DNA of 64,000 bases, taken from positions 16,980 through 80,979 of the forward strand of contig RDOG01000018.1 in the NCBI GenBank assembly GCA_011365055.1. Direction: 5' to 3'. The stretch is from Promethearchaeota archaeon. Lineage in GTDB: Archaea > Asgardarchaeota > Lokiarchaeia > Helarchaeales > RDOG01. The translations under genes and the position numbers were made by a program. The notes beneath the pieces were generated by a model. The model made no database searches. It was given only the letters and a program-made list of their open reading frames with translations, and had not been told where the DNA came from. Positions 1 to 64,000 of the stretch are shown here, one piece after another; within the stretch, counting starts at the first letter, position 1, and every line of letters starts with the position of its first letter.

Positions 1-439
1 CAGAAACCACTATTACCTTTATATCAAGCACTTCCAATCGTTCAGCTAGCAATTCAACAAGGTTTTCCCACGTGAATGCACGAGAAATCAAGATATTTTC
101 CAACGTTTTATTAGGGTTCAATCCGAGGAAAAGTGCATGGCGAGTTATGAAAAAAGGCTTGAAAGAAAAATTACAATCAAGAAATCCTACTTTAGAAGAT
201 TCGCTGAATCCACCAAGATTGGGAGGAAGCTGGCTATTAATACTAGTTGTGAGTAATATTTTTTGAATGATTCTTCTGTTCCCATATAATAAATAGAGAT
301 TTGGAGCCATGAATCCACCATCCAATAGGGCATCTAATTCTGGATCGCCAGTGCTTAATTTCTTAAAGTTTTTCTTCGATTCATACACGTATGTGGCTGG
401 TTTAATTTGAATGGAAATCGCTTCCTTTCTTTTTTTCAC
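1..439 (-). CDS. RadA/Rad51-like RecA-fold paralogue, N-terminal part, truncated by window edge
   Basis: The minus strand is open from GTG at 439 to the window edge with no stop (146 codons). An in-frame stop lies at 449-451, so GTG 439 is the first usable start. Residues about 27-38 read KLSTGDPELDAL, the pattern that precedes the ATPase core in RadA/Rad51. Further on come LPPNLGGFS, then VGFLDCNFSFKP (normally VYIDTEGTFRPERI) and LGLNPNKTLENILISRAFT, all collinear with RadA. The Walker A position reads YGNRRIIQKI instead of GEFGSGKTQ, so the glycines and the catalytic GKT are gone. It is probably a non-ATPase Rad51 paralogue acting as an accessory factor in recombination. The reading frame is intact, which argues against a pseudogene. 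The C-terminal half is outside the window. Confidence 0.75.
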   Translation of the reverse strand, partial: MKKRKEAISIQIKPATYVYESKKNFKKLSTGDPELDALLDGGFMAPNLYLLYGNRRIIQKILLTTSINSQLPPNLGGFSESSKVGFLDCNFSFKPFFITRHALFLGLNPNKTLENILISRAFTWENLVELLAERLEVLDIKVIVVS

Positions 440-736
440 GGTGAAACGTTATCTTTCTATTTATACTGAAATGATAAAAACTCTCCACCCTCTCAAGAAA
501 AAGTGAAAAGAACTGAATTTTGTCGAATTCACATTTATTGAAAATTAAAGAAATTCTAAGAAAAAAATAAGCATCGATAAAAATTTAGTAAATCTAAGAT
601 AATCAATCGGATTTAAAAATGAGAATCTCTATCTATATTTTAATTAAAAAGACATAAATGAATCATATAAGACTGTTTCATTATGAGTAACAGGAGAGAG
701 GATTCATAAATTTAAATTAGATGGAGGTTCATAAAA

Positions 737-2749
737 ATGAAGAAATCACCATTTAAAGATATGTTTGATATAAAAGCAGATAATTATGAAAAAGATAGAA
801 TTGCATCAGTATATGGTGACATCAGATATACTTGGAAAGAAGAGCAAGAAAGAGTCAATAGATTAGCTTATTACTTAAAGAAAAATTTAAACGTGAAGAA
901 AGGAGATAAAGTTGCTGTTTTATTTCATAATTCTCCGGAATTTATGGAATCTAACTTAGCAGTCCAGACATTAGGCGCAATACCAGTTCCTGTAAATTAT
1001 CGTTATGTTCTTTCAGAATTAGAGCATTTATTAAATGATTGTGATGCGGTCGGTTTATTGTTTGAGGGGGAATTATTAGATTTAGCTAAAGAAGTAAAGC
1101 CATTAGCTCCAAAGGTTAAATTTTATATTACTACAGCTACTAATCCACCCGATGGAATGATAAATTATGAAGAAGCTCTTAAAGCAAGCAAGAACAAAAA
1201 TATTAAGACTAAAATGGAATATGATGACATTGCAGTTATAATTTATACAGGAGGAACAACAGGAAGACCAAAAGGTGTAATGTTAACATATGAAAATATG
1301 TTATCAAATCAAGAATCAACAATTACTTTGTTAACAACTTTTTTACCACCTATTAAGGATTTAGATTATCCAAAGTTTGCTAGAAGTAAGGGCGAAGAAA
1401 AATTATTAGTCGTTCTCAATTATTTCCTTGGTAGCATGTACCAAGGATTGTTTACTGATCCAAACGATGATAAAGTTGTCGTATTTGAGATACCAACCAA
1501 AAAAGGTGTTAGTGTCCCACCAATGACTTTGAAACAAGTCGAAGGGAGGCTAAAAATGTTCCAAGGAAAACCTGAGCAATATGAAGTAGCATTTGAAGCA
1601 GGTTTTCTTGATCAGATTCGTGATATGATCAATTTCATGCCAATGAGTCATAGTACAAGGGGTAAAATTAAATTAATGCCAAAATTAATTAAAAATTTCA
1701 TTTTCGGTGGTATTAAATTAAAAGCACAATCGTTCGGGCAGCGAATTGATTTAATTAAATCATTATCTAAAAAACCAGAGAATGAACATGTTACGCACAT
1801 GTTGATTACGCCACCCATGTTTCATTTAGCAAGTTATGCGTTATGGATCTTGAACTGGTTGGTTTCTGGAGCAAAAGTGATCATACCAAAAAGCCAAAGT
1901 TTTGAACCGGCTGAAATCATCGAGCTGATAGAAAGAGAGCAAGTTACTTGGACATTTTTCGTTCCAACCCAATGGAAATGGATTGTTAAATATTTAGATG
2001 AAAATCAACCAGATAAAACACTAGATTCCTTGGAAGTAGCATTTTCTGGAGCGGCTTTGCTCAGAGCAAAAGTAAAAAAGCAGATTTTATCTTATTTCCC
2101 TAAGGCTTTGTTATTAGACGTCTTCGGACAAACAGAAATGGCACCAGCAGCATCAGTTAAAATAGATGGTGAAGCTGATACTGTTCGTGATAGATCTGTT
2201 GGAAAACCAGTTGTAGATCTTGAAGTAAGAGTCGTGGATGAGAATGGGAATAATCTTCCTGAAGGAGAAACTGGCGAACTTCTCTATCGATCCAAATTTG
2301 TGATGAAAGGATATTATGGAGACAAAGAAAAAACCGATGCAACAATTGATAAAGATGGTTGGTTACATAGTGGTGATCTAGGCTACATGAAAGATGGTGA
2401 ACTTTATACAATTGAAAGAAAGAAAGAATGCATTAATACGGGTGCAGAAAAGGTTTTCCCATTAGAAGTTGAAGAGGTAATTTTAGACCATCCAGCAGTT
2501 GAAAATGTAGTGGTGATAGGAGTTCCTGATGAAGAATGGGGTTCAACAGTACGTGCAGTAGTAATAAAGAAGCCCGGAAAAGAAGTTACGGCTCAAGAGA
2601 TCATGGATTTTTGTAAAGGAAAAATGGCAGGCTATAAAAGACCAAGGTCAGTTGTCTTTGCAACTGAATTTCCGATTTCACCAGTTGGTAAGGTGTTACG
2701 TCAAAAAGTTCGAGATAGTTTTGGACAACCAGACATGGCAGTTAGTTGA
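737..2749 (+). CDS. Acyl-CoA synthetase (AMP-forming, long-chain fatty acid-CoA ligase-like)
   Basis: Class I adenylate-forming enzyme that would activate a carboxylic acid to its CoA thioester with ATP. The AMP-binding P-loop is IYTGGTTGRPKGVML (about residues 170-184). The core motif DVFGQTEM and the C-terminal SGDLGYMKDGELYTIERKK hinge follow, and PVGKVLR near the end carries the usual catalytic lysine. At 670 residues it is about 120-150 longer than typical family members. The extra sequence lies at about residues 197-350, between the P-loop and the strand reading THMLITPPMFH. ATG 737 follows GGAGG 9 bases upstream. The gene converges with and overlaps the next gene by 8 bases. The substrate cannot be told; the acyl-CoA dehydrogenase and thiolases nearby suggest fatty-acid metabolism. 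Confidence 0.9.
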   Translation: MKKSPFKDMFDIKADNYEKDRIASVYGDIRYTWKEEQERVNRLAYYLKKNLNVKKGDKVAVLFHNSPEFMESNLAVQTLGAIPVPVNYRYVLSELEHLLNDCDAVGLLFEGELLDLAKEVKPLAPKVKFYITTATNPPDGMINYEEALKASKNKNIKTKMEYDDIAVIIYTGGTTGRPKGVMLTYENMLSNQESTITLLTTFLPPIKDLDYPKFARSKGEEKLLVVLNYFLGSMYQGLFTDPNDDKVVVFEIPTKKGVSVPPMTLKQVEGRLKMFQGKPEQYEVAFEAGFLDQIRDMINFMPMSHSTRGKIKLMPKLIKNFIFGGIKLKAQSFGQRIDLIKSLSKKPENEHVTHMLITPPMFHLASYALWILNWLVSGAKVIIPKSQSFEPAEIIELIEREQVTWTFFVPTQWKWIVKYLDENQPDKTLDSLEVAFSGAALLRAKVKKQILSYFPKALLLDVFGQTEMAPAASVKIDGEADTVRDRSVGKPVVDLEVRVVDENGNNLPEGETGELLYRSKFVMKGYYGDKEKTDATIDKDGWLHSGDLGYMKDGELYTIERKKECINTGAEKVFPLEVEEVILDHPAVENVVVIGVPDEEWGSTVRAVVIKKPGKEVTAQEIMDFCKGKMAGYKRPRSVVFATEFPISPVGKVLRQKVRDSFGQPDMAVS

Positions 2750-4322
2750 GTTTTACTATAGGCACTGCTGCAGATTTCTCTTTTACTTTTTTTTCTAATT
2801 TTTCAGTCAACCCATTAATTTTAATGTCTCTTTTTTTATCTGCTCGTTCCATCATTTTTTTAACTTTTTTTTGCTTTTTCGCTTTGAATCTGGCAGCATA
2901 TTCTTTGCTCGTTAGATCTGCGATGAATGGCTTTGAATTTTTTAGGCCGTTTATGACAAATTTCGGTGCCATTTTCCAAAACCACCAGAATTTCAAATTG
3001 GGAATGAATCTACGGATCGCTCGGATAAAGAATGAATTTATATGTTTTTCTCGGAATCTAAAATAGAAATCACGATATGCCCATTTTACCAATTCAAAGA
3101 TCTCATCAGCAGTTAACATATCAGATCTCATTATTGGTCTGACTAAATTCCAATTTTCGAAATTTCTATCAACAATCCAGTTATTTTCCACTGCTTGTTG
3201 ATAGAGTCTTGTTGATGGATATGGAGTGAGCGGAGTGAATTGCATGATATCGATATCAAGATCTTGAGCGAATCGGATTGTTGCTCTTACATCATCTGCA
3301 GTTTCACCAAGATTACCGATAATAATACTTCCAAAAATCGTGATACCCCTATCATGGAGCATTTTCACGGCATTTTTTATATCCTTGATTTTGATTCCCT
3401 TACCAATAGTATCAATGGATTTTTGATGGATGCTTTCAATCCCAATGAACATCATTCTCCAGCCTGCATCAGCCATTTTATCGAGAATTCGCGGATTATG
3501 AACCACATCAGTTACTCTTCCTTGGCAAGATTTCCATTTTTTATGATAACCATATTCAATTGAAAGCTCGGCTATTTTTTGCATGCGTTTCATATCTAAA
3601 GTGCTCTCAGAATCATTAAATATAAACCAGCGTTTGTTTTTATCCATGTGATGGAACTCTTCAATCACGCGTTCAGGAGTCTTTGGTCTCCAGCCACGAC
3701 CCCAATGTCCAGCTTCGCAACAAAAATGACAATTAAAGGGACAACCACGTGAGGATTCAATAGCATCAATGGATGCCCAAAAATAATGATAGTCATAAAA
3801 TCTAACCAGATCTCTTCTAGGGAAAGGAGACGTGTTTATATCGATGATTGGACGATCTTCCGTTCTAATTAATTGATTTCCATTGGTTATTCCACTTGAA
3901 AAATATAGACCTTTTACCTTTTTCAAATCTTTTCCGTATTCTAAAGCATCTACAAGTTTTGGAAAGGTTACCTCTCCTTCACCTCGAACAGTAACATCAA
4001 TTTCGGGATATAATGCAGTTTCAGGTACCAAAGAAACGTGATACCCTCCAACTACAGTCTTCACATCATTTTCTTTAGCTATTTTACATAATTTTAACGT
4101 TTCATTTATCATACTCGTTGAACACGAAACCCCAATAATGTCATATTTTTTTATCTGTTTTTCCACATAATCTTGGGAAAAATTATAATTTCGAAGATCT
4201 AAAATTTTTACTTCGTGTTCTGGAACAGTTGCAGCTAAAGTCATTAAACCTAAAGGCGGAGCAGACAAGAAATGGTCCATTCCAATCTTATGCCCAGTGG
4301 GATTTATTAATAAAATTTTCAT
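2742..4322 (-). CDS. B12-binding-domain radical SAM protein
   Basis: The N-terminal about 130 residues form a cobalamin-binding-type Rossmann domain (PLGLMTLAATVPEHEVKILD, then TVVGGYHVSLVPE). A radical SAM domain follows, with the cluster motif GCPFNCHFCC (CxxxCxxC) at about residues 190-200. The C-terminus is Lys/Glu-rich and probably helical. This is the BchE/P-methylase-like class of B12-dependent radical SAM enzymes, whose members do methylations or ring closures; the substrate here is unknown. It starts at ATG 4322 with GGAT just upstream. A 17-bp palindrome lies 58-74 bases upstream of the start and may be an operator. The gene is alone and convergent with the acyl-CoA ligase. Confidence 0.88.
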   Translation of the reverse strand: MKILLINPTGHKIGMDHFLSAPPLGLMTLAATVPEHEVKILDLRNYNFSQDYVEKQIKKYDIIGVSCSTSMINETLKLCKIAKENDVKTVVGGYHVSLVPETALYPEIDVTVRGEGEVTFPKLVDALEYGKDLKKVKGLYFSSGITNGNQLIRTEDRPIIDINTSPFPRRDLVRFYDYHYFWASIDAIESSRGCPFNCHFCCEAGHWGRGWRPKTPERVIEEFHHMDKNKRWFIFNDSESTLDMKRMQKIAELSIEYGYHKKWKSCQGRVTDVVHNPRILDKMADAGWRMMFIGIESIHQKSIDTIGKGIKIKDIKNAVKMLHDRGITIFGSIIIGNLGETADDVRATIRFAQDLDIDIMQFTPLTPYPSTRLYQQAVENNWIVDRNFENWNLVRPIMRSDMLTADEIFELVKWAYRDFYFRFREKHINSFFIRAIRRFIPNLKFWWFWKMAPKFVINGLKNSKPFIADLTSKEYAARFKAKKQKKVKKMMERADKKRDIKINGLTEKLEKKVKEKSAAVPIVKLN

Positions 4323-4732
4323 TATCCTTTTACTCTCTCATTATTTAATTCTGTACACTTTATATGAAATGTTATAAAAAACATGTTCAACATGTTAACT
4401 TATAAGTAAATATCATTTTTGTGTTTTTTGTAAGCCATTTTTTTATCTAGCGAAGAGATAGGTATATGCTCATTTTTATGTTTTCTTTATTTAAACATCT
4501 TAATTTAAAAACTATATTTCAAAAAATAAAATAAAAAATTATCTTAAATTATTTGATAGAAACTACATAAATAATTTGATTTTAAATGAAGAAGAGAAAA
4601 GTTAAGATGTCTTCATTAGTTTATTTGTAACTCGATTCAACATATCATTCTATTTAAATGAATTTATCTAGAAGTTGGCAAAATAAAATATTGAATTTAT
4701 AAATTAAATAAAAAAGAAAAAGGAATTTAAAA
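4323..4732. other. Intergenic region, 410 bp, promoter of the radical SAM gene
   Basis: Very AT-rich, with no supported open frame or RNA gene. The left part holds the minus-strand promoter, with TATA-like sequence on the minus strand around 4360-4376 and the palindrome at 4380-4396. Nothing was recognised in the right part next to the acyl-CoA dehydrogenase 3' end. Confidence 0.5.
4380..4396. promoter_or_regulatory. 17-bp palindrome, possible operator
   Basis: AACATGTT-C-AACATGTT is a perfect dyad around a central C, made of two copies of the self-complementary octamer AACATGTT. It sits upstream of the minus-strand radical SAM gene, next to TATA-like sequence, where an archaeal repressor or activator would bind. 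No regulator can be assigned. Confidence 0.4.
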
Positions 4733-6019
4733 TTATATCATTTTAAATAAAGCAGTCAACGTTCCTTGCATGATAAGTTGATGTATTTGTCTTGCACCAC
4801 CAACCACTTCTTGAATACGAGTAACTCCTAAGAGATCATGCATTAAGGTGTTATCGCAAACTCCTGCTCCACCCATTAGATTTGCCATTTCATAGGCGCA
4901 TCGTTCGGTTAATGCAGCAGCAGCAAACTTTAATTGGCTTGCATTAGCCACAAAAACTTGATTGATTTCAGCGGGAATGTGTCCACCAAATTTTTCAAAT
5001 TTAGCATCATAATTTTCGCAGAATCTCAGTAAAGCTAATGTCATGCTCGTTGTTTTTGACCAATATTCAGCCAATAAATGCCCTACACCTTGAAATTGAA
5101 TAATAGGATTTTTGAATTGTTTTCTTAGATTAGAATATAATGCAGCTAATGAAATTGCGCCCCAACATTGTGCAGCATCTTCACAAGCGATACCTAAACG
5201 TTCAGTTACCAACCCTTCAAACAAATGGTCTCGACCTTTTCCAACAGGACCTAAAACATATTCTTTAGGTACTTTTAAATCTTTTAAATTCTCGTGTCCT
5301 AACTGCATTCTTGGAACCCAAGGAACTCCTACTTTTTCACAGTTCCAACCGTCCCATGACGTATCTATTAAGAATTGAGCCATTGTTTTTTGGTTATTTT
5401 GTTCTGTTGTTGCATAACACACTGCCCATTTAGCAACGGGAGCATTTGTGTTATAGATTTTTTCACCATTTAGAGTAAAACTACCATCAGAATTTTCCTT
5501 GCATTCCGTTAACATGTGAGTTGCATCAGATCCTCGGGCGGGTTCGGTTATTAATATACATCCATGGCCTTTTCCAGTAACTAGCTCTTTAAGTGCATTA
5601 AGTCTAACATCTACATTTTCATTATGATGTTTGACAGGATTAATACAAAGTGTTGTAGCACCACAAGACATGTTAAATTGAGGATCAAACATATCCACGG
5701 CAATTGATCTCAAGAAATCTAGTGATTGTCCCCATTCTTCACCATAATCAAGCCCAACTTCTGCAAAATTATTCATTCTAGAAATAAATCCTGCTTCACC
5801 AAACCATTTATGATAATCATAAATATTTTCTTCGGCTGCATGCGTAAGGTTTTTTTCTTTTTCGAGTTTTAAACAAAAATTTTGCACTTTTTTAAAAAAT
5901 TCAAATTGTTTCTTAGAAAGATGGGCTTGAAGGTTAATATTAACGAATTTATATCGTTTTTCTAACGTTAAATGAGGTAAAATATGTTCTTCAATAGCTC
6001 TAACTTTAAATTTACTCAT
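4733..6019 (-). CDS. Acyl-CoA dehydrogenase family protein
   Basis: Flavoprotein of the acyl-CoA dehydrogenase fold, expected to make an alpha,beta double bond in an acyl-CoA. The middle beta domain shows LITEPARGSDATHM (about residues 158-171) and NGEKIYNTNAPVAKWAV. The C-terminal helices show TERLGIACEDAAQCWGAI and NLMGGAGVCDNTLMHDLLGVTRI. The usual C-terminal IYEGTSEIQ motif, which carries the catalytic Glu in many members, reads VVGGARQIH here, so that Glu is missing at this position. At 428 residues it is somewhat longer than the usual 380, with an N-terminal extension. ATG 6019 follows GGAAGTG. It probably forms a catabolic set with the neighbouring acyl-CoA ligase, although no ETF genes are in view. 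Confidence 0.88.
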   Translation of the reverse strand: MSKFKVRAIEEHILPHLTLEKRYKFVNINLQAHLSKKQFEFFKKVQNFCLKLEKEKNLTHAAEENIYDYHKWFGEAGFISRMNNFAEVGLDYGEEWGQSLDFLRSIAVDMFDPQFNMSCGATTLCINPVKHHNENVDVRLNALKELVTGKGHGCILITEPARGSDATHMLTECKENSDGSFTLNGEKIYNTNAPVAKWAVCYATTEQNNQKTMAQFLIDTSWDGWNCEKVGVPWVPRMQLGHENLKDLKVPKEYVLGPVGKGRDHLFEGLVTERLGIACEDAAQCWGAISLAALYSNLRKQFKNPIIQFQGVGHLLAEYWSKTTSMTLALLRFCENYDAKFEKFGGHIPAEINQVFVANASQLKFAAAALTERCAYEMANLMGGAGVCDNTLMHDLLGVTRIQEVVGGARQIHQLIMQGTLTALFKMI

Positions 6020-6180
6020 AAATTCACTTCCAAATTAAATTTTGAAAAATATAATAGCGATTAAGAACTCTAAAAATAGTAAATTTTAAAATTTTTTCAA
6101 CTATTTATTTTTCAAAGATTTATATTTAATTTTAAAAAGTATCACAAGTATTACATATAAAAAAGAGATGGAATTTTAAA

Positions 6181-7347
6181 ATGCCATTAAAACCATTTTC
6201 GAGCCCTACCATTCATTACGGTAGGGGGAGTTTAAAAGCTCTTAGAAATATTAAAGGTAAAAAAGTACTAATTGTAACCGATAAAACTTTAACAGAATTA
6301 GGAATAGTTGAAAAGGTAACAAAACAAATAGAAAAATCGAAGGAAAAAATGGAATATCGTATTTTCGATGAAATTGAACCTGATCCTATTGATAACACGA
6401 TAATGAAAGGTGTAGAGATAGCAAAAGAATTTGAACCAGATTGGTTTATTGGATTAGGTGGAGGATCAAGCATGGATGCGGCAAAAACGATTTGGATACT
6501 GTATGAGCGCCCTGATCTTGACCTTAAGGAAATAATTCCCATGAAATATTTGGGATTAAGAAAAAAAGCTAAAATAATTATGATCCCTACGACGAGTGGA
6601 ACGGGATCAGAAGTCACCTGGGCCATGGTAATTACAGATAGTAAAAGAAAGGCGAAATTATCTTTAGGATCTGAGGAAGCTGTTGCTGACATCGCAATTG
6701 TAGACCCTGCATTAACAATGACAATGCCACCAAAAGTTACAGCCTATACGGGTGTTGATGCTTTAACTCATGCAATAGAAGGATTTATTTCGACTGTTAA
6801 AAATGATTATTCTGATGGTCTCTGTCTTAAAGCAATGAAATTAATTTTTAAAAATTTACCAATAGCAGTTAATAATGGTGAAGACAAGGATGCAAGGGAA
6901 GCAATGCATAATGCTGCGACTATTTCAGGTTTGGGTTTTGGGAATTCTCAAGCTGGACTTGCACATGCAGCGGGTCATTCAATAGGAGCAAAGTTAAATA
7001 TCCCTCATGGCATTGCGGTTGGAATAATGTTACCTTATGTTATTCAATTCTGCCAAAAAACTTCTGAAGAATATTTTAAAGAAATAAATACCTTCATTGG
7101 TTTAAAAGGAGAAGGGGCAGCTGCAAAAATACTCGCCAATCACATTATGGATTTATATAAACAAATAAATTTCCCAACCTCAATAAAAGAGATTATTTCA
7201 AAAGAAGAATTTGATGAAAAGTTTTCAGAGTTAGTCCGATTCACGCTTATTGATCCGTCTGGCACGACAAATCCAAGAAAAATAGAAAAAGAGACTGCAG
7301 AAGCACTTCTAATTGCCGCCTATGAAGGCAAAGATATTGATTTCTAA
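6181..7347 (+). CDS. Iron-containing alcohol dehydrogenase
   Basis: Group III (Fe-dependent) alcohol dehydrogenase, oxidising an alcohol or reducing an aldehyde with NAD(P). The N-terminal nucleotide domain carries GLGGGSSMDAAKT (about residues 96-108) and IPTTSGTGSEVTWAM. The metal-binding half carries TGVDALTHAIEGF, supplying the Asp and the first His, and HAAGHSIGAKLNIPHGIAVG, supplying the other His ligands. All the metal ligands expected of the family appear present. The length of 388 is typical. It is monocistronic and ends directly before an 11-T run. The substrate is not predictable. Confidence 0.92.
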   Translation: MPLKPFSSPTIHYGRGSLKALRNIKGKKVLIVTDKTLTELGIVEKVTKQIEKSKEKMEYRIFDEIEPDPIDNTIMKGVEIAKEFEPDWFIGLGGGSSMDAAKTIWILYERPDLDLKEIIPMKYLGLRKKAKIIMIPTTSGTGSEVTWAMVITDSKRKAKLSLGSEEAVADIAIVDPALTMTMPPKVTAYTGVDALTHAIEGFISTVKNDYSDGLCLKAMKLIFKNLPIAVNNGEDKDAREAMHNAATISGLGFGNSQAGLAHAAGHSIGAKLNIPHGIAVGIMLPYVIQFCQKTSEEYFKEINTFIGLKGEGAAAKILANHIMDLYKQINFPTSIKEIISKEEFDEKFSELVRFTLIDPSGTTNPRKIEKETAEALLIAAYEGKDIDF

Positions 7348-7350
7348 CTC

Positions 7351-7361
7351 TTTTTTTTTTT
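7351..7361 (+). terminator. Poly-T terminator of the alcohol dehydrogenase gene
   Basis: Eleven consecutive T residues start 3 bases after the TAA stop. This is the usual archaeal intrinsic termination signal, without a hairpin. Confidence 0.6.
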
Positions 7362-7518
7362 AGTAGATGAATTGTTTGTAGGGAAAAAAGAACAGGGGAT
7401 TTCAATTAAAAAGAAGGGAGACAAAGAATAATTTTCATTAAAAAAATAAGTAAAGAAGGACAGTTAAAGGTTGTTAATTAATTATCTTATGGTATAATCT
7501 TAGAGGTTATGTAGTTTT

Positions 7519-9303
7519 ATGAATATTTCTAAAAAAAGTAAGGTATTTTTGATTGTCTTCATAATTTTTTTTACTGTATTTTTAACTTTTTTCATCATTA
7601 GGAGTTCAATAATTGTAATTAATACTTCAAAAGTTGATCATTTTACCGTTAATTCCATGCATGATGGCACTCCCATTCATGCTGACGTTTATATTCCAAG
7701 TAATATGGAAATAACAGCACCATTAATTATTGTTAATCATGGATATACGAGATCAAGTCTTCAAAATCGTTTATTATGCTCTTTTTTTAATAAATTAGGA
7801 TATATTGCATGTTCAATTGACACGAGAGGGCACGGTTTTTCAGGAGGCATCCTTTCCTCTAATATTTCTGAATGGACCGTTTTAGGGCGCGATATTATGA
7901 GCGTGCTTTTTCACCTTGTTGATAACGCAGCAATCTATAAAGTGAACACTTCATTAATAGGTATAATCGGAGGGAGCATGGGAGGATACTCTTCTACTGC
8001 AGCGGGTATCTTATATCCTTCAGTATTTAATCAAACCTTGCTTGGTAATCCATTCAATATATCAGCTGTGGTTAACATGGCGTTTTCTGGATATTATTTA
8101 GACGAATTTGGTATAAGTAATGAAACATCCCCACCAAATTATATGATGATTATGGGAGGAAATGATATTTTATTTAATTTACCAGAAACTTATGTTTCCT
8201 TTAAGAAAGTAGCGAACATATCAGATACAAATGAAGAAATTCTTCGAAAAAATTATTATGGAAATTTCGCCAATTATGATGCTCGAAAATTAATAATTGT
8301 CCCAAATGCAGGGCACGAAATTATTGATAATTATGCTGCTGCGCAACTCGTTTACACTAAGATTTATGCTTGGTTCAGTACTTCATTTCAATTAAATACA
8401 ACAAATTTTGAAGATATAACCTTAGCACCGACTTATTTTGATGAATTTGAACTAAGTCGTAATCTTGGTATAATTATTGATAATGTTGCAATCGTAGTAC
8501 CATTTGCAGCATTATTCATAATTTTACCATGGGTTATAAAGAAATTTGAAAAAGAAAATCATTTTCCAAAACAAATAGATTTTTTAAATCAAAAAAATAG
8601 AACATTTTTAGGATTAGGAGTTATGGGTCTTTTATTATTGGCAATAGTTTTAGGATCATTACTTAATCCATTTTTTACTTTTTTAAATATTTTAGGTTCA
8701 AATTTTTTAATACCTTTTTTTATATTATCAATAATTTTCTTGTCGTTATTTTTGATATTACTTGTTAGAAACGTTTTTCCAAGATATAATGAAGAATTTC
8801 CTAGCGATTTCTTAGGAAAAAGTAATTTAAAGGTAGGAATAGCCACAGGATTTATAGCAGTTAGTGTTTTTTGGATTGTTCAATTCATTTTAAATACAAT
8901 AGATGGGATAATTTTTATTGGAAGCATAATTAAAGTTTTTATTTTTATTATTTACATTGCATTATTAATCCCATTTTTCTTTCTATTCAATATTTTTATT
9001 GAAGAGTTAATTCAACGACAATTTTTAAAACGTGAAATTGGAGCTCTGGCATCAATTGGTACAGGATTAATCGTTATAGCCCCTGGATTTCTAATTTATA
9101 CACTATTCTTCTATCTAAATAGAATTTATATTGGTACAGGGGTATTTGCATATGGGGATTCTCTATTATTTATAATGTATGCAGTTTTTTTTGGACCTAT
9201 AATATACTATATTACGAGAAATAGTATAGCTTCAGGAATATTTTCGGCTATTTATCTCTCCTTATGGTTGACTAGTTTGCCGATGAATGGGATTTTATTC
9301 TAG
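7519..9303 (+). CDS. Membrane-anchored alpha/beta hydrolase with C-terminal polytopic domain
   Basis: An N-terminal membrane segment (about residues 9-32) is followed by an exported alpha/beta hydrolase domain. Visible elements are the oxyanion region IIVNHGYTRSS, the nucleophile elbow GIIGGSMGGYSS (Ser in GxSxG), a probable acid in MGGNDILF and the His in PNAGHEIIDNY. From about residue 320 there are some seven or eight hydrophobic helices. One contains FIEELIQRQFL, an EExxxR motif like that of CPBP (CAAX-protease-like) membrane proteins, but the later conserved His/Asn motif is not clear. The hydrolase is likely an esterase or peptidase on the outer face. It starts at ATG 7519 after GAGGTTAT and overlaps the convergent next gene by 9 bases. 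Confidence 0.82.
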   Translation: MNISKKSKVFLIVFIIFFTVFLTFFIIRSSIIVINTSKVDHFTVNSMHDGTPIHADVYIPSNMEITAPLIIVNHGYTRSSLQNRLLCSFFNKLGYIACSIDTRGHGFSGGILSSNISEWTVLGRDIMSVLFHLVDNAAIYKVNTSLIGIIGGSMGGYSSTAAGILYPSVFNQTLLGNPFNISAVVNMAFSGYYLDEFGISNETSPPNYMMIMGGNDILFNLPETYVSFKKVANISDTNEEILRKNYYGNFANYDARKLIIVPNAGHEIIDNYAAAQLVYTKIYAWFSTSFQLNTTNFEDITLAPTYFDEFELSRNLGIIIDNVAIVVPFAALFIILPWVIKKFEKENHFPKQIDFLNQKNRTFLGLGVMGLLLLAIVLGSLLNPFFTFLNILGSNFLIPFFILSIIFLSLFLILLVRNVFPRYNEEFPSDFLGKSNLKVGIATGFIAVSVFWIVQFILNTIDGIIFIGSIIKVFIFIIYIALLIPFFFLFNIFIEELIQRQFLKREIGALASIGTGLIVIAPGFLIYTLFFYLNRIYIGTGVFAYGDSLLFIMYAVFFGPIIYYITRNSIASGIFSAIYLSLWLTSLPMNGILF

Positions 9304-9879
9304 TGGTCGTGCAGAAAGTTCAAGATAAAGTAATTCATCACCAATACTAGCGTCTTTTTTTTGTTTAAGAAATCTGACTTCTTCTAACATTATTTCGTAT
9401 TTATAACCAACAGATTCTGAAATTATCGACGAAAAGCTTAATATGCATTCAGCAAAAACTCGTGTAAGAATAAAATTCTTGTCTATCCCTTCTTTATTAA
9501 TCTCTTTTACCATGTTTTCTATAAACTCTATTTCATTTTCTTTGAATTTATAAACTATTATGAAAACTATATCGAATTTTGTCCCACCTACTTTTATATT
9601 CAAAATAAATCTATTTTCTTCAAAGGGAAAATTTGAAGTCATAAAATCTAAAAAAAGACTTTCTCCCCGTTGTGTAAAAAAAAGAGCAATATTTTCTTCT
9701 TCATTTTGAGATTTTAACCAGTTTTTCCATATTGAATTATATCTACCAATGTATAATTGATGAATATGATCATTCAATACAATCTCATTATTAAAAATTC
9801 TTTTTATTACCATTCTATCAAATGAGCTACGTGTATCTTGTTGAATTTTTTTGAAGAAATTTTTGAAAATCATGCTCAT
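9295..9879 (-). CDS. Hypothetical protein, 194 residues
   Basis: Not recognised. It is soluble, with a basic N-terminus (KNFFKKIQQD), a predicted beta-rich middle (ILNIKVGGTKFDIVFIIV) and a helical C-terminal half. The alternation of strands and helices could fit a small signalling domain, but no motif supports a name. The start is ATG 9879, with a second in-frame ATG at 9873. It overlaps the 3' end of the hydrolase gene tail to tail by 9 bases and is divergent from the gene at 9995. Confidence 0.6.
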   Translation of the reverse strand: MSMIFKNFFKKIQQDTRSSFDRMVIKRIFNNEIVLNDHIHQLYIGRYNSIWKNWLKSQNEEENIALFFTQRGESLFLDFMTSNFPFEENRFILNIKVGGTKFDIVFIIVYKFKENEIEFIENMVKEINKEGIDKNFILTRVFAECILSFSSIISESVGYKYEIMLEEVRFLKQKKDASIGDELLYLELSARPLE

Positions 9880-9994
9880 GATATTTGGAATTTGCTATTT
9901 CCAATATTTAAAAATTAGCTTGATTTAATTAGGTTAAAATTTAAATTAAAAGATTTTAAGAAGTACTTTGGATTGTAATAAATGAGTTATTGCC

Positions 9995-10630
9995 ATGAAT
10001 AATAAAAAGAAGATTCTCCCTGTTAGAGAAGAAGAACTATCACCTCTACATAGAATTTTATTGCATACGAGTACTACAGTAACTGAGGTGTTAAGACAAT
10101 GGACAAATTCGAATATAGTCATTGTTAAACCACCAATAAACACTTGCTTCTTATATGATGACCTAAAAAAACATAAATTATACTTTGAATGTATTGACGT
10201 TAGGAAAAATGGTGAAGATAAATTTTGGTTAAGGGAAGTCATCCTTAGAAATGCAAACACAAAAAGAAATTTAGTCTATGCTTTTTCACTGATTAATCTT
10301 CAAAACATTAGTAAAAGAGTCTATTACAAGTTAGAACATACAGATTACGGAATAGGAATGATAATAGAACAAGAAAGACTAGAAACTTATAGAGAAATTG
10401 AAGAATTTAAAAAAATAAAAGTAAAGGAATTCATTTTTTTTAGGAAAATTTTTCCTAGCGCCAATAAATATATTTTACATCGTGCATATAACATGTTTCA
10501 CGATAAAAAATTATGGTTTACCATTAACGAATATTATCCTTCTGAACCTGAGCATTTTGATTTTCAAGTATCAGACGCTGATAAAAAAAGGATATTAGAT
10601 TATTCAAGAGACATTTTGAAAAAAGAATAG
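9995..10630 (+). CDS. Chorismate pyruvate-lyase-like (UbiC/DUF98 family) protein
   Basis: The sequence follows the UbiC/DUF98 pattern: LSPLHRILLHTSTTVTEVL near residues 15-33, then WLREVILRNANTKRNLVYAFSLI, then GIGMIIEQERLETYREIEEF. In UbiC the corresponding residues hold chorismate and release pyruvate; archaeal members are mostly uncharacterised. The C-terminal about 60 residues, rich in aromatic residues, extend past the core and are unassigned. At 211 residues it is somewhat longer than archaeal DUF98 proteins. It starts at ATG 9995, and its stop lies 3 bases from the end of the convergent iron-sulfur gene. Family membership is fairly sure; the activity is not. Confidence 0.7.
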   Translation: MNNKKKILPVREEELSPLHRILLHTSTTVTEVLRQWTNSNIVIVKPPINTCFLYDDLKKHKLYFECIDVRKNGEDKFWLREVILRNANTKRNLVYAFSLINLQNISKRVYYKLEHTDYGIGMIIEQERLETYREIEEFKKIKVKEFIFFRKIFPSANKYILHRAYNMFHDKKLWFTINEYYPSEPEHFDFQVSDADKKRILDYSRDILKKE

Positions 10631-10633
10631 AAA

Positions 10634-11770
10634 TTATTCGATGTTTTCCAAAACAAAAAAAATGGTATCAACGACTTTTAATTCTGAATTTAATGCTTGG
10701 ACTGCATCAGAAAGATTTCGCTTACAAAAAGGACATGAGGTTACTATTAAAGAAACATTTAATGCTTCTGCTTCTTTTATTCGTTCTTTAGATATTTCAA
10801 GAGCCCAATCTTTGTAAGTAGATTTAACACCACCACCTGCCCCACAACACCAAGCGTTCTCTCTATTTCTTGGCATTTCAATCAATTCAACTCCAGGAAT
10901 ACTTTGTATTAATTCACGAGGATCATTATAAACTCCCGAATGACGACCTAAATGGCATGGATCATGGTAAGTAACCTTTATTTTATTTTCTTTAAACTTT
11001 ATTTTATTCTTAATTTTATTCAAATACTCCGTGATATGTTTAACCTCAAAGGGTAGATCACCATAAATTTTGGGATAATCTATCTTTAATACTCTAAAAC
11101 AACCTGCACATGAAGTTACGACCGTTTTTGCACCAGAATTTTTAATTAAATCTAAATTATGCTGTGCCAAATCTTCACGTAATTCTAGTTGACCAGTACG
11201 TAACATCGGGGATCCGCAACAATATTCTTTTTCAGAGATGGTAAAATTGATGCCAATTTTTTCTAGAATATCGTGAGTAGCTCTTGCCATTTCAATTTCT
11301 CTATAAGAAGAAGTGCACCCTACGAAGAAAAAGACTTCTGCTTTTTCAGGAAATTTTTTATTAGAAATCCAAGTTAATCTATTTTTATGAGATTCGCCAT
11401 AAGGATTGTGAAATTCTTCGGTTTTTTCTTTAAATAATCTTGCAGCTTCAGTCGGTCCATAATTTTTCACACATTCTTCTCTTAAGACTTCGAATATTTC
11501 GATTAAATGTTCACTTACATCTTGTTCGCATTGTTGCATGCAATTTCCACAGGTAGGACATGAAAAGATGATTTCTCTAATTTTATCAGACCATTCTAAA
11601 TCTCCATTATTAATTGCATTAGCTAACCAGACTTTACCTGAAGCCCAATATGGTTCAAATATGAATTTTTCACCGCTTGGGCAAGATGGTCGATAATTTT
11701 TATAAATATATTTACATGAATTACATCTTCCGCATCGATATAACCACTTTTCAACTTTGGCTAATCCCAT
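10634..11770 (-). CDS. HdrD/GlcF-like iron-sulfur oxidoreductase subunit (CCG domains)
   Basis: The N-terminal Cys-rich segment contains CGRCNSCKYIY and then CPTCGNCMQQCEQ, resembling the two 4Fe-4S motifs of GlcF/HdrD-type proteins although the first is atypical. Two CCG domains follow: GCTSSYREIE to YCCGSPMLRTG, and THDP/HDPCHLGRHSG to WCCGAGGGVKS. The protein would pass electrons from its flavoprotein partner to a membrane or disulfide acceptor. It lies directly downstream of the GlcD-like gene. GTG 11779 abuts the upstream TAG stop, but GGTGA (11776-11780) is placed correctly for ATG 11770, so I start there. A paralogue lies at 62415-63536. Confidence 0.87.
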   Translation of the reverse strand: MGLAKVEKWLYRCGRCNSCKYIYKNYRPSCPSGEKFIFEPYWASGKVWLANAINNGDLEWSDKIREIIFSCPTCGNCMQQCEQDVSEHLIEIFEVLREECVKNYGPTEAARLFKEKTEEFHNPYGESHKNRLTWISNKKFPEKAEVFFFVGCTSSYREIEMARATHDILEKIGINFTISEKEYCCGSPMLRTGQLELREDLAQHNLDLIKNSGAKTVVTSCAGCFRVLKIDYPKIYGDLPFEVKHITEYLNKIKNKIKFKENKIKVTYHDPCHLGRHSGVYNDPRELIQSIPGVELIEMPRNRENAWCCGAGGGVKSTYKDWALEISKERIKEAEALNVSLIVTSCPFCKRNLSDAVQALNSELKVVDTIFFVLENIE

Positions 11771-11779
11771 GATTCTCAC

Positions 11780-13249
11780 CTAAAAGATTAATCTCCCTGG
11801 ATTCATTATTCCATTTGGATCAAAAAAATGCTTAAGTCTTTTCAATAAATTCACAAAATTTGGATCTGCTTGTTTGAACATCTTGTTAGCAGCCCAAGCT
11901 GGAATTTTATAAGGTACACCCCCAACATCAAGTACAATATCAACTAATTCATTACATATCTTACGGACTGTTTCTTTTTCATTAGGATTACCTTTATTAA
12001 AAGGGATAAAAAATCTTAAAACACCATAATGTCCTCTTTTCATTGGTCTATGGAGGACTCCAGGAATAAAATTATATTTTTCCATGACTTTAAGCCCTCT
12101 ATTACAAGCTTCTAACCATTTAGGTAATGGAACATAACTTCCAACCCAAGATAATCCTCCACCTTCTCTTAAATCATACATTGGAGGTAATTGCATTGGT
12201 AGATCTAGAGTATTGTCAATTTTTTTACCAATTTCACCAAAATCGCCCGTTCTAACTAAAATAAGTTGACGATTCTCATTTTTATTGGTTTCATTTACGA
12301 GTTGATTTATTATTTTCCATTTAATTTTAATTTCTTTATCATTATTTGCCCCAATTGAAATCCAAGTTAAAAAATAAGAACGCTGTTCCATATCATCAAT
12401 TTGAACAATGGATTGTATAATACCTTTTAAATCATCCAAGGGAAGTAATCCTTTTCCTAATGAATAATGAAAAAGCCCACCAGCAAGTTCATCACAAATT
12501 TCTGCATGACATAACTTAAAAATTAGACTTGAATAAACTTCTTCTGGTCCATTTAATGCAAATAATATGCCATTTTCGCTAAGTTTTGGTTTTGGCCATA
12601 AATTTATTCCTAACTTAGTAGTAATTCCAAGTATACCTTGCATGTTAATAAATAATCCTGCAATATTAGGAACAGGATGTAATCCAAACCAAATAGAAGA
12701 AACTGCAGCAGATCCCATTTTAATTAATTCACCTGTTGGGAGAAGTATTTCCATGCTTGATACCATATCCGACATTGAACCATATTTGTGAGATAAATTT
12801 CCGAGCCCTCCCATCAAAGCATTAACTAAAACTGAAGTAAATGGAGGCGCCATTGGAATTGAATACCTAAGATTAGGAAATTTTTCATCTAATAATCGCT
12901 TTAAATGTCCAAAGGTAGCTCCAGGCTCAACTATTGCATACATATTTTCTTCATCAATTATGATATTGTTTAAACGTTTAAGATCAACTAAAATCCCTCC
13001 TTTTCTTGGAATAGCAAGCCCTCCAACATTAGCACCACAAACATAAGGGGTTATGGGTATTTTTTTTTCGTTTGCAAATTTAATAATATTTTGTAATTCT
13101 TCAATAGATTCTGGAAGGACTATAATGTCTGGGTTTCCAGGCTCATTTTCAGTCATATCCCTAGCGTAATTCCATAAAACAGCTGGATCATCTTCAACCC
13201 ATTTTTCATCATGTACAATTTTTATTAATTCTTCCTTTAAATTATTCAT
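11780..13249 (-). CDS. FAD-linked oxidase, GlcD/D-lactate dehydrogenase-like
   Basis: FAD-binding PCMH (vanillyl-alcohol-oxidase fold) protein. The pattern PESIEELQNIIKFANEKKIP at about residues 45-64 is followed by VCGANVGGLAIPRKGGILVD and YAIVEPGATFGHL, the FAD pyrophosphate-binding region. GLGNLSHKYGSMSDMV lies further on, and the C-terminus ends FDPNGIMNPGRL, the usual cap. The 489-residue length is typical. It probably oxidises a 2-hydroxy acid (glycolate or lactate type) and passes electrons to the CCG iron-sulfur protein encoded immediately downstream. Start is ATG 13249. Substrate is uncertain; glycerol-phosphate-type members of the same fold cannot be excluded. Confidence 0.87.
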   Translation of the reverse strand: MNNLKEELIKIVHDEKWVEDDPAVLWNYARDMTENEPGNPDIIVLPESIEELQNIIKFANEKKIPITPYVCGANVGGLAIPRKGGILVDLKRLNNIIIDEENMYAIVEPGATFGHLKRLLDEKFPNLRYSIPMAPPFTSVLVNALMGGLGNLSHKYGSMSDMVSSMEILLPTGELIKMGSAAVSSIWFGLHPVPNIAGLFINMQGILGITTKLGINLWPKPKLSENGILFALNGPEEVYSSLIFKLCHAEICDELAGGLFHYSLGKGLLPLDDLKGIIQSIVQIDDMEQRSYFLTWISIGANNDKEIKIKWKIINQLVNETNKNENRQLILVRTGDFGEIGKKIDNTLDLPMQLPPMYDLREGGGLSWVGSYVPLPKWLEACNRGLKVMEKYNFIPGVLHRPMKRGHYGVLRFFIPFNKGNPNEKETVRKICNELVDIVLDVGGVPYKIPAWAANKMFKQADPNFVNLLKRLKHFFDPNGIMNPGRLIF

Positions 13250-13972
13250 ATCATCACAATCTATTTGATTTTTTAATAAAATTAAATTAAAAAAACGATA
13301 ACTTAGTAATTCTTTTTTTCATGTTAAAAGAAAATATGAATGAAGATTTAATAATTTTAATTCTTCTAATTTGTAACCTATTCAATTTTTAAGAAGAATC
13401 TTAATTGACCAATTTAAAAAATAAATCAGAATTTGATGAATGGAATTAGAGAACTTTTAGTGGTCTTACCGTCAAGAGGGAATATATAGGGGAGGAAGAG
13501 GGAAATTCTGAAAAATAAGTCGGTAAGACTTTCACCAGTTCTCTAATTCAACCCCTAATATAACTTTTTCAATTTTTTATTTTTTTCCTAAGATATATAA
13601 TATATTATATATATATAACGTTTATTCATTTGATTTAATATTTTCTTAACATAGAATGTCATAATAATATAAGAATCTAATTTTACGAAAATTTAATATT
13701 TTCATACAAGAGAAAATATTTTTCCACGCTATTTTTTTAGTAAAATCTAAAAATTTAGTTTAAATAATGTCTAGTTCTAGTAGAAATAAATGGGAAATTG
13801 TAAAAAAATTACAATTCTAATAAAATAGAATTCAAAAAATTTTTTAAGAGCGCACATTCATATTTATCTTCAATAGAATGAAGCTCATTCAATTGACAAA
13901 TTTTATTCTTATAATTAATCAAAAGAATGAATCACGAACTAATCAATATCTGAAATTTTTGGAGATAAATTG
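13250..13972. other. Intergenic region, about 720 bp, with inverted-repeat element
   Basis: The longest gap in the window. It contains the inverted repeat at 13443-13549, an alternating TA tract at about 13592-13618, and otherwise AT-rich sequence without coding signal. The last about 100 bases should hold the promoter of the VWA gene. No tRNA or rRNA signature is seen. Confidence 0.55.
13443..13549. repeat. 107-bp imperfect inverted repeat (structured RNA or MITE-like element)
   Basis: The left arm GAATTAGAGAAC (13443-13454) pairs perfectly with GTTCTCTAATTC (13538-13549). Inside it, GTCTTACCG (13463-13471) pairs perfectly with CGGTAAGAC (13521-13529). An 8 by 8 internal mismatch separates the two stems, and the loop of about 49 bases is purine-rich (GGGGAGGAAGAGGG). 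Symmetric arms of about 31 bases fit either a transcribed hairpin RNA or the terminal repeats of a small non-autonomous element. No target-site duplication is obvious in the flanks. Confidence 0.65.
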
Positions 13973-16498
13973 ATGTCAAAAGTTGATAGATTATATCTTG
14001 CTGCAGAAGGAGATCCAGATTTAACTCCAGATGTCATTGCAATTTCTAAGAAAAATGCAAATAAGCTAGGAATTAAAGAAAATGATGAAGTTATTTATGA
14101 AGACATCCCCGGTGGAATTAGTGGTCAAGCAAGAGTAATTATTTCATCTGCATTATCAGACGATAATGTAAGTGTTAATCAGACTCTTTTTGATTCATGG
14201 GGAGACAATATGTCGTGGTTTGGTACGATAGAAATTCGACCTAAAAAGGAGGGTGAAATGGTTCCAATGGTATCTAAACCACCTAAAGATTTGACTTTTG
14301 CAGATCAAGATATAAAAAGTATAATTCCTCCTGAAGAATATTCCAAATTAGAAAAAGAGGAAAAAATACCATCCTCAATATCAATAAATGAAGAAGATGT
14401 TGATTTAGCTGAATTATTAGATAAACTTATTGATGAAGATATAGCAGAGGATGCACCTAAATTCCCGATTAGTGAAAAATCTCCAGTCACTCCAGCTCCA
14501 GATATTAAAAAAATTGCTCAAAATACTTCAGGGGAAATTCAATGGTTAGCTGAAAAATCAAAAAAGCCAATTTCTTTATCCACTCAAGTTGGAATGCCTA
14601 CATCACCACCTCCTTTAACATCTTCTGCACCTCCATTAAAACCTATCAGTCAACCAATTTCAAAACCAACATCCAAACCGCCCTTGGCTCCAACTTCTTC
14701 TCTGAAATCAGCCCCTCCATTATCTCCAGAAACTCCAAGTCAATTAATTCCTAAGTTAAGTGATACAACACAACCAGCAACAAGTTATCCAACACAACCA
14801 GCAACAAGTTATCCAACACAACCAGCAACAAGTTATCCAACAAAACCAGCAACAAGTTATCCAACAAAACCAGCAACAAGTTATCCAACAAAACCAGCAG
14901 CGATTTATCCAACAACTCCACCCATAGTATCATATCCTGAACCTATTCAAAAAAAAATTAAAAGACCAGAGGAATTTCTGAACTTGAAGGTAGAATTACA
15001 ATATGGATTGGGAGGATTAGTATTATTAAATCAGAATAATTTCAATAAACTTGAATTAAATCCACACAATCCGCCTCCTATTATATTTCAAGACACGGAT
15101 ACCGGTGTTACCGGAGGCGCCAGGGTTCAGGTTGCTGATTTGCCCGATGAGGTTATCCGAATGGAACCAGAGACTTATGAAACTTCAGATATTCACTCAT
15201 TAACCGTTAATATTTGGTCAAGTATTCCCAAGGAAAAACCTATCGTTAAAGTTGATAGATTAGACCTAAATGTCAAGATCACTTCGATGGGTATTGGTTC
15301 AAGTGTTTCAATGAGTAAGAGAAACTGTCTTTCTTTAGAAGTTGGGGAAGGAGACATAATAACTTTTGAGGATGAATTGATTGGAGCTTGGGGAGCAGGA
15401 TACGTGAAAATGAAGGAATCACTCTCTGATGACGTCATTGAAATTGAAGATGAAATTTTTGAGGCTACTGGAATTGGATCTAAAGAGGTTTTGGTAAAAA
15501 GAAATGATAAAACGGTTATTCCACTCCAAAGTCTTGAGTTAGGAATCAGCCCTATAATGGGAGAGAACATGTGGGACACTATTACTTTTGTAAGAAATAA
15601 TAAAGATGAATTAAAAAGATGGTTTAGTCAATTTCTCATTTTTAAGGGATTAAAATTGAGATGGAAGGAAGCCAACGCCGCAATTAATATAATTTCAACG
15701 GTACCAGATTTGAAAGGAGAAATATTAGCAGCACCAAAAATGACCTCTAGTCTACAATTAAAAGCTGAAGGATTAATTACGTTCAATGCAATTTTAATCA
15801 TTGACATTTCAGCATCAATGCTTGCACCAGATATGATGTGTGAGAATATTGCACCTGCTGTTGAGGGAATTAGAGCAAGCATGGAAAATGAAGAAGTTAA
15901 AAATTTTTTAGCAAGATTTAAGGAAGGAGTAAATGTTCCTAGACGCTTAGGGGCAGCATTTGCCGCGTTACTATTTTTAGCGGAAAAAGTTGGTAGAGGT
16001 TTTGGCGAAAAAGTAAGTATAATTAGGTTTGCAGATCAAGCTGAAGCTTTAGATTTTGATGGTCCGTATTTCGACTCTGCTTCTGGTAAACATGGAATTT
16101 TAGAACAAGCAGCAAATCAAATCGTCGAAAAAATTGGTAATTATAAAGGACTTGCTACTAATATGGCACCAGCATTCTTGGAAGCTAAAAAAATTCTTGA
16201 TACTTATAATCAAATAGAGGGAGATGATTCGAAACCTTGCATGGTCGTCCTTTTAACGGATGGAAATCCAACAGATCAAGATCAATTCATACAAACTATT
16301 AACTCTTATTTTATTGGGAATTCTAATGTGGTTCTTTATATCGTTGGAATCGGAAACACAAACGTAAATTTAATGACAGATATTGCAGTCAGATGTGGTG
16401 GCGAGTTTTTCCAACCCGATAATATGGGCGAATTACTCATATGGTATTCAAAGAGAGCTAGAGATCTAATTGTTAAATTAAAAGGGGGAAGAGCATAA
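13973..16498 (+). CDS. VWA-domain protein with three double-psi-barrel-like domains and a Pro-rich repeat linker
   Basis: Residues about 1-95 resemble the Cdc48 N-terminal double-psi barrel: SKKNANKLGIKENDEVIYED, then a Gly-rich turn and a second strand set ending FGTIEIRP. Similar units occur at about 335-425 and 428-515 (VSMSKRNCLSLEVGEGDII). Between the first and second is an acidic stretch and then a Pro/Thr-rich linker with six TQPATSYP-type octapeptides. Residues about 600-835 form a von Willebrand A domain with MIDAS IIDISASM and VVLLTDGNPTDQDQF. No signal peptide or membrane segment is visible, so it is probably cytosolic and acts as a metal-dependent protein-binding scaffold. GGAGA (13961-13965) suits ATG 13973 better than the adjacent TTG 13970. 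The partner is unknown. Confidence 0.8.
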   Translation: MSKVDRLYLAAEGDPDLTPDVIAISKKNANKLGIKENDEVIYEDIPGGISGQARVIISSALSDDNVSVNQTLFDSWGDNMSWFGTIEIRPKKEGEMVPMVSKPPKDLTFADQDIKSIIPPEEYSKLEKEEKIPSSISINEEDVDLAELLDKLIDEDIAEDAPKFPISEKSPVTPAPDIKKIAQNTSGEIQWLAEKSKKPISLSTQVGMPTSPPPLTSSAPPLKPISQPISKPTSKPPLAPTSSLKSAPPLSPETPSQLIPKLSDTTQPATSYPTQPATSYPTQPATSYPTKPATSYPTKPATSYPTKPAAIYPTTPPIVSYPEPIQKKIKRPEEFLNLKVELQYGLGGLVLLNQNNFNKLELNPHNPPPIIFQDTDTGVTGGARVQVADLPDEVIRMEPETYETSDIHSLTVNIWSSIPKEKPIVKVDRLDLNVKITSMGIGSSVSMSKRNCLSLEVGEGDIITFEDELIGAWGAGYVKMKESLSDDVIEIEDEIFEATGIGSKEVLVKRNDKTVIPLQSLELGISPIMGENMWDTITFVRNNKDELKRWFSQFLIFKGLKLRWKEANAAINIISTVPDLKGEILAAPKMTSSLQLKAEGLITFNAILIIDISASMLAPDMMCENIAPAVEGIRASMENEEVKNFLARFKEGVNVPRRLGAAFAALLFLAEKVGRGFGEKVSIIRFADQAEALDFDGPYFDSASGKHGILEQAANQIVEKIGNYKGLATNMAPAFLEAKKILDTYNQIEGDDSKPCMVVLLTDGNPTDQDQFIQTINSYFIGNSNVVLYIVGIGNTNVNLMTDIAVRCGGEFFQPDNMGELLIWYSKRARDLIVKLKGGRA
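14768..14911 (+). repeat. Coding tandem repeat, six 24-bp units
   Basis: Six consecutive units of ACACAACCAGCAACAAGT plus TATCCA, with small changes (CAA to AAA in units 4-6), encode T(Q/K)PATSYP in the linker of the VWA protein. The near-identity of units 1-3 suggests recent slippage or expansion. The copy number may vary between strains. Confidence 0.9.
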
Positions 16499-16501
16499 AA
16501 T

Positions 16502-16510
16502 CTTTTTTTT
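16502..16510 (+). terminator. Poly-T terminator after the VWA gene
   Basis: A T-rich run (TCTTTTTTTT) starts within a few bases of the TAA stop, as expected for archaeal termination. Confidence 0.5.
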
Positions 16511-16689
16511 ATACCAGAAAATATATCTAATTTAAAAAATAAAATGATAAATATAGAGAATCAAGAAAGATTAATTCTATAAAAAACGATTCTTTATTTT
16601 TTCAATAAAATAATCTACTTTTTTTGAAATATAGGTGATTTAATTAAATATATAAGTAATGCGATAATTTAATTTCTTGGTGAATAATA

Positions 16690-17487
16690 TTGCAAGTATT
16701 TGATTTGATGCAATTTGCACTAATTTTCTTGTATATAGATATCATTGCTTATTTAATAATCGGCATTTTTTTAACAATACGAGCAGTACAAACAAAAAAA
16801 TACAATGTTGTGTATTATTCTTTAGAAATATTCTTTTTGACTTTATTCTTTATAGTCGTTGGTGCTTTTAGTAAACAGACTCAAGCTGTCGATGCGATTT
16901 TGATCATCGGTTATTTATTATCAATGCTAACATCCTTTTCAGGACTAATATTTATAAAAAAAACATTCTATGAGGAGAAAGAAAGTCCTTTTAAAATATA
17001 TATGTTAATTGGATTTATCGGAACAAGTATTATTATTAGTTTATTCATTCTATTACTATTTTCAGTGATCACTTTTGAAATATTCGAAGCTGTTGGAGAT
17101 ATAACCTTTGCAGGGTTTTATATTGTCATGCTTATTTGGCTAAGTATTATTTCTTTTGACGAATATAAAAGAGTTAAAAACTTTAATATAGAGCCTTTTG
17201 TAAAAAAAAGATATTATATCTTAGGCCTGACTTCAATAGCTGCTATTATAGGACTTGGATCAATGATCGTTGCAACCTTTCTAAATTTAGCAAATTTAAC
17301 CTTGTTTTATGTAATTGCTTTTACAATGACGTCAATTATTTCACTTGTTAGGACAGGATGTAATTATTTAATATGGATCATGCCTACACCATTTAAACGG
17401 TTTTTAAACAAAGGATTTACACATTCAGATGGATCGAAGGAGATGTCTGAAGAGGAAATAATGAGACAAATGAAAGAGGAAAAATAA
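16690..17487 (+). CDS. Seven-helix-type integral membrane protein, unknown function
   Basis: About seven hydrophobic helices cover nearly the whole 265 residues, with a short charged C-terminal tail (SEEEIMRQMKEEK). No catalytic motif is seen. Size and layout resemble the membrane proteins at 17935-18696 and 53486-54214, which may be distant relatives or only look-alikes. Helix order and the short loops would fit a sensory or receptor-like membrane domain, but that is inference. TTG 16690 is preferred because GGTGA lies at 16679-16683; ATG 16708 is the alternative. It is followed after 16 bases by a small soluble gene, probably co-transcribed. Confidence 0.72.
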   Translation: MQVFDLMQFALIFLYIDIIAYLIIGIFLTIRAVQTKKYNVVYYSLEIFFLTLFFIVVGAFSKQTQAVDAILIIGYLLSMLTSFSGLIFIKKTFYEEKESPFKIYMLIGFIGTSIIISLFILLLFSVITFEIFEAVGDITFAGFYIVMLIWLSIISFDEYKRVKNFNIEPFVKKRYYILGLTSIAAIIGLGSMIVATFLNLANLTLFYVIAFTMTSIISLVRTGCNYLIWIMPTPFKRFLNKGFTHSDGSKEMSEEEIMRQMKEEK

Positions 17488-17503
17488 ATATAGATGAGGG
17501 ATC

Positions 17504-17782
17504 ATGGCAGATATTATTTCCTTTTTAGGTGAAAGATTAGCGGAAAAGATTAATAAATCAGTAATGCCTACAACTGGATTTATACGATTATCCATAAAAG
17601 ATGAATTTGGTGAAGATATAAAAATAAAGCAGTTGACTTATCAACAATTTAGAAAAGTAATTGAAAATAGCTTAAGAAAAAGGTTAGAAAATATACATGT
17701 ATCAAATTTAGATAAAATTATAAGTGATATGTTAATTGAACTCAAAAATAATCAATCATTACTAACAATGATGTCAATCTAA
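17504..17782 (+). CDS. Small hypothetical protein, 92 residues
   Basis: Not recognised. It has an N-terminal amphipathic stretch (IISFLGERLAEKINKS), a short strand pair, and a helical basic second half (YQQFRKVIENSLRKRLENI). It starts at ATG 17504 behind GAGGGATC, 16 bases after the membrane protein gene, so the two probably form an operon and may work together. No Cys, His cluster or membrane segment is present. Confidence 0.6.
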   Translation: MADIISFLGERLAEKINKSVMPTTGFIRLSIKDEFGEDIKIKQLTYQQFRKVIENSLRKRLENIHVSNLDKIISDMLIELKNNQSLLTMMSI

Positions 17783-17934
17783 TCATTAAGTTTTCATATT
17801 TATATATCCTATTAAATGGGATTTTTTTAATTTTAATTGAGAATTAATTTCTATTTTACTATTTTAAATCATAAAATCAGTAATATGTAATTTATTGATG
17901 TAAAAAAGATTAAAAAAAAAAGGATTTTTGTTTT

Positions 17935-18696
17935 TTATTCCCTGTATCTTATTAGACCTATTAATAGAAGTATGCTTCCAAGGATACTAACTAAGGGCAT
18001 CATAAATTCTAGAGGTATTGTCAATATATTTTCAAGGAGGGGAATCCAATCTGGAACCACTCGATATACTATATGTATGTTAAGCGCTTCTCCAGCAAAT
18101 ATTAAAAGATATCCAAGACCTATGTTTAATGATTTACTTCTTATTTCATCAGTAGATACGGCTGCAATATAGAAGAATAATATTGGGACAATAGCTGCTG
18201 CTAGAGCAAATAAGAACCAAGGCAGATAAGTAACGAGTAATCCAAATATCAAAGTTGCACCAGCTAACGCAAAGGGAATAACCGAAATAGCACCACGAGA
18301 TTTCAATTCAGATCCTCGTTCAATTCCAACACAAAGCAACCCAAGACCGACGAATCCCAAGAAATAAACTGAAGCTTCACCGTTAAAACCTGAGAATAGG
18401 GAAAAACCAAATAAATTTATTGTTGGAATGAGTTGCATGGTATAGAATCCAAAACCGAAGAAAATAGGATCAAAAACTAACATAAATACTTCCCAAGCAG
18501 AGCCTAGTAACATAAAGATGAAAAAAAGTCCTGCTAAAATTTCAAAGGCATATGGAGAACCTTCTTCTTTTCTGCTTCTCGCTCTTACGAAATAGATAAT
18601 CATAAACGAAAGGTATAAACCCATCTTAATGAACTTTAAGAGGTTGACAAGCTCAAATCCGAGGAAATACTGAAGATTAAAGGATAATTGTTCCAT
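17935..18696 (-). CDS. Integral membrane protein, unknown function
   Basis: Roughly seven hydrophobic helices, with Arg/Lys-rich short loops (RARSRKEEGS after the first helix) and almost no soluble domain. Gly/Phe-rich helices are conspicuous in the middle (FFGFGFYTMQ). No enzyme motif is seen. It is convergent with the small gene at 17504 and divergent from the radical SAM gene at 18807. TTG 18699 precedes ATG 18696 directly; I take the ATG. Function unknown. Confidence 0.68.
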   Translation of the reverse strand: MEQLSFNLQYFLGFELVNLLKFIKMGLYLSFMIIYFVRARSRKEEGSPYAFEILAGLFFIFMLLGSAWEVFMLVFDPIFFGFGFYTMQLIPTINLFGFSLFSGFNGEASVYFLGFVGLGLLCVGIERGSELKSRGAISVIPFALAGATLIFGLLVTYLPWFLFALAAAIVPILFFYIAAVSTDEIRSKSLNIGLGYLLIFAGEALNIHIVYRVVPDWIPLLENILTIPLEFMMPLVSILGSILLLIGLIRYRE

Positions 18697-18806
18697 CAAG
18701 TTTGATTACTTCCTTATTTTTTAGTTTCTAATAATCTTATTTTTGTGTCTTTTTATATATAAATAATATAGGATTCAATTTCTATTATTTGACTTTGCGC
18801 TAAAAA

Positions 18807-19928
18807 ATGATGATAATGAGCTGTCTAGTTTGTGGATCAAGAGATAAGATTATTTCAAAGCATTTGGGAGTATGTCGAGATTGTATTATAAATAATTATC
18901 CAAGTGTTATTCCATATATTGAAAAAATAAGAGAACAGGCTAGAAAAAAATTTGACCTCCCTATTAAAATTCCTCACACAACGAATGGAAAAAAATGTGG
19001 AATGTGTGGTAATGATTGTAGACTAAATGATGGAGAATTAGGGTATTGTGGCTTAGTTTTTAATGAGAATGGTCATATTAAAAGACATACAAATGCAAAT
19101 CTTGGTTTTTTACACTGGTATTTTGATCCAAATCCTACAAATTGTGTTGGTTCTTGGTCTTGCCCTGCAGGAACTGGATGTGGATATCCTGAGTTTGCCT
19201 ATAAGAATGGTCCAGAATATGGCTACTATAATCTTGCTGTGTTTTTAGCAGCATGTAATTCAGATTGCCTATATTGCCAGAATTATTCTTATAAAGAAAT
19301 GGTTCGTTTAAAATTAAAAGAGAATTTTATAACTCCGCAGCAATTGGTTGATAATATTCATCCTAAAATAAGTTGTGTTTGTTATTTTGGAGGATGTCCA
19401 TCTGTTCAAATGCCATTTACTATTAAAGTAAATAAATTGGTTTCTGAACTTGCAAGAAAAGAGAATCGTCCTATTCGTATTTGTTATGAATCTAATGGTA
19501 ATTTTACATGGCCTTTATTAAAAAAGGCAGCAGGACAAGTTTTGGATAGCGGAGGATGTATTAAGTTTGATTTGAAGTGTTTTAATGAAAATTTGAATCT
19601 TGCTCTTTGTGGTATCAGTAATAAACTAGTTATAGATAATTTTAAGAAAGTTTCACGGTATATAGATGAACGAAAAAACTTTCCATTTTTAATTGCTTCA
19701 ACATTATTAGTTCCAGGATATATTACTCCGGACGAGATTGAGCAGATTGCAAGTTTTATGGTTCAAATTGATGAAACTATTCCTTATTCATTGCTTGGAT
19801 TCTCACCTTGTTTTGAATTGAGTGATCTACCAACTACATCAAGAAAAGATGCATTTGCGTGTAAGGATGCAGCAGAAAAAGCTGGATTAAAAAACGTAAG
19901 AATTGGCAACATTCATCTTTTGCGATAA
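18807..19928 (+). CDS. Radical SAM protein, PflA/PflX-like (COG1313-type)
   Basis: The N-terminus has a small zinc-finger-like motif CLVCGSRDK with CRDC (about residues 6-26). A second Cys-rich segment (KCGMCGNDCRLNDGELGYCG, about 72-91) is typical of this family. The radical SAM cluster motif is ACNSDCLYCQN (CxxxCxxC, about 149-159). The remainder resembles pyruvate formate-lyase-activating enzyme relatives of unknown substrate found widely in archaea and anaerobic bacteria. The 373-residue length fits. A run of ATG codons starts at 18807. The thiolase follows after 58 bases and may be co-transcribed, but no functional link is evident. Confidence 0.85.
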   Translation: MMIMSCLVCGSRDKIISKHLGVCRDCIINNYPSVIPYIEKIREQARKKFDLPIKIPHTTNGKKCGMCGNDCRLNDGELGYCGLVFNENGHIKRHTNANLGFLHWYFDPNPTNCVGSWSCPAGTGCGYPEFAYKNGPEYGYYNLAVFLAACNSDCLYCQNYSYKEMVRLKLKENFITPQQLVDNIHPKISCVCYFGGCPSVQMPFTIKVNKLVSELARKENRPIRICYESNGNFTWPLLKKAAGQVLDSGGCIKFDLKCFNENLNLALCGISNKLVIDNFKKVSRYIDERKNFPFLIASTLLVPGYITPDEIEQIASFMVQIDETIPYSLLGFSPCFELSDLPTTSRKDAFACKDAAEKAGLKNVRIGNIHLLR

Positions 19929-19986
19929 AAAAAGATTAAAAGAATTGAATTCATAATTAATTAAATAATTCAAGGGAGAAATTTAA

Positions 19987-21147
19987 GTGAAAAAGGTCTT
20001 TCTTATTGCTGCAGGCGAAAGTAAATTTGGTGATAGAGTTAAATTAGGCTATGAGGAGCTCTTCGCTGAAGCTTTTATAGAAGCAATTTCTAAACTTGAA
20101 AATTTTGACCCAAAAAAAGATATTAAAGAGGGATTTATTGGAAGTTTAGCATTTGGAGGTTCACAATTAGGTAACATGTCAGCTTTAATTGCTGATTCAG
20201 TTAATTTAATCGGTAAACCTTTTGCACGGGTTGAAAATGCTTGTGGAGCTTCTGGTTTTGCATTTCGATATGCTTGTTATTCCATCATGTCTGGAATGAA
20301 CGATGTTGTTTTGGCAGGAGGGGTCGAAAAAATGCTGGACATTTCTAAAGCAACAAGATTATATTGGTTTGGTGTAGCGGGAGATATTAAATGGGAACGA
20401 TTAAGTGGCATGACCTTCCCTGGCAATTATGCATTGATGGCTACGAGACACATGCATGAATATGGAACAACCCGAGCTCAAATAACCGGTACAGCAGTTA
20501 AGAATCATAAAAATGCATCAAAAAATCCTAAAGCTCAATTTAGAAATTTAATTAATTTGGATAAAGCTTTGAAAGCATCCTTTGTAGCTTATCCATTAAC
20601 AATGTTTGATTGTTGTCCATTAACAGATGGTGGCAGTTGTGCGATTCTAGCAAATGAAGAACTTGCTAAAAAATTTACAGATACACCTATTGAAGTAATT
20701 GGCATGGGAGCAGGTACAGATCATTTGGCTTTATACCAACGTGAATCATTAACCAAAATCGATGCAGCAATTACTGCCTCAAAACAAGCTTTTAATATGG
20801 CAAAAATTGAACCAAAAGATGTTGATGTTGCAGAAGTACATGATTGTTTTACTATTGCAGAAATTTTGGCATACGAAGATATTGGATTTTGTAAAAAAGG
20901 TGATGGAGGCAAGATGATTGAGGAAGGAATTACGGAAGTTGGAGGAAAAATTCCTGTAAACACTGGTGGAGGATTGAAAGCTAAAGGTCATCCAATTGGA
21001 GCTACTGGAACAGCTCAAATTTATGAAATTTTCAAGCAATTACGAAGCGAACATGAAAATCAAGTTGATGGAGCTACTATTGGATTAACGCATAATGTCG
21101 GAGGCACAGGATCTGCATGTTCAGTTCATATTTTCAAGAGAACTTAA
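19987..21147 (+). CDS. Thiolase-family acetyl-CoA acetyltransferase (SCP2/archaeal type)
   Basis: Archaeal SCP2-thiolase-like protein that would condense or cleave acyl-CoA units. The nucleophilic Cys is in ENACGASGFAF (about residues 81-91). VAEVHDCFTIAEIL carries the conserved His-Asp region, and GGGLKAKGHPIGATGTAQ supplies the HP motif. GTG 19987 has GGGAG eight bases upstream. Unlike the second thiolase at 60458-61678, it has no DUF35 partner beside it, so it may serve beta-oxidation with the acyl-CoA dehydrogenase rather than the mevalonate entry step. That split is inference. Confidence 0.87.
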   Translation: MKKVFLIAAGESKFGDRVKLGYEELFAEAFIEAISKLENFDPKKDIKEGFIGSLAFGGSQLGNMSALIADSVNLIGKPFARVENACGASGFAFRYACYSIMSGMNDVVLAGGVEKMLDISKATRLYWFGVAGDIKWERLSGMTFPGNYALMATRHMHEYGTTRAQITGTAVKNHKNASKNPKAQFRNLINLDKALKASFVAYPLTMFDCCPLTDGGSCAILANEELAKKFTDTPIEVIGMGAGTDHLALYQRESLTKIDAAITASKQAFNMAKIEPKDVDVAEVHDCFTIAEILAYEDIGFCKKGDGGKMIEEGITEVGGKIPVNTGGGLKAKGHPIGATGTAQIYEIFKQLRSEHENQVDGATIGLTHNVGGTGSACSVHIFKRT

Positions 21148-21205
21148 ATAATTACCTAACATACCTATTATTTCTTTGATATTAGGAATAGATAGTACAA
21201 AATAT

Positions 21206-21224
21206 TTGCATTTAGTAAATGCAA
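21206..21224. promoter_or_regulatory. 19-bp palindrome, possible protein-binding site
   Basis: TTGCATTTA-G-TAAATGCAA is a perfect dyad around a central G. The absence of a loop makes an RNA hairpin unlikely and a dimeric DNA-binding protein more likely. It lies about 60 bases after the thiolase stop and about 530 bases before padR. Confidence 0.35.
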
Positions 21225-21322
21225 TGACATTATAAGGGATATTTTCTTGTTGATTTATTAGTAAAAATAATTAAAATATTAAGAAAACAAAGTAAAAATA
21301 AAAAAAGAATTAATTACGAGGA

Positions 21323-21499
21323 ATTATAAAAAGAATTAATGTTGCTATAATATTTTTAATTCTTGCAATTCCCATAGTTGAAACCATTGTAATTCTTCAA
21401 CGTTATAGTTCATTCAATCCAAAAAGATTTGTAAAATTTTATTTTAATGAAGTAGGTCAAGTAAAAACTTGGCAGGTCAAAAGACTGAAGGGGTTATGA
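21323..21499 (+). pseudogene. Possible small membrane protein remnant
   Basis: An open frame of about 58 codons reads as one hydrophobic helix (VAIIFLILAIPIVETIVIL) followed by a basic tail (KRFVKFYF, VKRLKGL) and a stop. No ATG, GTG or TTG precedes the helix in frame after the upstream stop; only ATT/ATA codons do, behind a GAGGA. It may be a decayed gene or one with an unusual start. Support is weak. Confidence 0.25.
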
Positions 21500-21689
21500 G
21501 GATTCGGTAAAAAAAGTGATTCCATAAATTTAAATAAAATAAACATAATCTTGATTGTTTAAAAACAGTAAAATGTGAGTTCCATTATTAATTGGAATTC
21601 TCCACTATTAAATGTATTCTAATTTTTTCTAATCATAAAAGAATCTCCTAATTTATTTTAAATAGTATTGCACTAGAAGTAAACTTTAT

Positions 21690-21710
21690 ATACTATATGC
21701 TGTATAGTAT
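21690..21710. promoter_or_regulatory. Inverted-repeat operator overlapping the padR promoter
   Basis: ATACTATA-TGCTG-TATAGTAT is a perfect 8-5-8 dyad. It overlaps or follows the TATA-like CTTTATATA (21684-21692), 31 bases before the padR start. PadR proteins commonly bind such dyads in their own promoters, so autorepression of the padR-ABC operon is the likely role. Confidence 0.65.
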
Positions 21711-21740
21711 TCATAGCAAAAAATTAAGTATGGTGAAAAA

Positions 21741-22295
21741 ATGATAAAAAATATCGTTTCATTTAATCCCGATGCACTCATCGCGGAAGATCAATTTCGG
21801 GCTTTCGCAGAAAAATTTGAGTCAGAAATTCTTAGGGGTATCAGTACCTTAGCGATACTATCAATAATTCAAGCAAGTGGAAAAGAAGGAACTTATGGTT
21901 ATCAAATTTTAAAGGAATTAGGAGAAAAAACAAAAATTGGGGATAAGCAGATACTTATAATAGAAGAAGGAACGTTATATCCCATTCTAAAAAAGTTAAA
22001 ACGGGATGGTATCTTAACATCAGAAAAAAAAGAGCATAATGGACGAATTAGAACTTATTATAGATTAACAGAAGCGGGATTTAGAACATATAATCATATT
22101 TTGGGTTTTTTTACAAAATTAATTGAATCAATTTCACCGATTCTTGATGTTAAGGTTGCTTTGCAAGATGATCGATTTGCCTATTGCCCTAATTGCGCAA
22201 ATAAAATCGATCTCCAAGATGAAGATGTCAAGTTTTGTGATATTTGTGGATTAAATATTGAAAATTTAAAGAAAAGAGGTATTGGAAATGAGTGA
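21741..22295 (+). CDS. PadR-family transcriptional regulator with C-terminal zinc ribbon
   Basis: Winged-helix PadR domain: LAILSIIQASGKEGTYGYQI, then IEEGTLYPILKKLKRDGILTSE and GRIRTYYRLTEAG (about residues 35-125). The C-terminal tail carries two CxxC pairs (YCPNCANKI and FCDICGLNI), forming a zinc ribbon that is unusual for PadR. GGTGA precedes ATG 21741. It heads an operon with a HAAS-like membrane protein and an ABC exporter, the usual PadR arrangement, and probably represses it through the dyad at 21690-21710. Its stop overlaps the next start by 8 bases. Confidence 0.9.
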   Translation: MIKNIVSFNPDALIAEDQFRAFAEKFESEILRGISTLAILSIIQASGKEGTYGYQILKELGEKTKIGDKQILIIEEGTLYPILKKLKRDGILTSEKKEHNGRIRTYYRLTEAGFRTYNHILGFFTKLIESISPILDVKVALQDDRFAYCPNCANKIDLQDEDVKFCDICGLNIENLKKRGIGNE

Positions 22296-23361
22296 ATCTC
22301 AAAGTAAAAAATTAGTTAAAGATTTTTTAAGAGAAGTTGAAGAAAAATTACCTGGTTGGTTAAAAGAAAAAGAAGACGAATTGAAAGAAGTATTAAATGA
22401 ATTGGAGGAGCATGTATATGATAAAGCTGATGAATTAAATTCTGAAAATCCAGGATTAACAACCATTCAATCAGTTCAATTAGCAATCACTCAGATGGGA
22501 ACTCCAAATCAAATAGCTAGAGAATATAAACGTCGAGGAACTCCAAAAGTTTACATTTCAGAAGAGCTTTGGCCAACATATTTAACAGTTTTCAAATATT
22601 TAGTAGTAATTGTAATATCAATCAGTATATTGGTTGCAATAATTGGTGGTATAACTACATTCATAACAGGAGGAGACTGGGCTGGAGCAGTTTTAAATGG
22701 ATTTAGTATCATCATGCCAGGAGTCGTAGGGATATTTGTTGTGATAACGTTAGTCTTTACTTATCTTTCAATGGAAGGTTATTATTTAGAAGATTTAAAA
22801 GAAATGTTTCGTTCAGAAGAAGAGAAAAAAGCGTATAAAGAATTACAGGTACAAATAGAAATGGGCCTTCCACCAAAACCTAAAGAACCAGAGTTAATTA
22901 AAAGTCCATCTGAGTTGACCGCAGGTGGTATAGTACAATTAATAATTGGTTTTCTCTTTATAATACAACCAATTGGTGGATTTATAACGCTATTTCAACC
23001 ATTATTCCTATTATTAGTCAAACTAGGTGGATTTGTAATAATTCTAGAAGGAATCTTGGATTTATTAAATGGTTTGTTCGCGTTTTGGACATATGTGACC
23101 CACAAAGGATTCATCATAGCAAGCGCTATAGCAAGCTTATTAAGTATCCCAATCTTCATCATATTCTTCATGAATCCCCAAATCTTTCCAATTATTGCGT
23201 GGAGTCAAGCAACAGGTCTTATAGTTCATGGAATTCGAACCGATTACTACTGGATTTATTACTTGGTGACCTTCTTGATAATAGGAGGTACCATTGGTGG
23301 AGCAATAGACCAATTCTATAAAGCATCTAAATTTAGGGTGGAAGATTTTTATAAAAAATAA
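22288..23361 (+). CDS. HAAS-domain-like membrane protein of the PadR operon
   Basis: An N-terminal soluble helical domain (KDFLREVEEKLPGWLKEK, then LNELEEHVYDKADEL and TQMGTPNQIAREYKRRG) matches the HAAS/DUF1700 pattern seen beside PadR regulators. About six membrane helices follow in two groups (residues about 100-165 and 210-350), separated by a charged cytoplasmic loop (KEMFRSEEEKKAYKE). Its role is probably signal transfer or assistance to the transporter. AGAGGT at 22275-22280 sets ATG 22288 as the start rather than TTG 22282. Confidence 0.78.
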   Translation: MSESQSKKLVKDFLREVEEKLPGWLKEKEDELKEVLNELEEHVYDKADELNSENPGLTTIQSVQLAITQMGTPNQIAREYKRRGTPKVYISEELWPTYLTVFKYLVVIVISISILVAIIGGITTFITGGDWAGAVLNGFSIIMPGVVGIFVVITLVFTYLSMEGYYLEDLKEMFRSEEEKKAYKELQVQIEMGLPPKPKEPELIKSPSELTAGGIVQLIIGFLFIIQPIGGFITLFQPLFLLLVKLGGFVIILEGILDLLNGLFAFWTYVTHKGFIIASAIASLLSIPIFIIFFMNPQIFPIIAWSQATGLIVHGIRTDYYWIYYLVTFLIIGGTIGGAIDQFYKASKFRVEDFYKK

Positions 23362-23389
23362 TCAATTTCCTTTTTTTTGGTGATATGTT

Positions 23390-24346
23390 ATGAATAAATG
23401 TGTGGTAGAAACAAAAAATCTAACCAAACGATTCGGAAATCTTACAGCAGTTGATAATATCAACATATATGTTAATAAGGGAGAAATTATTGGCTTCTTA
23501 GGACCAAATGGAGCAGGTAAAACTACAACGATATCAATGTTAAGCACGATAATCAAACCAACAAGTGGAGACGCATTTATTGAAGGATATAGCATCTTAA
23601 AAGAATCCAATGAAGTAAGAAAAAGAATAGGGGTTGTTCCACAAGAAATTATCATATATGATTACCTATCCCCTAAAGAAAATTGTGAATTTTTTGCTAA
23701 AATGCATAGAATTTCACAAAATGAAATTAATAACAGGCTTAAATTACTTTTTAATACTCTAGGTTTAGAGGAGAAGATGCACGTGAAAAGCTCAACACTC
23801 TCAGGAGGTCAAAAAAGGAGATTAAACCTCATAATGGGATTAATAATGAATCCAGATATCGTCTTTTTAGATGAGCCAACGGCAGGATTAGATCCCCAAG
23901 GCGCGCATTTGACTTGGGAATATATTAGAAGCTTAAGAGATAATGAAGAAAAAACGATAATATTGACTACACATAACATGCATGAAGCAGAAGAATTGAG
24001 TGATCGTATTTATATCATTGATCATGGCAGGGTCATAGCTGATGGTACACCTCAAGCATTAAGGGCTAATATTGGAGAAGGAGAAATATTTGATTTGAAA
24101 TTTAAGGATGAATTGGATTTAAAACAATTGAAAATAAAAATTGAGAACTTAGGATCTTATATTTCCAAAGTAAATATATTAGGAAAAGATAGAATGGTTA
24201 TTTCTGCGATTGGTGGCGTTAAGAGATTGATGGAAATAGAACAAATATTGCCCAACAAGTTAGAATCACTCGATAACTTAAATATTCGGGGAAATAATCT
24301 GGAAGATGTATTTTTAGTATTAACAGGAAGGACTTTAAGGGAGTAG
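23390..24346 (+). CDS. ABC transporter ATP-binding protein (DrrA/CcmA-like)
   Basis: Full ABC ATPase: Walker A GPNGAGKTT (about residues 39-47), Q-loop VVPQEI, signature STLSGGQKRR, Walker B IVFLDEPTAGLDP and switch His in TTHNMHEAEEL. The C-terminal 100 residues are the extension usual for ABC-2 exporter ATPases. It pairs with the permease that follows 7 bases later to form an exporter, under PadR control. The substrate is unknown; drugs or lipids are common for this group. Confidence 0.95.
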   Translation: MNKCVVETKNLTKRFGNLTAVDNINIYVNKGEIIGFLGPNGAGKTTTISMLSTIIKPTSGDAFIEGYSILKESNEVRKRIGVVPQEIIIYDYLSPKENCEFFAKMHRISQNEINNRLKLLFNTLGLEEKMHVKSSTLSGGQKRRLNLIMGLIMNPDIVFLDEPTAGLDPQGAHLTWEYIRSLRDNEEKTIILTTHNMHEAEELSDRIYIIDHGRVIADGTPQALRANIGEGEIFDLKFKDELDLKQLKIKIENLGSYISKVNILGKDRMVISAIGGVKRLMEIEQILPNKLESLDNLNIRGNNLEDVFLVLTGRTLRE

Positions 24347-24353
24347 ATGCTTG

Positions 24354-25139
24354 ATGAAAGAGATAATAACACTTGCTATAAAGAATCTAAAGTTTAAACT
24401 TAGAGAACCACAACAATATTTGTTTATTTTTGGATTTCCTTTAATATTTTTATTTATATTTTGGATAATGTTTAGTCGAATGAGTATTGGAAATCACAAC
24501 CAATTTGATATTTTCTTTTGGGGGCTTCTTGGATTTTCTACAGCCTTTGCAACACAATCTGCATCAGTAGCATTCAGTCAGGAAAAAGAATCAGGAACAT
24601 TAAAACGCTTGCTTACAACACCAGTAGCGAATACGAGCTACATTTTCACGGGATTCATTTTATCTGAAATCATCATAATAGTTTTTCAATTAACAATAAT
24701 GTATTTAATAGCATTTATAGCTTTAGGAGTATATTTTGCTAATATTATAGCGCTATTCGTAAATTATGGAATGTTTTTATTATTAGGAATTTTTTGTATT
24801 GGTATTGGATTAATTTTAGCAGCCTTATTAAATGCCAAACTAGCTGGAGAAATGCCGATGTTAATAATAATGCCTTTAGTATTTCTTTCAGGTATCTTCA
24901 TTTCCTTTAGTAGTCCAATATTATATGTTAATCCCATTTTTTGGACTTGTGCTTTTGCTAAACAAATAGGATACGCAGGATCAAATCTACTGGACACGAT
25001 AGAAATTTTTGATCTTATTACAATGACAAATATAGATACAGGAATTGCAGTTTGGGTATGTATTCCAATGATTATAGCCTTTGCACTTGGATTTTTAGCA
25101 ATTGGAGTCATATTATTTAAAAGAAAGATCCAAAAATAG
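24354..25139 (+). CDS. ABC-2 type transporter permease
   Basis: About six membrane helices in the ABC-2 arrangement. The N-terminal amphipathic lead is KEIITLAIKNLKFKLREPQQ, and FSQEKESGTLKRLLTTPV is the conserved coupling-helix loop after helix 2. ATG 24354 is chosen over the adjacent TTG 24351; AAGGGAG lies just upstream inside the ATPase gene end. It is the last gene of the padR operon and is followed by a T-rich stretch at 25141-25170. Confidence 0.92.
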   Translation: MKEIITLAIKNLKFKLREPQQYLFIFGFPLIFLFIFWIMFSRMSIGNHNQFDIFFWGLLGFSTAFATQSASVAFSQEKESGTLKRLLTTPVANTSYIFTGFILSEIIIIVFQLTIMYLIAFIALGVYFANIIALFVNYGMFLLLGIFCIGIGLILAALLNAKLAGEMPMLIIMPLVFLSGIFISFSSPILYVNPIFWTCAFAKQIGYAGSNLLDTIEIFDLITMTNIDTGIAVWVCIPMIIAFALGFLAIGVILFKRKIQK

Positions 25140-25140
25140 A

Positions 25141-25170
25141 TTTCTTTATTATTTTTTAATTTTTTTTTTC
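25141..25170 (+). terminator. T-rich terminator of the padR-ABC operon
   Basis: Several T runs, the last being ten Ts, directly follow the permease stop, consistent with archaeal termination. Confidence 0.5.
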
Positions 25171-25246
25171 AAAATTATGGATTACTAAAAATTTTTTAAA
25201 TATGATTTGTTATCAATTTTAGAATTCAAACTGGTGATGAAATAAG

Positions 25247-25696
25247 ATGATTATAGCGATTCCTGCAATGGATGATAGTGGACTAGATTCAGAAATTTGT
25301 GAACATTTTGGTCATTCAAATTATTACTATATTCTAAAAGTAGATAAAGAATTACCTTTTGAAGGTGAAGTTAAAAAGAATACATGCACAGATGAAGAAG
25401 TTGAGATAAAGATTATTAGAAACGATCGTACCTCAGGTCATGCTTGTGAATATCCTGTCAATTTAATAACCAATGAAAATCCAGATTATCTTATAACTTC
25501 AGGAATTGGTGGTGCTCCTTTTGGATTATTCCAACAAAGAGGAATTCAGCTTTATGCAGGTGCATTTGGTACCGTGAGAGAAGCTTTAAGAGACTTTCTT
25601 TGTGGCATGCTCGAACCAATGAAAATGGCAAGTTGTGGAGGACATGGCGCTGGAGGTTGTGGACATTCTCATGGTGGCGGATGCGGTGGACATTAA
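25247..25696 (+). CDS. NifX/NifB-type iron-molybdenum-cofactor-binding family protein with metal-binding tail
   Basis: The N-terminal about 115 residues follow the dinitrogenase FeMo-cofactor-binding fold: IIAIPAMDDSGLDSEICEHF, then TSGIGGAPFGLFQQRGIQLY. The C-terminal about 20 residues are almost entirely Gly, His and Cys (SCGGHGAGGCGHSH), a likely metal chelator. Proteins of this type in archaea are small metal or cofactor carriers and are not tied to nitrogenase. The DUF364 gene 32 bases downstream belongs to a family also linked to metal chelation, so the pair may handle a metal. It starts at ATG 25247. Confidence 0.82.
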   Translation: MIIAIPAMDDSGLDSEICEHFGHSNYYYILKVDKELPFEGEVKKNTCTDEEVEIKIIRNDRTSGHACEYPVNLITNENPDYLITSGIGGAPFGLFQQRGIQLYAGAFGTVREALRDFLCGMLEPMKMASCGGHGAGGCGHSHGGGCGGH

Positions 25697-25728
25697 AGTT
25701 TTATTTTAAAAAAGAATAAGATCATTAA

Positions 25729-26529
25729 ATGACTATTATTGATGACTTAATTTTCCTTTTAGAAAAAAACACTAAAGAAATTTCAATACCAAAAATTAAG
25801 AGAATTACTATTGGCATGCTTTTTATTTTAATAGAATTAGAGAATGGAATCAGCGGATTAGCTTTTAATAAAATTGAAAAAGATTTTCATAAGCATGTAA
25901 AGGATGCAGGTAATTTAACGTCACGATCGATTTTTGATCTAGTTGAAAAAGCTCGATTTGATGAAGATGTTGAGAAATCGATTGGAATAGCAGCAATTAA
26001 TGCGATATCTCAACTAATATTAACTCAAAATAATTATTCATTAAAGACTGATCTTGACATCGTAGATTTTATGGAATTCAAATCCACAGAAACTTGTGGT
26101 ATGATTGGAAACATAGCACCATTAGTTCAAAGAATTGTCCAAAAGGTTAAAAAATTAACAGTCATAGAAGATAATCCAAAGAGGTGGGACGTTCCAGCTG
26201 GTGTTAAAATTTTTAAGCATCATGAAGACTTGAAGAATATCAATAAATTGATAATAACTGGAAGTGCAATTCTTTATAAGAGTTTCGATAGCATTATTAA
26301 GAATAATAGCAGTCTTGAAAAAGTTGCTATTGTTGGTCCAACCATGGGAACTCTGCCTGAACCTTTTTTTCAAAGGGGAATTCATGCGATTGGCGGAATG
26401 AAAATTCTAAATCCAGAAAAAGTTCACCAAATTATAATGCAAGCTGGTGGAACGCCTCAATTCTCAAAATATTGTGAAAAATATTTAATTATTAATTCTC
26501 ATTCCAAGAATTATTCACCATCAACATAA
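25729..26529 (+). CDS. DUF4213/DUF364 family protein (putative heavy-metal chelation)
   Basis: The N-terminal DUF4213-like part (ITIGMLFILIELENGISGLAF, then IGIAAINAISQ) is followed by the DUF364 Rossmann-like part: CGMIGNIAPLVQRI, then VAIVGPTMGTLPEPFFQRGI, and GGMKILNPEKVHQIIMQAGG near the end. The 266-residue length is normal. The family resembles enolase N-terminal plus Rossmann folds and is annotated as heavy-metal-chelating on structural grounds only. It sits with the NifX-like gene in what looks like a two-gene operon. Confidence 0.85.
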   Translation: MTIIDDLIFLLEKNTKEISIPKIKRITIGMLFILIELENGISGLAFNKIEKDFHKHVKDAGNLTSRSIFDLVEKARFDEDVEKSIGIAAINAISQLILTQNNYSLKTDLDIVDFMEFKSTETCGMIGNIAPLVQRIVQKVKKLTVIEDNPKRWDVPAGVKIFKHHEDLKNINKLIITGSAILYKSFDSIIKNNSSLEKVAIVGPTMGTLPEPFFQRGIHAIGGMKILNPEKVHQIIMQAGGTPQFSKYCEKYLIINSHSKNYSPST

Positions 26530-26641
26530 GAATGATTAAAAAGGGAGCATTAAAGTTAAAATTTAAAAATTTAAATGTTAATTCTAAATACAATAAAAAT
26601 ATTAATGGTTGAAAAAGTAGATCAATTTATCTCAATAACCA

Positions 26642-27025
26642 TTGGTTGGGGTCTTTTTGGGAAATAAATTAAAATCACAATGTATCGTGTGCAGAAAAAA
26701 GATAGATAAGAAGCAACGTTATTGTAGTATCGAATGTAAGAACGCGTTCATTAACAATTTTAATAGATTAACCCGCATGATCAGAAAGTTGTACGATAGG
26801 GGGATTGGTATTGAAGAAATTGCGGAAACGTTTAATATTTACAATCACGAAGTGAAAAGATTATTAAAACGAGCTACATCCGTTTTAAATCCCGATATGC
26901 GAGACATTCAACTGCCTGATGAGAGCAAAAATATCATTTCCTTTGCAAAATTCGAGAAATTAACGTCCAAAAAATTTGTAAAACCCGTGAAAATTTACGT
27001 TGATGGGGAAGAATTCTTGGATTAA
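26642..27025 (+). CDS. Small zinc-finger/HTH protein
   Basis: It has a treble-clef-like zinc motif CIVCRKKIDKKQRYCSIEC (about residues 14-32), then a helix-turn-helix of the sigma/Xre kind (LYDRGIGIEEIAETF followed by VKRLLKRA). It is likely DNA-binding. The track-style start is TTG 26642, but TTG 26657 is equally plausible and no strong Shine-Dalgarno decides. The neighbourhood on its 3' side holds a decayed frame, and such zinc-HTH proteins are common on mobile DNA, so it could be a mobile-element remnant. Function unknown. Confidence 0.6.
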   Translation: MVGVFLGNKLKSQCIVCRKKIDKKQRYCSIECKNAFINNFNRLTRMIRKLYDRGIGIEEIAETFNIYNHEVKRLLKRATSVLNPDMRDIQLPDESKNIISFAKFEKLTSKKFVKPVKIYVDGEEFLD

Positions 27026-27052
27026 TAGTCTTTCGTGCCATATTATTCTCTC

Positions 27053-27232
27053 CTATAAGGCTTTAAATTCCTCCAATGCTTTTGCTACCCTGAGTAAGAC
27101 TTAGATGTTATGTTTTATTAATTCTTGCGTGGCGTTAGTGATGCTTTCTACTTTATCGATAAATTAGTGCATGATGATATAGTTCGCCTCTTTGCGTTTG
27201 TATAATCCTTTTATGAACATGTTTAACATCAT
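27053..27232 (-). pseudogene. Decayed reading frame with two in-frame stops
   Basis: From ATG 27232 the minus strand reads MMLNMFIKGLYKRKEANYII, then MH-stop, then a helical segment FIDKVESITNATQELIKHNI, stop, then VLLRVAKALEEFKAL, stop at 27053-27055, all in one frame of 60 codons. The composition of the three pieces is protein-like and helical, so I read it as a small gene broken by two TAA mutations. The family is not recognised. It converges with the zinc-finger/HTH gene. Confidence 0.35.
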
Positions 27233-27310
27233 CAATTACTTACAATTAAAACGACCATCATCTAAATTATTTGAAAAGAAAATTGAATGATTTTATTAAT
27301 TCAAATGAAA

Positions 27311-28156
27311 TTAAAAGATTCTTTGAGGGTAGAAAGGATATACAAAACTGATAGTTGGGAGTAATATCAATAAAGTTATGACAAAAGTTGCATTCATCGT
27401 AATAAAATAAGCGAGATAAGGATATAATCGAAATTCATTGATAGAAAATTTTAGGACGATAAAAAAATATGTTACTATTATGATTAATTGTATCAAACAT
27501 ATTATCAAATAATCAAATGCACTTTGCCCTTCCATAAAGGCCATTGCCAATGCAATACCAAATACTCCACCAAACACAGGAAATGTTATCATCCAACCAC
27601 CTTCAGCATACATATCTATGTCTCGTTTATGCCATATTTGATATACAGATAATGATGTTAAAAATAACATCAAACCAGCATATTCAACTTTGTGTCCAAG
27701 AACTTCATCAAAAAAATAACCTAATAATTTTGGATATGCTGAAGCTGAATAATTAATTTCTGCTGGAGTAATGCTTAAAGAAGTATCTATGGCATCGCCA
27801 GTATAATGAATTCCCATTCCAACCATAAACGTTAAAAGAGCCCCCCATATCAGGATTTTCATTAATTTATTATATTTTGAAACATCCTCAACATTACTTT
27901 GATATTTAGTGATTTCATGATAGAGTAAATAGAGAGATATAGGAATTAATATTGCAGGAAACAAAAATTCAAAAAACGTGCTTAAATGTAATCCTAGATA
28001 ATAGATATTTGCTTGTTCTTGAACTGGAACTGGAACAAGAAAATATAATGCATTTGGATTTGTCGCATCTCCAAAAATCAAATCAGGAAGAAATACAGAA
28101 ATTGCCCAAGAAATTAAAAAAAATAAAATGGCTAAAGAAACCTTATCATATTTCAT
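27311..28156 (-). CDS. Polytopic membrane protein, unknown function
   Basis: About eight hydrophobic helices in 281 residues. Helical segments carry several His residues (YYLGLHLSTFFEFL, GMGIHYTGDAID, DEVLGHKVEYAGL), which might bind haem or metal, but no known family is recognised. It starts at ATG 28156 and lies 42 bases downstream of the endonuclease IV gene on the same strand, so it may be the last gene of that long unit. Confidence 0.65.
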   Translation of the reverse strand: MKYDKVSLAILFFLISWAISVFLPDLIFGDATNPNALYFLVPVPVQEQANIYYLGLHLSTFFEFLFPAILIPISLYLLYHEITKYQSNVEDVSKYNKLMKILIWGALLTFMVGMGIHYTGDAIDTSLSITPAEINYSASAYPKLLGYFFDEVLGHKVEYAGLMLFLTSLSVYQIWHKRDIDMYAEGGWMITFPVFGGVFGIALAMAFMEGQSAFDYLIICLIQLIIIVTYFFIVLKFSINEFRLYPYLAYFITMNATFVITLLILLPTISFVYPFYPQRIF

Positions 28157-28198
28157 TTTAATGCCCTTTTATTGCTTTATATTTTTGATGATAGTTAT

Positions 28199-29056
28199 TT
28201 ATTCAATTAGACTCCTTAATACTTTTAGATTTTCTATATCCTCTGCCATGTCTTTTCCCTTTGGTGTTTCCAAAACTCCTGGATGGTTTTTAAATCTTTT
28301 ATCATTGATAATCCATTTAAAACCTTTTTTACCAATCTTTCCTTGTCCTATATGTTCATGACGATCTTTCTTAGATCCTAATGGATTCTTACTATCATTA
28401 ATATGGAATGCACAGAGATTTTCAATACCTAAAACGTGATCAAATTCTTCCATGGTTTTTTCATATGATTCTTGAGTTCTTATATCATAACCAGCACCAA
28501 ATCCATGACATGTGTCATAACAGTAACCCAAACGTTCAGAAATACTTGTTTTTCTTTCAACGAGATGGACTATTTTTTGTAAATGGTCAAACTTAGCTCC
28601 AATATTAGTTCCTTGTCCTGCCATGTTTTCTAAAAGGATTCGTACTTTAAAGTCTTCTGTTTCTTTTAAAATATTAACTAAATTTACAGCAATTTTTATG
28701 ATTCCATCTTTTAAAGTGCTATCCATATAGGAACCTGGATGCATAACGATATAAGTTAATCCTAATTGTTCAGCTCGTTTTACTTCCATTAAAAAAGCTT
28801 GATAAGATTTTTCATTTAACTCTTTTTCAGGTGATGCTAAATTAATCAAATATGTATCATGAGCAAAGACAGGTTTTATCTTCGATTTTTTTGACATGTT
28901 CTTAAACTTATCAATTTCTTCGTCTGTTAATGGTTTAGCATTCCATTGGCGGTTAGATTTGGTAAAAATTTGAATGCTGTCACACGTGGCAATTTCTCCT
29001 CGTTCAAAACATTTTTCAATTGAACCAGCAATTGACATATGGGCACCTAATAACAA
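28199..29056 (-). CDS. nfo: Endonuclease IV (AP endonuclease)
   Basis: Zinc-dependent AP endonuclease of base-excision repair, TIM-barrel fold. It begins LLGAHMSIAGSIEKC. The expected metal-ligand motifs are present: VMHPGSYMDST, LLENMAGQGTNIG, CYDTCHGFGAGYDI, CAFHINDSKNPLGSKKDRH with GQGKIG, and VLETPKG at the C-terminus. The 285-residue length is standard. TTG 29056 is the start because the family begins at this residue and GGTGA lies 7 bases upstream inside the end of the methyltransferase gene. The coupling to a DNA methyltransferase is noted as odd. Confidence 0.95.
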   Translation of the reverse strand: MLLGAHMSIAGSIEKCFERGEIATCDSIQIFTKSNRQWNAKPLTDEEIDKFKNMSKKSKIKPVFAHDTYLINLASPEKELNEKSYQAFLMEVKRAEQLGLTYIVMHPGSYMDSTLKDGIIKIAVNLVNILKETEDFKVRILLENMAGQGTNIGAKFDHLQKIVHLVERKTSISERLGYCYDTCHGFGAGYDIRTQESYEKTMEEFDHVLGIENLCAFHINDSKNPLGSKKDRHEHIGQGKIGKKGFKWIINDKRFKNHPGVLETPKGKDMAEDIENLKVLRSLIE

Positions 29057-29059
29057 TAA

Positions 29060-31084
29060 TCATTCACCTAATTCTTTTAAGTATTCAAATGGAATCTCAT
29101 AAAATCTGAATAATAATTCATCCAACTCCATTAATTTATTCTGAATTAATGAATTTGTCTTTTTTTCTTCGATAGATATAATTTTCTCTTGTAAATCTAA
29201 AATTTCATTCACTTTTTGTTTTATTTGGTCAATTATTTTAGTATTTTCTGGATTTATAATGGGAAAAGGGATTTTTTCTATATATTGCGCTCTAAATTTG
29301 TAACTATTCCCCCATTTTCCTGATTTAAACATTAAATTAAATAATAATTTTGTCATTGAGCTATTTAATAGACCTAATAATAAATTGAGATCAATTCTAG
29401 ATCTGATTTCTGTTATGAAATAAGTACCACCATAAGAAAATTCTTGGGATTCCGTCAGAGTTGCCCTAAGTTCTGAACCCATCTCACTTAGTACAATTTT
29501 TTTCAAGAATTGTTCAGTTTCATTGGATAATTTTATATCAATTGCATTCTTATTTTCGATTTTCTTTAACACATTTTGATGAAATTCCCTGTCTTTTTTT
29601 AATTTATAATACCCATTAAAATTATTTAGGTGAAATTTCCTTATATTTTTGCCACGAATTTCCCTAACATATAATTTTTTTTCGATTGGATTTAATTTTT
29701 CATATTCTTTTTTAGAAATTGTTGTACCTCTTAGACCTTCTCCTACTTTTACTAATAATCCAAGTTTAACGAATTTTCTCTTGTCTAAAAGTTTATTTAA
29801 AATAGAAATTTTCTTTTCGTCATTTGAAATTACAATTAAATTATCAAAATCAATTATTTTTTGTTGAGAAATCACAGTTCCTTGCTCATTTAATTCTTCT
29901 CGTTTTCTTGGTTGCTTCATTATTATATTTTTTGAATATATTGATTTTTTAGCAAGAAAAATTGATGGAAATACTTCAATATTTTTAAAAACGCGATTTA
30001 ATGAATCATCTTGATATTCACTAAAATCTATAATTTCAATTAAATCTAGATTTTTTAGCATATATTCACGTAACTTTTCAGCATAAATATTTGTTAAAAA
30101 CCTGTTAGGTACAATAAAAGATAAAAAACCTTCAGTTTTTAACATCTCAATTGATTTTTTTATGAAATAAAAGTATATATCACTTTTTTGACCTGTTTTT
30201 ATGACCTCTTTAAATTCATTTTTATAAATCTTAGATAATTCAGGTTGAGATTTAATTAAAGTATCAGATCTAATATACGGAGGATTACCCATTATGATAG
30301 AAAATTCATTAATACGATTTGAAAAAAGTGGATCAATCAATGTATTCGATTGTATAAAATTCGTTTTAATGCATTCTAAAGGTTCATAGTCATTATTAAA
30401 ATCGATTAATAGAAAAAATCGTGCAATTTCCAAAGAAATAAAATCTAATTCAACACCATATAGACAATACTCTAAAATAGTTTTTTTTAATACACGTTTA
30501 TTAAATTTTTTTTTATCATTTATTTTATTATAGATGAAATTTGTCAATTGATTTAGCATTTCAATTAAAAAAATTCCGGTTCCCATTGATGGATCCAATA
30601 TTTTTAATGATTTAATGGTGTTTAAAGTTTTCATATCGTCATTTAATTGGTTGAAATCGATTGTTTTTGAATAATTCTCAATAATTTTTTTTACCATGTA
30701 TTTTACAATCTCTAACGGAGTATAAACCGACCCCAGACTACTATAAATCATAAAATGTTGTTGTAATTCGTTAATATAATACGAAAACTGCTCAAAATTT
30801 TTAAATATCTTGGAATATTTTTCTCCACAATCAAAAATAAAGTGTTTAATTATGTCATCCAATTCATTTTTTTTAAATAAATTCCGTTCAAAATTGAAAA
30901 TTTCACCAGGATATGATATTAGCTCTTCTTTTCCTAAATATATCAAAAAAAGATATGAAAATATCACTCGTTTACATTGAAAACTTGCTTTTATTTCACC
31001 AATTGCTTTCAAGTCTTTAATAGAAGTTTTCAATTCAGATAAAACTTGAGAAATATATTGAAAAAATTCATCTTTCAATTCCAT
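29060..31084 (-). CDS. N6-adenine-specific DNA methyltransferase (Eco57I/TaqI-like)
   Basis: The SAM-binding motif LDPSMGTGIFLIEML (about residues 160-174) and the catalytic MGNPPYI (NPPY, about residue 266) mark a gamma-class adenine methyltransferase. The C-terminal third (REIRGKNIRKFH, then FSYGGTYFITEIRSRID, and RAQYIEKIPFPI) resembles the TaqI-type target-recognition domain. At 674 residues it has no obvious nuclease domain and no restriction gene is adjacent, so it is probably an orphan or regulatory methylase. Its 5' end overlaps the AcnX gene by 17 bases, indicating co-transcription. Confidence 0.87.
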   Translation of the reverse strand: MELKDEFFQYISQVLSELKTSIKDLKAIGEIKASFQCKRVIFSYLFLIYLGKEELISYPGEIFNFERNLFKKNELDDIIKHFIFDCGEKYSKIFKNFEQFSYYINELQQHFMIYSSLGSVYTPLEIVKYMVKKIIENYSKTIDFNQLNDDMKTLNTIKSLKILDPSMGTGIFLIEMLNQLTNFIYNKINDKKKFNKRVLKKTILEYCLYGVELDFISLEIARFFLLIDFNNDYEPLECIKTNFIQSNTLIDPLFSNRINEFSIIMGNPPYIRSDTLIKSQPELSKIYKNEFKEVIKTGQKSDIYFYFIKKSIEMLKTEGFLSFIVPNRFLTNIYAEKLREYMLKNLDLIEIIDFSEYQDDSLNRVFKNIEVFPSIFLAKKSIYSKNIIMKQPRKREELNEQGTVISQQKIIDFDNLIVISNDEKKISILNKLLDKRKFVKLGLLVKVGEGLRGTTISKKEYEKLNPIEKKLYVREIRGKNIRKFHLNNFNGYYKLKKDREFHQNVLKKIENKNAIDIKLSNETEQFLKKIVLSEMGSELRATLTESQEFSYGGTYFITEIRSRIDLNLLLGLLNSSMTKLLFNLMFKSGKWGNSYKFRAQYIEKIPFPIINPENTKIIDQIKQKVNEILDLQEKIISIEEKKTNSLIQNKLMELDELLFRFYEIPFEYLKELGE

Positions 31085-32525
31085 AAAGATTCACAAAATC
31101 TTCAATTGATTTAAAAACTACATCACACTTTGACATTTGAGGTAAATATTTTGCAGCTTTTGCAGAATCTGTTCCAATTATCTTAAATCCCATCAATTCA
31201 ATGGGAGAAACAACCACACAACAATCAGAATAAATGTTAATATTCTGATTTTCCAATTCATTGATTAAAATTTCCCCTAATTCATCTTTAAACGGCTTTG
31301 CCGTAGATATCCACATGGGTACTTTTAATTTCTTATATTTAATAAATGAAATGAACTCTTTTAATTCCTGAGCATTTAAATGTGGACAACCGATTGATAT
31401 TAATTCAGGATCTTTTTTAGTCGTGTTTAATTCATTATAGACTTTTTTTAACTCGCGTTCAGTAAATTTAACCTTTTTTTTGATATTATTGGTATTATCG
31501 GGTTGCATTTTTGGTATATCTTCAATAAAAAATAGTGAAATTGAACCTGATGCAGCTCCAGCAGCAGCGATTGCTTTTAATTGTGTTTGATTTGGTTTGA
31601 TCCCTCTGTAATAAGGAAATTGAGAAATTAAACCTGCAAAATATCCTAAGGCACCAAAGTCAGCTCTACTTTTTAAATCACATTCGACCTTGATCTCCAC
31701 ATCAGGATTTCTATTTTCTTTAATGTGCATACCAAAATTAGTTGTAAATCCGGAAAGTGCAGAAATCAACGTTTTTACTGCATTTTCTCTATTTGTTTTC
31801 ACATTTAATACTGAATTAATGTAAGCAACTGCAGAACTTTCACCAAAAGCAACGTGAGAACCTTCAGTAAGTTCTACTAAATCATAGGGTATGCATGAGA
31901 CTGTTAAAGTTGCACCCATTTTTTTAAACAAATCAATAATTTCTTCTTGTTTTTTGGCAAATTCACTAGGAATTCCTTGTTTTTCCCAATTTTCTAAATC
32001 CATCCCGACAGGATTTAGAGTCGTGGGCACTATAAATTTTAAATTTTTATCAGAAAAATATTTTAGGACTTTTATACCTCCATCACCAATTGTTTTATAA
32101 GAAACTCCAGCTATCTGAACTCTTTCAATTGGAATAAAGCCTTTTGCACCTAAAATTTCAGCTTCTTTTATTAATAAATCTTGTAAAAATTTTGGAAGAT
32201 GAGAGATTTTATTTAATTCATCATTTGAAATTTTTTGTGGATATATCCCTTTTATACTAATAGGAATTCCTGCTAAAATACAACCTGCAATTACATTAGT
32301 ATCGGGTTCTTCAAGGATGATTTTTGATGGTGCTTTATTATTCTCCTTTAATTCTATTAAAGACATCACACCAACTGTAGATCCAGAACTTTTTGGGAAA
32401 GATAACTCGACTCCTGAAATGGATTGTCCGTATAAATCGTGTTTTTTATCAATTATTGTGCCATTTTTTCTATCAATTCCATCAAGTAAAGAAATAGGTT
32501 GTCCAGTTACTAATTTTCTAGGCAA
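31068..32525 (-). CDS. AcnX-type phosphomevalonate dehydratase, small and large domains fused
   Basis: Residues about 1-95 are the swivelling small subunit (DUF126): DGIDRKNGTIIDKKHDLYGQ, then FPKSSGSTVGVMSLIELK with the conserved Ser. Residues about 115-485 are the AcnX large subunit (DUF521): FIPIERVQIAGVSYKTIGDG, VPTTLNPVGMDLENW, AFGESSAVAYINSVLNVKTN, and probable cluster Cys in SCIPYD, GCPHLN and YSDCC. In the archaeal mevalonate branch this enzyme dehydrates 5-phosphomevalonate to trans-anhydromevalonate phosphate; many archaea use two subunits, and here they are one chain. TTG 32525 follows GAAGG, and the gene overlaps the UbiD gene by 8 bases. The flanking genes make this role much more likely than hydroxyproline dehydration. 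Confidence 0.87.
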   Translation of the reverse strand: MPRKLVTGQPISLLDGIDRKNGTIIDKKHDLYGQSISGVELSFPKSSGSTVGVMSLIELKENNKAPSKIILEEPDTNVIAGCILAGIPISIKGIYPQKISNDELNKISHLPKFLQDLLIKEAEILGAKGFIPIERVQIAGVSYKTIGDGGIKVLKYFSDKNLKFIVPTTLNPVGMDLENWEKQGIPSEFAKKQEEIIDLFKKMGATLTVSCIPYDLVELTEGSHVAFGESSAVAYINSVLNVKTNRENAVKTLISALSGFTTNFGMHIKENRNPDVEIKVECDLKSRADFGALGYFAGLISQFPYYRGIKPNQTQLKAIAAAGAASGSISLFFIEDIPKMQPDNTNNIKKKVKFTERELKKVYNELNTTKKDPELISIGCPHLNAQELKEFISFIKYKKLKVPMWISTAKPFKDELGEILINELENQNINIYSDCCVVVSPIELMGFKIIGTDSAKAAKYLPQMSKCDVVFKSIEDFVNLYGIER

Positions 32526-33798
32526 TTTTTTTCCTTCTCAATTTTATTTTTTCAAGTTTTTTTTCATCAAACGGAATTTTTCCTTGTTCAAAGGATTCTC
32601 TTCTATAATTAATTGGTTTAGTTGCATCAATCAAAATTTTTGATCCCATATCCCCCTCAGCACGCGGATCTAATGAAGATCCTTTTATGTTTTTTAATAC
32701 AATGGGATTATTTTCATCGAATTTTGTATTTAAACATAAAGCATTTTGAATTTCTGAATCATTAGTTACATTTACATCTTCATCTACAACAATGATGACT
32801 TTAGTGGAATAATGAGCTTTTAAAGTTCCATCTAGTACCTTTTTAATATCTTGATTTTCTTTTTTCTTGATGCTAATTATGGTCTTTAACCAACCAAAAC
32901 CGTCTGGATTTAAATATACTTTCTTTACATCAACATTCTGTTTCTTAATTTCATCATATATAATTGGTACACGAGGCATTCCCATCAATAGCTGATGATC
33001 ATTTGCACCAGGTAAAAGAGCATGATAGATATAATCTTCTCTTGCTAATACTTCATCAATTTTAAAGACAGGTTCTTTTCTTATTATGTCATATTTACTC
33101 GTGATGTCAACAAATGGACCTTCTTCAACAACTTTATCATGTAAAATTTTCCCTTTTATAATAATTTCTGATTCTGGAAGTCCATCCTTTACTTTAAGTT
33201 CACCTCCTTCTAATGCAGCTGCAAGTTCAAGCTCATTTTCTAATGGATCTAAGGATGTAGCAGCAGCAATTTGAACAGAAGAGGGTACACCAATACACAT
33301 GGTTATAGGTAAATCTTCACCGTGATTTATTGCATCCTGTACCATTTCATATAAATGACGCCTAACAATCCTTAAAGTTAATTCTTTTTCGTTTAAAATC
33401 AAGATTCTATGAGTTGAAACGTTGGTTCTTCCATTTTTGGTAGCTATAATCGCATCACTGGTAATGTATTTTCCTGCATCTTTTTCATAATGAGTCAAAA
33501 TGGGTAAATCTTTGAGAGAAATTTTCTTCATTTTAGGAAAATTATCGTGTTTTACCAACTTCCCAAAGTTATAACGTGCTTTAAGAAAGAATGGTATCCA
33601 TTCAGAGAAATCTTTTAATCCAATTGATTGAGAAAGCAAATCAGGATTAGAATAAATATTTCCAATTAAATTATATTTAGAAAAATATATGGGTTTACCA
33701 TCAAATTTTTTTAAAATTGCAGCAATTTCGAATTTTAAATCAAAATTCTCTTCTATATAAATGGGTTCTAATGTTTTAATAAAATTTCTAAAATTCAA
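32518..33798 (-). CDS. UbiD-family decarboxylase, probable anhydromevalonate phosphate decarboxylase
   Basis: Prenylated-FMN-dependent decarboxylase. Conserved UbiD elements are VSTHRILILNEKELTLRI, PITMCIGVPSSVQIAAATSL, and IIKGKILHDKVVEEGPFVD with the catalytic Glu region, then GMPRVPIIYDEI. The 426-residue length is typical. Placed between AcnX, isopentenyl phosphate kinase and UbiX, it most likely decarboxylates trans-anhydromevalonate 5-phosphate to isopentenyl phosphate. TTG 33798 lies behind GAGAGG and overlaps the kinase gene by 11 bases; its end overlaps AcnX by 8 bases. The substrate is inferred from context. Confidence 0.9.
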   Translation of the reverse strand: MNFRNFIKTLEPIYIEENFDLKFEIAAILKKFDGKPIYFSKYNLIGNIYSNPDLLSQSIGLKDFSEWIPFFLKARYNFGKLVKHDNFPKMKKISLKDLPILTHYEKDAGKYITSDAIIATKNGRTNVSTHRILILNEKELTLRIVRRHLYEMVQDAINHGEDLPITMCIGVPSSVQIAAATSLDPLENELELAAALEGGELKVKDGLPESEIIIKGKILHDKVVEEGPFVDITSKYDIIRKEPVFKIDEVLAREDYIYHALLPGANDHQLLMGMPRVPIIYDEIKKQNVDVKKVYLNPDGFGWLKTIISIKKKENQDIKKVLDGTLKAHYSTKVIIVVDEDVNVTNDSEIQNALCLNTKFDENNPIVLKNIKGSSLDPRAEGDMGSKILIDATKPINYRRESFEQGKIPFDEKKLEKIKLRRKKIA

Positions 33799-34567
33799 TT
33801 ACAGTTCCTCTCACTTTTTTTCCTTTTAAAATATTGGAAATTATCCCTTCCTTGTTACCATTAATGATATAGGATTTTATACTCTTTAAATTTTTTAGCT
33901 CTGATATTTTACCTGCCATTGAACCAGTAACATCATCATAATTAGCTTGATAAAGTGAATTTTTTATAATTTCATAATTTTCTTTTGATATTTTTTCAAT
34001 CAGATTTTTATCAGAGTCTAAAATTCCATCTACATTAGTAGCAAAAATGATTTTTTGTGGCTTTAATTTATTTGCTAAATATACAATTATTTGATCTCCG
34101 GACAAGATGGAGCATTTTTGAGCTTTATCAAAAGCAGGAACACCATATAAAACAGGAATTAATGAAATATCTATAAGATTTTTTATAAGCTCAGAATTTA
34201 TAGAAATTAATCTCTTATTTTCCATAATTGCAGATGCAGAAGGTTGTACAGGAATCGCAGGAAGTTTAAATTCTTGTAAGATTTTACAAACCTCGCTATT
34301 TAAAATATTTTGTAATACTTGAGTCTCTGCGAAGCTTAATAATTGATCAGGACTACTGATTCCTTCATGAATTCCAGTCCTTTTTACAATTGGGTGCCCA
34401 TATGATCCAGCACCATGTATTATTACTAATTTCATGGATTTATCATTGTAAGATTCTGCTATTTCATTACAGATCCTCTTTAAATTTTTAAAATTTAATT
34501 GAGGTTTTTGGATCTCTTTTTGGGTAATTATTGAACCGCCAATTTTTAGAAAAATTAATTCATTCAT
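33788..34567 (-). CDS. Isopentenyl phosphate kinase
   Basis: Amino-acid-kinase fold. It begins LIFLKIGGSIITQKEI (ATP phosphate binding), and IHGAGSYGHPIVK contains His58 at the position of the catalytic His specific to isopentenyl phosphate kinases. LSGDQIIVYLANKL, ATNVDGIL and VTGSMAGKISEL complete the nucleotide site. It phosphorylates isopentenyl phosphate to isopentenyl diphosphate, the last step of the archaeal mevalonate branch. At 259 residues it matches the family. ATG 34567 starts 7 bases after the ubiX stop. Confidence 0.93.
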   Translation of the reverse strand: MNELIFLKIGGSIITQKEIQKPQLNFKNLKRICNEIAESYNDKSMKLVIIHGAGSYGHPIVKRTGIHEGISSPDQLLSFAETQVLQNILNSEVCKILQEFKLPAIPVQPSASAIMENKRLISINSELIKNLIDISLIPVLYGVPAFDKAQKCSILSGDQIIVYLANKLKPQKIIFATNVDGILDSDKNLIEKISKENYEIIKNSLYQANYDDVTGSMAGKISELKNLKSIKSYIINGNKEGIISNILKGKKVRGTVIEF

Positions 34568-34574
34568 TTAAAAT

Positions 34575-35120
34575 CTACTCATATTTAATGAAGTCTTGTT
34601 TTATTCCCAATTGTTGACATACTTTTCCTACCATAAAATTGACCAAATCAGAAATGTTTTCTGGTTTATGATAAAAGCCCGGAGATGCAGGTAAAACAAC
34701 GCCACCAGCTCTTTTAATCTTTATCATATTTTCAAGATGAATTAGACTATATGGAGCTTCACGTGGCATGAGAATTAATTTTCTACCTTCTTTTAATGCA
34801 ACATCAGAAGTCCGAGTTATTAAATTTGAAGCGATACCATTTGCAATCATTCCTAACGTTTTCATGGAACAAGGAACGATTAAAACAGCATCAAAATGAA
34901 GAGAACTACTTGCTAGAGGAGCTTGAATGTCATTTACATCATAGGTTTTATGAACAAGTGATTCAAAATCGCAAGTAGTTTTTTTAAGTTCTTTTTCCAT
35001 TACTATTTTTGCAGCATTTGATATTATTAAATGGATTTCTGCTTTATCTTTTAAGAATTCCAAGCATCTTTGAGCGTAAATTACACCGGATGCACCAGTA
35101 ATGCAAAAAATTATTCTCAT
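34575..35120 (-). CDS. ubiX: UbiX-like flavin prenyltransferase
   Basis: It makes prenylated FMN from reduced FMN and dimethylallyl phosphate, supplying the cofactor for the UbiD-type decarboxylase two genes downstream. The sequence begins FCITGASGVIYAQRCLEFL, with later SSSLHFDAVLIVPCSMKTLG, ALKEGRKLILMPREAPYS and GGVVLPASPGFYHKP, all standard UbiX/Pad1 motifs. The 181-residue length is typical. It is first of the four isoprenoid genes and lies 20 bases after the upstream methyltransferase gene. Confidence 0.95.
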   Translation of the reverse strand: MRIIFCITGASGVIYAQRCLEFLKDKAEIHLIISNAAKIVMEKELKKTTCDFESLVHKTYDVNDIQAPLASSSLHFDAVLIVPCSMKTLGMIANGIASNLITRTSDVALKEGRKLILMPREAPYSLIHLENMIKIKRAGGVVLPASPGFYHKPENISDLVNFMVGKVCQQLGIKQDFIKYE

Positions 35121-35140
35121 TTTTTTCGCCTAAAGTCGTT

Positions 35141-36880
35141 TTAATTTAGAATTTCTTTATTTTTAAAATTTAAAAAGTCATTTTTCTCAAGGTCAAAGAC
35201 AAAATAATCTTTCAAATTTTTATTGTATATTTCTAAAACGTTTTCAAAGGTTATTAGTTTTAAATATTTTTGAATTTCAATTCTCATTAGGTTTCCTTTA
35301 TTGAACGGTCTCTTTGAATCTAAAAAAGCAATTGAAAGTAAAAAATTTCTTACGTCCTCACTATTTAATAGAATCCATATGTAAAACGCGGCATTAAAAC
35401 TCTCAAAGGATAAATAATAACTAGTATCATCTAACATTACGGGTTTATTTTTAATAGGAAATATTAAACAAAATTTTGGATTCTTGTTAAAACCAGATAT
35501 ACCTATCTTATATGGTTTAAAAGCATAATCTCCCACCCCAAAAATAGAGAATCTTGGTCTATCTTTATATACTATGGATTTTCTATTATCTAAATATTTT
35601 GAGTGAGAATTAAGATAAAACCATAATTTTGGATTCTTTAAGGCAATTATCTCAGGATCTTGATTAAGGGTTGCTTGAGTCATAATTATAAGATGCTTTA
35701 TAGAATTATTGTTAAGAATAGGAGATTTTAACATTGATCCTTTTAGAAAGGGATATAAATATTCGTCTTCTATTATTATTTCCTCATTTAAACCATTAAC
35801 ATATTTTCCATTGGTAATTGATTTTAATACCATAATTTTTGAAGCATCGTGTTTTACACCTTGACGCCACTCATACTTTGATTTGCCTTCTAAATGCTGA
35901 TAATTCTTATAATTTTCAAAATTTGAAACAAATACATTTCCAATATAACCAAATTCTTTAAAAATTTCATTTTTTTCGTTAAACGAACCCACTAAGCAAG
36001 ATATGTCCTGCCCTGAACCTAAATTTGTAACAAAAATTCCAGCATTTGCATTAATTTTAAATTCTTTATTTGCATCGATCGGAAATACCTTATTTTCAGA
36101 AACTTGTAGATTAAGATTTGGTATGGCTTTAATAATATTTTTTATGACGGAAGTTTTACATATCATTGCCATTTTGCTTTTAACAGTGCTAAATTTTTGA
36201 ATTACGTTTAAAATTATTGCTTCTGAAATGTCAAAATTTCCCTTTCCTGTAATTGCATCGATACCTCTAACATTTTTTATATTTTTCTTTTTAGGTAAGT
36301 TTTTCGAGTTTAAAATTGATAACTCACTATTCGTTATCCAAGGAGGATTCCCCAAAATTAGTAATTTATTGTTACTTTTAGCTATATCCTCCTCAAATCC
36401 TTTTCTTAATTTATGGCTGAATATATTATCACGATAAAATTCAATCTCGAGATTTAAATCACGTTCAAACGCTAATTTTATCAACTTTAACTTGAAAATC
36501 CATTCGTTTTTTCCTTGAAGATCAACACAATAGACATAATTTAGGGAGGGAAAATATTCTATGGCAGATATGATAAAATTACCTTCACCGCATGTTGGTT
36601 CGAAAATAATTTGCGGATTATAATTTTTATTCTTAAAATAGCAACAAATTTCATTTGTGAGATGAATTGGAGTTTGAAATTCACCATAATCCTTAATTTT
36701 TTTATTATTTTTTAAAAAATTCTTAATAAAAAATTGAAATTCTTTTAGATCCTCATTTGATCTTATGAAATTCTTTAATCCCGTTTGGTTTGTGATATAT
36801 GAATTTAATTCCTCATAATGAGGAAATTTTTTCAATATTTTTTTTACTTCATCTAAAAAATCTTTATCAAAGAATTCCAT
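35141..36880 (-). CDS. N6-adenine DNA methyltransferase-like protein (NPPW type)
   Basis: GEFQTPIHLTNEI is followed by SAM motif FEPTCGEGNFIISAI (about residues 92-106) and catalytic LGNPPWITNS (NPPW, about residue 178). The C-terminal region has FKPYKIGISGFNKNPKF and DDTSYYLSFESFNAAFYIW, resembling Eco57I-type recognition domains. No nuclease domain is apparent. It is unlike the 674-residue methyltransferase in detail but of the same broad class, and both lie in one minus-strand unit flanking the isoprenoid genes. ATG 36880. It is divergent from mfnD. Confidence 0.82.
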   Translation of the reverse strand: MEFFDKDFLDEVKKILKKFPHYEELNSYITNQTGLKNFIRSNEDLKEFQFFIKNFLKNNKKIKDYGEFQTPIHLTNEICCYFKNKNYNPQIIFEPTCGEGNFIISAIEYFPSLNYVYCVDLQGKNEWIFKLKLIKLAFERDLNLEIEFYRDNIFSHKLRKGFEEDIAKSNNKLLILGNPPWITNSELSILNSKNLPKKKNIKNVRGIDAITGKGNFDISEAIILNVIQKFSTVKSKMAMICKTSVIKNIIKAIPNLNLQVSENKVFPIDANKEFKINANAGIFVTNLGSGQDISCLVGSFNEKNEIFKEFGYIGNVFVSNFENYKNYQHLEGKSKYEWRQGVKHDASKIMVLKSITNGKYVNGLNEEIIIEDEYLYPFLKGSMLKSPILNNNSIKHLIIMTQATLNQDPEIIALKNPKLWFYLNSHSKYLDNRKSIVYKDRPRFSIFGVGDYAFKPYKIGISGFNKNPKFCLIFPIKNKPVMLDDTSYYLSFESFNAAFYIWILLNSEDVRNFLLSIAFLDSKRPFNKGNLMRIEIQKYLKLITFENVLEIYNKNLKDYFVFDLEKNDFLNFKNKEILN

Positions 36881-36900
36881 TAAATAAAAATCAGATTATC

Positions 36901-38148
36901 ATGCATATCTTTATTTCTGAATTTTTCTCTGGTGGTGGTTTATCAAGTCAAGATATTCCAGGATCCTTGCTTTCAGAAGGATTTGCAATGCTCTCTGCAG
37001 TAGTAAATGATTTTAGAAGAATTTCTGGACATATAAAGATAACCACTTCCTTGGATTACAGAATAAAGAGGTATGTTCCTCCTTTGCAAGTAGATAGCGT
37101 TATTGAAATTGATGAAATGGATAATTATTCAGATTATTTAGAGCGAATTGGCGTCCGAATGGTGGACATGGCATTAATAATTGCACCTGAAACGGGTGAA
37201 ATATTAATGAATTTAATAAAAATTCTTGAGGATGAAACAAATATTAAAAATTTAGGGTGTTCTTCTTTAGGTATTCAGTCTTGTACAAATAAATTCGATA
37301 CAATAAATGCAATAAAAAATCTCGACATTAAAATTCCAAACACTCAAATTATAAATTTTAAAAATGATGAAATACCGGAGAATATTTTTAATTTTCAACT
37401 ACCTTTTGTTTTAAAACCTTTAGATGCAGTTGCTGGTGCAGGAATAACTTTAATTGAGGAAATGAATGAAAAACATATTAAAAATGCTCTTATTAATATT
37501 AGGAAAGAATCATCAGAAAATGCATTTATAATTCAAGAATTTATATCTGGACTTGATTTAAGCGTAAGTTTAGTAACAAACTCTGAGTTTTCAATACCTT
37601 TATCAGTAAATTATCAAAATATTAATTTAAAATCCCTAAATCCAGAATACAGAGGAGGATATACACCCCATGAAACAAATCTAAAGGAAGAATTGTTTGA
37701 TATTTCAAAACAAATTGTCAAAGAAATTAACGGTTTAAACGGTTATATAGGAATTGATTATGTAGTCAATAACAATGGCATATATTTTATGGAGGTAAAT
37801 CCTCGGATTACAACGTCTTATATTGGCATCCAACAAACATTAAATCAAAACATGGCCAAATATTTACTTAATTTAGAAGATTTAAATTTATTTATTAATG
37901 ATAAAATAAATCATCAAGGTGTTTCTTATTTTTCAAAAATTTATAAGAATATTAATTCTATTGAAAAATTGAAAAATTTCATAAAATACGACACTTTTAT
38001 TTACCAATTGACAGCCCCCCCATTCAAGGTATTGGATGATAAAGAAAATTGTTGTGCTTTTTTAGCAACAAAAGGGAATAATTTAGAGGACGCAAAAATA
38101 AAGTTCCAAGAAAAAGAAGAGAAATTTCATAATATAATCAATTTTTAA
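36901..38148 (+). CDS. mfnD: ATP-grasp ligase, probable tyramine-L-glutamate ligase MfnD
   Basis: It begins IFISEFFSGGGLSSQDIPGS and continues LLSEGFAMLSAVVNDF, the pattern of MfnD. The ATP-grasp core is PFVLKPLDAVAGAGITLIEE, FIIQEFISGLDLSVSLV, then GYIGIDYVVNNNGIYFMEVN and PRITTSYIG. MfnD joins glutamate to tyramine in methanofuran biosynthesis. ATG 36901 is taken as the start: the frame is open further upstream, but that would run into the divergent methyltransferase gene, and the family N-terminus starts here. mfnF and mfnE follow directly, which supports the name strongly. Confidence 0.87.
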   Translation: MHIFISEFFSGGGLSSQDIPGSLLSEGFAMLSAVVNDFRRISGHIKITTSLDYRIKRYVPPLQVDSVIEIDEMDNYSDYLERIGVRMVDMALIIAPETGEILMNLIKILEDETNIKNLGCSSLGIQSCTNKFDTINAIKNLDIKIPNTQIINFKNDEIPENIFNFQLPFVLKPLDAVAGAGITLIEEMNEKHIKNALINIRKESSENAFIIQEFISGLDLSVSLVTNSEFSIPLSVNYQNINLKSLNPEYRGGYTPHETNLKEELFDISKQIVKEINGLNGYIGIDYVVNNNGIYFMEVNPRITTSYIGIQQTLNQNMAKYLLNLEDLNLFINDKINHQGVSYFSKIYKNINSIEKLKNFIKYDTFIYQLTAPPFKVLDDKENCCAFLATKGNNLEDAKIKFQEKEEKFHNIINF

Positions 38149-38160
38149 GAGAGATTTTTA

Positions 38161-39216
38161 ATGGTTAAAATAATTGGTTGGGATATTGGAGGCGTTAATT
38201 CTAAAGCAGCTTTAATAAACTATGAAAAAGGTAAATTTAAGGAAATAAATTTATGTTCTAAATATTTTCCGATTTTTAAACATCGAAGGAATGAATTTTT
38301 TGACGAGTTACGTGAGATTAACACAGAAATTGCAAAGGATGAAAAGATAAAAATAATGGCAGTAACTATTACTGCAGAACTCTCAGATGCGTTTTTTAAT
38401 AAAAAGGAAGGGTTGAATTTCATAATAAAATGTTTTAATGAATGTTTTCCTGAAACAGATATCTTTTTCTTAAATAATAAAGGAAATTTTTTATCATATA
38501 ATGAAATCTCTGATAAAATTTTAACTTTAGCTGCAACGAATTGGATTGCTACGGCTTATTTAGTTAGTAAAAACATAAATAACTGTTTAATAATTGATAT
38601 TGGAAGTACAACAACAGATATTATTCCGATTCTAAATGGAAAGTTAAGTACTGCCAGTTTGACCGATTTAGATCGGCTGATTTCAGGTGAGCTAGTATAT
38701 ACAGGTCTATTAAGAGCTACAATTCCATCAATAATCCACAATCTTGAAATAAAAGGAAAAAAAAGTAGAATTTCATTTGAAAAATTTGCACTAATGGCAG
38801 ATATTCATTTAGTGTTAAATCATATTTCAGAACAAGAATACACTTGCGAAACTGCAGACGACCGACCAAAGAATTATCTCAATAGTCTTGCACGTATATC
38901 TAGAGTAGTATGTGCAGATAATGAGATGTTAAAAGAAGAAGAGATATTAAATCTAGCAAAACAGCTTTATGAAGCACAAGTTAAAATAATTAAAGATGCT
39001 ATAGAACAAGTTATTGAAAAATATCAAGCTTTTCAAGATAGAAATTTTCCAATAGTCGTTTTAGGATTGGGAGGAAAGATATTAGGTGAAATTGCAGCAA
39101 AAAGACTGGGTTTTATTAATATAAATTATTTATCTAATATTTTAGGTGATGAAGGCTCAAAAGTGGCCCCATCTGTAGCGGTAGCTTTTATGTTGGGAGA
39201 TAAAATGAGGTTATGA
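38161..39216 (+). CDS. mfnF: Methanofuran biosynthesis protein MfnF (H4MPT-linked C1-pathway protein)
   Basis: Actin/hydantoinase-like ATPase fold: IIGWDIGGVNSKAALIN at the N-terminus, AVTITAELSDAFFNKKEGL, then NCLIIDIGSTTTDIIPI (phosphate 2) and IVVLGLGGKILGEIAAKRLG. This matches the family first called H4MPT-linked C1 transfer pathway protein and later MfnF, which couples the furan unit to gamma-glutamyltyramine. The 351-residue length fits. It starts 12 bases after mfnD and overlaps mfnE by 4 bases (ATGA). Confidence 0.88.
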   Translation: MVKIIGWDIGGVNSKAALINYEKGKFKEINLCSKYFPIFKHRRNEFFDELREINTEIAKDEKIKIMAVTITAELSDAFFNKKEGLNFIIKCFNECFPETDIFFLNNKGNFLSYNEISDKILTLAATNWIATAYLVSKNINNCLIIDIGSTTTDIIPILNGKLSTASLTDLDRLISGELVYTGLLRATIPSIIHNLEIKGKKSRISFEKFALMADIHLVLNHISEQEYTCETADDRPKNYLNSLARISRVVCADNEMLKEEEILNLAKQLYEAQVKIIKDAIEQVIEKYQAFQDRNFPIVVLGLGGKILGEIAAKRLGFININYLSNILGDEGSKVAPSVAVAFMLGDKMRL

Positions 39217-39881
39217 AAGTGGATTATTTATTAAAAATTGGAGGGAGTTTAATAAATCACCCCAAGGCATTTAAAAAACTAATGACTGAATTACCGGGAT
39301 TATTTAAAAGAAAAAAGTTTGTGATAATTACGGGAGGAGGAATACTTGCCGATAAAATTCGAGATTTGTACAAAATTTATGATCTTTTAGATGATAATGC
39401 ACATTGGATGGCTATAAAAACTCAAGACATATTGGCATCCCTAATTAATTCCCAACTAGATAATTCTATCTTAGTTGATGATCTATCAAAATTAAAAAAT
39501 CTGGATACACATCAAATCCCGATTTTAGAACCTTATAATATTTTAAAACAAAATGATGAATTACCACATAGTTGGGATGTTACAGGAGATGCAATAGCTA
39601 TTTTTTTAGGAATTAAAATGAAATTAACTAATGTCATTTTAGTTAAAGATGTTGATGGTATTTATGAAGATTTTAATGATCCAAATAATCCGAAAAAATT
39701 AAAAAAGACCATAAATATCGCTCAAATTAAATTATTAAAGAGTAATTGTCTGGATTCTTATTCGCTAAATTTATTAAAAAATTCTCAAATTAAATTATAC
39801 TTAGTAAACGGATTTTATTCGGAACGAATTTTTGATATATTTATGGGAAAAGATACGATTTGCACCAGAGTCTTTGTCTAA
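39213..39881 (+). CDS. mfnE: Amino-acid-kinase family protein MfnE
   Basis: Small amino-acid kinase: LLKIGGSLINHPKAFKKL, VIITGGGILADKIRD, HWMAIKTQDILASL, then PHSWDVTGDAIAIFLGIK and VILVKDVDGIY. The HxWMA and PxSWDVT signatures are those of MfnE, which phosphorylates 5-(aminomethyl)-3-furanmethanol phosphate to the diphosphate used by MfnF. ATG 39213 overlaps the mfnF stop. At 222 residues it has the family length. Confidence 0.88.
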   Translation: MKVDYLLKIGGSLINHPKAFKKLMTELPGLFKRKKFVIITGGGILADKIRDLYKIYDLLDDNAHWMAIKTQDILASLINSQLDNSILVDDLSKLKNLDTHQIPILEPYNILKQNDELPHSWDVTGDAIAIFLGIKMKLTNVILVKDVDGIYEDFNDPNNPKKLKKTINIAQIKLLKSNCLDSYSLNLLKNSQIKLYLVNGFYSERIFDIFMGKDTICTRVFV

Positions 39882-39971
39882 TTGATTTAGAAATTTTGAA
39901 AACAAAAGAATTAAAATAGAATGCTATCAAATTATTAAATATAATTTTCCTAACTTAAGTGAGGGTTAGAA

Positions 39972-40562
39972 TTGGATAATTTAGCAGATTTATTAAGAAA
40001 GCTTCAAGAAATTGTTTATGTCGTTGAAAAGGATTTTTCAGGAGTTCGTTTAAGATCAACTGCGGTTTTAATGAAAGAGGAATTGAAAGATCAGATTAAT
40101 ATGGTCATAAAAAGAATACAAGATGATGTAGAAATTGTTGAAAAAGGAATTAATCCATTGCGTACTTGGTTTCAATTGAGAAAAGAAGGATTAAATGCAA
40201 TAACAAATTTGGGTCAAACAATACAGAAATTGATCGAGGATAATTCAGGAATGGAGGAAGTTAGTGAGACTCTAAGAATGTTTGCTTTCTCTCAACAAGA
40301 AGATTTTGCGCATTCCATTTTAAAGTTGGAGAAATTATGGGCTGAAGATATTGCAGATATACTTTCAGCTATGAAGCGGGTTACTAGCATTATGCAAGTA
40401 ACTATGGAAAAAATTGACAGGTACAAACAAGAAATAGCATTTGATGATGAGAATTTAGAAAATCATTTAGAAGGCTTGCTTGAAGCATTACATGAAGGAA
40501 ATTTTGATAAATTTAACAAAATTTATGAAGAATTAAATAATACTCTTATAAGAGGAGAATAA
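39972..40562 (+). CDS. Helical/coiled-coil protein, unknown
   Basis: Not recognised. Nearly all 196 residues are predicted helical, with heptad-like patterning (LADLLRKLQEIVYVVEK, QINMVIKRIQDDVEIVEKG, LLEALHEGNFDKFNKIYEEL) and no Cys or catalytic motif. It starts at TTG 39972, supported by GAGGG just upstream. A gap of 90 bases from mfnE leaves it unclear whether it is co-transcribed. A structural or adaptor role is a guess. Confidence 0.6.
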   Translation: MDNLADLLRKLQEIVYVVEKDFSGVRLRSTAVLMKEELKDQINMVIKRIQDDVEIVEKGINPLRTWFQLRKEGLNAITNLGQTIQKLIEDNSGMEEVSETLRMFAFSQQEDFAHSILKLEKLWAEDIADILSAMKRVTSIMQVTMEKIDRYKQEIAFDDENLENHLEGLLEALHEGNFDKFNKIYEELNNTLIRGE

Positions 40563-40596
40563 TTAATAAAGAATTTTCATTTTAAATAAATATTTT

Positions 40597-40905
40597 TTAT
40601 GATATGGATAAATAAATTTCTCGAATTGTCCCAGGTATAAATTTCAAGTTTAAATTTAATTTTTCCATATCCATGGCTTTAATTTGTTCTATCACTTTCT
40701 TTTTATCTTTTACATTTGGAAAATCAAGAGAAGTTTGAAAGAGAACTACTGAACTACCAAGATTACCTAAAAAATTTAATAACACACGTAATCCATCAAA
40801 TTCGCAACGAACGAATTCAAAAAAGATGTATTCCGTCGCTCTTTTTTCTAATAATGCAATGAAATCTTCGATTTCATCAATAGTGATTACAATCAATTTT
40901 ACCAA
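40597..40905 (-). CDS. Small hypothetical protein, 102 residues
   Basis: Not recognised. The pattern of alternating strands and helices (KLIVITIDEIEDFIALLEKR, YIFFEFVRCEFDGLRVLL, SSVVLFQTSL) suggests a compact alpha/beta domain. The start is TTG 40905 or TTG 40896, with no Shine-Dalgarno but TATA-like sequence close upstream, so it could be leaderless. It is flanked by plus-strand genes. Confidence 0.45.
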   Translation of the reverse strand: MVKLIVITIDEIEDFIALLEKRATEYIFFEFVRCEFDGLRVLLNFLGNLGSSVVLFQTSLDFPNVKDKKKVIEQIKAMDMEKLNLNLKFIPGTIREIYLSIS

Positions 40906-40972
40906 ATAAATAAATAAAAAATACTCCTATTTAAATTATTAAAATCTATTAAAATCAAAGGATGTCATTTTA

Positions 40973-41338
40973 ATGAAAAAACGTATGATAATAGAGATGG
41001 GAATGGGTGTTGATCAACATGGACATAATAATGATCCTTCTAATGCAGCTATTAAAGCAATAAAAGATGCAATATCTAATAATTGTTTACCAGCTTTAAG
41101 AGAAATATTAAACATCACTAATCCTAATCGAATGATAGTTGATATATTAATTGGTTGTCCATTTCCTGATAAAATTAACGAGAAAAAAGTTCTGCGAGCA
41201 GTACCGTTTGGAATTAAAAATCTGAAAGCTGTAGAGGGCGGATTATTGGTAGAAGGGATTAAAATTCCAGAATTAGGTGATGATTCTCCTAATATGATCG
41301 TTGCTAATGCGGCAATAACCGTGAGCTTTGATCTATAA
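40973..41338 (+). CDS. Lin0512 family protein
   Basis: The sequence fits the Lin0512 family: RMIIEMGMGVDQHGHNNDPS at the N-terminus, AAIKAIKDAISNNCLPALRE, IGCPFPDKINEKKVLRAVPFG, then VEGGLLVEG. The family is widespread in bacteria and archaea and has no established function; it has a ring-forming alpha/beta fold like that of pterin enzymes, which is suggestive only. It starts at ATG 40973 and is followed after 27 bases by the LRR gene. Confidence 0.75.
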   Translation: MKKRMIIEMGMGVDQHGHNNDPSNAAIKAIKDAISNNCLPALREILNITNPNRMIVDILIGCPFPDKINEKKVLRAVPFGIKNLKAVEGGLLVEGIKIPELGDDSPNMIVANAAITVSFDL

Positions 41339-41365
41339 GCATTCAAGTTTTTTATATTGTAGGCG

Positions 41366-41932
41366 ATGTATTTGGTAACTTTCGATGAGAAGAAAGCATT
41401 AAAGGATATAGAAAAATTAATCAATGAGACAATACCTGAAGTTTCATTTGTAAATACCTTCAAATTTGGTCGCCTATTAAAAAATGGAAAAACTTTGATA
41501 ATGGGACTTCCAAATAAAGGATTAAAAAGTCTACCTGATACTATTGGAACCCTTTCCTCTCTCCAAGATCTAGTATTATTTAGTAATGAACTAGTAACTT
41601 TGCCTAATTCAATTGGAAATTTAAAAAAATTAAAATTTTTGAATTTAGTGAATAATAAAATCGAAAACCTTCCAGAAACATTTGGTAATTTAGAATCACT
41701 TGAGATATTATTTTTGAATCAAAATGAATTAAAAACCCTTCCTGAATCATTTGGATCACTAAAATGCCTTAAAAGGTTGAATTTAAGAAATAATAAATTA
41801 ACTGAGTTACCAAAATCATTTAATGAGTTATATAATTTGGAGATGTTGTGGATTGATAATAATCCACTTAATGAATCAGCCCATAAAATATTAAGACAAT
41901 TAAAAAAAGAAAACGTGACTTTAGATATTTAG
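41366..41932 (+). CDS. Leucine-rich-repeat protein
   Basis: After a about 55-residue N-terminal region, about five 23-residue leucine-rich repeats occur, with consensus LPxSIGNLxxLxxLxLxxNxL (for instance LPNSIGNLKKLKFLNLVNNK and LPETFGNLESLEILFLNQNE). This repeat length is that of plant/bacterial ribosome-inactivating-independent intracellular LRRs, as in Ras-group LRR proteins. It has no signal peptide or membrane helix, so it is cytosolic and protein-binding. Such LRR proteins are numerous in Asgard genomes. ATG 41366. Confidence 0.88.
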   Translation: MYLVTFDEKKALKDIEKLINETIPEVSFVNTFKFGRLLKNGKTLIMGLPNKGLKSLPDTIGTLSSLQDLVLFSNELVTLPNSIGNLKKLKFLNLVNNKIENLPETFGNLESLEILFLNQNELKTLPESFGSLKCLKRLNLRNNKLTELPKSFNELYNLEMLWIDNNPLNESAHKILRQLKKENVTLDI

Positions 41933-41959
41933 AAGATTACTAATAATTAATTAAAAAAA

Positions 41960-43831
41960 TTATAAGAATATGAATTGATTAGCATGTTTTCTTGCCTTTT
42001 TTGAGTTTAAATAATGAACTATTCTTAATTTTTTAATACTCATGGGATTGAAACTACTTAGTGGTAAAAATATGATATATTTTCCTTCCCTATTCGCTAA
42101 TGATTTTAAATACGGATCAGGATTACGATTTGCTACATATACTATGTACTTTTGTTTTTCTGTAGCGTTATATATTGCAGATAAAAGTAAGGATTCAGAT
42201 TTTGTCAGATATTTTTTTTCAACCCAATCATATGAAGTTAAGTAAGGTATGTAATCCAAAGGTGGGAAAAACGATACTAAACCGCCAAATGTTCCTCTAG
42301 ATATTCCTGGACCAATGATTTTAAGTCCTGGAGCAGTAGCATATAACAGTAAGTCAGATTCTTCTTCATGTTCATGAATCCATGTTAATTGATAATCAAA
42401 TATATTATTAAGCGTATCATCTTCTTCAAAAATAACGATAACAGGACCTATTTCCCCACGGAGGGGCAATTCTTCCCGAACATATATTTTTTTATTTAAA
42501 TGCCAATTCCTAATAGTATCTTTAATACTGATACCGTCTAATATGCTGGTTTTAAATTCTTCAATTTTTATATTTTCTTCGAGTAACATTTTCAAAGCTT
42601 TTTTCCGGATGAAATCCATATAATTTTCGAATTTTATATCTTCAGGGGGATATGAGAAAATACCTTCAGATTCTCGTTCCCAAATTTTCTTCCATAAACC
42701 TTCTTCCTCTTCTTTCGGTCTTCTTTTAATGGGTATTTTTCTCTTATCAACTTCACCAACGGGTAATCTTCTTCGTAGTGGAATTATTCTATTATCTAAT
42801 TGTCCTCTTCTTTGTTTAATTTCAATTTCACGATATTTATCATCTTTCTTGTAAAAGGGATAGGAAATAGCAATATCATACACTTCACCTGCGTAATCAT
42901 CATCGTGGATATTTTTCGCAGACATTACTAAATGAAATAAACTTGGAATTAAAGAATTTTCAACAAGTGCATAATTTCGAGCAAATTGCATGATAATTTT
43001 CATGTCATGTAAACTTAAATTTTCTCCAAACTCTTTATAATAATTTTCTTTAGCATTTAAATAAATGGTTTTGAACCCATCTAATTTATCAAAGCTTTGA
43101 CCTTCGCTTAGGTTATTTCTGGAGATTTCATACAAATAGGTTATGTAAGGAAGCTCTCTTAATACCTCTCTAAAAGATTTTTTTGAGAGATTGAAAACTT
43201 CAATATGTTCTCGCTCAATGGTCTGTTCAACAGGTTTTATATTTCTGCTTAGAAATCCTCTAACACGTTCCCAATGAGCCAAACCCAATACATATAATAT
43301 TCGCTTATAATTTTTCATTAAGTCTTTCAATCTATCAGCCATATATCGCTCGCGATCATAATCCTTAGTACCAGGATTACTTTTCCTGACAAAATTTACC
43401 ATTGTTAAGTAATACTTTTCCAAACCTATTTTTGAAATCATATATTCATTTAAAAATTTAATATCGTAAGCTTTCTGACGATAGCGAGTAACATCTAAAT
43501 CAATGAATTCAACGGGAATATCGTTTTCGATTCCTATTCTAATGGCTTCAATAATCGAATCCCCTGGATCGATGGGAACATATGACATTTTTCTTGCGCT
43601 AGCTTGTTCATACCCAATTACTGATATGTAAGGAAGCCGATTTATTCCTTCAATTACTTTATCTTTTAACGCTTCAGGAAGCTCAACTACAATGACATCA
43701 GGTTTTAATTCAAAAAAGGCTCTTCGGACTTCAATAGCAAATTGAACCCTGCTATGAAATGAGGGAATAGCATGAATGTTTTTAAATTGTAGAATGGATT
43801 CGTTTTTCTCTTCATTCATATCTATATTCAT
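41960..43831 (-). CDS. EreA/ChaN-TraB superfamily-like protein (DUF5682-like), MoxR partner
   Basis: The N-terminal about 230 residues show the pattern of the TraB/ChaN/EreA superfamily: AIPSFHSRVQFAIEVRRAFF, then PDVIVVELPEALKDKV and, further on, RILYVLGLAHWERVRGFL. The middle holds a very basic/acidic linker (RRPKEEEEGLWKKIWERE) and the C-terminal part ends with a domain of mixed strands. In bacteria DUF5682-type proteins of this superfamily sit beside MoxR ATPases and VWA proteins; here the MoxR gene overlaps it by 20 bases, which supports the match. Start is ATG 43831, or ATG 43819. Enzymatic activity is unproven. Confidence 0.62.
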   Translation of the reverse strand: MNIDMNEEKNESILQFKNIHAIPSFHSRVQFAIEVRRAFFELKPDVIVVELPEALKDKVIEGINRLPYISVIGYEQASARKMSYVPIDPGDSIIEAIRIGIENDIPVEFIDLDVTRYRQKAYDIKFLNEYMISKIGLEKYYLTMVNFVRKSNPGTKDYDRERYMADRLKDLMKNYKRILYVLGLAHWERVRGFLSRNIKPVEQTIEREHIEVFNLSKKSFREVLRELPYITYLYEISRNNLSEGQSFDKLDGFKTIYLNAKENYYKEFGENLSLHDMKIIMQFARNYALVENSLIPSLFHLVMSAKNIHDDDYAGEVYDIAISYPFYKKDDKYREIEIKQRRGQLDNRIIPLRRRLPVGEVDKRKIPIKRRPKEEEEGLWKKIWERESEGIFSYPPEDIKFENYMDFIRKKALKMLLEENIKIEEFKTSILDGISIKDTIRNWHLNKKIYVREELPLRGEIGPVIVIFEEDDTLNNIFDYQLTWIHEHEEESDLLLYATAPGLKIIGPGISRGTFGGLVSFFPPLDYIPYLTSYDWVEKKYLTKSESLLLSAIYNATEKQKYIVYVANRNPDPYLKSLANREGKYIIFLPLSSFNPMSIKKLRIVHYLNSKKARKHANQFIFL

Positions 43832-44645
43832 TCCAAAACTCTAAACAATTATCTCCTAAAACTTGAGTAAATGCTTGTTTTTTCAATTCATAAGATAATT
43901 TTTTATTTTGTACTTCTAATTTGAGCATGTATCTTGCAATGTTTATTCCATCACGAACGGTATACGGTTGATCTGAAGCATGAGCATTTTGAAGAAAATC
44001 AACTATAAGATTTAAAATGTCCTTAGACGAAAATGGAAGATTAAATTTTAAAATATTAAATTCTTCTTTACTTGTCGGCCATGTAATAGTAATTTGAGGC
44101 TGCAATCTACTATGAATATATTCAGGAATTTCATATACTGAAGCATCAGAGTTCATTGTCGTAACAAATCGAAATTCTGGATGTGCTTTTACTTTAATGC
44201 CAGCAATAATGGATTCTACATACCTTCTATTATCCAATAATGGTGCTATAGAAGCCCAAGATTTTTCTGGCATTCGATTTCCCTCATCAAGTACACACAC
44301 GCCACCTTCTATCATGGCAGTAACAAGAGAGGAAGCATGATATTTTATTTGATTTGCTTCCCCAATAACAGGTGTAATAATCAAATCTTCAGGCCTTGTA
44401 TCCATGGTTGCTTGAAATATATAAACATTCTTGTTTAGCTTTTTCCCAGCACAGTAAGCTAACGTGGTTTTACCTACTCCTGGTTTCCCTAAAATTCTGG
44501 GATTTAAAGGAATATCATTCTCGTCTACTTTTAACCAGGAAGCTATTAATTGATTTAAAGCATCTTGTTGTCCAATCCATTCGACTTCAATTTCATCGGG
44601 ATTAGCTAAAAATAATTCAACTTCGTCAATCGTGCAACATTTCAT
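43812..44645 (-). CDS. MoxR-type AAA+ ATPase
   Basis: Walker A GKPGVGKTT (residues 53-61), Walker B VCVLDEGNRM (D120, E121), sensor 1 FRFVTTMNSD and an arginine-containing segment IPEYIHSRLQPQI place it in the MoxR/RavA group of AAA+ ATPases. These remodel protein partners, often together with a VWA protein that delivers the client. At 277 residues it is a compact version. It is upstream of and overlaps the EreA/ChaN-like gene, so the two form an operon. No VWA gene is adjacent. Confidence 0.88.
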   Translation of the reverse strand: MKCCTIDEVELFLANPDEIEVEWIGQQDALNQLIASWLKVDENDIPLNPRILGKPGVGKTTLAYCAGKKLNKNVYIFQATMDTRPEDLIITPVIGEANQIKYHASSLVTAMIEGGVCVLDEGNRMPEKSWASIAPLLDNRRYVESIIAGIKVKAHPEFRFVTTMNSDASVYEIPEYIHSRLQPQITITWPTSKEEFNILKFNLPFSSKDILNLIVDFLQNAHASDQPYTVRDGINIARYMLKLEVQNKKLSYELKKQAFTQVLGDNCLEFWNEYRYE

Positions 44646-44727
44646 TTTTATTCCTCAATAAGATAATTATTTCTTGATATAAAAATTTACAAATAAATAA
44701 ATGAGTTCATATCAGGAGTTGAATTGA

Positions 44728-45456
44728 GTGGATTTCCAAGATTTAGTTAAATTCAGAAGGAGTTCAAGATGGGTTTTTTCAACAAAAAAACAAATACCGG
44801 ATGATGAATTAAAAAAAATACTTGAAGCTGCAAGATATGCACCAACTCCTCATAATAGACAACCTTTTGAAATTATAGTTGTAAAAGACAGGAATGTTAT
44901 AAAACAAATTTCTGAAATTAGGTTTAAATTAGGAATGGAAGAAATTAAGCAGCATGCTTTTTGGACGAAATCAGTTGAGGAACTCGAATCTATAGGAATT
45001 GGTGTCCAGCCAGAAGTTTTACCCAAATTTGTTTTAGATTTAAAAGATCATCCAGAATTAATTAATGATGATGATTTTTGGGATAGAACCATGTCCATGT
45101 ATGCACTCTTAATGCAAGCCTCATCTGTTTTAATGTTTATTCTTTATGATCCAACAATTCCCGGTATTGGACCCCTGAAGAATGTCTGGGGCATGTTAAG
45201 CGTGGGAGCTGTAATGCAAAATATTTGGTTGGCTGCAAATAACCTAGGAATTTCTGTTCACGTTGCAAGCGGTCAGACCATGACTATAGATGCAAAGCGG
45301 AAGATATTTGATATTTTAGAGATTCCTAAAAAATATAAACTTATGATTTTATTTCGATTGGGGTATGAAACTAAATTTGGAAGATATGGAACACCCTATC
45401 GACGTAAAATAGAAAATTTCGTGCACCTTGATAAATTTTCAAATAAATTTAAATAA
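44728..45456 (+). CDS. Nitroreductase family flavoprotein
   Basis: FMN-binding nitroreductase fold: FRRSSRWVFSTKKQIPDDEL, LEAARYAPTPHNRQPFEIIV (FMN phosphate site) and, later, LSVGAVMQNIWLAANNLGI. The extra about 50 residues in the middle (EELESIGIGVQPEVLPKF) and the length of 242 are within family range. The substrate is unknown; NAD(P)H-dependent reduction of quinones or aromatic compounds is typical. GTG 44728 follows AGGAG by nine bases. It is divergent from the MoxR gene. Confidence 0.88.
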   Translation: MDFQDLVKFRRSSRWVFSTKKQIPDDELKKILEAARYAPTPHNRQPFEIIVVKDRNVIKQISEIRFKLGMEEIKQHAFWTKSVEELESIGIGVQPEVLPKFVLDLKDHPELINDDDFWDRTMSMYALLMQASSVLMFILYDPTIPGIGPLKNVWGMLSVGAVMQNIWLAANNLGISVHVASGQTMTIDAKRKIFDILEIPKKYKLMILFRLGYETKFGRYGTPYRRKIENFVHLDKFSNKFK

Positions 45457-45460
45457 TTTT

Positions 45461-46618
45461 TTAATATTCTTTCCCAATACCTAATGAAATTACATGTTCT
45501 TTGCCATAGGTTTCCTGTTCTGGGGTGTCAGGAGTAATATCAGTTAATATTCCGCCAACTAACTCATCATCAGATAATCCCCATTCAGCAGGTTTAATTC
45601 TAGCTCCATCAGGATAATGCCAGGTAAAATTCCCATGATGAAATTTTCTTTTATCCCTTAAATCAGGAGGTGTGCAATTTATTGCCATTTTAGGAGTTAA
45701 AACCCCTGCTTCTTTTATCGAGTTCACAAAATAACTCCAAATCTCGGGAGCTCTTGTTTCATACACTTCCTTATGTTTCGGTTCAAATGCGTTAATAAAT
45801 AATAGGTTGTTTGTTAATAGACCTGTCATTTTATGAACCCATGCATGCCTTCCTGCCATGGCCATCATATTAAGAAGTGGCAAGGTTGGCACGTAACAAA
45901 ACCAATAATCATCCATGCCATATGTTCGTTTTGCTTCGAGTCCATCCCAGACCATCCCCATTGCACCATAATTTGATGGTTCCGTGCTTAAATTAAGTCC
46001 TGCACTTAACCAGACCATACAAATAGAGTACGCACTTTGGGAGAATTCTGGACTACGTTCATTCCGAATATCTTTTAACAGATCTATTATTCGATGACCC
46101 GTTTTTATAAAATCATTTGTTTTTTTAGGAATTTCTCGAAGCTTCATTCCAAGTTTAAGGTGCCTCCTATTGAAAATATCGTCCTCACCATGGATAAACC
46201 AAAAATCTACAGGAATTCCATCTTCCATGTGACCATTTATAAGCGCTTCAACGTCTTGAGTAAAATCGTTGATAAGAACAAACGTAATATCCGTGGAATT
46301 TCCATAAATAAGTTTAGTAGAACCAGATTGCAAGTCAGATCTAACATATACTAAAGGTGGAAAAAACCATGTTGCTAGGCATCTATCAGGATGCTTTATT
46401 TCCCCATTTAATACTTTATTAGCGGTTTTAACTGCTGTCTGAAATTTTTCAAAGGTTGCATCAGCAACACCAGGAATTAGCTCTGCTTCGGGATCAAACT
46501 GTTTTTCAATAAATTCCCAACCATGGCTCTTAAAAATGTTCCACATATGTTCTCCTAACGGGAACATTCTCTTTGTTGGAAAAGAATCTGGAATCTCACC
46601 ATATGAATGGATCGTCAT
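45461..46618 (-). CDS. Hypothetical protein, 385 residues
   Basis: Not recognised. It is a soluble, Trp- and His-rich protein without Cys clusters or membrane segments. Conspicuous stretches are HMEDGIPVDFWFIHGEDDIF, YGAMGMVWDGLEAKRTYGMD and KFHHGNFTWHYPDGARIKP, so a metal or cofactor site built from His/Asp is possible. It starts at ATG 46618 and is convergent with the nitroreductase gene, 4 bases apart. Long and free of stops, it is certainly a gene; the function is open. Confidence 0.72.
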   Translation of the reverse strand: MTIHSYGEIPDSFPTKRMFPLGEHMWNIFKSHGWEFIEKQFDPEAELIPGVADATFEKFQTAVKTANKVLNGEIKHPDRCLATWFFPPLVYVRSDLQSGSTKLIYGNSTDITFVLINDFTQDVEALINGHMEDGIPVDFWFIHGEDDIFNRRHLKLGMKLREIPKKTNDFIKTGHRIIDLLKDIRNERSPEFSQSAYSICMVWLSAGLNLSTEPSNYGAMGMVWDGLEAKRTYGMDDYWFCYVPTLPLLNMMAMAGRHAWVHKMTGLLTNNLLFINAFEPKHKEVYETRAPEIWSYFVNSIKEAGVLTPKMAINCTPPDLRDKRKFHHGNFTWHYPDGARIKPAEWGLSDDELVGGILTDITPDTPEQETYGKEHVISLGIGKEY

Positions 46619-46811
46619 GTTAGTTCCTCTCTCTTATTCTAAGGGTAAATGTCATCATTTAATATTTTTTTTAATTTGTCTAACTTATGATAATTAATAA
46701 TGATGAAATTATATTTTTGGTATAACGGTTTAATTTCAATATATGATATAAAAAAAATTCGGTTAGATGATTTTGTTAATCGAAATAATCTATGAATTTA
46801 ATAACAAAATC

Positions 46812-47963
46812 TCATCGATGATATGGAATGTAGAATTCTTTTATGTTTTTATACCTTGATACAATTTCTTGGCCTTTTTCACTAAGCGGCAAGATTAAAA
46901 ATTCGTATTTAGATTGATCATCAGTAACTTTTATCTTTTTAAAGACTTTAGATTCATATTGCGGTTGTGTAGATTGAACAGTAAAAAAGTTCTTCTTTCT
47001 AGCTTCAGTGGTATCTTCGACATTATCATTCCAAAATCTCCGAACTACCGTTGCTAAAAATCCTTGCTTTTCTTCTATTGTTAGACCATCTTTAAAGCAG
47101 GAAGTAGTGACCAATGCGACCATTGAGGTTCCAGTATTGAATGTAACATACTCGGTTCTTATCGTAATGGTTGCTAAAATATGTCCATCAAATTCCCAGA
47201 TCCACCAAAATAAGTCCCAATCAGGATAATATTCTTTTATTGTTTTAGACTTAATCATTTCTAATTTCCAATCTTCTTCGGTCCAGATTCTAGCTAATGG
47301 CACTCGTTTAGAATATGAATTCACGATATCAACAATTTTTTTCACATCATCTGAGTCGATGTTTCCATCTCTAATTTCCCCTCCTGTCAGCTTTGCGTCT
47401 GGTTTACCGGCGTAAACAACCGCTAGCTTAGCAAGTACCGCACTTAAGCCTCTGTAATTTTGCAATACCCAACGTCCATGATCCCCTAAAATCTTAATAA
47501 CGTGTTCTGCATTTTTATTTATACGTATAAATCCAAAATGATCTTTTAGTAACATATCACCGAAGTGTTCAGTATCAGGAAAAGCATAAATAAAATCTAT
47601 ACCATCCCCTTTTACAGTGTTAATAAGAGATTCTATCAATTTTTTTTGAATACCTTGCCTCTGATATGCAGGTTTAGTTGCAGTTAAACCAATCGAGACA
47701 CCTGTCAACTTTAATTCGCCATCTAGAAGGAAACTATACTTGGAACCTAATGTTGTTGCGATTAATTCATCCCCCTTCCAAACAGTGAAACAATAATTTG
47801 GTGGATTATAATAAGATTTAAAATACCATTCTGCGTATTTTTCTTCCCAATTAAGCGCCCCAGCCATTTTGTATGTATTAAAATAGGTTTTATGATATAA
47901 ATCTCCTATCTGCTTGAATGGCAAGTCCTCTATCTTTTTTAACTGCTTGATCTCAAAATCCAT
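46812..47963 (-). CDS. GNAT-family N-acetyltransferase
   Basis: The GNAT acetyl-CoA-binding motif A is visible as TGVSIGLTATKPAYQRQGIQ plus KKLIESLINTV (about residues 85-120), followed by FIYAFPDTEHFGDMLLKDHF. The remaining about 230 residues are an extra domain probably involved in substrate binding or dimerisation. GAGGTGGT lies immediately upstream of ATG 47963, so I take that ATG over the upstream TTG 47978. The substrate is unknown. Confidence 0.8.
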   Translation of the reverse strand: MDFEIKQLKKIEDLPFKQIGDLYHKTYFNTYKMAGALNWEEKYAEWYFKSYYNPPNYCFTVWKGDELIATTLGSKYSFLLDGELKLTGVSIGLTATKPAYQRQGIQKKLIESLINTVKGDGIDFIYAFPDTEHFGDMLLKDHFGFIRINKNAEHVIKILGDHGRWVLQNYRGLSAVLAKLAVVYAGKPDAKLTGGEIRDGNIDSDDVKKIVDIVNSYSKRVPLARIWTEEDWKLEMIKSKTIKEYYPDWDLFWWIWEFDGHILATITIRTEYVTFNTGTSMVALVTTSCFKDGLTIEEKQGFLATVVRRFWNDNVEDTTEARKKNFFTVQSTQPQYESKVFKKIKVTDDQSKYEFLILPLSEKGQEIVSRYKNIKEFYIPYHR

Positions 47964-48065
47964 GATACCACCTCTCAATATAACTAATCTGGCATGTTTA
48001 TTAATAATAAATTTATCTTTTCAATTAATTTATTTTAAAGGAATAATGATATTGATTGATATAAA

Positions 48066-49025
48066 ATGAAATCAAATCTTGAAATTTTTAAAACAAAGAA
48101 ACTAGTATTAGCACCACTCGCTAAAGTACATAATAGAGGATTCCGTTTATCATGCAGAAAATATGGTGCGGGGCTCTTATATACAGATATGATTTCTATT
48201 CCCCAAATTGTGAATAATTTTACGAGCATGGAGAAATTTTTTGAGGCTACAGAAAAGGATTACCCAGTTGCAGTTCAATTGATAGGAAATGAAAATGATG
48301 ATTTAAAACATACGATTGAATATTTAAATAATTTCAACATTTTTATTGATTTTAATTTAGGATGTCCTTCCTATAAATTCAAGAAGCAAGAAAAGGGGGG
48401 ATTTTTACTCAATAAGCCTGAAAAAATTCAAAAGATCATACAAATATTAATCAAGCATAGTAAAAATCCTATCTCAGCAAAGATAAGAACAGGTCTCAAT
48501 TCTTCTCAAGAAAATGCAGTAGAGATTGCCTTGCTTCTTGAAAAAGAGGGGCTTGAATTTTTATGCATCCATGGTAAGACCTTAGAGCAAAAATACAAGC
48601 AAGGAGTAAATTATGAAGTTATTAGAAAAATTAAGGATTCAGTTTCAATACCCGTGATAGGAAATGGTGATGTAAAAGATGGGATAAGTGCCAAATTGAT
48701 GTTCGATAAAACCAATTGTGATGCCATCATGATTGGAAGAGCATCAATAGGAAATCCACGCATTTTTTACGAGATTAATGAATATTTAAAAACTAATAAA
48801 ATAATTGAAAGAGATTTAGCAATAACGAAAAAAATGATCTTTGATTATTGGGAGTTATACAATGAGAATAAGGATTTTGAAATACGCTTGCAAGAGTTAT
48901 TTGCATTAAAACAATTTGTATTACATGCTTTGAGGAGATTTATTAACAGCAAAAAATGGAGAATTGCGATATCTCAAATGAAAAATACGACAGATATCTT
49001 AAACTATGTTTCAGAACTAAATTGA
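48066..49025 (+). CDS. dus: tRNA-dihydrouridine synthase
   Basis: FMN-dependent TIM-barrel enzyme that reduces uridine to dihydrouridine in tRNA. It begins LVLAPLAKVHNRGFRLSCRK, has FNLGCPSYKFKKQEKGGFLL with the catalytic Cys, then SAKIRTGLNSSQENAVEIA, CIHGKTLEQKYKQGVNYE, VIGNGDVKDGISA and IMIGRASIGNPRIF. The 319 residues match the family. ATG 48066. Its 3' end overlaps the convergent longin-like gene by 9 bases. Confidence 0.92.
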   Translation: MKSNLEIFKTKKLVLAPLAKVHNRGFRLSCRKYGAGLLYTDMISIPQIVNNFTSMEKFFEATEKDYPVAVQLIGNENDDLKHTIEYLNNFNIFIDFNLGCPSYKFKKQEKGGFLLNKPEKIQKIIQILIKHSKNPISAKIRTGLNSSQENAVEIALLLEKEGLEFLCIHGKTLEQKYKQGVNYEVIRKIKDSVSIPVIGNGDVKDGISAKLMFDKTNCDAIMIGRASIGNPRIFYEINEYLKTNKIIERDLAITKKMIFDYWELYNENKDFEIRLQELFALKQFVLHALRRFINSKKWRIAISQMKNTTDILNYVSELN

Positions 49026-49439
49026 TTTCTTTTTAACGCGCTGCTCAAATTCAAAATTCCAGTCAGCAAAAAAAACTTCATCGCAATCTTCTTTGAAATC
49101 ATCAAATACGCTTATTTCACCATTGAAATTCTCGATATGATCCTTGAATTTTTCTGAAAATCTATCAGCAACAAGATTAATCTTACCTTGAATAATTTTT
49201 CTATCATCGGAATAGTCACAGATTAACACGACGGTAGTTAAACCCCTACCAACATAATAAAGAAGCCAATCCCCCATCTCAATACTCTTAAGATCTTTTT
49301 TCGATATTTCAAAGGTGAGATCTCTTATTGATTTAATAATACCAGTAAATAAATGTTCTGGAATCTCAACACCAGTATAATCTCTCGAGTAAAAGCAAAT
49401 CCCGGAACTACTTTCAAAAAATAATACTTGGTGGATCAT
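49017..49439 (-). CDS. Longin-like small protein, GTPase partner
   Basis: A 140-residue protein with longin/roadblock-like layout: strands IHQVLFFESSSGICFYSRDY, a helix LFTGIIKSIRDLTFEI, strand pairs LLYYVGRGLTTVVLIC and a long C-terminal helix NLVADRFSEKFKDHIENF ending FDDFKEDCDEVFF. The gene at 54299-54709 shares the same layout and the FDDFK(E/D) motif. It lies 11 bases downstream of the small GTPase gene, so the two are co-transcribed and the protein may be its regulator or effector, as longin/roadblock proteins are for Rag and Mgl GTPases. Fold assignment is by pattern. Confidence 0.6.
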   Translation of the reverse strand: MIHQVLFFESSSGICFYSRDYTGVEIPEHLFTGIIKSIRDLTFEISKKDLKSIEMGDWLLYYVGRGLTTVVLICDYSDDRKIIQGKINLVADRFSEKFKDHIENFNGEISVFDDFKEDCDEVFFADWNFEFEQRVKKKSI

Positions 49440-49450
49440 AATTTAATTTA

Positions 49451-49987
49451 CTATACTTTTGATTTTAATTGTTTGGCTTTTTGTTTAACAACTGCGGATG
49501 AAATGTATGAAAACATTTCCTCAACATTTTCACCTGTTTTTGCAGAAGTTTCTATTAATTTAGTTGATAAACGCTCCAATATTTTTTGAGGAAATAAATT
49601 CTCTCGAATGGGCGGCAAATCGGATTTATTTCTTACAATACAAATTGGAACATCCCCATTAGCATACTGATAAACTTCATCGATCCATTTATCTAATTGT
49701 AAATAACTTTCAAGGTCTGTATTTGAATAAACTATAATGGCACCATCAGCTCCTCTCATAAATTTTGCCCTTCTTGAAAGCCATTTATCTTGACCACCCA
49801 TGTCCCATAACATTAATCTAATTTTAGCTTTACCGTAAAGTTCTAATTGTTTAGTTAAAAAATCTACACCCAAAGTAGTTTTATAATCTTCTGTAAATTT
49901 ATTCTTTATGAAACGCACTATTAAAGACGTTTTACCTACCGCGGGATTACCTAAGACAACAATTTTAAATGCAAAATCAGCGCTCAA
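49451..49987 (-). CDS. Ras/Rab-like small GTPase
   Basis: All five G motifs are intact: G1 GNPAVGKTS (13-21), G2 Thr in YKTTLGVDF (35-43), G3 WDMGGQD (61-67), G4 NKSD (120-123) and G5 TSAK (147-150). The 178-residue length and the spacing are Ras-superfamily standard. The C-terminus ends KQLKSKV with no prenylation Cys, so membrane attachment, if any, is by another route or through a partner. The GQ of G3 suggests active hydrolysis. Start is TTG 49987 behind AAGGTGA. The longin-like gene follows in the same operon. Eukaryote-like GTPases of this kind are abundant in Asgard archaea. Confidence 0.95.
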   Translation of the reverse strand: MSADFAFKIVVLGNPAVGKTSLIVRFIKNKFTEDYKTTLGVDFLTKQLELYGKAKIRLMLWDMGGQDKWLSRRAKFMRGADGAIIVYSNTDLESYLQLDKWIDEVYQYANGDVPICIVRNKSDLPPIRENLFPQKILERLSTKLIETSAKTGENVEEMFSYISSAVVKQKAKQLKSKV

Positions 49988-50186
49988 ATTTTCACCTTAT
50001 TTTTAATCAAAATCTTTTTTTTATAATCCTTTAATTTCGCCTGATTATTTATGAATTATTCTAATTTATGGGAAATTTCAAAATTCTAGTTTGGGCTATA
50101 TAATGAAGGATCATTTAAGAATTTTTTTTATATAGAGAATTAATTGATTTAATACAAAATTTTATTTTTAATTAAGTTGATTAAAA

Positions 50187-51746
50187 ATGTCTCATATAAA
50201 AAAAGCGTTGGTTTCTGTTTCTAACAAGGAAAATATTGTAGAATTTGTAAAAGGAATAAATAATTTGGGTGTCTCAATAATTTCTACGGGAGGGACATCT
50301 AAAATATTAGAAGATAATGGAATTAATGTAATTGGAATATCTGAAGTTACTGGATTTCCAGAAATGATGGATGGACGAGTAAAAACGCTTCATCCAAAAA
50401 TTCATGGAGGGATTCTGGCAGTTAGAAATAATAAAGATCATATGAAACAATTAAAAGATCAAAATATTGATTTAATTGACATGGTAGTAGTCAATTTATA
50501 TCCATTTGAAGCAACCATAATGAAAGCAAAGGTTACGATGGAAGAGGTAATTGAAAATATTGATATTGGAGGACCTACTTTAGTTCGATCATCTGCAAAG
50601 AATTTTCAAGACGTTGTCATCATCGTGGATCCAAAAGATTATGATGCGATACTAAAAGAAATGAAAGATAATGACAGTTATATTTCACTCGAGACAAGAA
50701 AAAAATTAGCTGTAAAAGCATTCCAACATACTGCTTATTATGATTCTTTAATTTCTGATTACTTACAGAAAAATTTGATAACTTCTGAAGAAAAATTCCC
50801 TGAAACGGTTAGCTTGGCTTTTAAAAAGAAATTTTCATTAAGATATGGCGAAAATCCCCATCAACAAGCTGCGTTTTATGTAACGCCGTTATTGGAAGAA
50901 TCTTCAGTTTCAAATGCAGACCAAATCCAAGGAAAAGAATTATCGTTTAATAATATTTTTGATATAAATGCTGCTTGGGAAATGATTAAGGAGTTTAATC
51001 AACCTGTTTCAGCAGTTATAAAGCATACCAATCCATGTGGTTTTGCTCAAGGCAAAAATACCTTAGAGGCATATATTAATGCAAGAGAATGTGACCCACT
51101 TTCTGCTTATGGAAGTATTGTTGCATTTAATAAAAAAGTTGATGAGGTAACCGCAAAAGAAATCACGAAAACTTTTGTTGAGTGCGTGATTGCACCTGAT
51201 TATGAGAAAACAGCTCTTGAGGCTTTCAAAACAAAAGAAAATTTACGAATTCTAAAAGTCCCAAATTTTCAACCGTGTAAATTTACGAAAGAACCCGATT
51301 ATAAAAAAGTAGTTGATGGGTTATTAATTCAAGATAGGGATGTTTTATTGATAGAAGAGAAAGATCTCAAGGTTGTAACTGATAAAAAACCATCAAAAGA
51401 AGAATTAGCAGATTTATTATTTGGGTGGAAAGTTACTAAGCATGTAAAATCCAATGCAATAGTTTTAATAAAAAATAAAATGACAGTTGGCATTGGAGCA
51501 GGTCAAATGAGCAGGGTAGATTCTGTCAAAATTGCCGTTCGGAAAGCTGGTGAAAGATCTAATGGTAGTGTATTAATATCTGACGCATTCTTTCCATTTA
51601 GGGATGGAATTGATGCTGCTGCTGATGCTGGCGTTACTGCAATCATCCAACCAGGTGGTTCTATTAAAGATGAGGATGTTATAAAAGCCGCAAATGAAAG
51701 AGGAATTGCAATGGTCTTTACGGGATATCGAAGTTTTAAACACTAA
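50187..51746 (+). CDS. purH: Bifunctional AICAR transformylase/IMP cyclohydrolase
   Basis: It carries out the last two steps of de novo IMP synthesis. The N-terminal IMP cyclohydrolase domain has ALVSVSNKENIVEFVKG, STGGTSKILEDNGI and GRVKTLHPKIHGGIL. The transformylase domain has RYGENPHQQAAFY, AVIKHTNPCGFAQG and DAFFPFRDGIDAAADAG. At 519 residues it is the full bifunctional form. Many archaea use separate PurP and PurO instead, so this is worth noting. ATG 50187. The DHPS-like gene follows 15 bases later. Confidence 0.96.
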   Translation: MSHIKKALVSVSNKENIVEFVKGINNLGVSIISTGGTSKILEDNGINVIGISEVTGFPEMMDGRVKTLHPKIHGGILAVRNNKDHMKQLKDQNIDLIDMVVVNLYPFEATIMKAKVTMEEVIENIDIGGPTLVRSSAKNFQDVVIIVDPKDYDAILKEMKDNDSYISLETRKKLAVKAFQHTAYYDSLISDYLQKNLITSEEKFPETVSLAFKKKFSLRYGENPHQQAAFYVTPLLEESSVSNADQIQGKELSFNNIFDINAAWEMIKEFNQPVSAVIKHTNPCGFAQGKNTLEAYINARECDPLSAYGSIVAFNKKVDEVTAKEITKTFVECVIAPDYEKTALEAFKTKENLRILKVPNFQPCKFTKEPDYKKVVDGLLIQDRDVLLIEEKDLKVVTDKKPSKEELADLLFGWKVTKHVKSNAIVLIKNKMTVGIGAGQMSRVDSVKIAVRKAGERSNGSVLISDAFFPFRDGIDAAADAGVTAIIQPGGSIKDEDVIKAANERGIAMVFTGYRSFKH

Positions 51747-51761
51747 GAATTGGAATTTTAT

Positions 51762-52613
51762 ATGACGACAGATATTAAAATTAAGAATTTAATAATCGGA
51801 GAGAATCATCCGGTTGCAATTATGGGAATTATTAATTTGAGTATTGAATCATTTTATAAACAATCTTTTGTTCCAAAAGAAGAATTTAAATTAAAATTAG
51901 AAAAGATGATTGAAGAGAAAGCAGATATTATTGATATTGGGGCTAGATCAACAGCACCTGGAGTACAATCTATTTCAATAGATAAAGAGAAAGATAGACT
52001 ACTCCCTATATTAAAACAAATAAAAGATTATCCAGATGTTATTTTTTCATTAGACACTCAATTTTCAGAGATCGCAGAATTAGGCTTAAAACATGGAGCT
52101 TCCATGATAAATGACATTAGTGGATTCAGAACTGATGAAAAAATCATTGAAGTGATAAAAGAATATGATTGTCCATCAGTTATAATGGCGACTAAAAAAA
52201 ATCCTGGAGATGCTTTGACCATAGAAGATATAAAAACAACATTGAAAGAATCAATTGAATTTGGAAATAGATACGATTATGATACTAAAAATATAATAAT
52301 TGATCCAGGCATTGGTAGATGGATTTCAGAAAAAAGAGCTTACTATAACATTACTATTTTAAACCATATAGAAAATTTGAAAATTCTTAAACAACCAATC
52401 CTTATTGGAATTTCCCGAAAATCAATGATCGGGGACATTTTAGGATATCAAGATCCATTAGATAGATTAAATGGAACATTAGCTGCAACCGTGATTGGAG
52501 TTTATAATGGAGCTGATGTAGTCAGAACACACGATGTTAAAATAACTCGTGATTATATAAAAATTGCAAGGATTTTTAGAGATTTTAAGGGGGGAAGAAC
52601 TCATAACATATGA
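51762..52613 (+). CDS. Dihydropteroate synthase-like protein
   Basis: TIM-barrel pterin-binding protein of the DHPS family: IMGIINLSIESFYKQ (family NVTPDSF), DIIDIGARSTAPG (DIGGESTRPG), FSLDTQFSEIAELGLKHGAS, INDISGF, IIDPGIGRW and ISRKSMIG, ending with TRDY after THDV-like RTHDVK. Some pterin and pABA-binding residues differ, so it may serve methanopterin or another C1 pterin rather than folate. ATG 51762 is used; TTG 51750 is an in-frame alternative. It lies between purH and cofE in one unit, all C1-cofactor linked. Confidence 0.85.
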   Translation: MTTDIKIKNLIIGENHPVAIMGIINLSIESFYKQSFVPKEEFKLKLEKMIEEKADIIDIGARSTAPGVQSISIDKEKDRLLPILKQIKDYPDVIFSLDTQFSEIAELGLKHGASMINDISGFRTDEKIIEVIKEYDCPSVIMATKKNPGDALTIEDIKTTLKESIEFGNRYDYDTKNIIIDPGIGRWISEKRAYYNITILNHIENLKILKQPILIGISRKSMIGDILGYQDPLDRLNGTLAATVIGVYNGADVVRTHDVKITRDYIKIARIFRDFKGGRTHNI

Positions 52614-53364
52614 AGTTATACCAATTAAAACTAATTTAATTAAGCCAAATGCGGATTTTTTTAAAATATTTAATGATAGTTTATCAGCTAATCATATAGA
52701 ATTGAAAAATCATGACATTTTGATTATAGCTGAAAGTGTTCTCGCTACCATGCAAGGAAGAATAATAGATTTAGATACAATTAAGCCATCTCAGAAAGCT
52801 TTACAATTAGCAAAAGAACATGACATGGATCCTAGATATGTTCAAGTCATCATCGATGAATCTGACAAGATTTATGGAGGAGTTAAAAACGTTCTTTTAT
52901 GTAAAAAAGAGGGAAATCTTTTAGCAAATGCAGGAATTGATCAATCTAACGCACCAATAAATCACGTAGTTTTATTACCTAATCTTAATAAAATTGATAA
53001 TATAAGAAAAAAACTTGAAACAACTTATAGTATTAAAATAGGATTAATTATTGCAGATAGTCGAACACAACCGCTTAGAAAAGGAGTTATAGGATTAGCT
53101 TTAGCAATATCTGGATTTGAACCAGTTGAAAGTTTTATTGGAAGAAAGGATCTTTACGGTAAAGAACTCAAATATACTTATCGAGCTATTGCTGATGATC
53201 TAGTTTCTGCCGCACAAATCGAATTAGGAGAGTCTAATGAATCAGTTCCATTTGTTATTGTGAGAGGTGTTAAAGTAAAATTCACAGATACACCTGAAAT
53301 GAGCATGTTCATGGAAGAAGATGAATGTCTTTATATGAACGTTTTTAAAAAATCATTAGAATGA
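52564..53364 (+). CDS. cofE: Coenzyme F420-0:L-glutamate ligase
   Basis: It adds gamma-linked glutamates to F420-0 using GTP. Family features are YEVIPIKTNLIKPN at the N-terminus, HDILIIAESVLATMQGRII, NAGIDQSNAPINHVVLLP, GLIIADSRTQPLRKGVIGLA and IGRKDLYGKELKYTYRAIAD. The true start is unclear: the family begins close to YEVIPI, and AAGGGGGG (52587-52594) points to ATA 52603. The only ATG/GTG/TTG upstream in frame is TTG 52564, given here as the left limit, which has no Shine-Dalgarno. The frame overlaps the DHPS-like gene end. Confidence 0.92.
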   Translation: MQGFLEILRGEELITYEVIPIKTNLIKPNADFFKIFNDSLSANHIELKNHDILIIAESVLATMQGRIIDLDTIKPSQKALQLAKEHDMDPRYVQVIIDESDKIYGGVKNVLLCKKEGNLLANAGIDQSNAPINHVVLLPNLNKIDNIRKKLETTYSIKIGLIIADSRTQPLRKGVIGLALAISGFEPVESFIGRKDLYGKELKYTYRAIADDLVSAAQIELGESNESVPFVIVRGVKVKFTDTPEMSMFMEEDECLYMNVFKKSLE

Positions 53365-53485
53365 AAAAAATGCAATAAGAATTTGGGAAGAATTGCTTGA
53401 GATAGAATTCAGCAACTAAATTTGATAAATTAACTAATTATCTTGTTTCAAGAATATTCAAAAAAAAGAGGAATGTATTATGAAT

Positions 53486-54214
53486 TTATTCCCAGCGTCT
53501 TTTTAGCCAATCAGGCATTATGTATCCCAAATATGCTAATATAGCACCAGTTGCTCCACACACCCATCCAATATATAACCAAATAGAATATGGGCTCACA
53601 AAAAGAATTATCCAGACAAAATCCATTAGAAAAAACGCAAAAGTCAAAATTAAACAAATACCAAATCCAGTTATTAATTGAAATCCTCGACGGACTTTTA
53701 ATGTTACATCCTTATTTGCTGATTTTGTAGATTGAATGACCATGTAGATATATAATGCCATTGATAATGCTAGATGGATGACCATAAATAACGTTCGATC
53801 TATTGTAATATTGTTTATCATTAATTGAATGCTCGTGTTTATCAACAGTATCGTGTTCAAAATATTAAAAATCGCATAAATTACTACTATTATATTGACC
53901 TTTGTACTTTCTTCTACGTAAACTCGTAAATAAAATAGCAACAATAAAATGTTCGCGTAGGCGCTCATTGAAAAAGCTAGATTATATCCTAAAGCAACTT
54001 CTTTGGGTGCAAAAAAATCCGTGAAATAGAATATATCTAAGGTTTGCATCAGGGGAGCTATTGAAAATATTAAGAGACATATTGCCAAAATCAAAATGTT
54101 ATTAATTTTTCTTTTCTGATATCTTTCTATTAACATAATACCAACAATTAAAAGTATGATAAATACAGAGATTTCGCATATCGCTGCTCCAAGTTCTTGA
54201 GGGCTTATTTGCAA
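53486..54214 (-). CDS. Seven-helix-type membrane protein, unknown function
   Basis: About seven hydrophobic helices in 242 residues. The first loop is basic (ERYQKRKINN) and a second carries KSANKDVTLKVRRG. Layout and start (TTG CAA) resemble the membrane protein at 16690-17487. No motif for transport or catalysis is seen. TTG 54214 is set by GAGGTTT just upstream. It is divergent from the longin-like gene at 54299 with 84 bases between, sharing a promoter region, so the two may be linked in function. Confidence 0.7.
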   Translation of the reverse strand: MQISPQELGAAICEISVFIILLIVGIMLIERYQKRKINNILILAICLLIFSIAPLMQTLDIFYFTDFFAPKEVALGYNLAFSMSAYANILLLLFYLRVYVEESTKVNIIVVIYAIFNILNTILLINTSIQLMINNITIDRTLFMVIHLALSMALYIYMVIQSTKSANKDVTLKVRRGFQLITGFGICLILTFAFFLMDFVWIILFVSPYSIWLYIGWVCGATGAILAYLGYIMPDWLKRRWE

Positions 54215-54298
54215 ATTTCAAACCTCATAATTTAATTATTTAATTAAGTGATGTATATATAATTTGATAAGAGTTTCCTTAATTTAAGTGATTATTAT

Positions 54299-54709
54299 AT
54301 GAGAGAAATTGAAGAAATTTGGATCATCAATGAATCTGGAATAACATTATTTAATTTTTCAAAGGATGAATTAGATCCAACATTATTTGGGGGTTTTATT
54401 TCAGCAATTCAAAATTTTATAAAGGAAATCGGAAATCAAAAAATAGAATCAATCATTATGGGTTCATCTCAATTAACATTATTAAAAAGTAAATATGATT
54501 TAATTTTTGTGGCTCGATCTGATAAGAAAATAAAGAAAAAAAACATTGAAAAACATTTAAATACGGTAGTAAAAAGTTTTTTTGAGTTATATGAAGACGA
54601 AGTAAAAGATTGGGATTGCGATTCGACCAAATTTGATGATTTTAAAGATGTTATTGAATATATTTTTGATGATAAACCTGAATCAAAATTTGAGAAATCA
54701 TTTTGGTAA
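54299..54709 (+). CDS. Longin-like small protein
   Basis: At 136 residues it has the same layout as the protein at 49017-49439: IEEIWIINESGITLFNFSKD, LFGGFISAIQNFIKEIG, YDLIFVARSDKKI, then a C-terminal helix and the motif FDDFKDVIEYIF. The strand-helix-strand order fits a longin or roadblock domain, the fold that regulates small GTPases. There is no GTPase beside it. TATA-like sequence (TGTATATATAA, near 54252-54262) precedes it. It starts at ATG 54299. Confidence 0.6.
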   Translation: MREIEEIWIINESGITLFNFSKDELDPTLFGGFISAIQNFIKEIGNQKIESIIMGSSQLTLLKSKYDLIFVARSDKKIKKKNIEKHLNTVVKSFFELYEDEVKDWDCDSTKFDDFKDVIEYIFDDKPESKFEKSFW

Positions 54710-54766
54710 ATTAATTTTTCAGTATCACTTTCAATCTTAAATTATTATTGTAATTTTTTACTTTTT

Positions 54767-56182
54767 TTATTTTTTTAGGGATAAATGATAATCTATTACT
54801 TTATTCAAAGCTCTAATGGCACTTTCTGATGAGGGAAATACAGGTATTTTAATCCTATGAAGGGCATCTTGAAAATTTGAATAAAATATAAAATTTGGTA
54901 CGGATTCCCATGATTTAGGGGATATTAATACTATAGGTTTATTTTTTACATTATTATCGTAAATGTTTTTAACATAAATTTCTCCAATATCTTCAGTTTG
55001 ATATCTTTTATTTAACAAAGAAAATCTTTCAACTTCTATTACTGTTAATATCACATCAATTTTCGGATCCCGAGATATTACATTTATTACTTTACCAAAA
55101 ATTTCTGGATCAAAACCCGAAGCACCAAGATCTAACGGATTTGAAAGAATAGTATTGACTGTTGGTAATATTTCTGCAAGTTCTTTCACAGATTCTGGAC
55201 TCAATTGGATGACGTTAAAACCATATGATTCGCATATATCGGTTAACTCGACGGACAATCCCCCGCCTGAATTAATTACTGCAACATTTTTTCCATTAAG
55301 AGAATCATTTCTTAGTTTTTCGACCATAAGAATTGTATCCGTTAATTCTTCAAAAGTTTGAACTAGAATTGTATTTGTTTGATTCATTATTGATTCGATT
55401 AAATGGTCAGAACTAGCAAGTGCCCCTGTATGACTACGAATAGCTCTTTTTCCACTTTGGGAACGACCGCATTTTAAGATAATAATGGGTTTTTTCCCGT
55501 TATTTTTCTTTAAAATTCTATAAAATTCCTTCCCATTTTTAATTCCTTCAATATAAGCAGCAATGATATCAGTCTTTTCATCTACTAGAAAAAAATCAAT
55601 CAATTCTTCTATCGTAATATCGATCTGATTTCCCAACGAAATTGCAGTTCGGAAATGAAAATCTCTTGTATAGCCCACCCATATTAAAGTTCTTGTTAAA
55701 CCACCACTTTGAGAGATAAATGATATATTTCCTTCTTCAAGTATTAATTGATCACTAAAATATGCGATTTTACTCTCGGAAGAAAAAACTCCAATACAAT
55801 TTGGACCTAAAATTCTTGTATTACTCCCTTTAATCGCAGTTTTAATTTCTTCTTCAAGATTTTTGTTTCCCGACTCTCCAAAACCAGAAGTAAAAATTAC
55901 AATAAATTTTACATTTATTTTAACGCATTTGCGTACTTCTTCTGGGACGAGATCTGCTGGAACAGCAATCAGGACATAATCTATTGGTTCATTTACGGAT
56001 TCAATAGAAGGATATGTTTTCAATCCTTGTAATTCTTCTATTTTTGGGTTGATGGGAAATATTTTTCCTTTATAACCATTGTTAATAAGAGCTTCAATGA
56101 AGCGATAGGACCCAGATCGTGGATTGGTTGAAGCACCAATCACTGCATAACTTTTAGGATTGATTAAATTATAAAAACTCAT
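54767..56182 (-). CDS. Acyl-CoA synthetase (NDP-forming) alpha subunit
   Basis: CoA-binding Rossmann domain YAVIGASTNPRSGSYRFIEA, then PAEEVRK-like PADLVPEEVRKCV and ILGPNCIGVFSSE. A succinyl-CoA-synthetase-like domain follows, with ISFISQSGGLTRTLIW, ISLGNQIDITIEEL and the active-site His in RSHTGALASSD. It interconverts acyl-CoA, ADP and phosphate with acid, CoA and ATP, giving substrate-level ATP. The 471 residues match a stand-alone alpha subunit. No beta (ATP-grasp) subunit is near, so it must lie elsewhere or pair with another gene. ATG 56182. Confidence 0.9.
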   Translation of the reverse strand: MSFYNLINPKSYAVIGASTNPRSGSYRFIEALINNGYKGKIFPINPKIEELQGLKTYPSIESVNEPIDYVLIAVPADLVPEEVRKCVKINVKFIVIFTSGFGESGNKNLEEEIKTAIKGSNTRILGPNCIGVFSSESKIAYFSDQLILEEGNISFISQSGGLTRTLIWVGYTRDFHFRTAISLGNQIDITIEELIDFFLVDEKTDIIAAYIEGIKNGKEFYRILKKNNGKKPIIILKCGRSQSGKRAIRSHTGALASSDHLIESIMNQTNTILVQTFEELTDTILMVEKLRNDSLNGKNVAVINSGGGLSVELTDICESYGFNVIQLSPESVKELAEILPTVNTILSNPLDLGASGFDPEIFGKVINVISRDPKIDVILTVIEVERFSLLNKRYQTEDIGEIYVKNIYDNNVKNKPIVLISPKSWESVPNFIFYSNFQDALHRIKIPVFPSSESAIRALNKVIDYHLSLKK

Positions 56183-56360
56183 ATTAACCTATTCAATTAT
56201 TCTAATTTAAAATTTTATTCTGTTTTTTTAATTGATTTAATTTCTAGTTTAAATTATTTGATTTACTAAAGTGATAAAAATAGTAATTATTGTGCTATAA
56301 CTTTTTATTTATAAAAAAGGACTCATCATATGTTATTTATTGAGATATTATTAGATATAT

Positions 56361-56376
56361 CTTAACATATGTTAAG
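56361..56376. promoter_or_regulatory. 16-bp perfect palindrome, possible operator
   Basis: CTTAACATATGTTAAG is perfectly self-complementary and lies 13 bases before the start of the propeller gene, where a bound protein would block transcription or translation. A related CATATGTTA lies 30 bases upstream. The AACATATGTT core is close to the AACATGTT unit of the 4380-4396 palindrome. Confidence 0.45.
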
Positions 56377-56388
56377 GTTTAGATTTAC

Positions 56389-58185
56389 TTGAGAAAAAGG
56401 ATCATTATATTCGGTATAATAATCGTGTTATCTACTAATTTTTTATTTATTTGTTATAATCTGAATAATTTCAGACGATCTTATGATGAATCATTAGATT
56501 TAATTTGGATTAAAGATATTTATTTCGTTGATAGCTTAAATGGTTGGATGGTTGGTAATTCACCTAAAATATTTAAAACCATTGATGGAGGAACTACATG
56601 GCAATCAGTATGGACTGGTATTGATGGATTAAAACAGATTTATTTTATATCCGAACTTGTTGGATGGATAGTATCCAATGAGGGTAATCTATATGCAACT
56701 TTAGATGGAGGAATATCATGGATTCAGAAATCTACATCTTTTCAAATCTCAAAAATTTGGTTTGTAAATCAAACATTAGGTTGGGCAATAGAAGACACGT
56801 TATATTCATTTTTATATCGAACTAATGATAGTGGATTAACTTGGGATATTCAAAAAACCTTTCCCAAAATTTTTGGAGATTTAGGATTTAAAGATCTATA
56901 TTTCATAAATGAAACTCATGGGTTTGTTCTATATAGAGGGTTTAATGGGACTCACCGATTAAATACATTATACTCAACAAATACAAGTGGAAATTCATGG
57001 AGTATAGATCTAATAGTTAATGATCATTATTTAAAGTCTTTTTTTTTCTCAAATATTTCATATTGTTGGGTCATTGGATCAGATGGGTCTATCTTTCATT
57101 CTAATGATAGTGGAAAAACATGGTATAATCAAACCCTTTCAAATCCAAAAAATCTTAAAAATCTTTATTTTATTAATTCTACACATGGTTGGATATGTGG
57201 TTATGAGACTACTTTAATTCAAACTTCAAACTCGGGATTATCTTGGGAAAATAACACGACATTTAACTCAACTGAATGTAATCTTGATGACGTTTATTTC
57301 AAAAATGAATTCACTGGATTTATAGGGGGGGATATTCAATGTAAAAAAACGAATGATGGCGGTATTTCTTGGCGAATTTGTAATCTAAATCCATTTGAAA
57401 TTTCCTATTTATGGATTTGGTATCTATTAATTTTCAATATATTATTTTCTATCTTTAGTTTTGTCTTATTTTTCAGTTTAAAATTGTTTAAAAAATTCAA
57501 CTTTAATAGAAATATATCAATTGATCATTTAAGAAATGAAATTTTATATCCAAAGACCATTTGGAATAAATTTGGAGTTGGATTGAGTTTTGGACTCTGT
57601 TTTTATGGAATTTACATGGGTTTTATTTGGACTCATGAAATTTCACATGCACTTTCTATATTTATTGTCGGAGGATATGTAACATCTTTACATATTTCTT
57701 TAGAGGGGACGGGGTTGACTAATTTCGTCTATAATAATGATTTAACATCTCGAATTTTCGTTAATTTTTCGGGGATAATTGGAACTTTATTAATTGGCCT
57801 CATTATTGGATTACTTACTTATTTTTATGCAAAAAAAAATAAAGGTGTTATAATTGGCTACTTGAGCGCATTTATTTTTTCATTAGGAATTTTCTTTTCC
57901 TTTGGATATTTCTTTATAGATCCTTTAATAAATTTAGCAGGGGATGCAACTCAAATTTCTAACGTTTTAGGGTGGAATCCCTTAGTAATTAGTATTTTAA
58001 TACTTCCGTTATTAATTCTCGGAATTATAATTTCTATTAAAATGTTTTATACAATAAATAAAATGCAAGATTCTAAAGAATTTGAGTTTGAGAAGATTAT
58101 TTTTATAAGTGTTGGCATAATAATATGCATGTTAATTGTTTTATACATTATCCCGGGCAATTTTCTAATTATTTCCATTGTATAA
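56389..58185 (+). CDS. Membrane protein: seven-blade Ycf48-like propeller fused to an HExxH membrane domain
   Basis: An N-terminal membrane segment (about residues 4-25) leads into about seven 40-residue repeats of Ycf48/BNR type, each ending like IFKTIDGGTTWQSV or IFHSNDSGKTWYNQ, up to about residue 335. They would form a seven-bladed propeller outside the cell; many NxS/T sites fit that. A helix at about 343-370, a charged cytoplasmic stretch and then about six membrane helices follow. The helix MGFIWTHEISHALSIFIVGG carries HEISH at residues 416-420, the zinc site of site-2-protease-like metalloproteases, and DPLINLAGDATQ may supply the third ligand. Possibly a sensor protease. TTG 56389. 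Confidence 0.72.
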   Translation: MRKRIIIFGIIIVLSTNFLFICYNLNNFRRSYDESLDLIWIKDIYFVDSLNGWMVGNSPKIFKTIDGGTTWQSVWTGIDGLKQIYFISELVGWIVSNEGNLYATLDGGISWIQKSTSFQISKIWFVNQTLGWAIEDTLYSFLYRTNDSGLTWDIQKTFPKIFGDLGFKDLYFINETHGFVLYRGFNGTHRLNTLYSTNTSGNSWSIDLIVNDHYLKSFFFSNISYCWVIGSDGSIFHSNDSGKTWYNQTLSNPKNLKNLYFINSTHGWICGYETTLIQTSNSGLSWENNTTFNSTECNLDDVYFKNEFTGFIGGDIQCKKTNDGGISWRICNLNPFEISYLWIWYLLIFNILFSIFSFVLFFSLKLFKKFNFNRNISIDHLRNEILYPKTIWNKFGVGLSFGLCFYGIYMGFIWTHEISHALSIFIVGGYVTSLHISLEGTGLTNFVYNNDLTSRIFVNFSGIIGTLLIGLIIGLLTYFYAKKNKGVIIGYLSAFIFSLGIFFSFGYFFIDPLINLAGDATQISNVLGWNPLVISILILPLLILGIIISIKMFYTINKMQDSKEFEFEKIIFISVGIIICMLIVLYIIPGNFLIISIV

Positions 58186-58287
58186 AACAATCTTTACATT
58201 TGAATTTCACGAATAAATTAATAGATATCGTGTTATTATCATTTATTTTTTTAACAATTAATAATTTATTTATTTCATATTTCTTAA

Positions 58288-58788
58288 TTAATCATAATTT
58301 TTCAGATCAATAACTTTTTGTTTGATATCATTAACAATTTCTTCAATTGATCTATTTACATTAATTTTAAAATGATCAATTAAAATAGGTTCTTCTTTTT
58401 CAAATGCCTTTCTGAGTATTTCTTCATTAAAGAAATGATCTTTTCTGTTCTTTAAACGGTTCTTAAGTACTTCAAATGTCGCATCTAATTTGAACATGTA
58501 AGTCTCAGGTATGGTATCAACAATTTTTTTACGGTCTTTTTCCCGAAAAAGAACTAATGCAGTTACGATTGATTTACTCTGGGATATAGTTTTTAGATCT
58601 TGAATGATATCGGACATGTAATCGTCTCTTTCTTCTTCACTAAGAATTTGATTATTTCGCATTTTCTCTTTATATTTAAGAGGGATATGATCATCTATAT
58701 CATAAAACTCAAATCCTAAATCTTTCGCTAAAAGTTTGCTAAGAGTGGTTTTACCTGCACCCGGAACACCCATTAAAACAAGTAACAA
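58288..58788 (-). CDS. P-loop kinase, gluconokinase/shikimate-kinase-like
   Basis: Walker A MGVPGAGKTTLSK (about residues 6-18). FYDIDDHIPLKYKEKMRNNQ and LSEEERDDYMSDI follow the gluconokinase pattern (DDxHxxxNxxKMxxGxPLxDxDR), and KDHFFNEEILRKAFEKEEP matches its C-terminal RxGHFxxxxLxxSQFxxLE. It phosphorylates a small molecule, perhaps a sugar acid. The 166-residue length fits. TTG 58788 has GGTGA seven bases upstream. The geranylgeranyl reductase lies 30 bases upstream in the same direction. Confidence 0.8.
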   Translation of the reverse strand: MLLVLMGVPGAGKTTLSKLLAKDLGFEFYDIDDHIPLKYKEKMRNNQILSEEERDDYMSDIIQDLKTISQSKSIVTALVLFREKDRKKIVDTIPETYMFKLDATFEVLKNRLKNRKDHFFNEEILRKAFEKEEPILIDHFKINVNRSIEEIVNDIKQKVIDLKNYD

Positions 58789-58818
58789 ATAATTTTCACC
58801 TTATAAAGACTTGAAAAA

Positions 58819-60093
58819 TCAGTTTATAATTATTCGTTTCATCTCTTTAAACATTAAATTAAAAGTATTTTTATCTGTAATTTTCTGTAAATTTTCAACT
58901 ATTTTAGTTTGTAAAGTTTCGTTTGAGAAGATATCACCTAATCCTTCCTGTTTGGATTTTTTCATTAAAAGTTTCATAAATTCTTCATCTTTTAAGGTTG
59001 TTATTATTGCATCAACAAATTGATCTAAATAACCCGAATGGTAATAAAAATGATGCCAATCCCTTGAATCATATATACCGATAAATGGTTTTAAGTATAA
59101 TTCTTTTCTGAAGGCATTCTCATAAGATTTTAATCTCCATCTAGAGAAATCTCTCTTTTTAAATGCCTTCATTAAAGTATTTGCAGCTATTTGTCCAGTT
59201 TTTCTAGCTTGCCAAATGCCTTCATAATAAAAACGATCAATGACGCCTGCGGCCTCTCCAATAACTAGTATTCGGTCTGAATATTGATATTCTGACATTC
59301 TGTCAGCAATTGGCGCAGCCCACATATGCTTTCCTCTAATTTTTTTAGGGATAGTTCCCTCCATTTTCTCTTTTATGAGAGGATGTTTAGTAATGATCGA
59401 TTTGAATTGATCTTTGGACACCTTTTTTTCTAAATAACCAACGGTTAATCCTTCTTTTTTAGTGAAGATCCAGGCATAACCATGAGGTCCAATTAAATTG
59501 GAATCAAAATATATGTTCCAACTGCCACCACCAAATCTTTCATCAATAATATCTTCTGAAAGCTTGTATTCACCTTGTATAGCAAATACAAAATCTTTTA
59601 TTGAATCTAAATCTGAGAATTTAGCTAATAAGTTACCTTGTTTAGCTCCTGTTGCAATTACGGCGACGTCCCCAATAATTTTTTCGCCACTACCCTTTAT
59701 TTCCACTTCGATTCGATCTTCATATCTATATATATTCCCAACTTCTTGTTGATAGTTAATATGCGCTCCGCTTTTCACTGCCACATCTTGTAGATAGAGA
59801 TCAAATTCATTTCTATAAACTAGTTGTCCGTAATCAAATTCATTTTCTTTTAAATTCACACTAGCCTCTTCTTTTCTTCCCCCAAATACGAAAATATCTA
59901 AATTACGTTCCACTAAATGCGAAGGAAGCTTGCCAAACTCGTAATTCTTGTAAGTTAAACCACCCCCGCATGGTTTATATCTTCCTGGAGATTCTTTCTC
60001 GATAATTAATACGTTTAAATTTTGTTTTGCAAGCTCAATTGCACATTGAGTTCCAGCAGGACCTGCACCAATTATGATAATATCGTACTTCAA
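58819..60093 (-). CDS. Geranylgeranyl reductase family FAD protein
   Basis: FAD-dependent reductase that saturates isoprenoid chains of archaeal lipids. It begins YDIIIIGAGPAGTQCAIELA (GxGxxG), with PCGGGLTYKN, the family motif, shortly after. GPHGYAWIFTKKEGLTVGYL and RILVIGEAAGVIDRFYYEGI (second FAD motif) follow. At 424 residues it is a little longer than usual. TTG 60093 is set by GAGGA upstream. It is downstream of the DUF35-thiolase pair on the same strand, which may link it to isoprenoid supply. The exact substrate (lipid or quinone-like) is not determined. Confidence 0.88.
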   Translation of the reverse strand: MKYDIIIIGAGPAGTQCAIELAKQNLNVLIIEKESPGRYKPCGGGLTYKNYEFGKLPSHLVERNLDIFVFGGRKEEASVNLKENEFDYGQLVYRNEFDLYLQDVAVKSGAHINYQQEVGNIYRYEDRIEVEIKGSGEKIIGDVAVIATGAKQGNLLAKFSDLDSIKDFVFAIQGEYKLSEDIIDERFGGGSWNIYFDSNLIGPHGYAWIFTKKEGLTVGYLEKKVSKDQFKSIITKHPLIKEKMEGTIPKKIRGKHMWAAPIADRMSEYQYSDRILVIGEAAGVIDRFYYEGIWQARKTGQIAANTLMKAFKKRDFSRWRLKSYENAFRKELYLKPFIGIYDSRDWHHFYYHSGYLDQFVDAIITTLKDEEFMKLLMKKSKQEGLGDIFSNETLQTKIVENLQKITDKNTFNLMFKEMKRIIIN

Positions 60094-60107
60094 GAAAAAA
60101 TCCTCTT

Positions 60108-60455
60108 TTAGATGGGCTCAAATTTAAATCCATGTACTTCTTTTCCGTCTAAATTTTTAGTTAGAAGTGATTTTATTGGTTTAAATTTCATTCCTGTCTT
60201 GAGATTTTCTTTGACGGTTATTTGACCCATTGCTAGAATTTCATTGTCAAACTTGAATATTCCAATTGCATATGCTTTTTGATCTTGATATTCAGCAGGT
60301 ACAGCTTTCAAAATGGTATAAGTTACTAAAGTGGCAACATCCGAGTTTTCTATCATGTCAAATTTTTCGTGCTTACATGCAATGCAACGAATATGAGATG
60401 TATGTTGAATCTTGCCACATTTTTTACATTTTTTACAAAGGATTTTTTCTTCCAT
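60108..60455 (-). CDS. DUF35 zinc-ribbon/OB-fold protein, thiolase partner
   Basis: The zinc ribbon CKKCKKCGKIQHTSHIRCIAC (paired CxxC motifs, described here in two pieces: CKKCKKCGK and HIRCIACKHE) leads into an OB-fold (VATLVTYTILKAVPAEYQDQ, then AIGIFKFDNEILAMGQ). DUF35 proteins bridge SCP2-type thiolases and HMG-CoA synthase in archaea and help channel acetoacetyl-CoA. It starts 2 bases after the thiolase stop and is clearly co-transcribed. ATG 60455. No HMG-CoA synthase gene is in the window. Confidence 0.88.
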   Translation of the reverse strand: MEEKILCKKCKKCGKIQHTSHIRCIACKHEKFDMIENSDVATLVTYTILKAVPAEYQDQKAYAIGIFKFDNEILAMGQITVKENLKTGMKFKPIKSLLTKNLDGKEVHGFKFEPI

Positions 60456-60457
60456 TT

Positions 60458-61678
60458 TTATCTTCTCTCCACTAAAATTGAAACAATATTATTTCCGAAA
60501 CCACCAAAATTACAAGTGATTCCTTTTGTAGCACCATCAACTTGTCTTTTACCTGCTTCACCCCGTAATTGCCAAACTAATTCAGCGACTTGAGCAACTC
60601 CAGTTGCACCTAGCGGATGCCCTCTTGCCTTTAATCCACCAGATGGATTTATTGGTATTTTTCCCCCTATCTCGGTCAACCCATCAGCTGCAGCTTTGGC
60701 GCCTTCACCTTTCTTAAAAAATCCAATATCTTCACTTTGCACGGCTTCTAAAATAGCAAAAGCATCATGCAATTCTGCTAAATTCATCTCATTTGGATTT
60801 GTTTTTGCCATGTCATAAGCTTGTTTTGAACAAGCTTGTAGCGCTTTTAAGGTTGTAATATCATCTCTTTCATAGATAATGTGAGTATCAGTAGCATGCC
60901 CCACACCCGAAATGTAAACTGGAGTATCAGTATATTTTTTAGCTATATCAGCATTACAAATAACAAGAGCTGCTGCTCCATCAGAGACGGGACAGATATG
61001 AAATAGTTGTAATGGATCTGCTATTATCGGATTTACCTTAAAATCGCTTAAATATTCAAGCTCGTTTTTCCAATTACCTTTTCCTTGTTGGATTTTCTTA
61101 TTCATAAATTCCTTTATTTCTTTTTGAAAATGAGCATGGGGATTTAATTTACCGTTTTTATGATTTTTAATTGAAATTGCGGATAACCATTCAAGTTTTG
61201 CATTATACTTCTCGAGATATGCCCTCGTTAGCATTCCGGAGAAACTGGGTAATGAAACACCATGTATTCTTTCTGCTTCATGATGAGTGATTGTTGCTAC
61301 TGCAGATGTCACGAATCCAGGCCGCTTTTCATGCGTCATTTTCTCCCCACCAACTACTAAGATCATGTTACAAAGCCCTGATTTTATTGCATAAAACGCA
61401 GTTTTTATTGCGGAAGCTCCAGAGGCGGGTCCATTTTTAATTTGATCAGCCCCAGCAGGTAATAAATTAATCCTATCTACTAAAACACTCGCTATTCCAG
61501 TAGCATGATTCAAAGTTTCTCCTAACATGTTTGCAACATAAACCATATCAAAATCTTTATCAGATGTATTTGACTCTTGTATTGCTTTTAATGAAGCTTC
61601 TGATAATAATCCCATTAAATCTTGATCTAAATCACCAAATTTTGTATGACCTACTCCAATTATGGCTACTTCAGGCAT
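60458..61678 (-). CDS. Thiolase-family acetyl-CoA acetyltransferase with DUF35 partner
   Basis: SCP2/archaeal thiolase: IGVGHTKFGDLDQDLMGLLS at the N-terminus, LAELHDAFAILEAVQSEDIG and GGLKARGHPLGATGVAQVAE at the C-terminus. At the site of the nucleophile this one reads GPASGASAIKTAF; the Cys seen in the other thiolase (NACGASG) is Ser/Ala here, so its catalytic mode is uncertain. ATG 61678 is taken rather than TTG 61687. The DUF35 gene follows after 2 bases. It probably belongs to acyl-CoA condensation or cleavage with that partner. Confidence 0.85.
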   Translation of the reverse strand: MPEVAIIGVGHTKFGDLDQDLMGLLSEASLKAIQESNTSDKDFDMVYVANMLGETLNHATGIASVLVDRINLLPAGADQIKNGPASGASAIKTAFYAIKSGLCNMILVVGGEKMTHEKRPGFVTSAVATITHHEAERIHGVSLPSFSGMLTRAYLEKYNAKLEWLSAISIKNHKNGKLNPHAHFQKEIKEFMNKKIQQGKGNWKNELEYLSDFKVNPIIADPLQLFHICPVSDGAAALVICNADIAKKYTDTPVYISGVGHATDTHIIYERDDITTLKALQACSKQAYDMAKTNPNEMNLAELHDAFAILEAVQSEDIGFFKKGEGAKAAADGLTEIGGKIPINPSGGLKARGHPLGATGVAQVAELVWQLRGEAGKRQVDGATKGITCNFGGFGNNIVSILVERR

Positions 61679-61850
61679 GTTTATCAACTAAAAATATCTT
61701 CATTCTTTTAATCAAATTGAATAATGAAATTAAAAAATTAATTGGTTAATTCAAATTAATTTCGATGGCATTAAATTTTGAAAAGTTGATTAAAATCTCT
61801 ATTTTGAATTAAAGAAAATAGATTAAGTAAAAAATAAGATTATTTTACAA

Positions 61851-62294
61851 TTATCTTGTTGGTTTTTCTTTTTTCCCGGAAAGCATGGCATCCAAAGATG
61901 TTTTATTAACTTTAACAACTTTCCATCTGACTCCTGGTAAGTCACCTTGTGCTCTACCTTTTGCGCCTCCAATTCCTTCAACAATTACTTCATCGTGTTC
62001 ATCAATGAAATTTAAAGCACCATCACCAGGTAAAAATGCTGTAATTTGTTTTCCATTTTTAATTAATTGGATTCTTACGCATTTTCTGATTGCTGAATTT
62101 GGTTGTTTTGCTTCAATACCAATTTTTGATAAGACAATACCTCGGGCTTGTGGAGCTCCTTCTAAAGGATCTACTTGTTTTTTGATATTAAGAGTCTTTC
62201 TCTTATATCTAATATCTTTCCATCGAAATTTTTGTCTCTTTTGTTTAAGAGTTCGCCCTGCTAATTCGCCTTTTGGAGATTTTGAATGACCCAT
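61851..62294 (-). CDS. rps12: 30S ribosomal protein S12 (uS12, archaeal/eukaryotic S23 type)
   Basis: Decoding-centre protein of the small subunit. Key stretches are [40 protein letters not shown] and [20 protein letters not shown], with the archaeal/eukaryotic N-terminal basic arm ([15 protein letters not shown]). The 147 residues match the family. It is on its own here: no rps7, EF-1A/EF-2 or RNA polymerase gene is next to it, unlike the usual str operon. ATG 62294. It is divergent from the iron-sulfur gene at 62415. Confidence 0.97.
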
Positions 62295-62414
62295 ATGTTA
62301 CAGCTCAAAAGTTTAATTTAATATTTTTTATTATAATTGTGAATTAAATTTGAAATTTAAAATTTATTATCTTTCAGTTCAAAAAATATTCATTTCTAAA
62401 TAAGAGTTGAGTAG

Positions 62415-63536
62415 ATGTCTTTAGAACAATATAAAGATGACATATATACGTGCAACAGAACTAGATGTGGTTTTTGTCGTGAAGCATGTCCCATGTACGA
62501 GCATTTTAAATTTGAAATTTATTCCAGTAGAGGAAAAATGCAAGTTGCTAGAGGACTTTTAGAAGGGAAGGTTAAACCATCAAAGGAATTAATGGAAGTA
62601 TTGAGTCTTTGTGCAGCATGCGGTTACTGTCAATATAAATGTGCATTAAATAATGTAGAAATATTTCAAGCATTAAGACAATATCTAATAGAACATGGTG
62701 TTGAAAATGATTTTCATAAGAGGGCAATAAAACAAATAATAGAGAAATCAAATCCCTTTGGATTGGAGAAAGATAAGAGAGTGGAATGGGCTAAAGACTT
62801 TAAGTTTGATACTAAATCAGAGATTTTATTTTTTGCAGGTTGTACCTATTCCTATCATCTTCCAGAAGATATCAAAAAGATACTTCAAATTCTAAATAAA
62901 GCAAATATTAAATTAAATTATCTTAATGAAAATGAATTTTGTTGTGGTTCTTTAATTCATTTGGCAGGGTATAAAGAGAATTTTGAAGATTTAGTGAAAA
63001 AAAATTATCAAGTTCTTAAGGAAAAGGGTATCAAGGAGATTATTACAGCATGTCCTAGTTGTTACAAGATGTTTAATAATGAATATCCAAAAATTTTAGA
63101 AAAATTTGAGATAAAAGTATATCATCTTTTAGAATACTTGATAAAAATTATTATAGATGGTAAAATTAAATTAAAAAAACCTATCAAAATGAAAGTAACA
63201 TGGCATGATCCATGCGACTTAGGAAGGCATTCAGGTATTTTTGAGGAGCCAAGAGAACTGTTGAAGATGATTCCAGGCATAGAATTAAAAGAAATGAAAC
63301 ATAATAGATTAGATTCAAGGTGTTGTGGAGCAGGTGGCGGTGTGATGGCTTCGAATGCAGATATTACAATGGATTTGGCTCTAAAAAGGGTAAAAGAAGC
63401 TGAAGAATTAGGAGTCGATGCAATAATTACGATGTGTCCAACTTGTGAAGAATCATTTTCAAAAATAATACGCTATGAAGACCTTAATATAAAAGTAATA
63501 GATTTAGGAAATTTAATTCTTGATTCAATGGATTAA
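62415..63536 (+). CDS. HdrD/GlcF-like iron-sulfur oxidoreductase subunit (CCG domains), second copy
   Basis: Two 4Fe-4S motifs at the N-terminus (CGFCREACPMY and CAACGYCQYKC) are followed by two CCG domains: GCTYSYHLPE to FCCGSLIHLAG and TWHDPCDLGRHSG to CCGAGGGVMAS. It is a paralogue of the protein at 10634-11770, with cleaner ferredoxin motifs. It would relay electrons from a flavoprotein of the GlcD type, which might lie beyond the right edge. ATG 62415. The 373-residue length is typical. Role in hydroxy-acid or acyl oxidation is inferred. Confidence 0.88.
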   Translation: MSLEQYKDDIYTCNRTRCGFCREACPMYEHFKFEIYSSRGKMQVARGLLEGKVKPSKELMEVLSLCAACGYCQYKCALNNVEIFQALRQYLIEHGVENDFHKRAIKQIIEKSNPFGLEKDKRVEWAKDFKFDTKSEILFFAGCTYSYHLPEDIKKILQILNKANIKLNYLNENEFCCGSLIHLAGYKENFEDLVKKNYQVLKEKGIKEIITACPSCYKMFNNEYPKILEKFEIKVYHLLEYLIKIIIDGKIKLKKPIKMKVTWHDPCDLGRHSGIFEEPRELLKMIPGIELKEMKHNRLDSRCCGAGGGVMASNADITMDLALKRVKEAEELGVDAIITMCPTCEESFSKIIRYEDLNIKVIDLGNLILDSMD

Positions 63537-64000
63537 TTTTATTTAAAATATTACGGTGATAGTATATATCAAAATCCAAAAATCTTTTAAATTGCAATTT
63601 TTATGAAAAATGGAACAATAATACTATTCTTATATTAATTTCCATTTTGAGAGTCCTAATTTCTTTTTTAAAATAACAATAGTATATATTTTGACCGTAG
63701 AATTTAAGAATATTGAATATTTTATCTGAAAAATGTTAATTAGACGTTTATTTTCATCTAGAATATTAGTTAATTTTTCTTTGGATTTTAAAATACCACG
63801 GTGAAGAAATATATCAAAAATATACCGTGAATGTCTCAATTTTTTGTTACATTCCAAAGATCCTCAATCACTATATATTTTATTTTAAATCTGTTAAGGC
63901 ATATCTAATAATCGTTATCATTTCTCTTGATTTCACGCTCAATCCCAGCCTTTCATATTTGAAAAGAAAGGAATTCAATATTTTTCTTGAAGATACATTT
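63537..64000. other. Intergenic region with repeated ACGGT/TATA-like motifs
   Basis: About 460 bases to the window edge without a supported gene. Three related motifs occur: ACGGTGATAGTATATATC (from 63553), TAGTATATATTTTGACCGT (to about 63698, inverse orientation) and CACGGTGAAG with ATATATC and ACCGTG (63798-63829). They look like operator or promoter elements of one regulator. Other sequence is AT-rich with no recognised feature. Confidence 0.4.

Follow-up and report, generated by a model that had tools for sequence, protein, structure and literature searches.

Introduction

The closest described system is the PolB2 mutasome of archaea and bacteria. An operon predicted to join PolB2 with an inactivated RadA (arCOG07763/04294/08101) and arCOG07300 was described by Makarova et al. 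(2014; PMC4104785). Timinskas et al. (2025; PMC11791011) described PolB2, the inactivated RadA (iRadA) and the small protein PPB2 as a translesion mutasome, and in their modelling PolB2 scored poorly with active RadA and well with iRadA. Two studies of Sulfolobus present Dpo2 (PolB2) as an extender polymerase and as the source of targeted mutations (PMC8764526, PMC7390963). The iRadA of this mutasome consists of a RadA core without the ATPase residues and without the N-terminal helical domain (PMC11791011, PMC4104785); its gene lies with those of PPB2 and PolB2, and a clamp motif is found near its C-terminus. As argued in PMC11791011, the architecture is similar to that of the E. coli Pol V mutasome (UmuD'2C-RecA), which also holds a RecA-family protein in a polymerase complex. 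The two differ in that the polymerases belong to different families and the RecA-family subunit of PolB2 is a dedicated, ATP-free paralogue. Compared with canonical archaeal RadA, Rad51 and Dmc1, iRadA is without Walker A, the Walker B Asp, the catalytic Glu and the N-terminal domain, and has gained a PCNA-type motif.

Little literature was found on iRadA or PolB2 in Asgard archaea. By title, only PMC11791011 concerns iRadA among the matches listed; the word "Asgard" is absent from its main text, and its supplements may list Asgard sequences. The main text of a 2025 phylogeny of Asgard RadA (PMC12722695) contains neither "Walker" nor "inactiv". A Thorarchaeal PolB2 has already been aligned in one published paper.

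Here we analyse a RadA/Rad51-like gene at the left edge of a 64,000-nucleotide stretch of Asgard DNA (the window). We think it very probable that this gene encodes iRadA, that is, a catalytically dead RadA/Rad51-fold subunit of the archaeal PolB2 mutasome; it shows every iRadA feature that can be tested on it.

Results

The gene at the edge of the window

The features of the gene are as follows.

2..439, minus strand: 5' part of the putative iRadA gene, 146 of 252 codons, the rest lying left of the window (open frame, Pfam Rad51, P0001)
437..439, minus strand: GTG start codon, the first start past the upstream in-frame stop; P0001 begins at the same residue
395..406, minus strand: residues 12-15, IKPA, perhaps left over from the FxxA oligomerisation motif, aligned with FKTA of 2bke (VKSA in the relative P0002)
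257..286, minus strand: residues 52-61, YGNRRIIQKI, position of the erased Walker A (P-loop), from alignment to Dmc1/RadA (YGDKKLTTNI and similar in relatives)
149..178, minus strand: residues 88-97, DCNFSFKPFF, in the place of RadA DTEGTFRPE, catalytic Glu lost, from alignment
2..22, minus strand: residues 140-146, IKVIVVS, Walker B strand minus its Asp (KLIIVDS in canonical RadA frames)

The frame is open from the GTG at 439 and leaves the window at its left edge. A search of public proteins returned the full-length product, P0001, which is 252 residues long, is encoded on a contig of 80,979 bases, is 100% identical to the frame over all 146 residues and has no internal stop. The gene is thus complete, its stop lying some 320 bases beyond the left edge of the window, and the leftward continuation that the preliminary description had wished to see is open. 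The same search gave ten relatives besides P0001, one of which (P0003) comes from Candidatus Helarchaeota. A scan of the genome contigs with the 146-residue piece found no relative.

The window protein is homologous to the RadA/Rad51 core. Over residues 23-134 the edge frame matches Pfam Rad51 with 55 bits, the cut-off being 22, and the best PDB sequence matches of P0001, yeast Dmc1 (7ej6) and crenarchaeal RadA (2bke), are both collinear with it, as had been claimed from the letters of the window. Foldseek and VIA matches confirmed the predicted RadA/Rad51 fold. The N-terminal helical domain is absent: the core of the 252-residue protein begins at about residue 23, and the model contains nothing confidently folded ahead of it. 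Residues 1-18 are disordered in the model (pLDDT <50), and IKPA falls inside them. IKPA might be a leftover of FxxA, the oligomerisation motif of RadA.

P0001 was also considered as a RadA recombinase, and this was rejected. Its scores on the RadA models, 62.6 and 47.9 bits, lie below the cut-offs of 259 (NF003301) and 361 (TIGR02236), and Walker A (GxxxxGK[ST]) is absent from it. A merely diverged, ATP-binding paralogue of RadA, whether of RadB type or another, is very improbable: the N-terminal domain is missing, as this reading would have it, and P0001 weakly matches a RadB model (E 1.7e-4), but the scores of 21.6 and 15.3 bits are far from the cut-offs of 172 (TIGR02237) and 278 (NF006861) and lower than those on the RadA models, and no ATP motifs are present.

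Loss of the ATPase site

Walker A, the catalytic Glu and the Walker B Asp are all substituted in the window protein. The reading of the GxxxxGKT segment as YGNRRIIQKI held at residues 52-61, a position that belongs to the high-confidence part of the predicted structure. The equivalent of DTEGTFRPE is DCNFSFKPF in the window protein and DGNNRFNPY in 93 of 125 family proteins, and the Walker B strand ends KVIVVS where RadA has ...VDS. More has gone than was visible to the preliminary description, the Walker B Asp and the catalytic Glu being lost as well.

Relatives 84% and 76% identical to the window protein have identical losses. None of the 125 family proteins, a set that includes the window protein, had the pattern G....GK[ST]; in two of them (P0004 and P0011) residues 52-61 are not covered. 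No intact Walker A was seen in the homologues that were read. Walker A was absent from 30 and present in 10 of 40 loci fetched from whole genomes; these were picked by hand, and most of the 10 had been chosen as weaker RadA-family matches, canonical RadA among them. Values of dN/dS indicated strong purifying selection in the Lokiarchaeal branch, proteins alone being compared for the near relatives of the window gene.

A decaying RadA duplicate on its way to a pseudogene, or a sequencing error, would account for three destroyed ATPase motifs. We give this reading a negligible probability, given the 252 open codons, the losses shared with relatives 84% and 76% identical, the strong purifying selection in the Lokiarchaeal branch and the conserved C-terminal motif. 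As judged from the aligned sequences, the ATP site is lost for good, and its losses persist in the relatives read.

Genes for PPB2 and PolB2 near the relatives

We examined 51 loci that encode relatives and are Lokiarchaeal by their record titles; these are not 51 genomes, as, by the same titles, L005/L008, L034/L046 and L028/L051 share isolates. Genes for a small protein and a polymerase were found downstream of iRadA in 42 of the 51. The small protein has about 90 residues and mostly starts with MGRT[VI]P among the 36 frames inspected, and motif C of the polymerase is HGIVDS, its first catalytic Asp replaced, in 39 of 39 frames covering it (of 42). From these features we identified the two as PPB2 and PolB2. 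The gap between iRadA and PPB2 in the 42 loci ranged from 28 to 7370 bases, with the genes on the same strand in 40 and on opposite strands in 2.

In the other nine loci neither partner was found. In five of them (L001, L012, L013, L016, L022) the contig ends nearby, with 0.4-4.0 kb of downstream DNA. The remaining four (L046, L048, L050, L051) encode divergent members of the iRadA family and have neither partner near despite at least 5.9 kb of downstream DNA; L046 and L051 are second copies, their isolates also having L034 and L028, respectively.

The order iRadA, PPB2, PolB2 was also seen in all three Nitrospirota loci retrieved with the Asgard alignment (L052, L053, L054). Among ten genomes in which the surroundings of PPB2 were read, the seven of another Asgard group (L133-L139) had iRadA, PPB2 and PolB2 side by side in every case. 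In the other three (L140-L142) PPB2 stood alone within the 2-3.5 kb fetched, and G097, the genome of L140, has iRadA elsewhere.

Among 227 genomes, those closest to the genome of the window in ribosomal protein S12 score are G092, G090, G091 and G093 (81, 78, 74 and 78% identity). With P0001, the iRadAs of G092 and G093 share 43 and 44% identity. The start of PPB2 abuts or overlaps the stop of iRadA in three of these four (G092, G093, G090), and in G091 it is on another contig. PolB2 lies about 20 kb further on in G092 and on a separate contig in G093 and G091; G090 had no PolB2 at the cut used. Neither PPB2 nor PolB2 is encoded inside the 64,000-nt window. We predict that PPB2 adjoins the window's own iRadA to the left of the window; if PPB2 and PolB2 lie on that side, their absence from the window is expected.

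In G093 (G093:C34:1047-5048), PolB2 has a FEN1-family paralogue (256 bits, below the cut-off) as a near neighbour on the same strand.

Distribution in Asgard genomes

The 227 genomes of the phylum were searched with a broad iRadA profile (E 1e-40), with a PolB2 profile (E 1e-100) and for PPB2. A first profile was dropped as a means of separating iRadA from RadA, as the canonical RadA of G169 (L099, GEYRTGKT) appeared among its weak iRadA matches. The broader profile separates them, iRadA scoring at least 139 bits against 131 for the canonical RadA of G169.

At least 111 genomes encode iRadA, the best match of the weakest genome having E 1.7e-40; among the 111 are fragments and, in G226, a match interrupted by two internal stops. 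This number is a lower bound because the iRadAs of L133-L139 fall below the cut and the divergent iRadAs of G051-G061 rank with canonical RadA. PPB2 was found in 130 genomes and PolB2 in 132, including 11 with a PolB2 match and no PPB2 match at the cut used, some of which may be other B-family polymerases. All three parts were present in 102 of the 227, the overlaps being tallied from lists transcribed by hand. PPB2 occurred in 106 of the 111 iRadA genomes, leaving 5 with iRadA and no PPB2, 24 with PPB2 only and 92 with neither; 7 of the 24 "PPB2 only" genomes hold an iRadA below the cut beside PPB2 (L133-L139).

In the group G180-G226, none of seven loci had PPB2 or PolB2 within about 8-9 kb of iRadA. 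PPB2 and PolB2 are paired with each other in the four genomes of this group that were fetched, and in G181 iRadA lies about 230 kb from the PPB2-PolB2 pair. All ten iRadA frames inspected from the group keep an FxTAD linker resembling the motif through which canonical RadA oligomerises, where P0001 has IKPA.

Several other RadA-family genes were noted in passing. G161 has six iRadA-like matches. In Lokiarchaeal genomes, extra RadA-family genes with intact Walker A (L088 and L087 in G003, L091 in G004; frames of 276, 444 and 417 codons) occur besides one of about 335-347 codons. The 417-codon RadA-family frame on G004:C48 (39067-39687) has a tail that looks like a helix-hairpin-helix, and another FEN1-family paralogue lies near it (33602-34621).

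Degenerate eukaryotic Rad51 paralogues such as Psy3-Csm2 have the Rad51 fold without a working ATP site; they act in recombination and are not known to have PolB2 or PPB2 partners. An ATP-free iRadA might likewise cap or seed RadA filaments independently of PolB2. In the group G180-G226, the FxTAD linker in 10 of 10 frames and the lack of linkage to the PolB2 gene in 7 of 7 loci speak for such a mediator, as do the partnerless members L046, L048, L050 and L051 and the matches in G161. The reading is nevertheless improbable. It would leave unexplained why nearly every iRadA genome also encodes PPB2 and why the three genes are neighbours in Lokiarchaea, in L133-L139 and in Nitrospirota, and it does not agree with the published modelling, poor for PolB2 with active RadA and good with iRadA (PMC11791011).

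Clamp-type motifs at the C-termini

P0001 ends in QKSLDTFMR, which by its letters is a PCNA-binding-type (PIP) motif. FEN1 is a classical PCNA client, and its tails, read from 15 of the 16 loci above the family cut-off (L145 was left out, the frame shown not being FEN1), are QKSLDKWF in G092, QVSLDDFFK and similar in Lokiarchaeal genomes, and QSSLTDFF or QSSLSDFF in G180-G226. The iRadA tails thus resemble the local clamp motifs.

A loose tail motif was present in all 51 Lokiarchaeal iRadAs, and 6 of 406 long control frames, taken from these loci and unrelated, also passed it. Lokiarchaeal PolB2 ends in a textbook clamp motif (e.g. QKDLSCFI) in 35 of the 36 polymerases that are complete, a motif passed by 2 of the 406 control frames; both motifs were defined after the family had been inspected. 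The 36 are those of the 42 PolB2 loci that contain the complete polymerase end, the other 6 having been dropped. Of these 36 loci, 35 have clamp-type motifs on iRadA and PolB2 together. The strict form, [TSM][LIM][DE]xW, is found in 46 of the 51 iRadAs and fails in 5.

An exact DNA pattern encoding a T[LI..]DxWF end was counted 8 times in 7 genomes, 6 times in iRadA genes; one of the two other occurrences precedes TGG instead of a stop. The reversed pattern did not occur in the same 7 genomes, and the iRadA of G002 fails the exact pattern. P0003, which is closely related to the window protein, ends QKSLESLLR and fails the loose motif, and the PolB2 proteins of G092, G093, G181, G194, G185 and G219 have no tail motif. 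We infer that the iRadA tails probably bind PCNA. In the published survey, clamp motifs on iRadA and PolB2 together were rarely seen and the iRadA motif was present in a fraction of the family (PMC11791011), in contrast to the 35 of 36 testable loci in Lokiarchaea.

Other genes in the window

At 31068..35120 on the minus strand lie genes for aconitase X, a UbiD-like protein, an amino-acid-kinase-fold protein and a flavoprotein (UbiX-like), a set that presumably belongs to the archaeal modified mevalonate route. On either side of it are an Eco57I-type methylase gene (29060..31084) and a frame of 579 residues (35141..36880, minus strand), which had no Pfam match at E 0.001. A Ras-family small GTPase (139 bits) is encoded at 49451..49987 on the minus strand, and a weak longin-like protein (20.8 bits, under the cut-off of 26.1) at 54299..54709 on the plus strand; both kinds of protein are common in Asgard genomes. 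Rfam and tRNA scans of the window gave no matches.

Discussion

The gene neighbourhood, the phyletic co-occurrence and the C-terminal clamp-type motif together point to iRadA of the PolB2 translesion-synthesis complex. The preliminary description had proposed a non-ATPase recombination accessory protein kept by selection and akin to the degenerate Rad51 paralogues of eukaryotes. We agree that it is a selected, non-ATPase accessory protein of the RadA/Rad51 family in an Asgard genome; the recombination role is not supported, and the same three lines of evidence lead away from the eukaryotic paralogues.

Its function is most likely in translesion synthesis, as a scaffold and sliding-clamp tether and not in recombination. 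Recombinase activity is not expected, since the ATP site and the N-terminal domain are missing, and from published models and the genetics of Sulfolobus, iRadA would neither burn ATP nor perform strand exchange. On those models, its RadA subunit-subunit face would be presented to PolB2, which it would hold together with the N-terminal arm of PPB2. At a stalled fork its tail would dock this complex on PCNA, and PolB2, in line with the models and the Sulfolobus genetics, would extend primers past the lesion.

Compared with the mutasome iRadA described so far, that of Asgards differs in that its gene is often separated from or unlinked to the partner genes and in that the loose clamp-type motif extends to every Lokiarchaeal iRadA examined. 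The FxTAD linker and the separation from the PolB2 genes in G180-G226 leave room for a direct link to the RadA filament. We may therefore imagine Asgard iRadA as a three-way adaptor, with PolB2 on one face, PCNA on the tail and the end of a RadA filament on the FxTAD linker (G180-G226), so that a RadA filament at a stalled fork would recruit clamp and extender polymerase, the Lokiarchaeal PolB2 motif giving a two-point grip on PCNA. Such an arrangement would be an archaeal counterpart to the activation of Pol V by the RecA filament, and we regard it as rather unlikely.

iRadA as a kind of protein is already known, and what is added here is modest, namely its spread in Asgards and the clamp-type motifs on both subunits. 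When an Asgard genome encodes a RadA without Walker motifs, this protein is most likely part of the mutasome and not a budding eukaryote-like Rad51 paralogue, which bears on the counts of RadA paralogues used in tracing the origins of Rad51 and Dmc1. Parts of the error-prone PolB2 pathway are present in roughly half of the Asgard genomes searched, and the clamp-type motifs on both subunits offer a clear test case for the seating of the complex on PCNA.
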